Source: an uncultured Alphaproteobacteria bacterium
GTDB lineage: Bacteria > Pseudomonadota > Alphaproteobacteria > CAAGCB01 > CAG-977
DNA length: 38,120 nucleotides
NCBI GenBank assembly: GCA_944393745.1
Contig: CALYBD010000025.1
Coordinates: forward strand, 1 to 38,120
Direction: 5' to 3'
Shown one piece after another: positions 1-38,120 of the stretch. The translations under genes and the position numbers were made by a program. Below the pieces are notes generated by a model that saw nothing but the letters and a program-made list of their open reading frames with translations, was not told the DNA's origin and did no database searches. Numbering within the stretch: the stretch's first letter is position 1; every line of letters starts with the position of its first letter.

Positions 1-159
1 CACTGTATCAGGCCGCAGGGAATGGATTGCCGCGGCCTGCGGCCTCGCAATTTCGATAGGCATATGAAATAAAAAAACTTTATCCTATTACCACCTATCC
101 TGCTGTTTTGCCAAAAAAAAGCGGGCGCAGTTATACTGGCGTTAAACAAATATTTCTGT
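1..159. other. Host DNA left of the prophage
   Basis: No gene can be supported here. All three forward frames are open for the first 57-72 bases, so this may be the 3' end of a host gene; one frame ends in a hydrophobic tail (WIAAACGLAISIGI) at about 65. The bases from 70 to 159 are AT-rich and without a recognisable gene. Confidence 0.3.
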
Positions 160-251
160 TATAATTTTTTTAAGTCGTTGAAATCAACGGCCCAGGGCTT
201 CAAACACCCTTTTGACAATAGTCGCAAAAGCATATGGCGACTTTAAATAAC
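160..251 (+). ncRNA. Left part of an interrupted structured host RNA, with its promoter
   Basis: An extended -10 box (TGTTATAAT, 157-165) would start a transcript near 172. The sequence then offers hairpins CGTTG/CAACG (176-189) and AGTCGC/GCGACT (220-225 with 237-242). TTCAAACACC (199-208) is the exact reverse complement of GGTGTTTGAA at 37499-37508, beyond the prophage, and ATAAC (247-251) can pair with GTTAT at 37454-37458. If the prophage is removed these make a closed, multi-branched RNA of roughly 200 nt ending in the terminator at 37515-37540. It could be a small RNA or a leader of the gene at 37567. I do not recognise the family; the pairing is seen, the RNA is inferred. Confidence 0.45.
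247..251. repeat. Target site duplication, left copy (ATAAC)
   Basis: ATAAC directly precedes the TG terminus and is repeated directly after the CA terminus at 37413-37417. Mu-family transposition duplicates 5 bp of target, so this marks the insertion point. Confidence 0.9.
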
Positions 252-277
252 TGTTACTTAACAGTTATATTTAGACT
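252..277. repeat. Prophage left terminus with outermost transposase site
   Basis: The terminus carries ACAGTTATATTTAGACT at 261-277, 15 of 17 bases identical to the inverted right-end site ACAATTATTTTTAGACT (complement of 37387-37403), at the same 9-base distance from the end. This is the expected L1/R1 arrangement for a MuA-type transposase. Confidence 0.85.
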
Positions 278-280
278 AAA

Positions 281-320
281 CGGGATATAGTGGGATATAC
301 GGGGATATAGCGGGATAACG
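281..320. repeat. Four tandem 10-bp repeats (GGGATATA core)
   Basis: Units at 281-290, 291-300, 301-310 and 311-320 all follow the pattern nGGGATATAn; the last is degenerate (CGGGATAACG). The period equals about one helical turn, so all copies face the same side of the DNA. They lie between the outer and inner left-end transposase sites. A role in protein binding or DNA bending at the transposon end is likely but unproven. Confidence 0.8.
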
Positions 321-352
321 GCGGATTAAAAGGAATTTTAAAGCATCTTAAA

Positions 353-395
353 AAAATACCGGACTTCGAGCTTTTTAGACTCAGGCCGGTATTTT
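353..395 (-). terminator. Terminator of the leftward lysogeny operon
   Basis: AAAATACCGG (353-362) is complementary to CCGGTATTTT (386-395). Read on the minus strand, the stem is followed by a T run, as expected for an intrinsic terminator just after the gene ending at 416. The loop is long (23 bases) and holds a weaker transposase-type site. Confidence 0.6.
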
Positions 396-412
396 GACAT
401 TTATTTTTAGAC
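366..412. repeat. Inner left-end transposase sites
   Basis: ACATTTATTTTTAGAC (397-412) matches the right-end sites AGTCTAAAAAnnAnTGT in inverse orientation. A weaker copy ending in CTTTTTAGACT lies at 366-381. With the outermost site at 261-277 this gives three left-end sites, as in Mu L1-L3, though the spacing differs from Mu. Confidence 0.65.
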
Positions 413-415
413 CAA

Positions 416-763
416 CTATTTATCTGATTTTATTCGTTCCTCATAGTTGTCTAAAAATTCCGTCGCCGCATTAAAGTCACTACATGGCATTTTGCTTATT
501 GTTTCATATTTTAAACGCCCTTTAAGATGTCGGTAAAGCATATATTCGCTTACTTTTCCGGTATCTGCTATTTGCTCAATGCGGGCTTTTAAAAATTCTT
601 TTTGTTTTAAGGAAATACGGCATGAATAATTACCGTTTTCCCTTAAAAACAAAAAAACTGTTATTGAAACAACAAGAAAAGTTAACCCGATATATAGAAT
701 CTTCCGCTTCTTTTTCGGCGCAGATCTAAGCATTTCTTTAATGTGTTCAAGGTTTTTATTCAT
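416..763 (-). CDS. Small membrane protein of the lysogeny operon, unknown function
   Basis: The product has 115 residues with a basic N-terminus (SAPKKKRKILYIG) followed by one clear transmembrane segment at about residues 22-40. The C-terminal 75 residues are soluble, charged and contain two cysteines. It lies 49 bases downstream of the repressor gene on the same strand and ends just before the operon terminator, so it is probably expressed in the lysogen. That position in Mu-like phages often holds superinfection-exclusion or other lysogenic-conversion genes, but nothing in the sequence proves such a role. I do not recognise the family. Confidence 0.6.
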   Translation of the reverse strand: MNKNLEHIKEMLRSAPKKKRKILYIGLTFLVVSITVFLFLRENGNYSCRISLKQKEFLKARIEQIADTGKVSEYMLYRHLKGRLKYETISKMPCSDFNAATEFLDNYEERIKSDK

Positions 764-812
764 AATTTTTTCTCCGTTGTTATTAAAACGACGGAGAAAC
801 TATACTAAAGTT

Positions 813-1256
813 TTATCCTGCAATGTCGATTAAGCTGATAATGTTGTCGCGGCGTACCGGCTCGTCTTTGTGGCAGTAATTATAAAGATAAGCGTAAATT
901 TTTCCGAGTTTTTCAGGCGGCAGTTCACGATCAAGCGAATCAAGGTATTCATTAACGACTTTAACGATTTCAGCCATTAAATCCGCATCAACTTTGATAT
1001 CTTTTACCATTTCATCAAGATTATCTTTCTCCGGCATGCCTTCGCCCGTAGCCAACCAGTCTAAAGAAACATCGGCTAATTCTGCAAGTCTTTGCGACAT
1101 TAAGAGCTTTGGTTCTGCATCTCCTGTCATATAACTAGAGATAGAACGGGTAGAAATACCCAATGCAAGGCTAGCGGCTTTTTGACCGCCGATTTTTTTT
1201 ATGGCGAAGCCTATGCGCTCTCTCAAGCCGGTTTGAGAAACTTTTTCGGAGTTCAT
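813..1256 (-). CDS. Phage repressor, XRE/CI-type helix-turn-helix
   Basis: The N-terminal 60 residues form a helix-turn-helix domain (GGQKAASLALGISTRSISSYMTG), and DWLATGEGMPE is a phrase typical of CI-like phage repressors in Proteobacteria. The C-terminal part is short and helical with no peptidase S24 motif, so RecA-driven self-cleavage is not expected. I chose the ATG at 1256 (MNSEKV) because GGAG lies 8 bases upstream; the ATG at 1262 is only 2 bases from it. The start region overlaps an inverted repeat that probably serves as an autoregulatory operator. It should keep the early operon off in the lysogen. Confidence 0.8.
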   Translation of the reverse strand: MNSEKVSQTGLRERIGFAIKKIGGQKAASLALGISTRSISSYMTGDAEPKLLMSQRLAELADVSLDWLATGEGMPEKDNLDEMVKDIKVDADLMAEIVKVVNEYLDSLDRELPPEKLGKIYAYLYNYCHKDEPVRRDNIISLIDIAG

Positions 1257-1274
1257 CAGCATAACTCCGAAAAA
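1242..1274. promoter_or_regulatory. Inverted-repeat operator over the repressor start
   Basis: TTTTTCGGAGTT (1242-1253) and AACTCCGAAAAA (1263-1274) form a perfect 12-bp inverted repeat with a 9-base spacer. A third half-site, AACTCCGAAA, occurs at 1354-1363. The half-site also supplies the repressor ribosome site (CGGAG on the minus strand). Repressor or Ner binding here is inferred from position. Confidence 0.5.
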
Positions 1275-1376
1275 AAGATGAAGTTTTTATCAGAAAAACA
1301 AGAAGATAAATTCATTTTAAAATCAATATGTTGCCATTTTTTCATAAAAAACAAACTCCGAAATGAATTTTTCTTC

Positions 1377-1405
1377 TTTACAAGATGAAGAAAACTTCTT
1401 ATGTT
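1377..1405 (+). promoter_or_regulatory. Candidate early promoter
   Basis: TTTACA (1377-1382), a 17-base spacer and TATGTT (1400-1405) make a good sigma-70-type promoter facing the early genes. An inverted repeat (TTTTTCTTC at 1368-1376, GAAGAAAA at 1387-1394) overlaps the -35 box and could be an operator. The leader then carries a hairpin (ACCGACT/AGTCGGT, about 1439-1460) before the first early gene. Confidence 0.5.
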
Positions 1406-1483
1406 AATTATACAAAGTTAATTTAACACCCCAGAAAAAACCGACTTGGCAGAGTCGGTTAGAACGGAGGACGGAGACACGTT

Positions 1484-1765
1484 ATGAGATACACGGCTGT
1501 ACAGATCAAATGCAAAATCCTTCTTAAAGGAATGACGTTAAAAAGTCTGTCCCTAAAAGCCGGATTATCTGCCAGAGCCTGTTCAGTCGCTCTCATTAAG
1601 CCGTTCCCTGCCGCAGAAGAAGCTATCGCCGAGTTTTTAGGCATTCCTGCCCGACAACTTTGGCCAAGCCGCTTTAATGCGGACGGGAGCCGCAAATGTT
1701 CCCGACTTTCTAAATATAAAGGGATTCGCATTTTTCGGCAATGTCAAAACGACAAAGCTGCTTAA
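1484..1765 (+). CDS. ner: Ner-like early regulator (Nlp/SfsB family)
   Basis: The product is 93 residues. Residues 12-60 resemble the Ner/Nlp DNA-binding fold: KGMTLKSLSLKAGLSARACS followed by ALIKPFPAAEEAIAEFLGI and the family signature PARQLWPSRF. In Mu, Ner represses both the early promoter and the repressor promoter to switch the phage to lytic growth; its place as first gene of the rightward operon fits. A good ribosome site (ACGGAGGACGGAG) lies upstream. The 30-residue C-terminal tail after WPSRF is basic and longer than in Mu Ner. Confidence 0.85.
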   Translation: MRYTAVQIKCKILLKGMTLKSLSLKAGLSARACSVALIKPFPAAEEAIAEFLGIPARQLWPSRFNADGSRKCSRLSKYKGIRIFRQCQNDKAA

Positions 1766-1804
1766 ACAAAGAATTTTTTGCCGATGAATTCAAAAGGAGA
1801 AAAT

Positions 1805-2116
1805 ATGGCCGAATACATTCCAGAAAACAATGAAAAAACAATCAGAAATCTTCTCATGTCATGCAAAAAAGCCGTTCCGGGCGTTGTTTTCAAAATCTGG
1901 GATACGGAAGAACTTGTCATAAAAAGCAGCGATATTGATGAAATTATCACCGCTATTGACGGCGGAGATGAAGAAATCGGCATCAACGTTTTTGATGCAA
2001 CTAAAAAATCTCTCGGCTGGTTCGGCATTCTGCCGTATGAAGCGGAAGACATTATTTTTGATAATTCTGCCAATGCATTTTGCGACAGAGTAATGGCAAG
2101 CGCTGATAAAGGTTAA
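1805..2116 (+). CDS. Unknown early protein
   Basis: The product has 103 residues, is acidic in its second half and has no recognisable motif or membrane segment. I chose the ATG at 1805 because AAGGAG sits just upstream; a longer form from 1778 lacks this. The sequence has alternating hydrophobic and acidic stretches (IDEIITAIDGGDEEIGINVF) suggesting a small globular protein. It is the second gene of the early operon, between Ner and the transposition genes. Confidence 0.65.
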   Translation: MAEYIPENNEKTIRNLLMSCKKAVPGVVFKIWDTEELVIKSSDIDEIITAIDGGDEEIGINVFDATKKSLGWFGILPYEAEDIIFDNSANAFCDRVMASADKG

Positions 2117-2120
2117 AGCG

Positions 2121-2585
2121 ATGTCAAAGAGATTCAAAGACACCAAAACTCTTGATTTATTCGAACAGATCTATCCTGTTCGCCGACCGCCGGTGATCTC
2201 CCACACCGTTGATTTGAGCGGCAAGATTAAGCGTTTGGTGTCTTTGATCCTGAAAGAGAGCCCTAAAAGCCGCGAACAAATCGCCGCTGAAATGTCGGAG
2301 GCTATGGATTGCCCATCATTTAGCAAAGCGATGCTGGATAACTATTCCAGCGAAGCCAACGAGCTCCATCAAATTCCCTTGTATCGCTTTATCGTCCTCG
2401 TCCGCGTGGCAGATGCCGCGTGGGCGTGGGACGAACTGTTAAAAGACGAAGGTTTTACTGTTTTGTTTGGAGACGAAGCTCTTTTAGCTGAACGCGGTCG
2501 TGTTGCCCAACAAATTGAAGAATTGAAAAAATATCAAAAAGAATTGAACTCGGTTGCGCCCGTTAAAATTCGGAGGCGGTTATGA
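2121..2585 (+). CDS. Conserved Mu-like early protein upstream of the transposase
   Basis: The product has 154 residues and starts MSKRFKDTKTLDLFE, a beginning I associate with proteins encoded just before the transposase in many Mu-like prophages of Alphaproteobacteria. Residues about 35-75 (KRLVSLILKESPKSREQIAAEM) look like a helix-turn-helix, and the C-terminal 40 residues look helical and may form a coiled coil. Its TGA overlaps the ATG of the transposase gene (ATGA), so translation is probably coupled. A regulatory or transposition-related DNA-binding role is plausible; the function is not known to me. Confidence 0.7.
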   Translation: MSKRFKDTKTLDLFEQIYPVRRPPVISHTVDLSGKIKRLVSLILKESPKSREQIAAEMSEAMDCPSFSKAMLDNYSSEANELHQIPLYRFIVLVRVADAAWAWDELLKDEGFTVLFGDEALLAERGRVAQQIEELKKYQKELNSVAPVKIRRRL

Positions 2586-4651
2586 AAGAATGGTTTTCCG
2601 CCAAAGAACTGGCTGAATTTGAGTTGCCGACACTTCCAAATACAGAACGCGGAGTTCAAACGAAAGCTTCCCGCGAAAACTGGCAATCGCGTCCCCGGTG
2701 CGGTCGCGGCGGCGGCAAAGAATACAACGTATCGAGTTTACCCGCCAAAGCCAAAGAAGAATTGGCGCGCCGTTCATTGTCAAGCGTTCCGGAACGTCGG
2801 TCAAAGGCTGTGATCGAACGTCCCGACGATGCCGATTTATCCGAAGCCAAAGCCTGGCAGCGTGAAACGGCTGAAGCGCGAGCGGCGGTTTTGGACGCGA
2901 TTGACAATCTAGCAGTAACGTGCGGGAAAAACAACGCGATTAAAGCCGTTTTAAACGGACTGAAAAACGGAACGTTGGAACCGTCTTTCATCGAACTGAT
3001 CCGAAAAGCAAACGCAAAGGCCGGCGAAACGGTCAAACTTTCCCGCGCCAGCTTGTTTAACTGGTACAAACTGCGTGAAACGGCGGGCTTAAAAGGGTTG
3101 ATGCCCACCCCTGCGAAAGATGAACAGATCGTTGCTCCCGAATGGTTTGAAGCGTTTGCCCGTTTGTATTTCAGACCGCAAAAACCGTCATTAAATTCCT
3201 GTATTGAAATTCTGCAGGAAAATATGCCCGCACTTGCCCCCAGTTACAGACAGGCAAAGTTTTATCTTGAAAAAATCGGAAAACTGCTGGCAAACAAAGG
3301 GCGCGTCGGGGCGCGTGAGGGTAAAGCTTTTCGGGCTTACGTTTCCCGTGACGTATCGCATTTGTGGCCGGGAGCGATTTATTGCGCAGACGGTCATACG
3401 TTTGATGCTGAAATCGCCCACCCGATCCACGGCAAGCCTTTCCGCCCAGAAGTCACGACAATTATTGACGTATATACCCGCAAAGCCGTCGGGTTCAGTC
3501 TGAACATCGTCGAATCGACCGCGTCCGTCATGGACAGCTTGATACACGCGGTGACGACCAACGGCGTTCCCGACGTGTTTTACGTTGACAACGGGAACGG
3601 CTTTAACAATACGACGGTCGATATGTTTTGCGCCCGTTTGGGCATCACGAAAAAGAACAGCATTGCCTACAATTCCCAAGCACGCGGCGTGATTGAACGC
3701 CTGCACCAGACGATTTGGGTCAAAGCGGCGAAAATGCTGCCGACCTATATGGGCAAGCCGATGGATCCGGAAGCCAAGCAAAAGGTTTTCCACATCAATC
3801 GGCGCGAGGTCAAACAAGACGGGAGAAGCCGCTTGTTGCCCGATTGGCAAGGCTTTGTCGCGTATTGCGAACGATGCTTTGCCGCCTATAACGATCACCC
3901 GCATTCTTTTTTGCCTATTATTATTGATTCTGAAACAGGCAAAAAACGTCACATGACGCCAAATGAAGCTTGGGAGGCGGGCAATCCTGAATTTCCCGAC
4001 TACCGCCCCGACGTTCTGACGCCGGCGGAAACAGATGATTTATCGCGTCCTTACGTTGTCCGCAAATGTTCGCGCTGTTTGGTCAGTCTGTTTAACAACG
4101 TGTACGGTTCGCATCTGCTGACGCATTATCACGACGAACAGGTTGCCGTCGGTTTCGACATTCATGATGCGTCAAAGGTTTGGGTGCGCGAATGGGACGG
4201 CAAGCTTCCGGGACGTTTGATTTGCGTCGCCCGTTTTGAAGAAAACAAGCGTGCCTTTATGCCCGTATCTTATGATGAAAAGAAGAAATTACAACGAGCA
4301 CAAGGGCGGCTCGCTCGTCTTGATGAACAGCAAAAAGAAGTCTTGGAAGAATTAGGACAAAGATATTTACCCGCCCCCGAAGCTGCGCCCGTGACGGCGG
4401 AGGAAGCCGCCAAAAACGAAGAGTTTTTAAAGGAATTTGAGGCTGAACAGAACGCTCAGCCCGTTGCCGATATTGACACGCCTGCGGCTCGGTTCCGCAA
4501 AGCCGTCGCTATCGGTCAACAAATCGAAAACGGGGAAAGCATTTCCGCCGAAGACCGCCGTTGGTTCACCGAATATTCCAAATCGCCCGAGTACATTCAG
4601 CGCATGGACTTTGCGCAGGATTTCGGCATGGAAGCGGCTCTGACGGCATAA
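2582..4651 (+). CDS. MuA-type transposase
   Basis: This 689-residue DDE recombinase binds the prophage ends and catalyses strand cleavage and transfer. Residues 1-75 form the MuA N-terminal HTH region (WFSAKELAE, RGGGKEY), followed by helical end-binding domains and an RNase H-like core. The catalytic triad is visible: D270 (YCADGHTF), D336 (FYVDNGNGFN) and E372 (RGVIERLHQTIW), a D-35-E spacing. A beta-barrel region follows (about 480-560) and a charged, alanine-rich C-terminal tail that in MuA contacts MuB and ClpX. The length is close to MuA (663 residues). Its probable sites are the ACAnTTATTTTTAGACT repeats at both ends. Confidence 0.95.
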   Translation: MKEWFSAKELAEFELPTLPNTERGVQTKASRENWQSRPRCGRGGGKEYNVSSLPAKAKEELARRSLSSVPERRSKAVIERPDDADLSEAKAWQRETAEARAAVLDAIDNLAVTCGKNNAIKAVLNGLKNGTLEPSFIELIRKANAKAGETVKLSRASLFNWYKLRETAGLKGLMPTPAKDEQIVAPEWFEAFARLYFRPQKPSLNSCIEILQENMPALAPSYRQAKFYLEKIGKLLANKGRVGAREGKAFRAYVSRDVSHLWPGAIYCADGHTFDAEIAHPIHGKPFRPEVTTIIDVYTRKAVGFSLNIVESTASVMDSLIHAVTTNGVPDVFYVDNGNGFNNTTVDMFCARLGITKKNSIAYNSQARGVIERLHQTIWVKAAKMLPTYMGKPMDPEAKQKVFHINRREVKQDGRSRLLPDWQGFVAYCERCFAAYNDHPHSFLPIIIDSETGKKRHMTPNEAWEAGNPEFPDYRPDVLTPAETDDLSRPYVVRKCSRCLVSLFNNVYGSHLLTHYHDEQVAVGFDIHDASKVWVREWDGKLPGRLICVARFEENKRAFMPVSYDEKKKLQRAQGRLARLDEQQKEVLEELGQRYLPAPEAAPVTAEEAAKNEEFLKEFEAEQNAQPVADIDTPAARFRKAVAIGQQIENGESISAEDRRWFTEYSKSPEYIQRMDFAQDFGMEAALTA

Positions 4652-4709
4652 AAAAGGCGGCGTCTTTTCGGACAACCGCCAACCACAAAACAAAGGAAGA
4701 ATGACAAAA

Positions 4710-5444
4710 ATGAATGAAACTGTCAAGAATACAATCGCCCCGCTGCGCAACGTGGCACTTTTGAACGAACTGCTATACCGCGTTAAAAACCGTGATTACG
4801 GTCTGCCCGGCATGGCGACCTTTTACGGTTTTTCCGGATACGGCAAAACGTTCGCGGCGATTTACGCGGCGAACAAGCACAAAGCCTATCACGTCCAAGT
4901 CAAAAGCGTTTGGACGCCGAAAAAGCTCTGCGCTTCGATTTTGGGAGAAATGGGCATTCAGCCCGCTTACACAATTCCCGACATGATGGATCAGATCGGC
5001 GAAGAACTCTCGCTTTCACAGCGTCCTTTAATCATAGATGAAGCGGATTTCTTGGTTCAAAAACGCATGATTGAAGTCGTTCGGGATATTTACGAAAGTT
5101 CGCAAGCCACAATCATTTTGATCGGCGAAGAAGCCATGCCGGTAAAGCTTCAAAAATGGGAACGCGTCCACGGGCGTATGCTTGACTGGGTGGCGGCACA
5201 GCCGGCGTCAATCGACGACGTTAAACATCTGGCTAAATTGTATGCGAACGGCGTTACGGTAGAACAGGACTTGTGCGAAAAAATCTTAAAAGAAAGCGCG
5301 GGTTCCGTGCGCCGTGTCTGCGTCAACCTTGACCGCGTGCGCGAATTTGCAACGACAAAAGGGTTAAAAACAGTCGGTTCGGCCGATTATCAGCGCGACT
5401 TCTTTACAGGCGTGCCTCCGATGGCGCGGAAAGCGGGGATATAA
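4710..5444 (+). CDS. MuB-type transposition activator ATPase
   Basis: The product is an AAA+ ATPase that binds target DNA and delivers it to the transposase, giving target choice and immunity. The Walker A motif is GFSGYGKT (about residues 40-47) and Walker B is PLIIDEADF (about 109-117), followed by a sensor stretch ATIILIGEE. The C-terminal domain (SAGSVRRVCVNLDRV) matches the usual end of MuB-like and TniB/IstB-type ATPases. I chose ATG 4710 because the AAGGAAG site is one base from the ATG at 4701; both are in frame. There is no long N-terminal HTH, as in the shorter B3-type MuB proteins. Confidence 0.9.
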   Translation: MNETVKNTIAPLRNVALLNELLYRVKNRDYGLPGMATFYGFSGYGKTFAAIYAANKHKAYHVQVKSVWTPKKLCASILGEMGIQPAYTIPDMMDQIGEELSLSQRPLIIDEADFLVQKRMIEVVRDIYESSQATIILIGEEAMPVKLQKWERVHGRMLDWVAAQPASIDDVKHLAKLYANGVTVEQDLCEKILKESAGSVRRVCVNLDRVREFATTKGLKTVGSADYQRDFFTGVPPMARKAGI

Positions 5445-6031
5445 TGGCAAATAAACCGATACACCTGCGCATGAAAGCTAAAAATCCAAGCGGTCGCCAA
5501 GCAATGTGGGAAGCAATCAGGGCAAATAAAGACGGATTTACTTTAACCGGTTTGACAAACAGTTTCAGCGATTTAAAGCGCGAAACTTTAAGAACGTATC
5601 TCCGCGCTCTTATCGCTGGCGGGTATGTTGTTAAAGCGACGGAAGGCGATGTAAAAACACCGACGATTTTTAAATTGGCAAAAGATGTCGGAGTGAATGC
5701 CCCGAACGTGAATTCCAAAGGAGAACTGTCAACATTAGGAAACGGAACGCAACAGATGTGGCACGCCATGCGCATTTTAAAAAAGTTCAGCTATACGGAT
5801 TTATCCGTTACGGCGTCAACCGAAGAAACGCCGGTTTCGATATTAACAGCAAAAGCCTATGTGAAAACTTTGTGCAAGGCAGGATACCTCCGCCGGGAAA
5901 AAGACGGTCTTTATTGTTTTATCGCCTCACGTTATACGGGGCCGCGCGCGCCGATGATCCAGCGATTAAAAACCGTATTCGATCCGAATTTGCAAAAGAT
6001 CGTCTGGCAACAGGAGGCAAGCGATGACTGA
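5444..6031 (+). CDS. Unknown early protein with two winged-helix-like repeats
   Basis: The 195-residue product contains two similar segments: RQAMWEAIRANKDGFTLTGL (residues 18-37) with LRTYLRALIAGGYVVK behind it, and QQMWHAMRILKKFSYTDLSV (about 104-123) with AKAYVKTLCKAGYLRR behind it. Each reads like a winged-helix domain (helix, recognition helix, then a G-Y wing), so this appears to be an internal duplication. It overlaps the MuB stop (TAATGG), implying coupled translation. DNA binding in transposition or early regulation is the most likely role; no name can be given. Confidence 0.7.
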   Translation: MANKPIHLRMKAKNPSGRQAMWEAIRANKDGFTLTGLTNSFSDLKRETLRTYLRALIAGGYVVKATEGDVKTPTIFKLAKDVGVNAPNVNSKGELSTLGNGTQQMWHAMRILKKFSYTDLSVTASTEETPVSILTAKAYVKTLCKAGYLRREKDGLYCFIASRYTGPRAPMIQRLKTVFDPNLQKIVWQQEASDD

Positions 6032-6341
6032 TTGGATCTCAGAGTTAAAAGCCGAATGCGCCAAGACTTCCCAAGCTAAAGTCGCCAAAGAAATGGGCTA
6101 TTCCGCTGCGACGATCAGCCTTGTTTTAAAAGGACGCTATGCGGGTGATTTAAGTGCCGTTGAACGCACGTTTAACGGATGCTTTAAAAACGCTTTGCTG
6201 ATTTGCCCCGTCTTGGGCGAACTGTCCGTCGACCGATGCATTCGTTACCAAAAACAAAAATTTTCCGCCGTTAATCCGCAGCGCGTGGCTCTTTATAAAG
6301 CCTGCCGCAACGGCTGTCCCCACTTTAAAAAAGGAGATTGA
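6024..6341 (+). CDS. Small helix-turn-helix protein with a cysteine-containing C-terminus
   Basis: The 105-residue product starts with an XRE-like helix-turn-helix (SQAKVAKEMGYSAATISLVL, about residues 13-32). The rest carries cysteines at CFKNALLICPVLGELSVDRC and near the end (KACRNGCPHF) that might bind a metal. The start overlaps the upstream stop by 8 bases. It is probably a regulator or DNA-binding protein of the early operon; its target is unknown. Confidence 0.7.
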   Translation: MTDWISELKAECAKTSQAKVAKEMGYSAATISLVLKGRYAGDLSAVERTFNGCFKNALLICPVLGELSVDRCIRYQKQKFSAVNPQRVALYKACRNGCPHFKKGD

Positions 6342-6342
6342 A

Positions 6343-6639
6343 ATGCCTTTAAATTCCACCTTATCCCAACAAATTTTCGGCGTGATTTCCACGCTGACCC
6401 GTGAATACGGTAAAGAACCGCAAGGTTTTATTCCGCCGTCAATCATGGATCGGGAAATCAAAAAGCTGATTCGAATCAAAAACGAAGTCGCTACGTTGGA
6501 AAAGGAACTGGCCGACAAAGCGGGAGTATCCGAAGAAACCGTCGCGGTCGCCGTTCGCCTGCGTCATCTGGGCGTTGTACCGGGGACGGCATACAGCAAG
6601 GGAAACAATGACGATGATCCGCCTCCGGCAGCTGCTTAG
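6343..6639 (+). CDS. Unknown early protein
   Basis: The 98-residue product has a helical, charged middle (DREIKKLIRIKNEVATLEKE) that may form a short coiled coil, a possible helix-turn-helix-like piece (KAGVSEETVAVAVRLRHLG) and a low-complexity tail (DDDPPPAAA). It follows the upstream stop by one base with the ribosome site AAGGAG. No family is recognised. Confidence 0.6.
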   Translation: MPLNSTLSQQIFGVISTLTREYGKEPQGFIPPSIMDREIKKLIRIKNEVATLEKELADKAGVSEETVAVAVRLRHLGVVPGTAYSKGNNDDDPPPAAA

Positions 6640-6760
6640 GGGCGAACCGCCCCGGGCTGAACGTCTGCCCGACGGGGTATTAAAGACGCTTCGGCAAATG
6701 ATCCGCTTTTTACTTTTTAAATTCACCCACAAACCACCTGAACGAGAAAGGAAACACTGA
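6608..6760 (+). CDS. Possible 50-residue basic protein
   Basis: A short gene starts at ATG 6608 with AAGGGA upstream and overlaps the end of the preceding gene in another frame. The product is strongly basic (RLRQLLRGEPPRAERLPDG, then FKFTHKPPERERKH). It ends two bases before the next gene, which supports it, but its composition alone does not. Confidence 0.4.
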   Translation: MTMIRLRQLLRGEPPRAERLPDGVLKTLRQMIRFLLFKFTHKPPERERKH

Positions 6761-6762
6761 AA

Positions 6763-7062
6763 ATGAAAGAAACGACAAGACAGGCTGCTATAGAAGCCGT
6801 CAATAAACATGATTTTTTGTTTTTAATCGCAGGAACGCGAAACGAAGACGGAACTTATGAGACACAACGCATCATTGAAGGAAAAACTGGCGATTTGGCC
6901 GTTCCTTTGGCAATGGCGTTGAAAGACGAGCAAAGCATTGAAAAATGCGTCTTCAAAATACGCGTTCAAGAAAAGATACCTGAAATGCTGCACGAATTGG
7001 CAGAGGTTCTTTCACTGGACTTTAAACAGAACAAAAAGAAAGGAAAAAACGAAAATGACTGA
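6763..7062 (+). CDS. Unknown early protein
   Basis: The 99-residue product has a lysine-rich tail (KQNKKKGKNEND) that overlaps the start of the next gene, and a soluble body with alternating hydrophobic segments (FLFLIAGTRNEDGTYETQ). There are no membrane segments or metal motifs. It is one of several small early genes between MuB and the DUF3164 gene whose role is unknown to me. Confidence 0.6.
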   Translation: MKETTRQAAIEAVNKHDFLFLIAGTRNEDGTYETQRIIEGKTGDLAVPLAMALKDEQSIEKCVFKIRVQEKIPEMLHELAEVLSLDFKQNKKKGKNEND

Positions 7063-7681
7063 AACTGCAAATACCACAATCCCCGCGGGATACATGAAAG
7101 ATGCGGCGGGACGGCTTGTCCCCGAAAGCATTGTCAAACCGACGGAAAAGCTGGAAGACCAGCTGGTGCATAAAATCATGGATTACGCCCGTGCGTTGTC
7201 CGACCAGATTTCACGCTTTAAAGGCCACACAGGCGACGACATCGCGGCTTATCTGTCGTTAATCGACGAAAAGTACGGCGTGAAAAAAGGCGGACGCAAG
7301 GGAAACATGACGTTTCAGACGTATGACGGCTTGAAAAAGGTTCAGGTTGCCATTTCCGAAAACATCGTTTTCGGCGCGGAACTGCAAACCGCAAAAACCT
7401 TAATCGACGAATGCATCAACGAATGGGGTACTGACAGCCGCCCTGAAATCGTCACGCTGATCGACCACGCGTTCCAGGTTGACAAAGAAGGCAAAATCAA
7501 CCGCAACGCCCTGTTGTCGCTCCGCCGCTTGGACATCAAAGACGAAACGTGGCAACGCGCGATGCAAGCAATCACCGACAGCATCAGAATCGACGGGTCA
7601 AAGCTGTATTACCGCTTTTACGAACGTGACACGGCGGAATCCCCGTGGCGGGCAGTCACAGTCGATCTGGCCAAAGCGTAA
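7055..7681 (+). CDS. DUF3164 family protein
   Basis: The 208-residue product matches what I know of DUF3164, a family found in the early region of many Mu-like phages: N-terminal YMKDAAGRLVPESIVKPTEK, then HKIMDYARALSDQISRFKGH, MTFQTYDGLKKVQVAIS and a C-terminal YRFYERD...W..V segment. The molecular role of the family is not established; it occupies the place where other Mu-like phages carry the Gam end-protecting protein. I chose ATG 7055, since the longer frame upstream only shadows the preceding gene. Confidence 0.85.
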   Translation: MTETANTTIPAGYMKDAAGRLVPESIVKPTEKLEDQLVHKIMDYARALSDQISRFKGHTGDDIAAYLSLIDEKYGVKKGGRKGNMTFQTYDGLKKVQVAISENIVFGAELQTAKTLIDECINEWGTDSRPEIVTLIDHAFQVDKEGKINRNALLSLRRLDIKDETWQRAMQAITDSIRIDGSKLYYRFYERDTAESPWRAVTVDLAKA

Positions 7682-7691
7682 GGAGGAAAAA

Positions 7692-7982
7692 ATGGTCGCG
7701 TTTAAAGTCCAATTCAGCACGATTAACGGTCGGATGCCGTATCCGATAATGCTTGATGAAAAAGGTAAAGCTTTAAAAAACACATGGAATATTGATGCGG
7801 TTTTGGGTGTTTCCGACCACCCGTGCACTGGAAACGTTGATATTGATTTCAAAGAACTGTGTCGGGATGTGGAAGCCGCCCGTGGCCGTTATCTGGTCGC
7901 GGTTAGCAACGGTGGAATTGTGACATATCAGCAAGCCATTAAGGAAATGAATGTCCATAAAATCAAGAAAGGAAAGAAATGA
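7692..7982 (+). CDS. Unknown early protein
   Basis: The 96-residue product starts at an ATG preceded by AGGAGG at 7681-7686, the clearest ribosome site in this part of the operon. It is rich in beta-type sequence (VAFKVQFSTINGRMPYPIM) with a basic tail. Its TGA overlaps the ATG of the next gene. No family is recognised. Confidence 0.65.
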   Translation: MVAFKVQFSTINGRMPYPIMLDEKGKALKNTWNIDAVLGVSDHPCTGNVDIDFKELCRDVEAARGRYLVAVSNGGIVTYQQAIKEMNVHKIKKGKK

Positions 7983-8134
7983 AAAAAGCGATTGATGCAT
8001 TGACGCTTCTTGCGATTTGCGGGTGGTTCGGCGTGATGGGGTATTCGGTTTATGTTGATCATGCCCACAAAGCGGCGGTGGACAAGGTCGTTCAGACCAC
8101 CGAGGAACTGCGCGCCAAAGCGGGACTGGACTGA
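7979..8134 (+). CDS. Small single-span membrane protein
   Basis: The 51-residue product has a hydrophobic stretch LTLLAICGWFGVMGYSVYV (about residues 8-26) after a short basic start, then a charged helical tail (AHKAAVDKVVQTTEELRAKA). It overlaps the upstream stop (ATGA). The layout suggests an inner-membrane peptide with a cytoplasmic or periplasmic helix; function unknown. Confidence 0.55.
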   Translation: MKKAIDALTLLAICGWFGVMGYSVYVDHAHKAAVDKVVQTTEELRAKAGLD

Positions 8135-8149
8135 ATTTTCTTTATGGGT

Positions 8150-8170
8150 GGGGCGGTTTTCTGCCGCCCC
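8150..8170 (+). other. GC-rich hairpin in the early operon
   Basis: GGGGCGG (8150-8156) pairs with CCGCCCC (8164-8170) around a 7-base loop. There is no T run after it, so it is not a clear intrinsic terminator; it may instead protect or set off the tRNA-like element that follows 40 bases later. Confidence 0.5.
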
Positions 8171-8210
8171 GGACACAAGGAAAATCAGTCCTGAAATACT
8201 AACAAACAAT

Positions 8211-8278
8211 AGCGGGATAGCTCAATCGGTAGAGCAAGGTGACGTCAAAGGTTGCGGGTTCGAGTCCCGCTCCCGCTT
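8211..8278 (+). tRNA. tRNA-like element lacking a normal anticodon arm
   Basis: The acceptor stem is perfect over 7 bp (AGCGGGA 8211-8217 with TCCCGCT 8271-8277). The D arm is normal (GCTC, loop AATCGGTA, GAGC), with T8, A9, A14 and G18-G19 in place. The T arm is perfect (GCGGG, loop TTCGAGT, CCCGC). The stretch between D and T arms is only 18 nt (8236-8253) instead of about 23, and its bases (AAGGTGACGTCAAAGGTT) cannot form a 5-bp anticodon stem; the core TGACGTCA is itself a palindrome. It is therefore either a decayed tRNA or a deliberate tRNA mimic. No CCA is encoded. It lies in the sense direction within the early transcript. Confidence 0.6.
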
Positions 8279-8307
8279 TCGATAGGAAAACGAAAGAAAA
8301 CAGAAAA

Positions 8308-8562
8308 ATGAAAAAAGAAGAGATTAAAAAACTGGCGGACAAAATGCTGAAAAAAGGACTGACCGCGCCGGACTGCGCGAAAATCGGGTGCTTCCGGACA
8401 TGCTTTTATCCGTTCGACGACTTTGAAACGGAAGACAGCTGGTACGACCGCGACAACGGCAGTTTCGACGACCGATTTTCCACCGTCTATGGCGGGTGGA
8501 GATGGCACTTTGAAACGGCGGAACAGCTGAAAGCCTTTTGTGAAGCTGTCGGACAAGCGTGA
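8308..8562 (+). CDS. Unknown small early protein
   Basis: The 84-residue product begins with a lysine-rich helix (MKKEEIKKLADKMLKKG) followed by an acidic, aromatic body with two cysteines in CAKIGCFRTCFYPF and a tryptophan-rich segment (YGGWRWHFETAEQLKAF). It starts 30 bases after the tRNA-like element. The family is unknown to me. Confidence 0.6.
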   Translation: MKKEEIKKLADKMLKKGLTAPDCAKIGCFRTCFYPFDDFETEDSWYDRDNGSFDDRFSTVYGGWRWHFETAEQLKAFCEAVGQA

Positions 8563-8573
8563 AAGGAAAGAAA

Positions 8574-9287
8574 ATGTCAGAAAGCAATACGATCATAGAA
8601 AGAATACGCAAACTTTTGAAAATCACAGTCGCAAACGGAGCTTCAGAGAACGAAGCAGAAATTGCCTTGCGAAAGGCAAATAAGCTGATTGAAGAATATC
8701 AAATTTATTCTGATCAGCTTGATGAAGGCTCTTCTTATAACGAGGTTTCTTTCAATACTCATAAAAGGCAGCCAGAACAATTCAAACCTGTTATTCATCA
8801 AATTTCTTTGTTCTTTGGAGTATTCGTCATTTTAAAAGGACGAGATACATATTCCTTTTATGGAAAACGCGAATTTTGCGAACTTGCCAAAGAGATGGCC
8901 GAACGTGCTGAGTTTGAATGCGAAATGTCCTTAACGTATTATCGAGAATCGGAAGAATACAAGAAACAAAGATATTATAAAGCCCCCTTGGCAGTATCAA
9001 ATGCCTATAAAAAGGGATTTTATAATGCTGTTCTTGAAAAACTTTGCTTTGAAAATGAAGCGCGTTCCAAAAGTATTTTTTCTACGACAGGACGTAATCT
9101 TGTTCTGAATATACAGGCTGACTTGCGCCGAAATTATGAAGAAGAACATAACATTCACCTTCAGAAACATGATTTAAAAATAAATATAACGGTCAGTAAA
9201 GCAAGTTTAGCCGGACGTTCAGAGGGACAAAAATTCCGCATCAATCAAGAATTATGCAAAAGCGAAAAAATAAAGCGAATTGCTTAA
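8574..9287 (+). CDS. DUF2786 domain protein
   Basis: The 237-residue product has an N-terminal DUF2786 motif (IRKLLKITVANGASENEAEIALRKANKLIEEY in essence, residues 7-40), a domain common in phage proteins and linked to nucleic-acid or stress-related roles, though unproven. The remaining part carries the beta-rich and charged segments (FGVFVILKGRD, FYGKREFCELAKEMAE) usual for the partner domain. Codon use is more AT-rich than the flanking structural genes, suggesting separate acquisition. The start at 8574 (MSESN) follows AAAGGAAAG. Confidence 0.7.
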   Translation: MSESNTIIERIRKLLKITVANGASENEAEIALRKANKLIEEYQIYSDQLDEGSSYNEVSFNTHKRQPEQFKPVIHQISLFFGVFVILKGRDTYSFYGKREFCELAKEMAERAEFECEMSLTYYRESEEYKKQRYYKAPLAVSNAYKKGFYNAVLEKLCFENEARSKSIFSTTGRNLVLNIQADLRRNYEEEHNIHLQKHDLKINITVSKASLAGRSEGQKFRINQELCKSEKIKRIA

Positions 9288-9298
9288 GGGGGGAAATC

Positions 9299-9808
9299 AT
9301 GGACGATATAAAAAATCTGGAAACAATCAAGAGTTTTCTTAAAGAATACAAAACGCAGTACCGGCGAGGCAATGCAATGCCGATCTACTTTACAATAATG
9401 GACTACTACACTTGTTTCGTTCAAGATCGTTGCGGCGAACCGCACCTGTACGAAGACGGAGAATTTCTGAACTATGAGCGTTACAGCGACAAACATAACA
9501 TATCCATAACAGAAGAAGATTTTATGGATCTGCCCGACGTCGTTTACGGGTATACGGAAGAACGCAGTTATCAACGCGGAGTCTTCTTGACCGAAAGCGA
9601 TGCCGAAGAACACCTGCAAAAGAATTATTACCACTACAGCCCGAAAGCCCACACGTTTGTTGATACAGCTTTTCGCGCCCCGAAATTAGAAGCCTTTTTA
9701 AAAGCATTGATCGAATTTTTCGGCATTTCCGGCGAAGAAAAAGAAAAGCCTTTGTTCGGTCGGTATAAAACCGCTTCCGATTACGCCACAGAAAGGAAGC
9801 AATTATGA
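9299..9808 (+). CDS. Unknown early protein
   Basis: The 169-residue product is rich in tyrosine and acidic residues (MDYYTCFVQDRCGEPHLYED, YGYTEERSYQRGVFLTESDAEEHLQKNYYHYSPKA in parts) and looks soluble. The pattern GVFLTESDAEEHLQKN..HYSP resembles segments I have seen in phage and prophage hypothetical proteins, without known function. The ATG at 9299 follows a G-rich ribosome site (AAGGGGGGAAATC). It overlaps the next start by four bases. Confidence 0.6.
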   Translation: MDDIKNLETIKSFLKEYKTQYRRGNAMPIYFTIMDYYTCFVQDRCGEPHLYEDGEFLNYERYSDKHNISITEEDFMDLPDVVYGYTEERSYQRGVFLTESDAEEHLQKNYYHYSPKAHTFVDTAFRAPKLEAFLKALIEFFGISGEEKEKPLFGRYKTASDYATERKQL

Positions 9809-10080
9809 AAGTCGTTGTTTTTAACGTAGAAGGAAAATGGTTCGGAAAAATCAGATCCGGAGAAAAAAAACACGAATACAGACTGGCAACGCCTTACTGG
9901 GAAAGCCGCCTGCGCTTTGCTGATGTCGCCGAGTTCCGCTTGGGGTATCCGGCTAATACCGATACGGATAAAATCATGGCTTTTGAGATTGCCTGCATCA
10001 CAAAAATCAACGGTAAAAATACGGATTTAGCCGTTGATGCGGAAGTGTTCGACATCAAACTGGGTAAAAGATTAGGGTGA
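9805..10080 (+). CDS. Small ASCH/PUA-like domain protein
   Basis: The 91-residue product contains KWFGKIRSGEKKHEYRLATP, which fits the ASCH-type pattern of a beta strand, then G-E-K-x-x-E-x-R. Such small domains bind RNA or modified nucleotides, and phage copies (DUF3850-like) are frequent in early regions. The length matches a single domain. The assignment rests on this one motif and on size, so it is tentative. Confidence 0.55.
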   Translation: MKVVVFNVEGKWFGKIRSGEKKHEYRLATPYWESRLRFADVAEFRLGYPANTDTDKIMAFEIACITKINGKNTDLAVDAEVFDIKLGKRLG

Positions 10081-10085
10081 TCACG

Positions 10086-10283
10086 ATGAGTGTACAGGCG
10101 GAAATCAATTACATTGAACTTTGCACCGTCATTGAAGAAACAATTTCTCTTCTTTACAAAGACGGTTATGTCAACGGCGCATTAACACCCGAAAAATGCA
10201 AAGATATGGCTGAAAAGCTGGGCGATGCTTGGGATTATTTTCGTTCTGATATTGAATACGGAGGTTGTCATGACCGCGGATAA
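10086..10283 (+). CDS. Unknown small helical protein
   Basis: The 65-residue product is acidic and helical (INYIELCTVIEETISLLYKD, then MAEKLGDAWDYFRSDIEYGG). The ATG at 10086 is preferred; a GTG at 10077 in the same frame is also possible. It overlaps the GemA gene start by 14 bases. No family is recognised. Confidence 0.55.
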   Translation: MSVQAEINYIELCTVIEETISLLYKDGYVNGALTPEKCKDMAEKLGDAWDYFRSDIEYGGCHDRG

Positions 10284-10680
10284 ACGCCCTCTTTTAGCCA
10301 AAATCCACATCGCCAAAGCACAGCTGAACCTTGACGACGACCAATACCGCGACATCGTTCGCCGCATAACAGGAAAGGACAGCGCGTCAAAATGCCGGTA
10401 TTCCCAACTGGTCGATTTGATCAACGAATTTAAAGCATTAGGCTGGAAAACACCGAAGAAAAAGGCGTTTCGTCGCACGCCTTTTGACCCGATTAAAAAA
10501 ATCTATGTCCTTTGGGGCGAATTGCAGGCTTTGGGAGCGGTTCAATCAACCGACAAAACCGCACTTGATGCGTTTGTGAAAAAATACACGGGCATCGACA
10601 GCGTTCAGTGGCTCTTGCCCGACCAGCAACGGAAAATCATCGAAATCCTGAAACAGTGGATTAAACGTATCGGGGGTTAA
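10270..10680 (+). CDS. GemA/Mu gp16 family protein (DUF1018)
   Basis: The 136-residue product follows the DUF1018 pattern: AKIHIAKAQLNLDDDQYRDI, RRITGKDSASKC, LVDLINEFKALGWK and a C-terminal helical repeat ending IIEILKQWIKR. Mu GemA is reported to alter host gyrase-dependent supercoiling and host gene expression early in infection. The gene sits immediately before the mor-like gene, as gemA and mor do in Mu. Confidence 0.85.
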   Translation: MTADKRPLLAKIHIAKAQLNLDDDQYRDIVRRITGKDSASKCRYSQLVDLINEFKALGWKTPKKKAFRRTPFDPIKKIYVLWGELQALGAVQSTDKTALDAFVKKYTGIDSVQWLLPDQQRKIIEILKQWIKRIGG

Positions 10681-10682
10681 TA

Positions 10683-11060
10683 ATGAAAAAAAACGGAATA
10701 ACGTTGCCGACGTCAATGTTTGAAATCGCCGAAACGGTAGGATTTGACGCTGCCGTTGTCCTTATGGACAATTTCGGCGGCATCGGATCGTTTTATATTC
10801 CGCGCGTTGCGTTGGAACGCCATAAAATAGCGCGGCTGATCGGCTTTGAAAATTATAAAAAATTGTGCAAGAATTTCGGCGGTCAGCGTTTGTTTATTCC
10901 GCGCGGGGCGTACCGGCGTTTAAAGAAATCGCTGATAATCGAAGCGGACGGCAATATCTCCAACCGTCAACTCTGCCGCATTTTGGGCGTAACGGAACGT
11001 TACGTTCTGAAAGTCAAAGCCGAATTGAAAGAAGACAAAAAACAAGGCGAATTGTTTTAA
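10683..11060 (+). CDS. mor: Mor/C-family late transcription activator
   Basis: The 125-residue product has the Mor layout: MFEIAETVGFDAAVVLMDNF, then the beta-strand motif GGIGSFYIPR, and a C-terminal helix-turn-helix (NISNRQLCRILGVTERYVLK). Mor-family dimers bind dyad sites just upstream of weak -10 promoters and recruit RNA polymerase. No second (C-like) activator is visible, so this protein may drive the late promoters directly; the 28-bp repeat at 12545 and 19644 is the likely target. Its stop overlaps the stop of the convergent gene that follows. Confidence 0.85.
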   Translation: MKKNGITLPTSMFEIAETVGFDAAVVLMDNFGGIGSFYIPRVALERHKIARLIGFENYKKLCKNFGGQRLFIPRGAYRRLKKSLIIEADGNISNRQLCRILGVTERYVLKVKAELKEDKKQGELF

Positions 11061-12388
11061 ATTTCAGATGGTAAGTGTTTGTTTCCTTGTAAGGACTCCA
11101 CGGCTTTTGTTTTATTTTTTATCGCCAATGTTTCCCTGTACTCTTCGGCTTCAGGCTCTTTTATAAATTCAATTTGTGCAAAATTTTTATGTACTTCTTT
11201 TTCGATTTCATCAAGAGAAACTCGGAAAAATTCACGGCGGTCATTAACCATATTTACTTTTTTATCGGCAAACGCTTTATGCAATGAGGTTTCCAAAGCC
11301 GGCGCATCTTCCGAATAAATCAAGGCATGCACATCAAATTTAAACGGAACCGATGCGTCGCCCAATTCATTTACGCGCTCCAAAGGATCAAGTCGCCGTG
11401 TCATGCCGATTTTATATACGCTTTCGCCGAAAGAACCAATGTTTGAAATAACATAAATATGTCCGGCACGTGTCAACTGTGCTTGTGCTAAAGCGCGTTC
11501 TTTTTTAGCGGTTGCTTCTTCAAGCTGTCGTTTTAACGCTTCGATCTCCGCTTTATATTTTTCTGCCTCCGCTCCGGAAAAACCGGAAGCTTCCTCTTCT
11601 TTCTTTTTAAGGGCTTTTTGTGTTGAAGATATTTCTTTTTCAGCTTCTTGCTGAGCTTTTTCTATTTCTTTTTGCCGCCTTTCCTCTTCCTTTTGCAATT
11701 CGCGAATCCGGCGTTGTTCTTCTTTTTCATCTTGTTTCTTCTTAGCTTCTTCATAAGTCAGACGTAACTCGTCCAGTTTTAACCTGAAATAAGCATCTGT
11801 AATTGATATGCCGGCATTTTCGACGGTTTCGTTTATCTGCTCAAACGCTTTAAAAATACGCTCTTCCATTATTTTTATATTATTCCAGCGTACTTTTGAA
11901 ATAATCGCGTCGCATTCACCGTTAAAAGCACGTAAGGCAAGTTTCATCCATTTTTTTGCCCACCGTTCGGCTTTTTTCGCGCTGCCGTCAAGTGTCAGGC
12001 TATTGTTATATAAAACGGCTTTTTTTTCCTGAACCATCTTTTTTTGGCGGTTATAATTGTTTTGAAGGGCTGATTTGTATTTTTCAGAAGAATCAAAATT
12101 AAAAAACGGTTCGTATAAACCGACAGAGTTAAGTTCGGCTTTGCCTTCCAAAAAAGAAAGTTCTTTGTTCAGCTCTTCATAAGTGTGGTATTTGCTTTTA
12201 TAAGTGTTTTGGAGATCGCGTATCTCTTTTTTGATTTGTTCCAATAAGATATTTTGTTTTGATTTTTCTTTTTCGATATCAATGACATCTTTATATTTTT
12301 CGTAAAGTTTATTGTGCTTCGCCGCGCAAAAAACAGATAAAGCGATAAAGAAAAGAAGGGCGATTATCAATATGACTTCATCGTTCAT
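11057..12388 (-). CDS. Membrane-anchored DUF4041 / GIY-YIG (T5orf172) nuclease, SNIPE-like defence cargo
   Basis: The 443-residue product has an N-terminal transmembrane segment (VILIIALLFFIALSVFCA, about 4-21), a long DUF4041-type helical region, a charged coiled coil (about 205-300, rich in E, K and Q) and a C-terminal GIY-YIG domain of the T5orf172 type (309-399): GHIYVISN, VYKIGMTRR, then ALETSLHKAF and RREFF. This architecture agrees, from memory, with SNIPE, a membrane-bound nuclease that cuts phage DNA during injection. It is transcribed against the surrounding operons, is AT-rich compared with the structural genes, and sits between the early and late units, all typical of prophage cargo. 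Protection of the lysogen from other phages is the likely role. Confidence 0.75.
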   Translation of the reverse strand: MNDEVILIIALLFFIALSVFCAAKHNKLYEKYKDVIDIEKEKSKQNILLEQIKKEIRDLQNTYKSKYHTYEELNKELSFLEGKAELNSVGLYEPFFNFDSSEKYKSALQNNYNRQKKMVQEKKAVLYNNSLTLDGSAKKAERWAKKWMKLALRAFNGECDAIISKVRWNNIKIMEERIFKAFEQINETVENAGISITDAYFRLKLDELRLTYEEAKKKQDEKEEQRRIRELQKEEERRQKEIEKAQQEAEKEISSTQKALKKKEEEASGFSGAEAEKYKAEIEALKRQLEEATAKKERALAQAQLTRAGHIYVISNIGSFGESVYKIGMTRRLDPLERVNELGDASVPFKFDVHALIYSEDAPALETSLHKAFADKKVNMVNDRREFFRVSLDEIEKEVHKNFAQIEFIKEPEAEEYRETLAIKNKTKAVESLQGNKHLPSEI

Positions 12389-12544
12389 AAAGGAGATTCT
12401 CCGCTTGACAACAGATAGATATGTAAGGTTGTGTCTGTAAATATTTTAATCCGAAAAATAAGTCTGCGTCAATCTGCGGGGATATTTTCCCTCTTGTGCT
12501 TTTTCCGTCGTTGTTTTATTTTCAAAAACAAAAGCAAATCCGCC

Positions 12545-12575
12545 GTTTGCAGTGAACTGTTCAGAATATTTTCAT
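12545..12575 (+). promoter_or_regulatory. First late promoter with activator dyad
   Basis: A 28-base stretch (12545-12572) is repeated without mismatch at 19644-19671. It contains the dyad TGAACTGTTCA (12553-12563) directly before GAATATTTT, which can act as a -10 region; no good -35 box is present. This is how Mor/C-dependent promoters are built in Mu. Both copies precede late operons. Confidence 0.7.
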
Positions 12576-12590
12576 CTCAGTTGTTTTCCT

Positions 12591-12622
12591 AAAATCAATC
12601 CTGACACGGATTGATTTTTTTT
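12591..12622 (+). terminator. Intrinsic terminator or attenuator in the late leader
   Basis: AAAATCAATCC (12591-12601) pairs with GGATTGATTTT (12608-12618) around the loop TGACAC, followed by more T. It lies after the late promoter and before the first late gene, so late transcription must pass it. It may stop background transcription in the lysogen or serve as an attenuator. Confidence 0.65.
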
Positions 12623-12633
12623 ATGGGAAAAAC

Positions 12634-12831
12634 ATGGACATTGCAGATCAGGCGCAAGCCGAAATCGACAGAATGAACGTCAGGGTTTTAAGAACGTCGT
12701 CCAAAAAAGCGACGCTCGTTTCAGCAGAATTTTGCGTCGAATGCGGGGAGCCGATTCCCGAAGCCCGCCGTTTGGCAGTCCCCGGTTGCCGTTTATGCAT
12801 TGATTGCCAGACGGAACGGGAGTGCGGCTGA
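12634..12831 (+). CDS. TraR/DksA-type C4 zinc-finger protein
   Basis: The 65-residue product has a helical start (DIADQAQAEIDRM) and a C4 zinc finger CVECGEPIPEARR...CRLCIDC (residues 34-58). Short TraR-type proteins bind the secondary channel of RNA polymerase and change promoter selection without ppGpp. It is the first gene of the first late unit, a usual place for this protein in Mu-like phages. A weak ribosome site (GGGA) lies 6 bases upstream of the ATG. Confidence 0.8.
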   Translation: MDIADQAQAEIDRMNVRVLRTSSKKATLVSAEFCVECGEPIPEARRLAVPGCRLCIDCQTERECG

Positions 12832-13145
12832 TGGCGGCGTTTATCGGATTTATCAAGGATTACTGGGGCGTGATCGTCGGCGTTGCCGGATTTTTCTTCG
12901 GCTGGGTCAAGTTTACGGCGGCCAAGACGTATGCTTCAAAAGAAGACGTTTCAAAGCTGGAACACCGCGTTTCGGCGGTTGAACAATCGGTCAAAGGATT
13001 GGCGACGCAAAAAGATATGCATGATCTGACGTTAAAGCTGGAACGTCTGACGGGCAAAATAGACAAGATTGAAGCAATCTCAGAACGCATGGAAAACACC
13101 GTGCGGCGACAGGAAGATTTTTTGATGAACCGGGGGAATTTATGA
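12831..13145 (+). CDS. DUF2730 / Mu gp25-like membrane protein
   Basis: The 104-residue product has one membrane segment (YWGVIVGVAGFFFGWVKF, about 11-28) followed by an extended coiled coil (LEHRVSAVEQSVKGLATQKD and KLERLTGKIDKIEAISERME). Mu-like phages carry such a protein directly before the gp26-like and terminase genes. The start overlaps the upstream stop. The role is uncertain; a lysis or membrane function has been suggested for related proteins. Confidence 0.7.
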   Translation: MAAFIGFIKDYWGVIVGVAGFFFGWVKFTAAKTYASKEDVSKLEHRVSAVEQSVKGLATQKDMHDLTLKLERLTGKIDKIEAISERMENTVRRQEDFLMNRGNL

Positions 13146-13447
13146 ATACGTCATATAAAGAAATCGTCGCGCAAGACCGCCGCTTGGCCATGCTTCGTTT
13201 TTTGTCGGAAGACAACGACTATAAAATAAACGATTCCGTCATGCAGCAGGCTTTGGAACAACTGGGGCATTCGGTCAGCCGTGAAGCGATACGGGCGGAT
13301 TTTGATTTTCTGGCTGAAATCGGATTGATCGAAGTTGAAACGTATTTTGACGGCAAGGTACAGGTTGCCAAAATCACGGGGCGCGGGCTGGACGTTGCGG
13401 CGGGACGCACCGTCGTAACGGGCGTTAAACGCCCCAGACCGGAGTAA
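13142..13447 (+). CDS. Mu gp26-like winged-helix protein (VpaChn25_0724 family)
   Basis: The 101-residue product fits an ArsR-like winged helix: DRRLAMLRFLSEDNDYKIND, then QALEQLGHSVSREAIRADFDFLAEIGLIEVE (recognition helix and wing), ending with GRGLDVAAGRTVV. This family is conserved immediately before the small terminase gene in Mu-like phages; its function is not established. The start overlaps the preceding stop. Confidence 0.75.
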   Translation: MNTSYKEIVAQDRRLAMLRFLSEDNDYKINDSVMQQALEQLGHSVSREAIRADFDFLAEIGLIEVETYFDGKVQVAKITGRGLDVAAGRTVVTGVKRPRPE

Positions 13448-13451
13448 TCAA

Positions 13452-13982
13452 ATGGGACGGCGTTCAAGCATAGACCGTCTGCCCGCCGCCGTTCGCGACA
13501 AAATCGGCGCGCTGCGGCAGGAAGGGCGAACAATTGACGAGATTATGGCAAAGCTGGACGAATTAAACGTTGACGTCAGCCGTTCCGCCGTCGGCCGTCA
13601 TTGCAAACGTTTGGAAAGCATACAGGCATCAATTCGCCAAAGCAGGACGATTGCCGAAGCGATTGTCAAGGATTACGGCGACGAAGATAAAGAGAACAAA
13701 GTCGCCCGCGCAAACATCGAAGTGCTGCACAGCATTTTATTTCGCATGATGGGATCCGAAGACGGCGAACCCGTCACGCTTGACGCAAAGGACGCGATGT
13801 TTCTGGCGACGTCTTTGGAAAAACTGACGAAAGCGGAAAAAACCGACTTTGAAAAGGAAATGAAACTGCGCGACAAAATCAGGGAAAAAGCGGAAAAGAA
13901 CCTTGAAAAAACGGCGCAGAAAAAGGGATTTTCCCCCGAAGTCATCGAAACGATCCGCCGCGAAATCTTAGGAGGGCTGTAA
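13452..13982 (+). CDS. Small terminase subunit (DUF3486, Mu gp27-like)
   Basis: The 176-residue product opens with the family signature GRRSSIDRLP and a helix-turn-helix (RTIDEIMAKLDELNVDVSRS), followed by helical oligomerisation segments (KAEKTDFEKEMKLRDKIREK). In Mu-like phages this protein recognises phage DNA for headful packaging. It sits directly before the large subunit, with overlapping stop and start. Confidence 0.85.
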   Translation: MGRRSSIDRLPAAVRDKIGALRQEGRTIDEIMAKLDELNVDVSRSAVGRHCKRLESIQASIRQSRTIAEAIVKDYGDEDKENKVARANIEVLHSILFRMMGSEDGEPVTLDAKDAMFLATSLEKLTKAEKTDFEKEMKLRDKIREKAEKNLEKTAQKKGFSPEVIETIRREILGGL

Positions 13983-15457
13983 TGGACAAAGGTTTTCTGC
14001 CCTATCAGCGCGAATTGACGGATTGCGTATTTAAATACCCCGTGACCGTCGTCGAAAAATCACGCCGAACGGGATACACTTGGGCGGCGGCGGGAATCTC
14101 CGTTTTGATTTCGGCGGCGGAAAACAACCCGTCGGATACGTATTACATGGGCTATGATTTGGAGATGGCTCGCGAATTTATCGAGGTCGCGGGGGAATGG
14201 GCAAAACGTTTTTCCATGCTTTCTTCCGCCGTTGAAGAGTACGTTTTTGAAGATCCGGAATCCCCCGAAAAGAACATCAAAGCCTTTCGCATAACGTTTG
14301 CAAACGGCCGCAAGATTGTCGCGCTGCCCTCCGTTCCGAGGGCTTTGCGCGGCAAACAGGGCTTTGTTTTAATTGACGAAGCGGCATTCCACGATGATTT
14401 GGCCGAAGTTTTAAAGGCGGCTTTCGCCCTTTTGATTTGGGGCGGCAAAGTTTTAATCCTTTCAACGCATGACGGCGAAGACAATCCGTTCAACGAACTG
14501 ATTAACGACATCAGAGCGGGCAAAAAGCCTTACAAACTATTGCGCTGCACGTTCGACGACGCTTTAAAGGACGGGCTTTATCAAAGGATTTGCAAGAAAA
14601 CGGGCAAAGAATGGAGCGCGGACGCCGAACGAAAATGGCGGCAGGATATTATTGATTTTTACGGCGACGACGCGGAAGAAGAATTGTTTTGCGTACCTTC
14701 CAGAGGTTCGGGAACGTACCTGACCCGCGCTTTGATCGAACGGGCAATGGCCGCCGACATTCCCGTGTTGCGTTTGGCGCATAAGGACGATTTTGCCGCG
14801 CTGCCCCCGGAAATACGCGAAAAAAGTATTGACGACTGGCTTTCTGACAACGTTGAAAGCCTGTTAAACGCCGTTCCGGACGACGGGCTGACATCGTTTG
14901 GGTTCGACTTTGGCAGGTCGGGCGATTTATCCGTCCTGTGGATTTTACAGGAACAAAAAGACCTTAGTTTGAAAACGCCCTTTGTCATAGAGCTTTCAAA
15001 CACACCGTTTGACCAGCAACGTCAAATCCTGTTTTACGTCATCGACCGTCTGCCGCGTTTTCACTCGGGCGCGATGGATGCCAGAGGAAACGGATCGTAT
15101 TTGGCGGAAGCGTGCTGGCAAAAATACGGTTCGGGCAAAATCGACAAGGTCATGCTGTCGCAGGGCTGGTATCGGGACAACATGCCGGCCTTAAAAGCGC
15201 GATTTGAGGATGCGACGCTTTTAATCCCGAAAGACGCCGATATATTAAGCGACCTGCGCGCCTTAAAGGTCGTCAAGGGAATAGCGTGCGTTCCGGAAAA
15301 AAGGATGGTTGGCAAAAACGGACTAAAGCGTCACGGCGATGCGGCGGTTGCTTTGGCTTTTGCCGTTGCGGCGTCAAGAACCGATCCGGTTGAATACGAT
15401 TATATGACGTATGACGCCGATGACGACGGATTCAATTTCAAGGAAGGGACATATTAA
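13982..15457 (+). CDS. Large terminase subunit (Mu gp28-like)
   Basis: The 491-residue product is the packaging motor. The ATPase half has a variant Walker A (VVEKSRRTGYTWA, about 20-32) and Walker B with catalytic acidic residue (GFVLIDEAAFHDD, about 129-141), followed by the coupling motif LILSTHDG. The C-terminal RNase H-like nuclease shows FGFDFGRSGDLSVLW (first aspartates) and MDARGNGSYLAE. The order small terminase, large terminase, portal is that of Mu. Confidence 0.92.
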   Translation: MDKGFLPYQRELTDCVFKYPVTVVEKSRRTGYTWAAAGISVLISAAENNPSDTYYMGYDLEMAREFIEVAGEWAKRFSMLSSAVEEYVFEDPESPEKNIKAFRITFANGRKIVALPSVPRALRGKQGFVLIDEAAFHDDLAEVLKAAFALLIWGGKVLILSTHDGEDNPFNELINDIRAGKKPYKLLRCTFDDALKDGLYQRICKKTGKEWSADAERKWRQDIIDFYGDDAEEELFCVPSRGSGTYLTRALIERAMAADIPVLRLAHKDDFAALPPEIREKSIDDWLSDNVESLLNAVPDDGLTSFGFDFGRSGDLSVLWILQEQKDLSLKTPFVIELSNTPFDQQRQILFYVIDRLPRFHSGAMDARGNGSYLAEACWQKYGSGKIDKVMLSQGWYRDNMPALKARFEDATLLIPKDADILSDLRALKVVKGIACVPEKRMVGKNGLKRHGDAAVALAFAVAASRTDPVEYDYMTYDADDDGFNFKEGTY

Positions 15458-15458
15458 G

Positions 15459-16982
15459 ATGGCTGTTTTATTAGACCGGTTCGGCAAACCCGTTAAAACG
15501 TCAAATTTAACGAAAGAAGACGCGTCCTGTCTGATTGGGGGCGTTCGGACGCATGAATCGGGGTATCCGTCTTTCGGACTGACGCCTAAAAAACTGTCAA
15601 GCCTTCTTAGATCCGCCGACGAGGGCAACATGGACGCTTATTTGGATTTGGCCGAAGAAATGGAAGAAAAGGAACCGCAGTACCTTTCCGTTTTAGGGAC
15701 GCGCAAACGAGCCGTATCACAGCTGGAAGTCAGCGTCGAGGCGGCTGGAAGCTCTGCGGAAGAAGAAAAGCACGCCGATTTTGTCCGTGAATTTATCGCC
15801 CGTGACACGCTTTCCGACGAACTGTTCGACCTGATGGACGCGGTCGGCAAAGGCTTTTCCGTTTCAGAAATCATTTGGGAATGTTCGGAAAAACAATGGC
15901 AGCCGCTTAAAATTCAGCATATCAATCCGAAATGGTTCGCTTTGGATAATGATATGCGGACGCTATTGTTAAAAACGCAGGACGGCAAAGTTCCGCTTGA
16001 ACCGTTTAAATATATTCAGTGCGTCATGAACGCGAAATCGGGGTTACCCCTTCGCGGCGGTTTGGCGCGCGTCGTGTCTTGGTATTATATGTTTAAAAAC
16101 TTTGACGTCAAAAGCTGGGTCACGTTTTTGGAAGTCTACGGCCAACCTTTGCGCGTCGGTAAATACGGGGCGAATGCGACGCAAAAGGACAAAGAAACGC
16201 TGATGCGCGCCGTTTACAACATCGGCGCGGATACGGCGGCGTGCATTCCCGAAAGCATGATGATCGAATTCGTTACGGCGCAAAATTCCGGTTCGGCGGA
16301 ACTGTATCAGCAGTTTGCGCAGTATGTCGATTTAATGATTTCAAAAATCGTTTTGGGGCAAACGACAACGACGGACGCCGTGTCGGGCGGACACGCGGTT
16401 TCAAAAGAACATAACGAAGTCCGCCGCGATATCATGCGATCCGACGCCAAACAGCTGGCGGCCGTTTTAAAGCGCGATTTGATTATCCCGATGATTGATT
16501 TGAACTTCGGAACGCAGAAAAATTATCCGAACATACGCATCGGAAATTTCGACGACGATGATTTAACGGCGCTGTCCGACACGCTGGCAAAGCTGGTGCC
16601 GTTGGGGCTTCAAGTATCCGCATCGCAGGTACGTTCAAAAATCGGTCTTGATGCGCCGAAAGACGAAAACGACGTTTTGAAATATGCCGCACCGTCCTTT
16701 GCTCCGGCGCTTAATCAGGCACAAAAATCTTTAAACGAAGCCGAAAAATCCGACCCCGATTCCGTCGATGAAGCCGTCAAAGAAATGGAAGCCGAATGGG
16801 AACGCGTTTTAACGCCCGTTATTCAACCGGTTGAACGGCTTTTAAACGATTGTCACAGCTATGACGAAGCGTTTCAACGTCTTGCCGAAGCATATCCGGA
16901 CATGGATGCCGCCGCTTTGACGGAATATCTGGCGCAAGCTCTGTTTAGGGCAAACTTAACAGGGCGTTTAAATCATGGTTAA
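15459..16982 (+). CDS. Portal protein (DUF935, Mu gp29-like)
   Basis: The 507-residue product has the DUF935 portal signatures: YPSFGLTPKKLSSLLRSADEGNMDAYLDLAEEMEEKEPQY in outline near the start, KGFSVSEIIWE, GLARVVSWYYMFKNFDVKSW, FLEVYGQPLRVGKY and MIEFVTAQ. It forms the ring through which DNA enters the head. The start at 15459 (MAVLLDRFG) follows AAGGAAGGGA. It overlaps the F-like gene by 8 bases. Confidence 0.92.
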   Translation: MAVLLDRFGKPVKTSNLTKEDASCLIGGVRTHESGYPSFGLTPKKLSSLLRSADEGNMDAYLDLAEEMEEKEPQYLSVLGTRKRAVSQLEVSVEAAGSSAEEEKHADFVREFIARDTLSDELFDLMDAVGKGFSVSEIIWECSEKQWQPLKIQHINPKWFALDNDMRTLLLKTQDGKVPLEPFKYIQCVMNAKSGLPLRGGLARVVSWYYMFKNFDVKSWVTFLEVYGQPLRVGKYGANATQKDKETLMRAVYNIGADTAACIPESMMIEFVTAQNSGSAELYQQFAQYVDLMISKIVLGQTTTTDAVSGGHAVSKEHNEVRRDIMRSDAKQLAAVLKRDLIIPMIDLNFGTQKNYPNIRIGNFDDDDLTALSDTLAKLVPLGLQVSASQVRSKIGLDAPKDENDVLKYAAPSFAPALNQAQKSLNEAEKSDPDSVDEAVKEMEAEWERVLTPVIQPVERLLNDCHSYDEAFQRLAEAYPDMDAAALTEYLAQALFRANLTGRLNHG

Positions 16983-18255
16983 ATCTGATTTTTCCCCTTT
17001 GCCGCCTGCTGAAGCAATCCGTTTTTTTCAAAAAAAAGGATACAAATTCGGTTTTGATTGGCGCGACGTTTGGAAAGAAGAACACGCGGTCGCCTTTACC
17101 GTCGCCAAAGCGATGCAGATTGACATTTTGCAAGATATTCGCGCCGCTTTGCAGGACGCTTTGGAAAACGGCACGACGTTTGATCAGTTTAAAAAAGACC
17201 TGATTCCCGTTTTGCAAAAAAAGGGCTGGTGGGGCAAAAAGGAAAAAACCGATCCGAAAACGGGATTGACGGAAAAGGTAACGCTCGGCACGCCGCGCCG
17301 CCTGTCAATCATTTACGACACGAACATTCGCACGGCGTATGCGGCGGGAGAATGGGCGGCGATTGAAGAAAACGCCGAAGACGCGCCTTATTTGCGTTAT
17401 GTTTGCGTTTTGGACGAACGCACGCGGGCGCAACACCGCCAATGGCACGATTTGATTTTGCGTTATGACGATCCGTTCTGGGCGACGCATTATCCGCCGA
17501 ACGGCTGGAAATGCCGTTGTTCCGTCATTCAATATTCCGATAACGATTTAAAGCGGCGCGGTTTCGTACCGTCAAAAAGCCCTCAGATTCGTTATACCGA
17601 ATGGGAAAACAAACGAACGGGGAAAATCGAACAAATCCCCGAAGGCATTGCGCCGGGTTTTGATTATAACGTCGGCAAAGCCAGATACCGCGCTTTTACG
17701 CCTGAACCTGACGGCAATCCGCCGCAGACGTTCCAAAACCGCGCCGCCGAACTGCCGCCTTTGCCCGAAGCCTCGCCGATGCCGGAAAATTCCGTTTTGC
17801 CCGAAGGATTGAGCGATACGGAATACGCCCGCGCTTTTTTGTCCGAATTCGGCGCGGATATCGGAAAACCCGTCGTTTATACCGATGTTGTCGGAGAACC
17901 GCTTGTTATCGACGAAGGGCTGTTTTTGAATAAGAAAACCATGAAATTTAAAGCTAATAAATTAGGTCGCGGCATCTATATGCGTTTATTGGCTAAAGCG
18001 ATTAAAGATCCCGATGAAATCTGGTTAATGTGGGGAAATGATACGGAAAAAAGACCTTTGCGCCGCCGTTACATTAAAATTTTTGAGAATACGGACGGCA
18101 GTCACTGTTTGACCGTATTTGAAAAAGACAAAGAACAATGGCGCGGTGTAACGACATTCCCTGCTCAATTATATGAAGGGAAACAGATTAAGGATGAATA
18201 TGTAAATGAACAGCGTAACGGATTTCTTGCCTATAAGAAAAGGCAGGTCAAGTAG
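16975..18255 (+). CDS. Mu F-like head morphogenesis protein with C-terminal PBECR2-type toxin domain
   Basis: Residues 1-240 form the Mu F domain: LPPAEAIRFFQKKGYKFGFD, IYDTNIRTAYAAGEW, RTRAQHRQWHDLIL and WATHYPPNGWKCRCSV. After a proline-rich linker (about 245-280) the last 135 residues form a separate domain (PVVYTDVVGEPLVIDEGLF, LGRGIYMRLLAKAIKDPDEI, RRRYIKIFE, WRGVTTFPA) that I read as PBECR2, a barnase/EndoU/colicin-like nuclease fold found in phage polyvalent and head proteins. Mu F itself has a different C-terminus. Delivery with the DNA into a new host would be possible for a domain attached to a head protein, but this is inference. Confidence 0.85.
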   Translation: MVKSDFSPLPPAEAIRFFQKKGYKFGFDWRDVWKEEHAVAFTVAKAMQIDILQDIRAALQDALENGTTFDQFKKDLIPVLQKKGWWGKKEKTDPKTGLTEKVTLGTPRRLSIIYDTNIRTAYAAGEWAAIEENAEDAPYLRYVCVLDERTRAQHRQWHDLILRYDDPFWATHYPPNGWKCRCSVIQYSDNDLKRRGFVPSKSPQIRYTEWENKRTGKIEQIPEGIAPGFDYNVGKARYRAFTPEPDGNPPQTFQNRAAELPPLPEASPMPENSVLPEGLSDTEYARAFLSEFGADIGKPVVYTDVVGEPLVIDEGLFLNKKTMKFKANKLGRGIYMRLLAKAIKDPDEIWLMWGNDTEKRPLRRRYIKIFENTDGSHCLTVFEKDKEQWRGVTTFPAQLYEGKQIKDEYVNEQRNGFLAYKKRQVK

Positions 18256-18266
18256 CGACCTGCCTT
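18241..18266 (+). terminator. Hairpin at the end of the F-like gene
   Basis: AGGCAGGTC (18241-18249) is complementary to GACCTGCCT (18257-18265), with the stop codon in the loop. The T run is almost absent (TTAAAA), so termination is partial at best; it may reduce expression of the accessory genes that follow. Confidence 0.5.
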
Positions 18267-18369
18267 AAAATGCATTGATTGGGATGGCTGCTACATAGCC
18301 CTACAATACATTCCGCATATTTATCATTATGGCATCGAAAAGGAAAAAAATCAAGCAAGGAGGTTTTAA

Positions 18370-18660
18370 ATGAACTTACCGATACAATGGACGCCGGAAC
18401 GCATTGTCAAACAGCATCAGGCTGCCAGTCCCAATGCGACACTGGGACGGGAACTGCCCCGGTTAGACGCCTGTTTGAAAAAATGGGTTGCCACAAAAGA
18501 CACGAACGCCGCAGGCAAAACGTTACTTCTATGCTTTGCGCTTGTCGGACGGTTTAAAAGCCCGACTGCCGAATTGATCGGAAAACGCATTATTGCCGCT
18601 TTTGACGGCCGTGAACAAGAATTGGCTTCGGCCGTTGACCGCGCCGCATGGAATATTTAA
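18370..18660 (+). CDS. Unknown accessory protein
   Basis: The 96-residue product starts after an excellent ribosome site (AAGGAGGTTTTAA). It is helical and soluble (PERIVKQHQAASPNATLGRE, then KTLLLCFALVGRFKSPTAEL). It is the first of five small genes inserted between the F-like and protease genes, a place where Mu has only its tail-completion gene G. The family is unknown to me. Confidence 0.6.
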   Translation: MNLPIQWTPERIVKQHQAASPNATLGRELPRLDACLKKWVATKDTNAAGKTLLLCFALVGRFKSPTAELIGKRIIAAFDGREQELASAVDRAAWNI

Positions 18661-18672
18661 GGAAAAAGATAA

Positions 18673-18921
18673 ATGACGTTTGAAGAAGCATTAAAAGCCA
18701 TGCGCGAAGGGGAATTTGTCATATTTGACGGCCGTTCCTATCCTTTGTGCCTGATTGATAATCGGGTTTGCGAATTAACTCATCACGGCTTTGAACCGCT
18801 GGACAGCATGAATACCTGCAACATTATGCGCTGTGATTAGCGGATTTTCGGCGTTGAAGACGATAAACGGATTCCTGTCGGTATTCGTCATTTTTCGGTA
18901 ATCAAAGGGAATAAGAAATGA
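18673..18921 (+). pseudogene. Tad2-like (DUF2829-type) small gene interrupted by an amber codon
   Basis: The ATG at 18673 opens 55 codons (MTFEEALKAMREGEFVIFDG at the start) up to TAG at 18838-18840. The same frame then stays open for 26 more codons (RIFGVEDDKRIPVGIRHF...) to a TGA that overlaps the next ATG as ATGA, the usual junction in this operon. Reading TGG for TAG would give CDWRIF, and proteins of the DUF2829 type typically end with a D-W motif. I therefore think a G-to-A change created the stop. The N-terminus resembles Thoeris anti-defence 2 (Tad2) proteins, but the similarity is short. A truncated but functional protein or amber read-through are alternatives. Confidence 0.55.
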
Positions 18922-19112
18922 AAGATTTAAAAAATTTCATAACTGACCTGACCCTGCAATACGAAACGAAGATTGATGAGTTAAAAAAAGAAAACGCCCG
19001 TTGTAGGGAAGCCTTGAAAATTATCCGTCAAGAGGTGGAAGAGCAAGGCTGTTGCGCGGATTGGGACGAAATTGTTTATCAATGCGATCAGGCGTTGGGA
19101 GAGCGCAAATGA
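18918..19112 (+). CDS. Small coiled-coil accessory protein
   Basis: The 64-residue product is a helical, charged peptide (TLQYETKIDELKKENARCRE) with a likely coiled coil at residues 10-45 and a pair of cysteines (GCCADWDE). Both ends overlap neighbouring genes by start-stop junctions, so it is translated as part of the accessory cluster. No function is known to me. Confidence 0.6.
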   Translation: MKDLKNFITDLTLQYETKIDELKKENARCREALKIIRQEVEEQGCCADWDEIVYQCDQALGERK

Positions 19113-19312
19113 CATATTATGTTTTATGGATATGCGGAAAAAACAAACAAGGAGAATACGATTCACGCCAAACAACGGCCTGTTCATACGCGCAGGCGTG
19201 CAGGCTTATCCCTTCTCTTTGCGATATGTTTTTTTCCGAGGTTTTACGAGCGGAAATAAGAAGAAACGATTTTGATGAACATCTGCGCGCAAATTCAAGA
19301 AAGGAGGTTTAA
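19109..19312 (+). CDS. Small accessory protein, unknown
   Basis: The 67-residue product begins YYVLWICGKNKQGEYDSRQT, a beta-rich segment, and continues with a helix (SYAQACRLIPSLCDMFF) and a charged tail. It contains four cysteines without a clear metal pattern. Its ATG overlaps the preceding stop. The family is not recognised. Confidence 0.55.
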   Translation: MTYYVLWICGKNKQGEYDSRQTTACSYAQACRLIPSLCDMFFSEVLRAEIRRNDFDEHLRANSRKEV

Positions 19313-19313
19313 A

Positions 19314-19430
19314 ATGATGGAAGCCGTACAAATGCCCGTCTGTACCTGTCCGGGGGTCATTGATTTGTTTTATCCGAGCCTTTTCCTTTTTTTCGGATTT
19401 GTCCTGTGGCTGATGTTTAAACACGCATAA
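19314..19430 (+). CDS. Tiny single-span membrane protein
   Basis: The 38-residue product has a short soluble start with cysteines (MPVCTCPGVIDL) and a transmembrane segment (FYPSLFLFFGFVLWLMF). AGGAGG lies 7 bases before the ATG at 19314, which supports it despite its size. It is the last gene before the terminator of the first late unit. Confidence 0.55.
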   Translation: MMEAVQMPVCTCPGVIDLFYPSLFLFFGFVLWLMFKHA

Positions 19431-19448
19431 AAAACAAAGACCGAAAAT

Positions 19449-19478
19449 AAAGCCGCGTAAAGCGGCTTTGTCATTTTT
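19449..19478 (+). terminator. Terminator of the first late unit
   Basis: AAAGCCGC (19449-19456) pairs with GCGGCTTT (19462-19469) around GTAAA, followed by GTCATTTTT. It separates the accessory cluster from the second late promoter. The bases from 19479 to 19643 hold no gene. Confidence 0.75.
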
Positions 19479-19643
19479 CGGCTATCGTTTTGCGTTATTA
19501 AAACCAAAACGCACACAGCCCCGTTTAATGCCCGTTTAACGTCAATGTTTTTATATGTATTTACAGGCGCGGAAACACTTTTTGATTTTCTTTTGACATT
19601 TTTCCAAATCGGGGCAATATAAAAAACGGCGGGAATCCTGACG

Positions 19644-19700
19644 GTTTGCAGTGAACTGTTCAGAATATTTTTAAAAATCCCGTCCCCCTAAACTGGGGGC
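19644..19700 (+). promoter_or_regulatory. Second late promoter and short hairpin leader
   Basis: The 28-base element of 12545-12572 is repeated exactly at 19644-19671, with dyad TGAACTGTTCA at 19652-19662 and GAATATTTT behind it. The leader to the protease ATG is only about 25 bases and contains CCCCC (19684-19688) opposite GGGGG (19695-19699), one base from the start codon, so the ribosome site may be masked. Confidence 0.7.
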
Positions 19701-20702
19701 ATGAAAAACGAAACCGAAAAATTTGAATTGGCCTGTGCCGAAACCTCTGCCGTCCTGATCGGGACGGAAGGCGAAAACAACGTGCCGAACGTTATCCGTT
19801 TGATGCCCGTGGGCGAAATTGTCGGACGCGACGGGCGGCGTTTTTATCTGAATGATCCCGACGCCGTTATCGAACAAACGCTGGCCTATAAGAAAAATAC
19901 CGACCTGCTAATCGATTACAACCATCAATCCGAATATTCGGAACAAAACGGCCGACCCGCGCCTGCGGCAGGCTGGATGACAGATTTCTTTACGGCCGAC
20001 GGACATTTGTGCGCCGCCGTACAGTGGACGGACAAAGCTGCGGAACACATTAAAAAGCGCGAATTTCGATACATCTCGCCCGTGTTTTACCACACGGACG
20101 GCAATATTCGTTGCATCGTTTCGGCCGCTTTGACAAACACGCCGAATTTTGACCTGAAAGCCTTAAACCAAATAAAGGAGATGAACATGGACAAGGAAAA
20201 AGCCCTTTGTCAGGCATTGGACGCGCCTGACGAAGACAAAGCACTGTTGCGCATCAGCGAACTGAAAGCCGCGCAAAAGGAATTAAACGACATCGCCGCC
20301 GCTCTTAACTGCGAAGCCAAAGCCGAAGCGATTGTCAAAGCAATAAACGAAACAAAAGCGGATCCCGCCAAGTTCGTTGAGATCGACAAAGTGACCGAGC
20401 TGACCCGCGAATTAAACGAAATCAAAGCCGAACGCGCCGAAGAAAAGGCGGAAAACGCGGTCAACGCCGCGATCCGCGACGGCCGTCTGCCGCCGGTTTT
20501 AAAGGAAAACGCCAAAGAGATCTGCAAAAAAATGGGCGAAATGGCATTGAACGAATTCGTTTCAAAAATGCCCAAAGTGTCCGCGCCGTCTTCGGCAGCG
20601 GGCGAACCGCCCAAACCCGCCTGTGACGCTTTGAGCGAAGACGAAAAGGAAATCTGCGAAATCATGGGCATTTCATCGGAAACTTTTAAGAAAGGAAAAT
20701 AA
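19701..20702 (+). CDS. Head maturation protease with scaffold domain (Mu I-like)
   Basis: The 333-residue product has the Mu I protease region in residues 1-150 (VIRLMPVGEIVGRDGRRF, LLIDYNHQSE, GWMTDFFTADGHLCAAVQWT, YISPVFYH) and ends that domain with ALTNTPNFDLKAL. The histidine in DYNHQSE and the serine in YISPVF are likely active-site residues by analogy with the family. From about residue 163 the protein is a highly charged helical scaffold. It processes head proteins during assembly. Confidence 0.88.
   Translation: MKNETEKFELACAETSAVLIGTEGENNVPNVIRLMPVGEIVGRDGRRFYLNDPDAVIEQTLAYKKNTDLLIDYNHQSEYSEQNGRPAPAAGWMTDFFTADGHLCAAVQWTDKAAEHIKKREFRYISPVFYHTDGNIRCIVSAALTNTPNFDLKALNQIKEMNMDKEKALCQALDAPDEDKALLRISELKAAQKELNDIAAALNCEAKAEAIVKAINETKADPAKFVEIDKVTELTRELNEIKAERAEEKAENAVNAAIRDGRLPPVLKENAKEICKKMGEMALNEFVSKMPKVSAPSSAAGEPPKPACDALSEDEKEICEIMGISSETFKKGK
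20187..20702 (+). CDS. Nested scaffold protein (Mu Z-like)
   Basis: An in-frame internal start, ATG 20187 (MDKEKALCQALDAPDEDK), is preceded by AAAGGAG (20174-20180) with a spacing of 6 bases. It would give 171 residues corresponding to the scaffold part of the protease gene, the arrangement known for gene Z inside gene I of Mu. The helical charged sequence (TELTRELNEIKAERAEEKAE) fits a scaffold. Confidence 0.7.
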   Translation: MDKEKALCQALDAPDEDKALLRISELKAAQKELNDIAAALNCEAKAEAIVKAINETKADPAKFVEIDKVTELTRELNEIKAERAEEKAENAVNAAIRDGRLPPVLKENAKEICKKMGEMALNEFVSKMPKVSAPSSAAGEPPKPACDALSEDEKEICEIMGISSETFKKGK

Positions 20703-20703
20703 T

Positions 20704-21111
20704 ATGCCGCAGGTAGATACAAAAGAACGGGACGGCATTCTGATCGTCCACCCCGTTAAAGCCGACACAAAGGTATGCGCCGGAGAAATCGGCTGTTTGG
20801 ACGCGAGCGGATATTTGGTTCCCGCCTCGGCGGCAACGGATTTGAAAGCCGTCGGCCGCATCGAAGAAACCGTTACCGGGGGAACGACGGACGGCGAAGA
20901 AAAAGCGTTAGTCAAAAAGGGCGTGTTTTTGCTGAAAAACAGCTCTGCCGACAAAGTGACCCGCGCGCATATTGAAAGCGATTGTTATCTGTCGGGCGCG
21001 GCCGAAGTCGCCGCAACGGACGGTAAAGGCAGCGGTTCTGCACCGACGCGCTCCAAAGCCGGAAAAGTCATTGACGTCGAAGGCGATTTCGTCGCCGTCA
21101 GATTTGATTAA
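20704..21111 (+). CDS. DUF2190-like capsid decoration protein
   Basis: The 135-residue product is beta-rich and glycine-rich, starting MPQVDTKERDGILIVHPVKA, with GEIGCLDASGYLVPASAATD and a terminal VIDVEGDFVAVRFD. This agrees with the DUF2190 family encoded between scaffold and capsid genes, whose members stabilise the head surface. It is one base downstream of the protease gene. Confidence 0.75.
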   Translation: MPQVDTKERDGILIVHPVKADTKVCAGEIGCLDASGYLVPASAATDLKAVGRIEETVTGGTTDGEEKALVKKGVFLLKNSSADKVTRAHIESDCYLSGAAEVAATDGKGSGSAPTRSKAGKVIDVEGDFVAVRFD

Positions 21112-21122
21112 ACGGAGGAAAT

Positions 21123-22004
21123 ATGAAAATTACGACTGAAAAACTGGCGGCACTGAATACCGCTTTAAAAGGAACGTTCAAGCAGGCTTTTGAAGAAACG
21201 CCCAGCGATTATGAAAAAGTCGCAACAACGATTCCGTCATCGAAAAAATCAAACACCTATGACTGGATCGGTCAGACAATCAATATCCGCGAATGGGCGG
21301 GCGATCGCGTCATTCAGAACCTGACCGAATACGACTACACCATCAAAAACAAAAAGTTTGAAGGAACCGTCGCCGTTAAAAAAGACGATATCGAAGACGA
21401 CGAGGTCGGGAAATACGGCATCATCATGAAAGAACTGGCATACGGCGCGAAAACGCACCCCGACAGCCTGATTTTCGGAGAACTTTTGAAAAACGGCACG
21501 TCGACGGTGTGTTACGACGGCCAGTATTTCTTTGATACCGACCACGACGTCGGCGGCGAAAGCGTGTCGAACTTTACGACGGGAAGCGGCGCGGCATGGT
21601 ATCTGTTAAATACCGCACGCCCCTTAAAACCTCTGATCTGGCAACCCCGTACGCCCGCAAATCTGGTCACAATCGACAACGAAGAAGCCGAACCCGTCTT
21701 TAAACGCGGCGAAATCCTTTACGGCGTCGATTTTCGCGGAAACGCCGGATACGGGTTCTGGCAGATGGCGTACTGTTCCAAACAAGACCTGACAACGGCG
21801 AATTTCAACACGGTTTTCGCCGCGATGATGAGCATGAAACAGCCGAACGGCAAACCGTTAAACAACCGTCCGACGCTGCTGGTCGTTCCGCCTTCTTTGC
21901 GCGCGGCGGCAAAAACAGTCATTGAATCCGAAAAGCTGGCGGACGGCACGACCAACCCGAACAAGGGCGTCGTTGAAATCCTTGTCAGCCCGTGGCTGGC
22001 CTGA
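21123..22004 (+). CDS. Major capsid protein (Mu gpT-like)
   Basis: The 293-residue product matches Mu gpT in size and pattern: LNTALKGTFKQAFEETPSDY, TIPSSKKSNTYDWIG, REWAGDRVIQNL, FEGTVAVKKDDIEDDEVGKY and a C-terminal LLVVPPSLRAAAKTVIESEK. It is the HK97-fold shell subunit. The ribosome site is GGAGG (AAACGGAGGAAAT). Confidence 0.92.
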   Translation: MKITTEKLAALNTALKGTFKQAFEETPSDYEKVATTIPSSKKSNTYDWIGQTINIREWAGDRVIQNLTEYDYTIKNKKFEGTVAVKKDDIEDDEVGKYGIIMKELAYGAKTHPDSLIFGELLKNGTSTVCYDGQYFFDTDHDVGGESVSNFTTGSGAAWYLLNTARPLKPLIWQPRTPANLVTIDNEEAEPVFKRGEILYGVDFRGNAGYGFWQMAYCSKQDLTTANFNTVFAAMMSMKQPNGKPLNNRPTLLVVPPSLRAAAKTVIESEKLADGTTNPNKGVVEILVSPWLA

Positions 22005-22018
22005 AGAAAGGGGGAACA

Positions 22019-22282
22019 ATGACGAAATACGTTGAAATCATTTCAGCCGTTGACGGTTTCAGGCGCGGCGGCGTCGCCCACCCGAACGTTAAAACGGTTC
22101 ACCGCATTGATGCCTTTAGCAAAGAACAGCTGGAGCAGATCAAGAACGAACCGCGTCTGTCCGTCCGTTTTTTCGAGGTTGAGGAGAAAAAGCCCGAAAC
22201 CGAACCGACGGAGCAGAAACAGGAAGAAAACGGGAAAGATGCCCCGAAATCCGACAAAAGCAACGGCAAAAAGGGCAAATAA
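22019..22282 (+). CDS. Mu gp35-like protein
   Basis: The 87-residue product begins with a small folded domain (KYVEIISAVDGFRRGGVAHP ... IDAFSKEQLEQIKNEPRLSV), as in the FluMu gp35-type N-terminal domain, followed by a lysine- and glutamate-rich disordered tail. The ATG at 22019 follows AAAGGGGGAAC. The position between capsid and gp36 fits. Its role is unknown. Confidence 0.65.
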   Translation: MTKYVEIISAVDGFRRGGVAHPNVKTVHRIDAFSKEQLEQIKNEPRLSVRFFEVEEKKPETEPTEQKQEENGKDAPKSDKSNGKKGK

Positions 22283-22711
22283 ATGAAAGCGTACGCGGAT
22301 ATTCAAAACATGAAAGAACGTTTCGGCGTTTTAGAGCTGTTACAACTGACCGACGCGGCGGGCGAAGACCTGAGCGCGGAGGAAACGGCGGTTGTTGAAA
22401 CGGCCTTAAACGATGCGACGGCCTTTATGAACGGATATATCCGGGTACGCCATACGCTGCCTTTATCGGCCGTTCCGCCCGTTTTGACGCGCCTGTGCTG
22501 CGAAATCGCACGGTTTTACCTGTACAAAACAGCCGTCACCGACGTTGTCAAAGACGCTTATGACGCCGCCGTCAAGGTTTTGCGCGATATTGCCAAAGGC
22601 GATTTGCTTTTAAGCGACCCCGAAGGAACGCCGCCTGAACAGGGCGCGCCGCTGGTCATTGTCGGCGGCGCCGAGCGTCTGTTTAACCAAAACAGCATGA
22701 AGGGATTTTAA
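22283..22711 (+). CDS. Head-tail connector (DUF1320, Mu gp36-like)
   Basis: The 142-residue product has the DUF1320 pattern: YADIQNMKERFGVLELLQLT, then ALNDATAFMNGYIRVRHTLP, LTRLCCEIARFYLYK and KAYDAAVKVLRDIAKGDL in near form. It is a mainly helical connector or completion protein expected at the head-tail joint. Confidence 0.85.
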   Translation: MKAYADIQNMKERFGVLELLQLTDAAGEDLSAEETAVVETALNDATAFMNGYIRVRHTLPLSAVPPVLTRLCCEIARFYLYKTAVTDVVKDAYDAAVKVLRDIAKGDLLLSDPEGTPPEQGAPLVIVGGAERLFNQNSMKGF

Positions 22712-22712
22712 A

Positions 22713-23183
22713 ATGCCGCAGTTGCGCTTTGATTTAAACGATCTGTTTGACGTCGGCGACGGCTTAAAACGTTTAGGCGGCAGCACCGGCCTGCTTCTGA
22801 AACACGTCGCACGAATGTTGACGGCTTCAACGAAGGAACGCTTCGTCGATGAAACGGATCCCGAAGGCAACAAATGGAAAAAAGGCGTTAAAAACGGCGG
22901 GCAGACATTGACGCTCAGCGGACTTTTACGCCGCAGCATTACGCATAAAAGCGACGATAAAACCGCCGTCATCGGAACAAACCGCATTTATGCCGGCATT
23001 CACCAGTTCGGCGGCGTCATTACGGCGAAAAAAGCAAAATATCTGCGCTTTAAAATCAACGGGCGCGAAGTTTTTGCAAAATCCGTCGTCATTCCGGCGC
23101 GTCCGTTTCTGGGCGTTTCCGAAACGGACAAAGAAGCCGTTAAAGACGAATTAAACACGCTTTTAACGGAGGCTTTAAAATGA
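22713..23183 (+). CDS. Virion morphogenesis protein (Mu G / P2 S-like tail completion)
   Basis: The 156-residue product contains family features: STKERFVDETDPEGNKWKKG, LTLSGLLRRSITHK, IYAGIHQFGGVI and IPARPFLGVSETDKE. These proteins complete the tail or head-tail interface. It overlaps the next gene by four bases. Confidence 0.88.
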   Translation: MPQLRFDLNDLFDVGDGLKRLGGSTGLLLKHVARMLTASTKERFVDETDPEGNKWKKGVKNGGQTLTLSGLLRRSITHKSDDKTAVIGTNRIYAGIHQFGGVITAKKAKYLRFKINGREVFAKSVVIPARPFLGVSETDKEAVKDELNTLLTEALK

Positions 23184-23746
23184 TCGGAAAAATCGAAAAC
23201 GCCGTTATTCACAAGATTAAATCGGCTGATTTGGGCTATCGCCTGAAACTGGTCGAAAGCTATAAAGCACAGTTCGACGACGATCTTGTCAAACTGGTCA
23301 AAACGTCCGCTCCGGCGGTTTGGGTTGCCTTTACGGGCGAAGACAACACGCAGAACACCGCCAAAGGCATGGAATGCACGGCATCCTTTTCAATCATCAT
23401 TCTGACCCGCAACGTCAGAAACGAACGTTCGGCGCGTTTCGGCGACAAACAAGGCGAAGTCGGGACGTATCAGATATTACAGGATATTAAAGCTCTTTTG
23501 CACGGCAGCGACGTCGGGCTGAACATCGCTCCGTTTGAACATAAGAGAACCGTCCCGTTGTTAAATACGGCTGTTTCCGGATTTTTCGCTTCGGTTTTCG
23601 CGCTCGAATTTGAAACGTCCTACGTCATGGCGGCAGCCGATAAGACGGGCGGCGATTTAGCGGAGTTTTTAAGGCTTCACGCCGATTGGGAACTGCCCGA
23701 ATTTAACAGTGAAACTTTAACGAACATCAGGGGGAAAAATGAATAA
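23180..23746 (+). CDS. DUF1834 / Mu gp37-like protein
   Basis: The 188-residue product starts IGKIENAVIHKIKSADLGY and carries a beta-rich centre (VWVAFTGEDNTQNTAKGM, ASFSIIILTRNVRNERSARF) and GTYQILQDIKALLHG, matching DUF1834. Related proteins act at the tail terminus. It sits between the G-like gene and the gp38-like gene as in Mu. Confidence 0.82.
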   Translation: MIGKIENAVIHKIKSADLGYRLKLVESYKAQFDDDLVKLVKTSAPAVWVAFTGEDNTQNTAKGMECTASFSIIILTRNVRNERSARFGDKQGEVGTYQILQDIKALLHGSDVGLNIAPFEHKRTVPLLNTAVSGFFASVFALEFETSYVMAAADKTGGDLAEFLRLHADWELPEFNSETLTNIRGKNE

Positions 23747-23909
23747 AACCATTAAATTAAGGCCGAAAAAAGGCCTGACGGTCTTAAAGCCGAACGGCGA
23801 AAGATTGGCTGTCGAGGGCGAAACGGTCGAACGGGAAACGTACTGGATCCGCCGCATTAACGACGGCGACGTCGAAATTGTAACTGAAGTAAAGAAAGGG
23901 GGTAAATAA
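23739..23909 (+). CDS. DUF2635 / Mu gp38-like small protein
   Basis: The 56-residue product reads IKLRPKKGLTVLKPNGERLA then VEGETVERETYWIRRINDGD and ends basic. The V-x-P-x-x-G-x-x-L and W-x-R-R-I-x-D-G-D elements are typical of DUF2635. It overlaps both neighbours (ATGA-type and TAATG junctions). Confidence 0.8.
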   Translation: MNKTIKLRPKKGLTVLKPNGERLAVEGETVERETYWIRRINDGDVEIVTEVKKGGK

Positions 23910-25363
23910 TGCCGGTTTCTTTTAATGAAATCCCGCAAACGCGCGTTCCGGGCGTTTATGTTGAAATCGATAATTCGGGCGCGTTAAAAAACCTGCCGGG
24001 CAAAGCGTCGGTCGGGCTGATCATCGGGCAAAAAACGACGGGGTCGGCAACGGCGTTGTCGCCGCGATTGGTAACGGCTTCCGATAATCCGGCATTGTTA
24101 TTCGGCGCGGGATCGGAATGCGCCAGAATGGTCAAAGCATGGCGGGAAACAAATACGTTTAACACGCTTTATGTCCTGCCGGTTACGGCGTCAAGCGGCA
24201 CGGCGGCGGTTTATACGCTGACAGCAACAGTTGCTGAATCCCCGTCGGCGGGAACGGTTTACCTGTATATCGGCGGACAAAGAATCACCGTTGACGTAAC
24301 GTCCGCAACGACGGCGGCAACCTTGTATACGGCAATCGCAGCCAAGATTTCCGCATCGCCCGACCTGCCCGTTACGGCGCAAAGCGGCGACGACGGCGTC
24401 GTCATAACCGCTAAAGCCAAAGGCGAAGTCGGAAACAATATTGACATCTCGCTGAACTATTACACGGGCGAAGACCTGCCGCAGGGCGTTACGGTCAGCG
24501 TTTCAAAAACAACATCGGGATCGGGAAATCCCGATTTGTCGGATGCGATTGCGGCAATGGGCGACACGGTTTTTACCGATATTGTTTGTCCTTATACCGA
24601 CGCGGCGAACACGGCCTTGCTGAAAACAGAAATGGCGCGCCGGTTCAATGCGATGGAACGCATCGAAGGAACGGTCTTTTCCGGTTTAAGCGGTACGTTA
24701 TCCGAAATCATTACGGCGGCCGAAGCCGCAAACAGCCCGCATATCGTTTATGTCGAATGCTCTAAAACGCCGGATCCGCCCGAAGAACGCGCGGCGCGGC
24801 TGGCCGGTATTGTCGCGTATCAATCGCAAATCGATCCCGCGCGCCAGTATCGCACTTTGGCTTTGACGGGTTCCAAACCGTCGAAAACGCCGCTGACCCG
24901 CGAAGAACGCGACCTGCTTTTGCGTTCGGGCGTTGCAACGGCCAAAGCCGATGCGGGCGGAAATGTCCTGATCGAACGCGTCGTTACGTCTTATCGCACA
25001 AACGCCGCGGGGAACGAAGATGTGTCTTATTTAGATTTAACGACGTTAAAAACCCTGATTTATCTGCGTTATTCGTATGTTTTGCGCTTTGAACAAAAGT
25101 TCCCGCGCCACAAGCTGGCCGATGACGGTTATCCCGTTTCCGACGGACAAGCCGTCATGACGCCGCTGGTCGGCAAAGGCGAAGCCGTCGCTTTGGCGCG
25201 CGACTGGTATGACGCGGGGCTGATCGAAAACTTTGACGCGTTCAAAGAAAGCGTCGTTTCCGAACGCGACACGACGGATACGGAGCGTTTAAACCAGCTG
25301 CTTCAGCCCGACGTTATCAATAATCTGCGCGTCGTTGCGGGCAAAATTCAATTCATTCTGTAA
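23909..25363 (+). CDS. Tail sheath protein (Mu L-like)
   Basis: The 484-residue product is the contractile sheath subunit. It starts FNEIPQTRVPGVYVEIDNSG, the classic sheath N-terminus, has a central domain (YVLPVTASSGTAAVYTLTAT) and the conserved C-terminal region (YLDLTTLKTLIYLRYSYVLRF, then FPRHKLADDG). A contractile tail places the phage among Mu-type myoviruses. Confidence 0.93.
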   Translation: MPVSFNEIPQTRVPGVYVEIDNSGALKNLPGKASVGLIIGQKTTGSATALSPRLVTASDNPALLFGAGSECARMVKAWRETNTFNTLYVLPVTASSGTAAVYTLTATVAESPSAGTVYLYIGGQRITVDVTSATTAATLYTAIAAKISASPDLPVTAQSGDDGVVITAKAKGEVGNNIDISLNYYTGEDLPQGVTVSVSKTTSGSGNPDLSDAIAAMGDTVFTDIVCPYTDAANTALLKTEMARRFNAMERIEGTVFSGLSGTLSEIITAAEAANSPHIVYVECSKTPDPPEERAARLAGIVAYQSQIDPARQYRTLALTGSKPSKTPLTREERDLLLRSGVATAKADAGGNVLIERVVTSYRTNAAGNEDVSYLDLTTLKTLIYLRYSYVLRFEQKFPRHKLADDGYPVSDGQAVMTPLVGKGEAVALARDWYDAGLIENFDAFKESVVSERDTTDTERLNQLLQPDVINNLRVVAGKIQFIL

Positions 25364-25372
25364 GGGGGCATC

Positions 25373-25723
25373 ATGACAAATCCTTTCAAATATTACGGCA
25401 CGGGGACGGTCAAGGCGGACGGTCAAGAGTTCGAGCTCGAAGACTGCGAATTTACCCCGTCGGGAATTGTCCGCGAAGACAAACTTGAAGGCCGCGGATT
25501 TTCGGAAAAGAAACAGGGCGCGACATTGACGGGCAAACTGAACATTAACGCGACGGCAGATCCCGACGCGATCAACAAAATGGACGACGTAACGGTCGTG
25601 TTTACGGCCGATACCGGACAGTCGTGGTCAATGCCTCATGCCTGGCACGAACAGCCCGAAGCCGTATCCGCCGACGGCATGACGGTAACGTTTAAATCCA
25701 GAACGTCGGAGAAAATATCATGA
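25373..25723 (+). CDS. Tail tube protein (Mu M-like)
   Basis: The 116-residue product is beta-rich: GTGTVKADGQEFELEDCEFT, LTGKLNINATADPDAINKMD, VTVVFTADTGQSWSMPHAWH. Size, position after the sheath and this pattern fit Mu gpM, the inner tube of the tail. It overlaps the next start (ATGA). Confidence 0.85.
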   Translation: MTNPFKYYGTGTVKADGQEFELEDCEFTPSGIVREDKLEGRGFSEKKQGATLTGKLNINATADPDAINKMDDVTVVFTADTGQSWSMPHAWHEQPEAVSADGMTVTFKSRTSEKIS

Positions 25724-26088
25724 CGGAAATCAAACTGATCGACGGGTTGAAAATCGGCGAAACGGTTCATAAGGACGTAACGCTGCGCGACCTGACCGCC
25801 CGCGACATCTTGGAAGCGCACGAAGCCGCCGAACGCGTCGTCATCGGCGCGGAAGGTTCGCCAGTCGTCGTCGCTTCGCCCGTTCGCGTCGGTATGGAAA
25901 CGCTCAGGCGGCGCATCGGCCGTTTGGGCAATGTTCAAATGCCGTTGTCTTTGGCGGAACTGTTGAGTTTAAGCGAACGCGATTTAGACATTCTTCAGGA
26001 CGCCGTCGATGAACTGGAAAAGGCGGAGGCGGCGGCCAAGCTGGAACGCGGGGGGCGAAATCATCGGGGTGTATCCGGAAATCCTTAA
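25720..26088 (+). CDS. Tail assembly chaperone (Mu gp41-like)
   Basis: The 122-residue product reads EIKLIDGLKIGETVHKDVTL then RDLTARDILEAHEAAERVVI, and helical LSLAELLSLSERDLDILQDA. It precedes the tape measure gene and ends in a frame that looks out of place (RNHRGVSGNP) because a -2 frameshift site precedes it. It should coat the tape measure during tail assembly. Confidence 0.85.
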   Translation: MTEIKLIDGLKIGETVHKDVTLRDLTARDILEAHEAAERVVIGAEGSPVVVASPVRVGMETLRRRIGRLGNVQMPLSLAELLSLSERDLDILQDAVDELEKAEAAAKLERGGRNHRGVSGNP

Positions 26089-26191
26089 ATTGTCGGCGCG
26101 TTTGATGCGCGCCGGCAAAAATACGGCTGATTTTCTGGATATTCCCCTGAAACGCTTAATGCGGCTGACGGACATTGAGGTTGAACCATGA
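25720..26191 (+). CDS. Frameshift product of the tail chaperone (gp41')
   Basis: Ribosomes slipping by -2 at GGGGGGCGA (26050-26058) pass from the gp41 frame into an open frame that runs to 26191, with the sequence GEIIGVYPEILKLSARLMRA and PLKRLMRLTDIEVEP. That stop overlaps the tape measure start. The slippery sequence is identical to the one I recall for the Mu gp41 -2 shift. Confidence 0.8.
26050..26058 (+). promoter_or_regulatory. -2 ribosomal frameshift site
   Basis: GGGGGGCGA is in phase with gp41 as GGG GGG CGA. The downstream frame used is +1 relative to gp41, equal to -2, and opens in GG-E-I-I-G. Confidence 0.8.
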
Positions 26192-28113
26192 GCGATAAAT
26201 TAAAATACGCTTTAATACTGGATTTAAAGGGCAATTTTGCGCGCATGACCGCATCGGCGCAAAAGGCGATGAACCGTTTTGCCCAAACGGGAGAAGCGGG
26301 ATTAAAGCGCATGGCCAAAGCAATGCCCGCCGTCGGCAGCGCGCTGGACAAGCTTGGCAACCGCTACACGGCCTTGATTTCGGGTGGCACGATGTACGCC
26401 GCCGTCAAATCGGCGGCGGCAATGGAAACGCGGCTGGCGCGTTTGGGGATTGTGGCGGACAAATCCAATGAAGAAATGCGCAAATTAAATGAAGAAATCT
26501 ATAATATCGCTCAAAACCGCAGCATTAACGTGTCGGCAGATTCGATCATATCAGGAATAGAGCAGATCGTTTCTAAAACGGGCGACTTTGACGCGGCGGC
26601 GGAAAATATCAAAAATCTGGGACTGGTCATTTCGGCAACGGGAGCATCGGGCGAAGACGCCGGTGCGATGATTGCAAACCTGATAGAAAAGTTTGATTTA
26701 AAAAGTTCGGATGAAATTTTCAAAGCCTTTGAAATGTTAGCGGTTCAAGGTAATCAAGGGGCTTTTGAATTAAAAGATTTGGCGACTCAGGGTAATCGCG
26801 TTATGGCGGCATACGCGGGTATCGGACGTAAGGGCAAAGAAGCAACGGCGGAACTGGGCGCGTTGATGCAGATGATTATGAAAGGCAAAGGTTCACCGGA
26901 ACAAGCCGCGACGGCTTTGGAGGCGTATATGCGCGCGTTGAATGACGTTCAGACCAGAGAACGCCTTAAAAACAGCGGAATATCCCTGTTTGAAGCCGAT
27001 GATCCGACGCAGATGCGTTCCGGCGTGGAAATCATGAAAGACGTCATCGCCAAAGCAAACGGCGATATATCAAAAATCGGACGTGTTTTCACGGACAGCG
27101 AAGCGATGACCGCGTTTTCGCAGGCTGCTTTGGAATATAAAAGGACGCGGGCTTTCGGAAGTTTGGATTCTTTTATGAACGTTCATGCGGACGGACAGTA
27201 TTTGACGCAAGCTTCCGAACGTATGGCGGCAACGTTTGACAGTTCGGTCGTCAGTTTAAAAACGGCCGTAGAACGCTTTTCAAACGCCGCCCTTGCCGAA
27301 CCGATAAAAGATTTGGCCGACGCTTTAAATAAAATCGATCCCGAAAAACTGCAATCCGTTTTAAAAACCGCCGCAATCGGGGTCGGAACCGTCGGCACGC
27401 TGGTTGCGGGGAAAAAATTGTGGGACGTCGGATCCGGCATTATCGGAATGTTTCGCAAAAACAAAGGAGGTGCTTCAAATCCGCTTGTTCCGTCAAACGG
27501 CGTGCAACCCGTTTATGTGACGAACTTCGGCGAAATGGGACGCGGGTTCGGCGGATATGGCGCGGGATATGACAAAGGGGGACGAAAAGCCCGCCGCGCC
27601 GCCAACCGTGCGGCAAAACAAAGCGCAAAGCTCGCTAAAGCCGGACGTTTCGGCAAATTCGGCGCGTTTATGGGAAAATCCGCCCGTTTCGGCGGAAAAC
27701 TGCTTTCAAAGGCCGCCGTGCCGCTGATGATTGCCGATGCGGGTTATTCGTTATATGCGTCGGACAACAACGCCGAACGCGGCAATGCTTTGGGCGGTTT
27801 GGGCGGAACGCTCGGCGGCGCAAAGGCAGGCGCGTTTTTGGGGACGATGATCGCGCCCGGCGTCGGAACGGCCGTAGGCGGCTTGATCGGCAGCGGAATC
27901 GGGTATCTAAGCGGTTCGTGGCTTGGCAAAAAAATCGGCAGCTGGTTTGACGGCGATAAACCGTCCGCCCCCGAAACGGTAACGCCGACGGTTCAAAACG
28001 GGACAATCCGACTTGTCTTTGACAATGCTCCCGCCGGTCTGCGCGTCAAAGAAAATCCGTTCGGCTTTAATATTCAAATCAACACGGGTTTGACGGAGGC
28101 GGCAGATGGCTGA
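26188..28113 (+). CDS. Tail tape measure protein
   Basis: The 641-residue product sets tail length. The N-terminal part resembles the TP901 tape measure core (AAAMETRLARLGIVADKSNE, MIANLIEKFDLKSSDEIFKA). A glycine-rich, hydrophobic region near residues 530-585 (GTLGGAKAGAFLGTMIAPGV, VGGLIGSGIGYLSG) could contact the host membrane at DNA ejection. A basic, alanine-rich segment (KARRAANRAAKQSAKLAKAG) precedes it. Confidence 0.9.
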   Translation: MSDKLKYALILDLKGNFARMTASAQKAMNRFAQTGEAGLKRMAKAMPAVGSALDKLGNRYTALISGGTMYAAVKSAAAMETRLARLGIVADKSNEEMRKLNEEIYNIAQNRSINVSADSIISGIEQIVSKTGDFDAAAENIKNLGLVISATGASGEDAGAMIANLIEKFDLKSSDEIFKAFEMLAVQGNQGAFELKDLATQGNRVMAAYAGIGRKGKEATAELGALMQMIMKGKGSPEQAATALEAYMRALNDVQTRERLKNSGISLFEADDPTQMRSGVEIMKDVIAKANGDISKIGRVFTDSEAMTAFSQAALEYKRTRAFGSLDSFMNVHADGQYLTQASERMAATFDSSVVSLKTAVERFSNAALAEPIKDLADALNKIDPEKLQSVLKTAAIGVGTVGTLVAGKKLWDVGSGIIGMFRKNKGGASNPLVPSNGVQPVYVTNFGEMGRGFGGYGAGYDKGGRKARRAANRAAKQSAKLAKAGRFGKFGAFMGKSARFGGKLLSKAAVPLMIADAGYSLYASDNNAERGNALGGLGGTLGGAKAGAFLGTMIAPGVGTAVGGLIGSGIGYLSGSWLGKKIGSWFDGDKPSAPETVTPTVQNGTIRLVFDNAPAGLRVKENPFGFNIQINTGLTEAADG

Positions 28114-29281
28114 TTATTACCGTCAGGGGTCTTTTCGCGGCGTCGAATTTGAATATATCGAAGACGATTACGCCTATAAGGTCAAAGAAGCCGGACAAAA
28201 CCTGCTGGCCGATGATGAAACGACGGAAACGCTTGCCGCAGCGCCGCGCGAATTTGCCCTGACCGTCGCCGTTTGCGGGCGTGACGCCGTCAAAAAAAGA
28301 AACGATCTGATTAAAGCGTTGGAAGACACGTCGGCGGGCATTTTGGTGCATCCGCAGTACGGCGAAATCTCGGTCAAAGTATCTGACGCCGGTTTTAACG
28401 TCCATTCGGCGGCGGACAGCGGCAACTGGTTTGAATTTGTCATCAATTTCATCAAAACGAACGATAACGGTCTTCGCTTGACGGTCGTTCCGGTAAGCGA
28501 ACGCGCCGAACAAAAGCACGCCGAAGCCGTCAATCGTGCCGCGCAAACGTTATCAGGCAAAGCGAAAAACAATATTCAGGTAAAAGGCTGGCTGGACACC
28601 GTTGCCGATGATACCGCCGCCTTTGCCGACAAGGTTTTAAACGAAGTTAAAACCTTGCTTGAAAAAGAAATCCTGCCGACCGGGGCGTTGGAAAAAATCA
28701 AAGGATCGATTGACACGATGTCGGGCGGTATATTGTCGCTGATCAACGCGCCCGACGTTTGGGCGTTGGAAATTATGGATTTGCTGGACATTGACGGCGC
28801 GTCTTTCGATTTATACGAACGTTTGGCGGCATTGAGCGTCAAACCGTCGAAACCGCAGTATTTGACCGAAACGCGCAAACGTTCCGTTCAAAATCAGGAA
28901 AACGTTTTGACGTTGTTTAAAACCGCCGCCGTTTTACAAGGTTTAAACAAAGGCGTTTTGATGGAAACGCCGTCGGATTTGCAAACGGCGGAACGCATTG
29001 AACGAATGACGGCTTTGACAGAAAGCGTTACGGACGCCGACGCCGAAATGCAGCAGGCCTTTGAAACGGTTCTGCAAACGTCCGTTGCGGTTTTAAAAAG
29101 TATCAAAAAAGAACGGACAAAACAAATTACGGCCGCTGAAACGATCCCCGCCGTCGTATTGCTTCATCAAACCGGCGGCACGGCGTTAATGCGCAAAAAC
29201 GAAGATTTTGTCCCGCGAAACCATATCCGCCACCCGTTGTTTGTCGCGGGCGGTGTGATAACGGAGGTCATCGATGTCTGA
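28106..29281 (+). CDS. Mu N / gp43-like tail and DNA circulation protein
   Basis: The 391-residue product begins YYRQGSFRGVEFEYIEDDYA, and continues APREFALTVAVCGRDAVKKR, LVHPQYGEISVKV and WFEFVINFIKTND, the DNA-circulation N-terminal family. In Mu gpN belongs to the baseplate-side tail components. It overlaps both neighbours by 8 bases. Confidence 0.85.
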   Translation: MADYYRQGSFRGVEFEYIEDDYAYKVKEAGQNLLADDETTETLAAAPREFALTVAVCGRDAVKKRNDLIKALEDTSAGILVHPQYGEISVKVSDAGFNVHSAADSGNWFEFVINFIKTNDNGLRLTVVPVSERAEQKHAEAVNRAAQTLSGKAKNNIQVKGWLDTVADDTAAFADKVLNEVKTLLEKEILPTGALEKIKGSIDTMSGGILSLINAPDVWALEIMDLLDIDGASFDLYERLAALSVKPSKPQYLTETRKRSVQNQENVLTLFKTAAVLQGLNKGVLMETPSDLQTAERIERMTALTESVTDADAEMQQAFETVLQTSVAVLKSIKKERTKQITAAETIPAVVLLHQTGGTALMRKNEDFVPRNHIRHPLFVAGGVITEVIDV

Positions 29282-30251
29282 CAAGTTGGTTTTACAAACG
29301 CGATCAAACGAGCTTTCGGGATTTGATTTTATTAAAATCAAAAATCGTATCGACTGGCTTTCGGGGTGTTTTGAATTAACGGCGTTCAACCGTTTAAGCG
29401 TCGATTTAACGCGCGTTAAATCCGCCGTTAAACAGGGCGATTCCGTTAAATTATATAAAGATAAAGAACTTTATCTGACGGGATACATCGACCGCATCGA
29501 AACGTTTTATGCCGGCCAAAAGAAAGGCATTAAAATCATCGGCCGGTCGATGGCGGCGGATCTGACGGATTGTTCGGCATTCGGCATGGTTTACCGTAAC
29601 CGCACCGCGCCCGAAATCATCGCCGATATTTGTCAGCCGTTCGGAATTGCCGTCAAAACGGATTTAAAAGGTTTTGCGCGACCGGATAATTTTACGGTCA
29701 ACCCGTCGGAAACAATCGGCAACGCTTTGGCGCGGCTGGCCAGACGAACGAATGCGCTTTTGTTTTCTTTGGCTGACGGTTCGCTTTGTCTGACGCGCCG
29801 CTGCATGGCGAAAAAGGCCGATTTATTACTGCAAAGCGGCAAAGGCGGCAATCTGACGGGCGGCGAAACGGCGTTTTGCGCCGAAAACGAATTTTCTAAA
29901 ATCTCATTGATCGGACAAGGCGTTTTAGACGATGCGCACGATATCGACGCCATCCGCGCGCCGGTTTTATCCGCCGAATTTAACGACAGGCGGTATCGCA
30001 CCCGCGTTGTTTATGCCGACGCCGTGACTGATGAAGCGTTAAAAAAAGAAATCGAACGCTTAAACAAAAACAGCCGCGTGATTTCCCTGACCGCCGCGGG
30101 TTGGTTCAATATCGGTTTAAACACCTTGATCACGGCGCGCGACGAATGGTTAGGGCTTGACGGCAGTTATCTGGTCGCGGGAATTGAGGACGTATTTGAC
30201 GAAACGGGCGGACACCGCACGACGTTTGATCTGGAGGCCATCAATGCTTGA
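29274..30251 (+). CDS. Baseplate hub protein (Mu P / gp44-like)
   Basis: The 325-residue product is a beta-rich hub protein: DFIKIKNRIDWLSGCFELTA, KLYKDKELYLTGYIDRIETF, GRSMAADLTDCSA and NPSETIGNALARLARRTNAL, ending VAGIEDVFDETGGHRTTFDL. These correspond to the D/gp44 hub family that forms the trimer above the spike. Confidence 0.9.
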   Translation: MSDKLVLQTRSNELSGFDFIKIKNRIDWLSGCFELTAFNRLSVDLTRVKSAVKQGDSVKLYKDKELYLTGYIDRIETFYAGQKKGIKIIGRSMAADLTDCSAFGMVYRNRTAPEIIADICQPFGIAVKTDLKGFARPDNFTVNPSETIGNALARLARRTNALLFSLADGSLCLTRRCMAKKADLLLQSGKGGNLTGGETAFCAENEFSKISLIGQGVLDDAHDIDAIRAPVLSAEFNDRRYRTRVVYADAVTDEALKKEIERLNKNSRVISLTAAGWFNIGLNTLITARDEWLGLDGSYLVAGIEDVFDETGGHRTTFDLEAINA

Positions 30252-30795
30252 AATGCTTCATAAAAAGCTGAAATCGCTTGTCCGCATCGGCAAAATCGCT
30301 TTGGTGAGCCCCGGCAAAACCCAGTCTATACAAGTTGAAACAACCAAAGGTGAAACGCTTGATAACGTTAAATTCATCGAGCCTTACGGTTTTACAGCTA
30401 TTCCGTTAAACGGTTCGGAAACCGTCGTTATCAACATCGGGGCAAACGGCGGAAATCCCGTCGCGCTTGTCGTCGGCGGGCGGCTTTTCCGTTTACAGGA
30501 TTTAAAACAAGGAGAAGTCGCCATTTATACCGATGAAGGTGATGAAATCCGTTTAAAGCGCGGGCATGAAATTGCCGTCAAAACGACAAAATTTGTGCTT
30601 GACGCTGATGAAATTCAAATGAACGGCAAGGTCAGCATTTTAAAAACGCTGGACGTTGAAGAAAACATAAAAAGCAAGGCGGAAATTGCCGATAAAACGG
30701 GAAATATGACGGCGATCAGGACGATTTATAACGCCCATACGCATAAAGATTCCGCAAACGCGCCGACAACACCTCCCTTAACGCCGATGGAGTAA
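30244..30795 (+). CDS. Baseplate spike protein (Mu gp45-like)
   Basis: The 183-residue product has an OB-like start (KSLVRIGKIALVSPGKTQSI), GGNPVALVVGG, and a beta-helical C-terminal part ending AHTHKDSANAPTTPP. The H-x-H motif is where Mu gp45 and P2 gpV coordinate iron at the spike tip. The ATG at 30244 overlaps the hub gene. It punctures the outer membrane. Confidence 0.9.
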   Translation: MLEMLHKKLKSLVRIGKIALVSPGKTQSIQVETTKGETLDNVKFIEPYGFTAIPLNGSETVVINIGANGGNPVALVVGGRLFRLQDLKQGEVAIYTDEGDEIRLKRGHEIAVKTTKFVLDADEIQMNGKVSILKTLDVEENIKSKAEIADKTGNMTAIRTIYNAHTHKDSANAPTTPPLTPME

Positions 30796-30798
30796 GAC

Positions 30799-31218
30799 AT
30801 GACGGTTTATTTTGATACGTTGCCCGATTTAAGCGAGATTGACGATCCTTTGTTAGAAAGCGTTTTAATCGCTTTATTCACTGATCAATACGTTCCCGAC
30901 GCCGATTTGCCGTATCAAACGGGGACGAACGGCGGTTGGCACGGGGACGCGGTCGCTTTGGAAACGCAAACCGCACAGACCGAAGAATATTCTTGGGGAT
31001 CGAAGCTCTGGACGCTTGATCGGGAAAAAATCAATGAAGATACGCCCGAAAAAGTCAAAAAAATCGTTGAAAATGCTTTAGAGCCGCTTTTGCTTTTAAA
31101 GGAAATCAACAATATCGGCGTTTCGGCCGAACGCTTCGGCGACGGCGTAGCTTTTTCGGTTGCCGTCGATGCTTCCGACGGTTTGCATGAATTCGTTTTC
31201 AGAAACATCAAAGGATAA
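30799..31218 (+). CDS. Baseplate protein (Mu gp46-like)
   Basis: The 139-residue product lies between spike and gp47 genes as in Mu. Characteristic are WHGDAVALETQ in the centre and EYSWGSKLWTLDREKINEDT, followed by a GP25-like beta region. It likely forms the wedge part linking hub and gp47. Confidence 0.85.
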   Translation: MTVYFDTLPDLSEIDDPLLESVLIALFTDQYVPDADLPYQTGTNGGWHGDAVALETQTAQTEEYSWGSKLWTLDREKINEDTPEKVKKIVENALEPLLLLKEINNIGVSAERFGDGVAFSVAVDASDGLHEFVFRNIKG

Positions 31219-31224
31219 CGCGCC

Positions 31225-32274
31225 ATGCCTTATGAAATTCCGTCGATAAAAACATTGGTTCAAAAGTACGAACAGGCTTATATCGCCCGTGTCCCCGCCG
31301 AAAAACAAATGCCGCTTTCAAAAATGAAGGCCAAAGCGCGTGCTTTGGCGCAAGCCGTCGGCGGCCTTTACGGATACGGCGAATTTATCCTAAAGCAAAT
31401 CATTCCTTTAACGGCAGAATCCGAATTTCTGGATTTGCACGCTTCCGCCGCCGATGTGTTTAGGAAATCCGCAGCGCAGGCTTTCGGGAAAATCGCCGTT
31501 ACGGGAGCAAGCGGCGCGCTTGTTCCGGCAAACACGGTTTTAACCTTTAACGACGGCACGGCGTATGTCGTTTCGGCGGATACCGTGCTGGGTACAGAGG
31601 AAACAAACGTCCCCGTCACGGCAGTTGACGCCGGAACGGCAGGCAACAGGACGGCGGGCGATATTTTAGCTTTTTCCGTGCCCGTCGCAGGCATTCAAAA
31701 TCAGGCGTCCGTCGTTTCAATCGGCGGCGGAACGGATACCGAAACAGATGAAGACCTACTTTATCGCTATTTGTTAAAAGTCAGAACACCGGCGCACGGC
31801 GGGTGCGATGCGGATTACGTCAACTGGGCTTTAAGTGTTCCGGGCGTTACCCGTTGCACCGTTTATCCGCATGAGCAGGGAATCGGCACTGTCGTTTTGC
31901 GAATTATGTCCGACGGGATCGGCAACGGTCAGGCAAGCGAAGAGGTCATTGAACGCTGCGCCGAATATATTGAAAGCGTCCGCCCCGTCACGGCAAAGCG
32001 GATTTTTATCCTCTCGCCCGCGCCGACGCCCGTTGATTTTACGATTTCCGATTTAAAACCCGATTTGCCGTCCGTCCGCGACGAAATCAAAGCAGAGCTT
32101 TCCGATCTGTTTTTCCGCGAAGCGACCCCCGGCGGAACGGTGCTGATTTCCCATATCCGTTCCGCGATTTCCGCCGCTTACGGTGAAGAAGATCACGTCC
32201 TTGTTTCTCCGGTTGAAAACGTTACGGCCGGTGCAAATGAAATCTTAACGCTGGGAGAAATCACATGGAGCTGA
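31225..32274 (+). CDS. Baseplate J-like wedge protein (Mu gp47-like)
   Basis: The 349-residue product matches the Baseplate_J family: TAESEFLDLHASAADVFRKS, GKIAVTGASGALVPANTVLT, AGTAGNRTAGDIL, ETDEDLLYRYLLKVRTPAHG and VNWALSVPGVTRCTVYPHEQ. It joins the baseplate wedge and contacts the fibres through gp48. Confidence 0.92.
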   Translation: MPYEIPSIKTLVQKYEQAYIARVPAEKQMPLSKMKAKARALAQAVGGLYGYGEFILKQIIPLTAESEFLDLHASAADVFRKSAAQAFGKIAVTGASGALVPANTVLTFNDGTAYVVSADTVLGTEETNVPVTAVDAGTAGNRTAGDILAFSVPVAGIQNQASVVSIGGGTDTETDEDLLYRYLLKVRTPAHGGCDADYVNWALSVPGVTRCTVYPHEQGIGTVVLRIMSDGIGNGQASEEVIERCAEYIESVRPVTAKRIFILSPAPTPVDFTISDLKPDLPSVRDEIKAELSDLFFREATPGGTVLISHIRSAISAAYGEEDHVLVSPVENVTAGANEILTLGEITWS

Positions 32275-32837
32275 AATCGGCGTATGTCAATGTTTTGGGC
32301 AAGCTGATGCCGAAAGGCCGCATCTGGGAAGCGGACAGCGATGAAGAACGTTCTGCCGAAGCCGAGTTATTGGCGGAAGTTCATGCTTTTTATGACTTGA
32401 TCGCCAAAGAATCGGACGTGCGCACGGCGACATACCTGTTGCCCGAATGGGGCGAAGTGTTGGAGGTCGACGTTGAAGGAAAAACGCTTCAGGCCGCCCG
32501 TTTTGACTTGAGTTTAAAAAAGAACGCTCAAGGCGGCGCAACGCCCGAATACTTTAAACATCTGGCTAAAAGTTACGGCTACGACAGCGAATTGACCGAA
32601 TGCGTCCCGTTTGTTTGCGGATTGTCCGAATGCGCTTCCGCCGACGAACTGGGCAATGAAGACACAATTTACGGCTGGTATTTAAAACTATTGACCCCTG
32701 ACGCCGTTGCGTTTCGCGTTTCGGAAAGCGAATGCGGCGACGATTTGGGAACTGAACCGCCGGATATCGGGGCTTTAAGCGCGATCCTTCAAAAATACAA
32801 GCCCTCGCACACATTTTTAAACATCAGTTTTGAATGA
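32265..32837 (+). CDS. Baseplate protein (DUF2313, Mu gp48-like)
   Basis: The 190-residue product begins LKSAYVNVLGKLMPKGRIWE, with FYDLIAKESDVRTATYLLPEWGEVL in outline, and TPEYFKHLAKSYGYD in the middle, ending KPSHTFLNISFE. This is the YmfQ/gp48 family that links the baseplate with the tail fibre. It overlaps the gp47 gene. Confidence 0.88.
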   Translation: MELKSAYVNVLGKLMPKGRIWEADSDEERSAEAELLAEVHAFYDLIAKESDVRTATYLLPEWGEVLEVDVEGKTLQAARFDLSLKKNAQGGATPEYFKHLAKSYGYDSELTECVPFVCGLSECASADELGNEDTIYGWYLKLLTPDAVAFRVSESECGDDLGTEPPDIGALSAILQKYKPSHTFLNISFE

Positions 32838-32849
32838 CGGAGAAGCAAT

Positions 32850-33377
32850 ATGAAATACACAAAACCGCTGAACGAAACGAATGAAGACGCAGGTTACGTC
32901 AATGCCGACGTATCAATCGGCCGACGCGGGTCAACCGTTCCCGCCGAGGCCATCGAAGCGCCTCAGCGCGAGATAGTTGCGGCGATTACGGCGGCAGGGT
33001 TGACGCCCGATGCCGATGACAACACGCAGTTATCTCAGGCGATTAAGGCGGAAATCAAGGCAGACGTGCAGGACATAGTCCCGATTAGCGCAACGTCGGG
33101 GACTGTCGCGTTAAATGCCAACACTTTATATAAAATGACGATCAGCGGTGCTACGACATTTACTTTGCCGTCAGCGGTTAATGCAACAAAGCATAACCAG
33201 ATTAAGATGTTTTTAAACTTGTCACAAGTTGTAACGGTAAATTGGGGAACCAGCGTATTTTTCAATGAAACGGCTCCCGATATAGCTACAGTCGGCACTT
33301 ATTGCATTTATTGGGATTATGACCCGAATGCAGGTACTTGGATTTGTGGGGCGATGAAAGAAGGAGCTGCCACATGA
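32850..33377 (+). CDS. Tail fibre protein, short
   Basis: The 175-residue product has a typical fibre attachment N-terminus: GYVNADVSIGRRGSTVPAEA, then QREIVAAITAAGLTPDADDN and TQLSQAIKAEI. The rest is a beta-rich stretch (SGTVALNANTLYKMTISGAT). It is much shorter than Mu gpS, so the receptor-binding tip is probably supplied by the glycine-rich protein encoded next. Confidence 0.85.
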   Translation: MKYTKPLNETNEDAGYVNADVSIGRRGSTVPAEAIEAPQREIVAAITAAGLTPDADDNTQLSQAIKAEIKADVQDIVPISATSGTVALNANTLYKMTISGATTFTLPSAVNATKHNQIKMFLNLSQVVTVNWGTSVFFNETAPDIATVGTYCIYWDYDPNAGTWICGAMKEGAAT

Positions 33378-33979
33378 AGCATTTGCACAGTAAAGAATTA
33401 CTCAGTCGAATGACGTTGTTCTCCGTTGAACAGATATTAACTGTAAGCGGCAGCATTTTTTTGCCGGTACGTTTAAAAGATCTGAACGTCACAATAGTTG
33501 CCGGTGGCGGTGGCAGCGGTTGGGGATATTGGTATCATGGTAACGCATTTTTTGGCGGAGGCGGCGGAGGCGGAGGACGTGTCGACAAGTCTTTCTCGCA
33601 GGCGGAAATCAACACACTAAAAGGAACATCACAACAATATGTCATCGGTGCAGCCGGGGCTGTTGGCGCAAGTGGTGCGACTGCTCCCAGTGGAGGAAAT
33701 ACATCTTTTTTAGGAATGACTGCTTACGGCGGAGGCGGCGGTGGAAGTGGTATCGGGCCTGGAGGCGGCATTGGAAGCGGCGGTTCAGGCGGGACAGTTA
33801 CAAATGGAGGCAATGGTGGCGCAGGCTCCGTTTGGGGTGGAGGAACGCCCGGAACAGGACATATCATAAACGGCCTTGAATACGGAAAAGGTGGCGTCGG
33901 AATTTATGAAAATGTGGGTGATGCTGGCGGAACATCTGGAATGTTATGGATCAGATACACTTACTATGACTTCAAATAA
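33374..33979 (+). CDS. Glycine-rich tail fibre tip protein
   Basis: The 201-residue product has a short N-terminal domain (MKHLHSKELLSRMTLFSVEQ ... LKDLNVTIVAG) and long glycine runs (GGGGGGGG at about 63-70; GGGGSGWG; GGIGSGGSGGTVTNGGNGG). The pattern recalls glycine-rich adhesins at the tips of T-even-type fibres, which form polyglycine bundles and determine host range. The ATG at 33374 overlaps the fibre stop and follows AAGGAG. A paralogous sequence lies at 34510-35208. Confidence 0.75.
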   Translation: MKHLHSKELLSRMTLFSVEQILTVSGSIFLPVRLKDLNVTIVAGGGGSGWGYWYHGNAFFGGGGGGGGRVDKSFSQAEINTLKGTSQQYVIGAAGAVGASGATAPSGGNTSFLGMTAYGGGGGGSGIGPGGGIGSGGSGGTVTNGGNGGAGSVWGGGTPGTGHIINGLEYGKGGVGIYENVGDAGGTSGMLWIRYTYYDFK

Positions 33980-33992
33980 TAAGGAGAAAGCG

Positions 33993-34442
33993 ATGTATGC
34001 AAAATTCATCAATAATGATTTGATTGAAATTGCGCCTAAAAACAAAGGGGCAGTTTCAAATTACGATAAAGCTGTCAATTTATTAACAGCGGACGGTTAT
34101 TTGCCTGTCGTCGTTATCGAAGAACCGACGGCGGAAAAACCACTTGTCAAATATCGGGAAATCAACGGACAGATTGAACAATACGCCGAAATCGCACCGA
34201 TCCCAGCCGTTCCTGAACTAACCGAAGAACAACAGGAAATGCAAATTCGGGCGCAACGTAATTCACTGCTTACCCTTTGTGACTGGACGCAGCTGCCCGA
34301 TGCGCCTTTAACGGCCGAACAAAAACAGACTTGGGTAGAATACCGGCAGGCTTTACGTGATGTCCCCGAACAAGCGGGCTTTCCCGAAAATGTTGTCTGG
34401 CCGTCAACTCCTGAAACGGAGGCGTCAAATGCTAGCGCTTAA
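33993..34442 (+). CDS. Tail fibre assembly chaperone
   Basis: The 149-residue product ends with the widespread tail-assembly chaperone motif: RNSLLTLCDWTQLPDAPLTA, WVEYRQALRDVPEQ and FPENVVWPSTP. The N-terminal part binds the fibre (MYAKFINNDLIEIAPKNKGA). The ATG at 33993 follows AAGGAGAAAG. It sits between two glycine-rich fibre genes. Confidence 0.85.
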   Translation: MYAKFINNDLIEIAPKNKGAVSNYDKAVNLLTADGYLPVVVIEEPTAEKPLVKYREINGQIEQYAEIAPIPAVPELTEEQQEMQIRAQRNSLLTLCDWTQLPDAPLTAEQKQTWVEYRQALRDVPEQAGFPENVVWPSTPETEASNASA

Positions 34443-34513
34443 ATTGTCGCCCCCCCCCCCCCCAAGATTCTATTCGTAGCGGTCGCGCCTCTTTATATGG
34501 AGGCGCGGACTGA
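34429..34513 (+). pseudogene. Small reading frame interrupted at a poly-C tract
   Basis: ATG 34429 follows a strong GGAGG site and overlaps the chaperone gene. It reads MLALKLS, then prolines from the C tract, and stops at TAG (34477-34479). With one C fewer the frame would continue as QDSIRSGRASLYGGAD and stop at TGA 34511-34513, overlapping the next probable start as CTGA. So the tract length probably decides whether a 26-27-residue peptide is made. Loss, phase variation or a sequencing error in the homopolymer are all possible. Confidence 0.4.
34450..34463. repeat. Homopolymer of 14 C
   Basis: Fourteen consecutive C residues, the longest homopolymer I noticed in the window. Tracts of this length slip readily in replication and are also error-prone in sequencing. 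Confidence 0.95.
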
Positions 34514-34695
34514 AAGAACAGTATTGGTCAAAGAAGCTGTTAAACAGCGGAAAAGAGGAAATCGTCACTTACGAATATACAACGCCCGGCACTTATACGA
34601 TTGAACTGCCCGAACGGGCGCGGGACGTTGAAATCACTGTTGAACTTGTCGGCGGCGGCGGTGGCGGCGGATCTTCAAACTGGAGCGATTTTTAA
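34510..34695 (+). CDS. N-terminal part of a second glycine-rich fibre protein, CTG start
   Basis: GGAGG (34499-34503) lies 6 bases before CTG 34510, where a 61-residue frame starts (LKEQYWSKKLLNSGKEEIVT). It aligns with the start of the first glycine-rich protein: SKELL / SKKLL, then LKDLNVTIVAGGGGSG / ARDVEITVELVGGGGGGG. No ATG or GTG is available in this frame before the homology begins. CTG may be a rare start or a mutated ATG. The frame ends at TAA 34693-34695 and continues in the same frame from 34711. Confidence 0.5.
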   Translation: MKEQYWSKKLLNSGKEEIVTYEYTTPGTYTIELPERARDVEITVELVGGGGGGGSSNWSDF

Positions 34696-34710
34696 AGAAA
34701 GGACAAAACG

Positions 34711-35208
34711 ATGGCGATGTATTGCATGGCTCCCAGCGGTTCGGCAAGCGGCGGGTATTTAAAAGCATTTTTTAAAAAGAAAAGAGTGTCATCTCTGTCC
34801 GTAACGGTCGGTTCTTTGGGAACAACGCCGACGCATACGGTATCTTGGGGCGCGAATGATCCGACTGCGGACGGCGGCCCCGGCGGAGACAGTTTTTTGA
34901 CGGTAGACGGCGTTAATGTAGCCACGGCCAAAGGCGGCGCGGGTGGCGTGTCTTATCCCCGGCACAATAACGCCGCTCCGGCAGGCGGCGCGATTTTAAC
35001 CAACGGCGCAACAGTACTTGCAGGTACAAAAGGAAACGACGGCCAAGTCGCTCCGGCAGGCTGGCAGGGGACATACTTCAGCGGAACGGCTGCTGCGGCT
35101 TCGGTCTATAAAGGATACGGCAAAGGCTCAACCGGAAAAACGCTGACGACCAACGGTACACCGGGGACTCCGGGGTATGTGAAAATTACCGTCCGTTATG
35201 TGAGGTAG
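34711..35208 (+). CDS. Glycine-rich fibre tip protein, C-terminal part
   Basis: The 165-residue product is glycine- and threonine-rich (GSASGGYLKAFFKKKRVSSL, GGPGGDSFLTVDGVNVATAK, GGAGGVSYPRHNNAAPAGGA) and ends GTPGYVKITVRYVR, comparable with the end of the first glycine-rich protein (GMLWIRYTYYDFK). It is in the same frame as 34510-34695, separated by one TAA and four codons, but has its own ribosome site (AAAGGAC) before ATG 34711. Either two separate genes or one gene split by a stop. Confidence 0.65.
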   Translation: MAMYCMAPSGSASGGYLKAFFKKKRVSSLSVTVGSLGTTPTHTVSWGANDPTADGGPGGDSFLTVDGVNVATAKGGAGGVSYPRHNNAAPAGGAILTNGATVLAGTKGNDGQVAPAGWQGTYFSGTAAAASVYKGYGKGSTGKTLTTNGTPGTPGYVKITVRYVR

Positions 35209-35210
35209 AA

Positions 35211-35603
35211 ATGACAAAGTTTGCTTTTGGAAAACGCAGTCTGAAATGCTTATCTGAACTTGATCCGCGCTTAAAAGCTTTGGCGGTTCTGATGATGCAA
35301 AAACAGGTTATGGATTTTGCGATTATCTGCGGACACAGAGGGGAAACCGAACAGAACGCGGCTTTCTATGCTGGGCGCTCAAAGCTCAAGTACCCGTATT
35401 CCAAACACAATTCTTTACCGGCACGGGCGTATGACCGCGTGCCATACCCGATCCCTTTAAACGCGGCGGGGGATTGGGACGATAAATCCCCTTTGTGGGA
35501 TCAATTAGCCGCACTTGAACAGCAATGCGCCGAAGAACTGGGAATTGAAATCGTCAATTCAATCCCGTGGGACAGGCCGCACTGCGAATTAAAGGAGAAT
35601 TAA
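35211..35603 (+). CDS. Endolysin, M15 family peptidase
   Basis: The 130-residue product has the zinc peptidase pattern: ICGHRGETEQNAAFYAGRSK, then KYPYSKHNSLPARAYDRVPY with H and D as zinc ligands, and WDRPHCEL with the third histidine and catalytic acidic residue. It should cleave peptide bonds in peptidoglycan at lysis. There is no signal peptide, so export depends on the holin encoded next. Confidence 0.88.
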   Translation: MTKFAFGKRSLKCLSELDPRLKALAVLMMQKQVMDFAIICGHRGETEQNAAFYAGRSKLKYPYSKHNSLPARAYDRVPYPIPLNAAGDWDDKSPLWDQLAALEQQCAEELGIEIVNSIPWDRPHCELKEN

Positions 35604-35605
35604 AC

Positions 35606-35818
35606 ATGGCAGAAAAGAAAACTTCAATCATCAGCCCGACACTGATCACCGCCGTTGTCTGCGTTCTGGCGTCAATCGCCGGAGCCGTCGGCGTTGATGT
35701 GACGGCAACTGAACAGGCAGAGATTGTCACCTATGCAACCTCAGCAATTACGGGCGTGTCAGGCTTGGTCATTATTGGCCGAAACCTGTACACAAAATAC
35801 AAAGCGAAATCGGCATGA
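35606..35818 (+). CDS. Holin-like membrane protein
   Basis: The 70-residue product has two transmembrane segments (PTLITAVVCVLASIAGAVGV and IVTYATSAITGVSGLVIIG) and a basic C-terminus (RNLYTKYKAKSA). It lies between the endolysin and the spanin genes. The ATG at 35606 follows AAAGGAGAATTAA. A pore-forming role in lysis timing is likely. Confidence 0.8.
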   Translation: MAEKKTSIISPTLITAVVCVLASIAGAVGVDVTATEQAEIVTYATSAITGVSGLVIIGRNLYTKYKAKSA

Positions 35819-36009
35819 CGGTGTATGTCATCATTGCGGCCGGAGCGGTTGTTATCGCCGCTCTGGCCTACAAAATCGGGCAGTTAAAGGAGCGTTTAAA
35901 ACATGCAGAAAATCAAGCGGAACAGCACAAAACAGCGGCGGAAGTGGCTGCTCGGCCTCATGCTTCTGCCGATTCTATTCGTGAACGCATGCGCAAGGGC
36001 GAGATGTGA
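35815..36009 (+). CDS. Inner-membrane spanin (Rz-like)
   Basis: The 64-residue product has an N-terminal membrane anchor (VYVIIAAGAVVIAALAYKIG) and a charged periplasmic helix (LKERLKHAENQAEQHKTAAE). It overlaps the holin stop by four bases. With the lipoprotein encoded in another frame it forms the complex that fuses inner and outer membranes at lysis. It is short for an i-spanin. Confidence 0.78.
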   Translation: MTVYVIIAAGAVVIAALAYKIGQLKERLKHAENQAEQHKTAAEVAARPHASADSIRERMRKGEM

Positions 36010-36136
36010 CTGCCCGCCGTGGCCGATTGCCGGAGCGGCGGTCGCGCAAGAGCTTGATTACTTGCCTGAAAAAGACTTCCCGGCCCTCTGGGAGTGGCTG
36101 GCAAGGCTGGATAAACTCCGCGACCAGCTGAATTAA
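35903..36136 (+). CDS. Outer-membrane spanin lipoprotein (Rz1-like)
   Basis: The 77-residue product has a basic start, a hydrophobic signal (WLLGLMLLPILFVNAC) and a lipobox with C30 as the lipid attachment site. The mature part is short and proline-containing (CDCPPWPIAG). It begins inside the Rz-like gene in another frame and extends beyond it, the known nested Rz/Rz1 layout. Confidence 0.78.
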   Translation: MQKIKRNSTKQRRKWLLGLMLLPILFVNACARARCDCPPWPIAGAAVAQELDYLPEKDFPALWEWLARLDKLRDQLN

Positions 36137-36143
36137 AAAAAAA

Positions 36144-36228
36144 GCGGAGGCTTGGGCGTTCGTACCGCCCAGAGCCGGTTGCACGAACAACCACAGATTA
36201 ACTGCTCCGCACCTCTGCAGAGGCGGAG
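36144..36228 (+). ncRNA. Switch-like structured RNA upstream of com
   Basis: CTCCGC (36205-36210) can pair either with GCGGAG upstream (36144-36149) or with GCGGAG downstream (36223-36228). The first form encloses two hairpins: GGCTTGGGCG with CGCCCAGAGCC (36149-36176) and GGTTG with CAACC (36177-36192). The second form includes the inner palindrome CCTCTGCAGAGG (36212-36223). Two exclusive forms in a 110-base non-coding stretch point to a regulatory leader for the com-methylase operon. No T run follows, so the output would be other than simple termination. Confidence 0.45.
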
Positions 36229-36249
36229 TCAAAATACGGATTAACAACA

Positions 36250-36429
36250 ATGGAGTCAATACGTTGCTTGAAATGCAATAAACTTTTGTTCAAAGCCTAT
36301 TCGGCAGAAATCGAAATCAAATGCCCCCGATGCGGCACTTTGAACACCATCAAGGTCTTGAACCACACTAACCAAGAAAGCCCTGAGCCTCCTTTAACTA
36401 AGGAGAAGCTTTATGAAAAAGAAAATTGA
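36250..36429 (+). CDS. com: Com translational regulator, zinc finger
   Basis: The 59-residue product is too short for usual gene callers but is clear: SIRCLKCNKLLFKAYSAEIE then IKCPRCGTLNTIKV, with four cysteines in two C-x-x-C pairs, nearly as in Mu Com. Mu Com binds the com-mom RNA and opens a hairpin that hides the mom ribosome site. Here the stop of com lies 17 bases inside the methylase gene, the same type of overlap as com-mom. Confidence 0.88.
   Translation: MESIRCLKCNKLLFKAYSAEIEIKCPRCGTLNTIKVLNHTNQESPEPPLTKEKLYEKEN
36389..36405 (+). promoter_or_regulatory. Hairpin masking the methylase ribosome site
   Basis: CTCCTT (36389-36394) pairs perfectly with AAGGAG (36400-36405) around TAACT. 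AAGGAG is the methylase ribosome site, 7 bases before the ATG at 36413. This parallels the inhibitory structure ahead of mom that Com relieves. Confidence 0.7.
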
Positions 36430-37207
36430 CACCGTGCGTGTAGCACCTCTTGCCCCCTATCTCGGAGGCAAGTTCCGCCTTTCTAAAAGAATTATATCTA
36501 AAATCGAACAAATCCCGCATAAAATTTACGCCGAACCATTCGTCGGCATGGGCGGAATATTCCTGCGGCGAACGCAAATCCCCAAAGCCGAAATCATCAA
36601 CGACATCAACGGCGAACTGGTCAACTTGTATCGGATTGTCCGCCGCTATCCCGACACTTTATATAAGGAAACGGAGTTCCTGTTTGCCAGCCGTCAAGAG
36701 TTTGAACGGCTACTGAAAACGTCGCCCGAAACGTTGACGGATATTGAACGCGCCGCCCGCTTCCTTTACCTGCAAAGTGTTGCGTTCGGCGGGAAAGTTA
36801 CAGATCAGGCGTTCGGCGTATCCATCGACCGTCCGGCGCGATTCGACTTCGTCAAACTGAACGACCGCATCCGCGCCGTCGGCGGACGGCTGGCGAGCGT
36901 AACCATCGAACGGCAGGACTTTGAAACGTTCATCAAACGCTACGACACAAACGACACGCTATTTTACCTTGACCCGCCGTATTGGGGAAACGAAACGGAC
37001 TACGGCAAAGGCGTGTTCACCCGCGCCGACTTTGAACGCCTGCGAGATTGTTTAATGGGCATTAAAGGCAGATTTATCCTGTCTTTAAACGACACGCCGC
37101 AAGTCCGAGAGCTATTTAAAAACTTTACCATAGAACAGACCGACGTCACTTACAGCATCAGCAAAACCGGCTGTTGCAACAGGTCGGAAGTGATTATATC
37201 GAATTAA
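36413..37207 (+). CDS. DNA adenine N6-methyltransferase (D12/Dam class)
   Basis: The 264-residue product shows the D12-class motifs: PYLGGKFRLSKRI at the start, the AdoMet motif I (AEPFVGMGGIFL, residues 40-51) and the catalytic motif IV DPPYWG (about 187-192). It methylates adenine in phage DNA, probably giving protection against host restriction, the task that mom performs in Mu by another chemistry. It sits behind com and is probably under Com control. A terminator follows directly. Confidence 0.9.
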   Translation: MKKKIDTVRVAPLAPYLGGKFRLSKRIISKIEQIPHKIYAEPFVGMGGIFLRRTQIPKAEIINDINGELVNLYRIVRRYPDTLYKETEFLFASRQEFERLLKTSPETLTDIERAARFLYLQSVAFGGKVTDQAFGVSIDRPARFDFVKLNDRIRAVGGRLASVTIERQDFETFIKRYDTNDTLFYLDPPYWGNETDYGKGVFTRADFERLRDCLMGIKGRFILSLNDTPQVRELFKNFTIEQTDVTYSISKTGCCNRSEVIISN

Positions 37208-37213
37208 AAAAGA

Positions 37214-37236
37214 GGCGGAGAAATCCGCCTTTTTTA
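37214..37236 (+). terminator. Terminator after the methylase gene
   Basis: GGCGGA (37214-37219) and TCCGCC (37224-37229) pair around GAAA, followed by seven T. It ends the rightward transcript before the right-end sites. Confidence 0.85.
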
Positions 37237-37271
37237 TTACAATAAAAAGTACATAATCAAATATGAAATTT

Positions 37272-37412
37272 TACTCGCTATTTTAGACCGGTTACCATGC
37301 GAAGCGAGTCTAAAAACAAATGTAAAAAAGAACTTTAAGAACTCTTTAAAAGTCTGTTTTTGCCAGTCTAAAAATGATTGTCAAAAAGTCTAAAAATAAT
37401 TGTCGCGCTACA
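37272..37412. repeat. Prophage right end with three transposase sites
   Basis: Sites of the form AGTCTAAAAAnnAnTGT lie at 37307-37323, 37365-37381 and 37387-37403. The last two are spaced by 22 bp (two helical turns). The outermost ends 9 bases before CA at 37412, as on the left. An inverted copy of the core (TTTTAGACC, 37280-37288) and an inverted repeat ACTCGCT/AGCGAGT (37272-37278 and 37303-37309) flank the innermost site. Confidence 0.85.
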
Positions 37413-37417
37413 ATAAC
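37413..37417. repeat. Target site duplication, right copy (ATAAC)
   Basis: ATAAC follows the CA terminus and equals the five bases before the left TG terminus. Confidence 0.9.
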
Positions 37418-37508
37418 TATGCCGATCTCTGTCCCGTGCGGGCGGGTGTCGGCGTTATAAGGCTTTGCGCGAAACCGCCGAGCCGTAAATGGTTATACGG
37501 TGTTTGAA
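37418..37508 (+). ncRNA. Right part of the interrupted structured host RNA
   Basis: GCCGA (37421-37425) pairs with TCGGC (37449-37453), extended by ATAAC with GTTAT (37454-37458). A further hairpin is GGCT/AGCC around GCG/CGC (37461-37484), then CCGT/ACGG, and finally GGTGTTTGAA (37499-37508), the partner of TTCAAACACC on the other side of the prophage. These elements complete the multi-branched RNA that starts at about 172. Confidence 0.45.
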
Positions 37509-37514
37509 CATCCG

Positions 37515-37540
37515 CCCACCTTTTCAGGTGGGTTTTGTTT
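37515..37540 (+). terminator. Intrinsic terminator of the interrupted host RNA
   Basis: CCCACCT (37515-37521) pairs with AGGTGGG (37526-37532) around TTTC, followed by TTTTGTTT. It lies 27 bases before the next gene, so it either ends a small RNA or controls read-through into that gene. Confidence 0.8.
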
Positions 37541-37566
37541 AACCAACAAAATAAAGGATTGTTCAA

Positions 37567-38120
37567 ATGAAAATCAAACTTTTAACTCTGACAACTCTGA
37601 CGTTGTCCTTTTTGCTTTCCTCTCCGCCGACAGCAGTAGCAACTTGTTATTATCCTAAGGGAGATAATTGGAATTTTGTTAGCAATTGTTCCAGCTGTGA
37701 ATCATTTGGATATAAACTGAACTATCAAGACGATTACCACCTGATCTGTATGGACAGCAATTGTGTTGCAGGAAAACGGACAGGCTATAGGTATGACGAT
37801 GTCGGTTGTCAAAAATGCAGCAGCGGGTTTTACGTTGATTCAAAGAATAATTTTTGTATGATCTGTCCGCAGGGCGCAACATGTGACGGGTGGACCATTA
37901 CCTGTTCGGACGGTTATTACAAAAATGGATCTGGTTGTTCACCCTGTCATTCGTCGTGTAAAACCTGTTCGGGGGAAAAAGCAAACAACTGTACTTCCTG
38001 CGACAGCAGAGCTTATCTGTCCGGCGGTCAATGTGTTGTCTGTCCTGCCAATGCGGTATGTGACGGATCGTCTTATTTTTCCTGCGATACGGGCTATATC
38101 AAATCAGACGGCGCCTGCGT
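37567..38120 (+). CDS. Secreted cysteine-rich repeat protein (partial, runs off the window)
   Basis: At least 184 residues are open to the window end. The first 25 or so form a signal peptide (KLLTLTTLTLSFLLSSPPTA, cleavage probably after AVA). The mature protein is a series of short cysteine repeats of the type CSSGFYVDSKNNFCMICPQG, CSDGYYKNGSGCSPC and CKTCSGEKANNCTSC, as in furin-like or EGF-like surface proteins. Paired cysteines suggest disulfides outside the cytoplasm. Proteins like this are, in my recollection, abundant in some gut Alphaproteobacteria. The ribosome site is AAAGGA. This is a host gene. Confidence 0.85.
   Translation, partial: MKIKLLTLTTLTLSFLLSSPPTAVATCYYPKGDNWNFVSNCSSCESFGYKLNYQDDYHLICMDSNCVAGKRTGYRYDDVGCQKCSSGFYVDSKNNFCMICPQGATCDGWTITCSDGYYKNGSGCSPCHSSCKTCSGEKANNCTSCDSRAYLSGGQCVVCPANAVCDGSSYFSCDTGYIKSDGAC

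Follow-up and report, generated by a model that had tools for sequence, protein, structure and literature searches.

The window, which is the whole stretch of 38,120 nucleotides that we analyzed, is one complete contig of the 2.25-Mb genome of an alphaproteobacterial rumen MAG. It carries a Mu-like prophage with genes for MuA, MuB, DUF3164, GemA, and Mor. Named relatives of its DUF3164 protein (PF11363; 7139..7681, + strand), among them one at 92% identity from a rumen MAG of roe deer, place the host among the Alphaproteobacteria. Downstream of this early gene, on the coding strand of the early operon, a tRNA shell (8211..8278, +) lies between a 51-aa ORF (7979-8134) and an 84-aa ORF (8308..8562, +). 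The shell is contained in a 122-nt non-coding block (8186..8307, +) that ends directly at the 84-aa ORF. The block is preceded by a G+C hairpin (8150..8170, +) and, 3′ of the hairpin, by a ribosome-binding-site-like AAGGAAAAT (8177-8185, +). Both are kept in three sister prophages, L017 and L036 (same genus, DUF3164 at 92%) and L117 (DUF3164 at 74%). The sister sequences part from the window right after AAGGAAAAT, at position 8185, and continue directly with other small ORFs. Homology with L017 and L036 resumes near the ORF corresponding to 8308, which has homologous DNA in L017 at 80%. The block 8186-8307 is missing in all three sisters and was therefore inserted or exchanged in the phage of the window. 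The module of hairpin and AAGGAAAAT (window 8150-8185; L036 ~4554-4594; L117 ~4722-4759) precedes differing small ORFs, and from these alignments it is apparently a point of cargo exchange in the sister prophages.

The shell matches the full tRNA model of Rfam (RF00005) on the + strand with 49.9 bits (gathering threshold 29; E-value 6e−8 for the window), so it is not a chance resemblance. It is the sole Rfam match within the window. A preliminary description had placed a tRNA with perfect acceptor, D, and T arms at exactly these coordinates, and the Rfam score and the pairing of the sequence bear this out. The acceptor stem is formed by AGCGGGA (8211..8217) and TCCCGCT, with 7/7 pairs between 8211-8217 and 8271-8277. 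The D arm (8220..8235) is GCTC-AATCGGTA-GAGC, a 4-bp stem whose arm includes A14, A15, G18, G19, and A21. The T arm (8254..8270) is GCGGG-TTCGAGT-CCCGC with a 5-bp stem, as read from the sequence, the fold, and the Rfam alignment. The variable loop AGGTT (8249..8253) supplies U48 as the partner of A15. Both the sequence and the Rfam alignment confirm that all elbow-forming bases are kept (U8, A14, A15, G18, G19, A21, T54-T55-C56, A58, and the Levitt-type pair A15-U48). At the 3′ end (8271..8278) the acceptor strand is followed by a discriminator T and then TCGA. No CCA is encoded here; the host's other tRNA genes do encode it.

The center is where the shell departs from a tRNA. Only 17 nt (AGGTGACGTCAAAGGTT) separate A26 from base 49 in place of the usual 22, in agreement with the shortfall of 5 nt first noted. 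In the Rfam alignment, the 17-nt anticodon arm is replaced by a 12-nt unaligned insert, AGGTGACGTCAA (8237..8248, +). A 5-bp/7-nt anticodon arm with U33, an anticodon, and a variable loop is absent, and every register that would supply U33 sacrifices the variable loop or pairs of the T stem. ARAGORN makes zero tRNA calls in the window, the shell included. The statement that there is no usable anticodon arm needs a single qualification, which is that RNAfold places a weak 3-bp stem, GAC/GUU, in the center (probability 0.70-0.78), closing the 7-nt loop GUCAAAG at the expense of the variable loop. This raises the question of a working tRNA with an unusual fold, i.e., a stem of 3-5 bp, the loop GUCAAAG, the anticodon CAA, and no variable loop. 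The minimum free energy structure does have GAC/GUU closing a 7-nt loop with a U at the position of U33, and a 5-bp version (GUGAC/GUUGC) is just 2 kcal/mol worse. Such a fold consumes the variable loop and, at 5 bp, two T-stem pairs as well. Bacterial tRNA-Leu belongs to class II, the host already has a tRNA-Leu CAA, CCA is missing, and ARAGORN rejects the element. We regard a working tRNA as highly improbable; the shell is unable to decode. The fold of the shell as a whole is only moderately better than that of dinucleotide shuffles (z −2.0, with 8/200 shuffles equally good). The palindrome remarked on in the preliminary description, TGACGTCA at 8240-8247, is present. It carries little weight as a signal, since shuffling the 18-nt middle yields such a palindrome in 2.9% of cases (p ~0.03). 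Dimerization via this palindrome would be energetically possible.

We compared the shell with the genome's 39 other tRNA genes. The nearest resident is tRNA-Trp CCA (G000:C44), which shares 42 of the 51 shell bases. The nine differences do not look like decay. Those in the stems all keep or improve pairing, and in acceptor pairs 3-70 and 6-67 both partners are replaced. Because of this, the shell is not a decayed copy of tRNA-Trp, and a decayed copy of any resident tRNA is rejected at a best identity of 42/51 with compensated differences. The spread of damage expected of random decay is absent, with no stem position unpaired and no elbow base lost. An attachment-site origin was also rejected, because the phage is of the transposing Mu type and the shell is internal.

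A single deletion does not account for the center. Any block of 4-5 nt was re-inserted into the middle, and the result was scored against the canonical anticodon arm. Re-insertion always left one or more additional violations (loss of U33), and random 17-mers behaved like the observed middle. In the control, 446/468 simulated 5-nt deletions in host tRNAs could be restored with zero violations. One clean deletion is not enough to turn a canonical arm into the observed center; at least one more violation, at U33, is needed. At least two changes thus fell in the center, with no visible change in the shell, which is suggestive without being decisive. The chief competing explanation is a recent tRNA pseudogene, which came from another host or phage, had its arm broken by a short deletion and at least one substitution, and is functionless, its stems being too young for damage. 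Zero damage in 51 shell bases counts against it, as does the need for at least two separate events in a 22-base middle, where we would put the chance of both landing at ~0.1 (22/73 squared). We also found no decoding relative. The shell is nonetheless a single copy without CCA, with no relatives found and absent from the sisters, at a mosaic exchange point of the early operon, and phage tRNA genes of odd length are common. We consider a recent pseudogene a serious possibility, if one with less than an even chance of being right.

The searches for relatives of the window copy were negative. Among 185 loci, nearly all around DUF3164, there was no other such shell and no intact tRNA at the same place. 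The only tRNA called in these loci is a tRNA-Gly in L099, on the opposite strand and ~3 kb off. A relative with an intact tRNA here, named beforehand as evidence against a mimic, was thus not found, yet no relative of the element was found either. IMG/VR contained neither the exact element nor a version in which the outer arms are kept and the 12 bases between them are free. A BLAST of the region against phages gave an ordinary tRNA-Ile of phage Ep020 as its sole match. With up to three mismatches allowed, the element finds only itself in 385 genomes of the class, and the whole element finds, besides itself, only chromosomal tRNAs in 12 genomes of the family. Matches in phage and plasmid records reach only ~72-79% across most of the length, and the annotated ones are mostly ordinary tRNAs. 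Used as a handle, the downstream ORF (8308-8562) yielded no further relatives. As the searched sets hold no homologue of the window copy, compensatory changes cannot be counted for it.

Similar shells exist outside the window. A pattern that combines canonical D and T arms with a short center occurred in 1/289 genomes of the class, namely in the prophage described here; the normal-length pattern had ~50 occurrences in 76 genomes. In IMG/VR, the short-center pattern was found on 20 contigs, and the addition of a looser pattern brought the analyzed set to at least 89 shells in viral contigs. Among the 89 shells listed, 63 keep at least 6/7 acceptor pairs; in many, the anticodon stem ends in a 3-6-nt loop. 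The other 26 have fewer than six acceptor pairs, as the decay of pseudogenes would give. The length cut-off of the pattern produces a pile-up at its upper limit, and a pattern in which the D and T arms are fixed favors intact shells; therefore the counts are not frequencies. From these sequences, what appear to be codeless tRNA shells recur in unrelated viral contigs. ARAGORN returns '???' or nothing for many of them, and so they are easily missed. In the openly accessible literature, which lacks most subscription-journal papers and most preprints, no account of phage tRNA shells without an anticodon was found. Four further tRNA-like sequences lie beside tRNA genes, in L242 (10360-10411), L244 (2246-2297), L245 (1215-1264), and L253 (8518-8566). 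The first three keep D and T arms, ACTTCTATAGCTCAGTTGGTAGAGCG, and L253 is similar, AACTCTATAGCTCAATTGGTAGAGCG; the acceptor is unpaired in all four.

In two groups of phages the stems of such shells covary. The first group consists of Faecalibacterium phage FP_oengus (NC_047916.1 ~2935-3006; L377 326-397), L241 (1497-1568), and L246 (10374-10445), the flanks of which are ~76-92% identical. All 21/21 pairs of this tRNA-like RNA without an anticodon are intact, while the T-stem pair 50-64 changes from C-G to T-A and the Levitt pair A15-U48 becomes G15-C48. The stem of its non-decoding arm, 4 bp with a 6-nt loop, is kept, and the RNA is followed by a run of T. No RNA is annotated at this site in the FP_oengus record. 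The second group consists of L384 (~252-320, − strand), L392 (~373-440, − strand), and L252 (4062-4132). Here three acceptor pairs are altered on both sides and all are still paired around a non-decoding center, which is identical in L384 and L392. With three sequences per group, the covariation score was reached by 62/500 shuffles in the FP_oengus group and by 15/500 in the L384 group; slid controls scored near zero. On this comparison, selection can apparently act on codeless tRNA shells in some phages. By analogy, these groups may raise the likelihood of retention for the window copy, although indirectly.

The preliminary description had argued that selective retention of the stems hints at a mimic. 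This does not follow from the window copy alone, because the stems would also look perfect if the middle had recently undergone one or two changes; the argument gains indirect support from the phage shells elsewhere, two groups of which covary. Our best explanation is a retained non-decoding tRNA shell acquired by a Mu-like phage, for which we would allow a little less than an even chance. For the window copy, retention and recent pseudogene formation are about equally likely. Counted for retention are the perfect shell, including the elbow and A15-U48, a center beyond one clean deletion, and the covarying groups elsewhere. Counted against it are the lack of a homologue in the searched sets, the sisters that do without it, the discriminator T and the missing CCA, both poor features for a tRNA, the three-sequence basis of the covariation in each of the other groups, and the bias of the fixed-arm pattern toward intact shells.

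A retained shell may have arisen as follows. A tRNA gene would have been acquired as a small insertion into the early operon of the phage, and its anticodon arm would then have been lost or replaced, the acceptor, D, and T arms, the variable loop, and the elbow contacts being kept. Promoters and terminators near the shell were not detected above chance. Co-transcription with the early genes is most likely, because neither a terminator nor a credible promoter of its own was found. The transcript would fold as a tRNA body, from which host RNase P and 3′-end enzymes could excise the RNA; the RNA would also depend on CCA addition. The acceptor/T domain, the part recognized by RNase P and the CCA-adding enzyme, is intact in the shell. 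Excision might cut the early transcript in two immediately 5′ of the ORF at 8308, so that the downstream ORF would start a new message. It might also, or instead, release a stable non-decoding tRNA-like RNA that would occupy proteins reading the acceptor or the elbow. Any benefit to the phage might thus lie in cis, by transcript splitting, or in trans, by occupying such factors.

A stricter alternative to a retained shell acting on other factors is an element that works in cis only, as a cut site for RNase P/RNase Z or a stabilizing structure that splits the early transcript, the released RNA being inert. The place between early genes on the coding strand would suit it, and RNase P needs little beyond the acceptor/T domain. 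Related DUF3164 loci carry a Hammerhead_II or C4 antisense RNA, which would have a comparable effect, but neither the position nor the kind of RNA is conserved (the hammerhead of L137 is upstream of DUF3164) and the sisters have neither. We think a purely cis-acting element improbable. Among the roles initially proposed for a retained shell, a substrate of RNase P or a decoy for factors that read the acceptor or elbow is possible. Least likely of these roles is that of a decoy for anticodon nucleases, because these enzymes read the anticodon part, which is what the shell is missing. A broader proposal is that phages repeatedly evolve and keep codeless shells, selected as trans decoys for acceptor- or elbow-reading host factors or defenses or as RNase P sites, and that the shell of the window belongs to them, its 12-nt center being extreme and palindromic. 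We hold this as a doubtful, though not far-fetched, proposal.

The recurring codeless phage shells outside the window, some of them covarying, are a more interesting result than the window copy. The purpose of phage tRNAs is an old open question that is usually argued via codons and anticodons. If non-decoding shells with covarying stems are real, part of the phage 'tRNA' repertoire would have a codon-independent job.

Compared with known systems, the shell shares with canonical bacterial tRNA (RF00005) and with the host tRNA-Trp CCA the acceptor, D, and T arms, the elbow bases, and the variable loop with A15-U48. It differs from them in having 12 nt for the 17-nt arm, no U33-anticodon in place, a discriminator T, and no CCA. 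The RNA of FP_oengus, L241, and L246 is, like that of the window, an isolated phage shell whose outer stems are perfect and whose anticodon arm is non-canonical. Its anticodon arm has a 4-bp stem and a 6-nt loop, and the element as a whole is conserved with covariation, whereas the window center has no stable stem and no relatives were found for it. Other Mu-like phages carry hammerheads of type II close to their DUF3164 gene (L014 6399-6480, L023 2790-2858, L137 2966-3038), and C4 antisense RNAs occur in alphaproteobacterial prophages bearing DUF3164 (7813-7896 in each of L045, L118, and L119; L050 5615-5696; L128 6480-6561). The idea of a conserved 'ribozyme slot' by DUF3164 is weakened, because hammerheads lie on either side of the gene and most loci have none. 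The C4 and hammerhead RNAs of Mu-like and P1-like phages are likewise structured RNAs of the early region, but they are unrelated to the shell in sequence and fold and their position is not conserved. They are released by cleavage, by RNase P for P1 C4 and by self-cleavage for the hammerheads. The stable RNAs of the phage T4 tRNA cluster (species 1 and 2, or RNA C and D) are made with tRNAs and are non-decoding; they are not tRNA shells.
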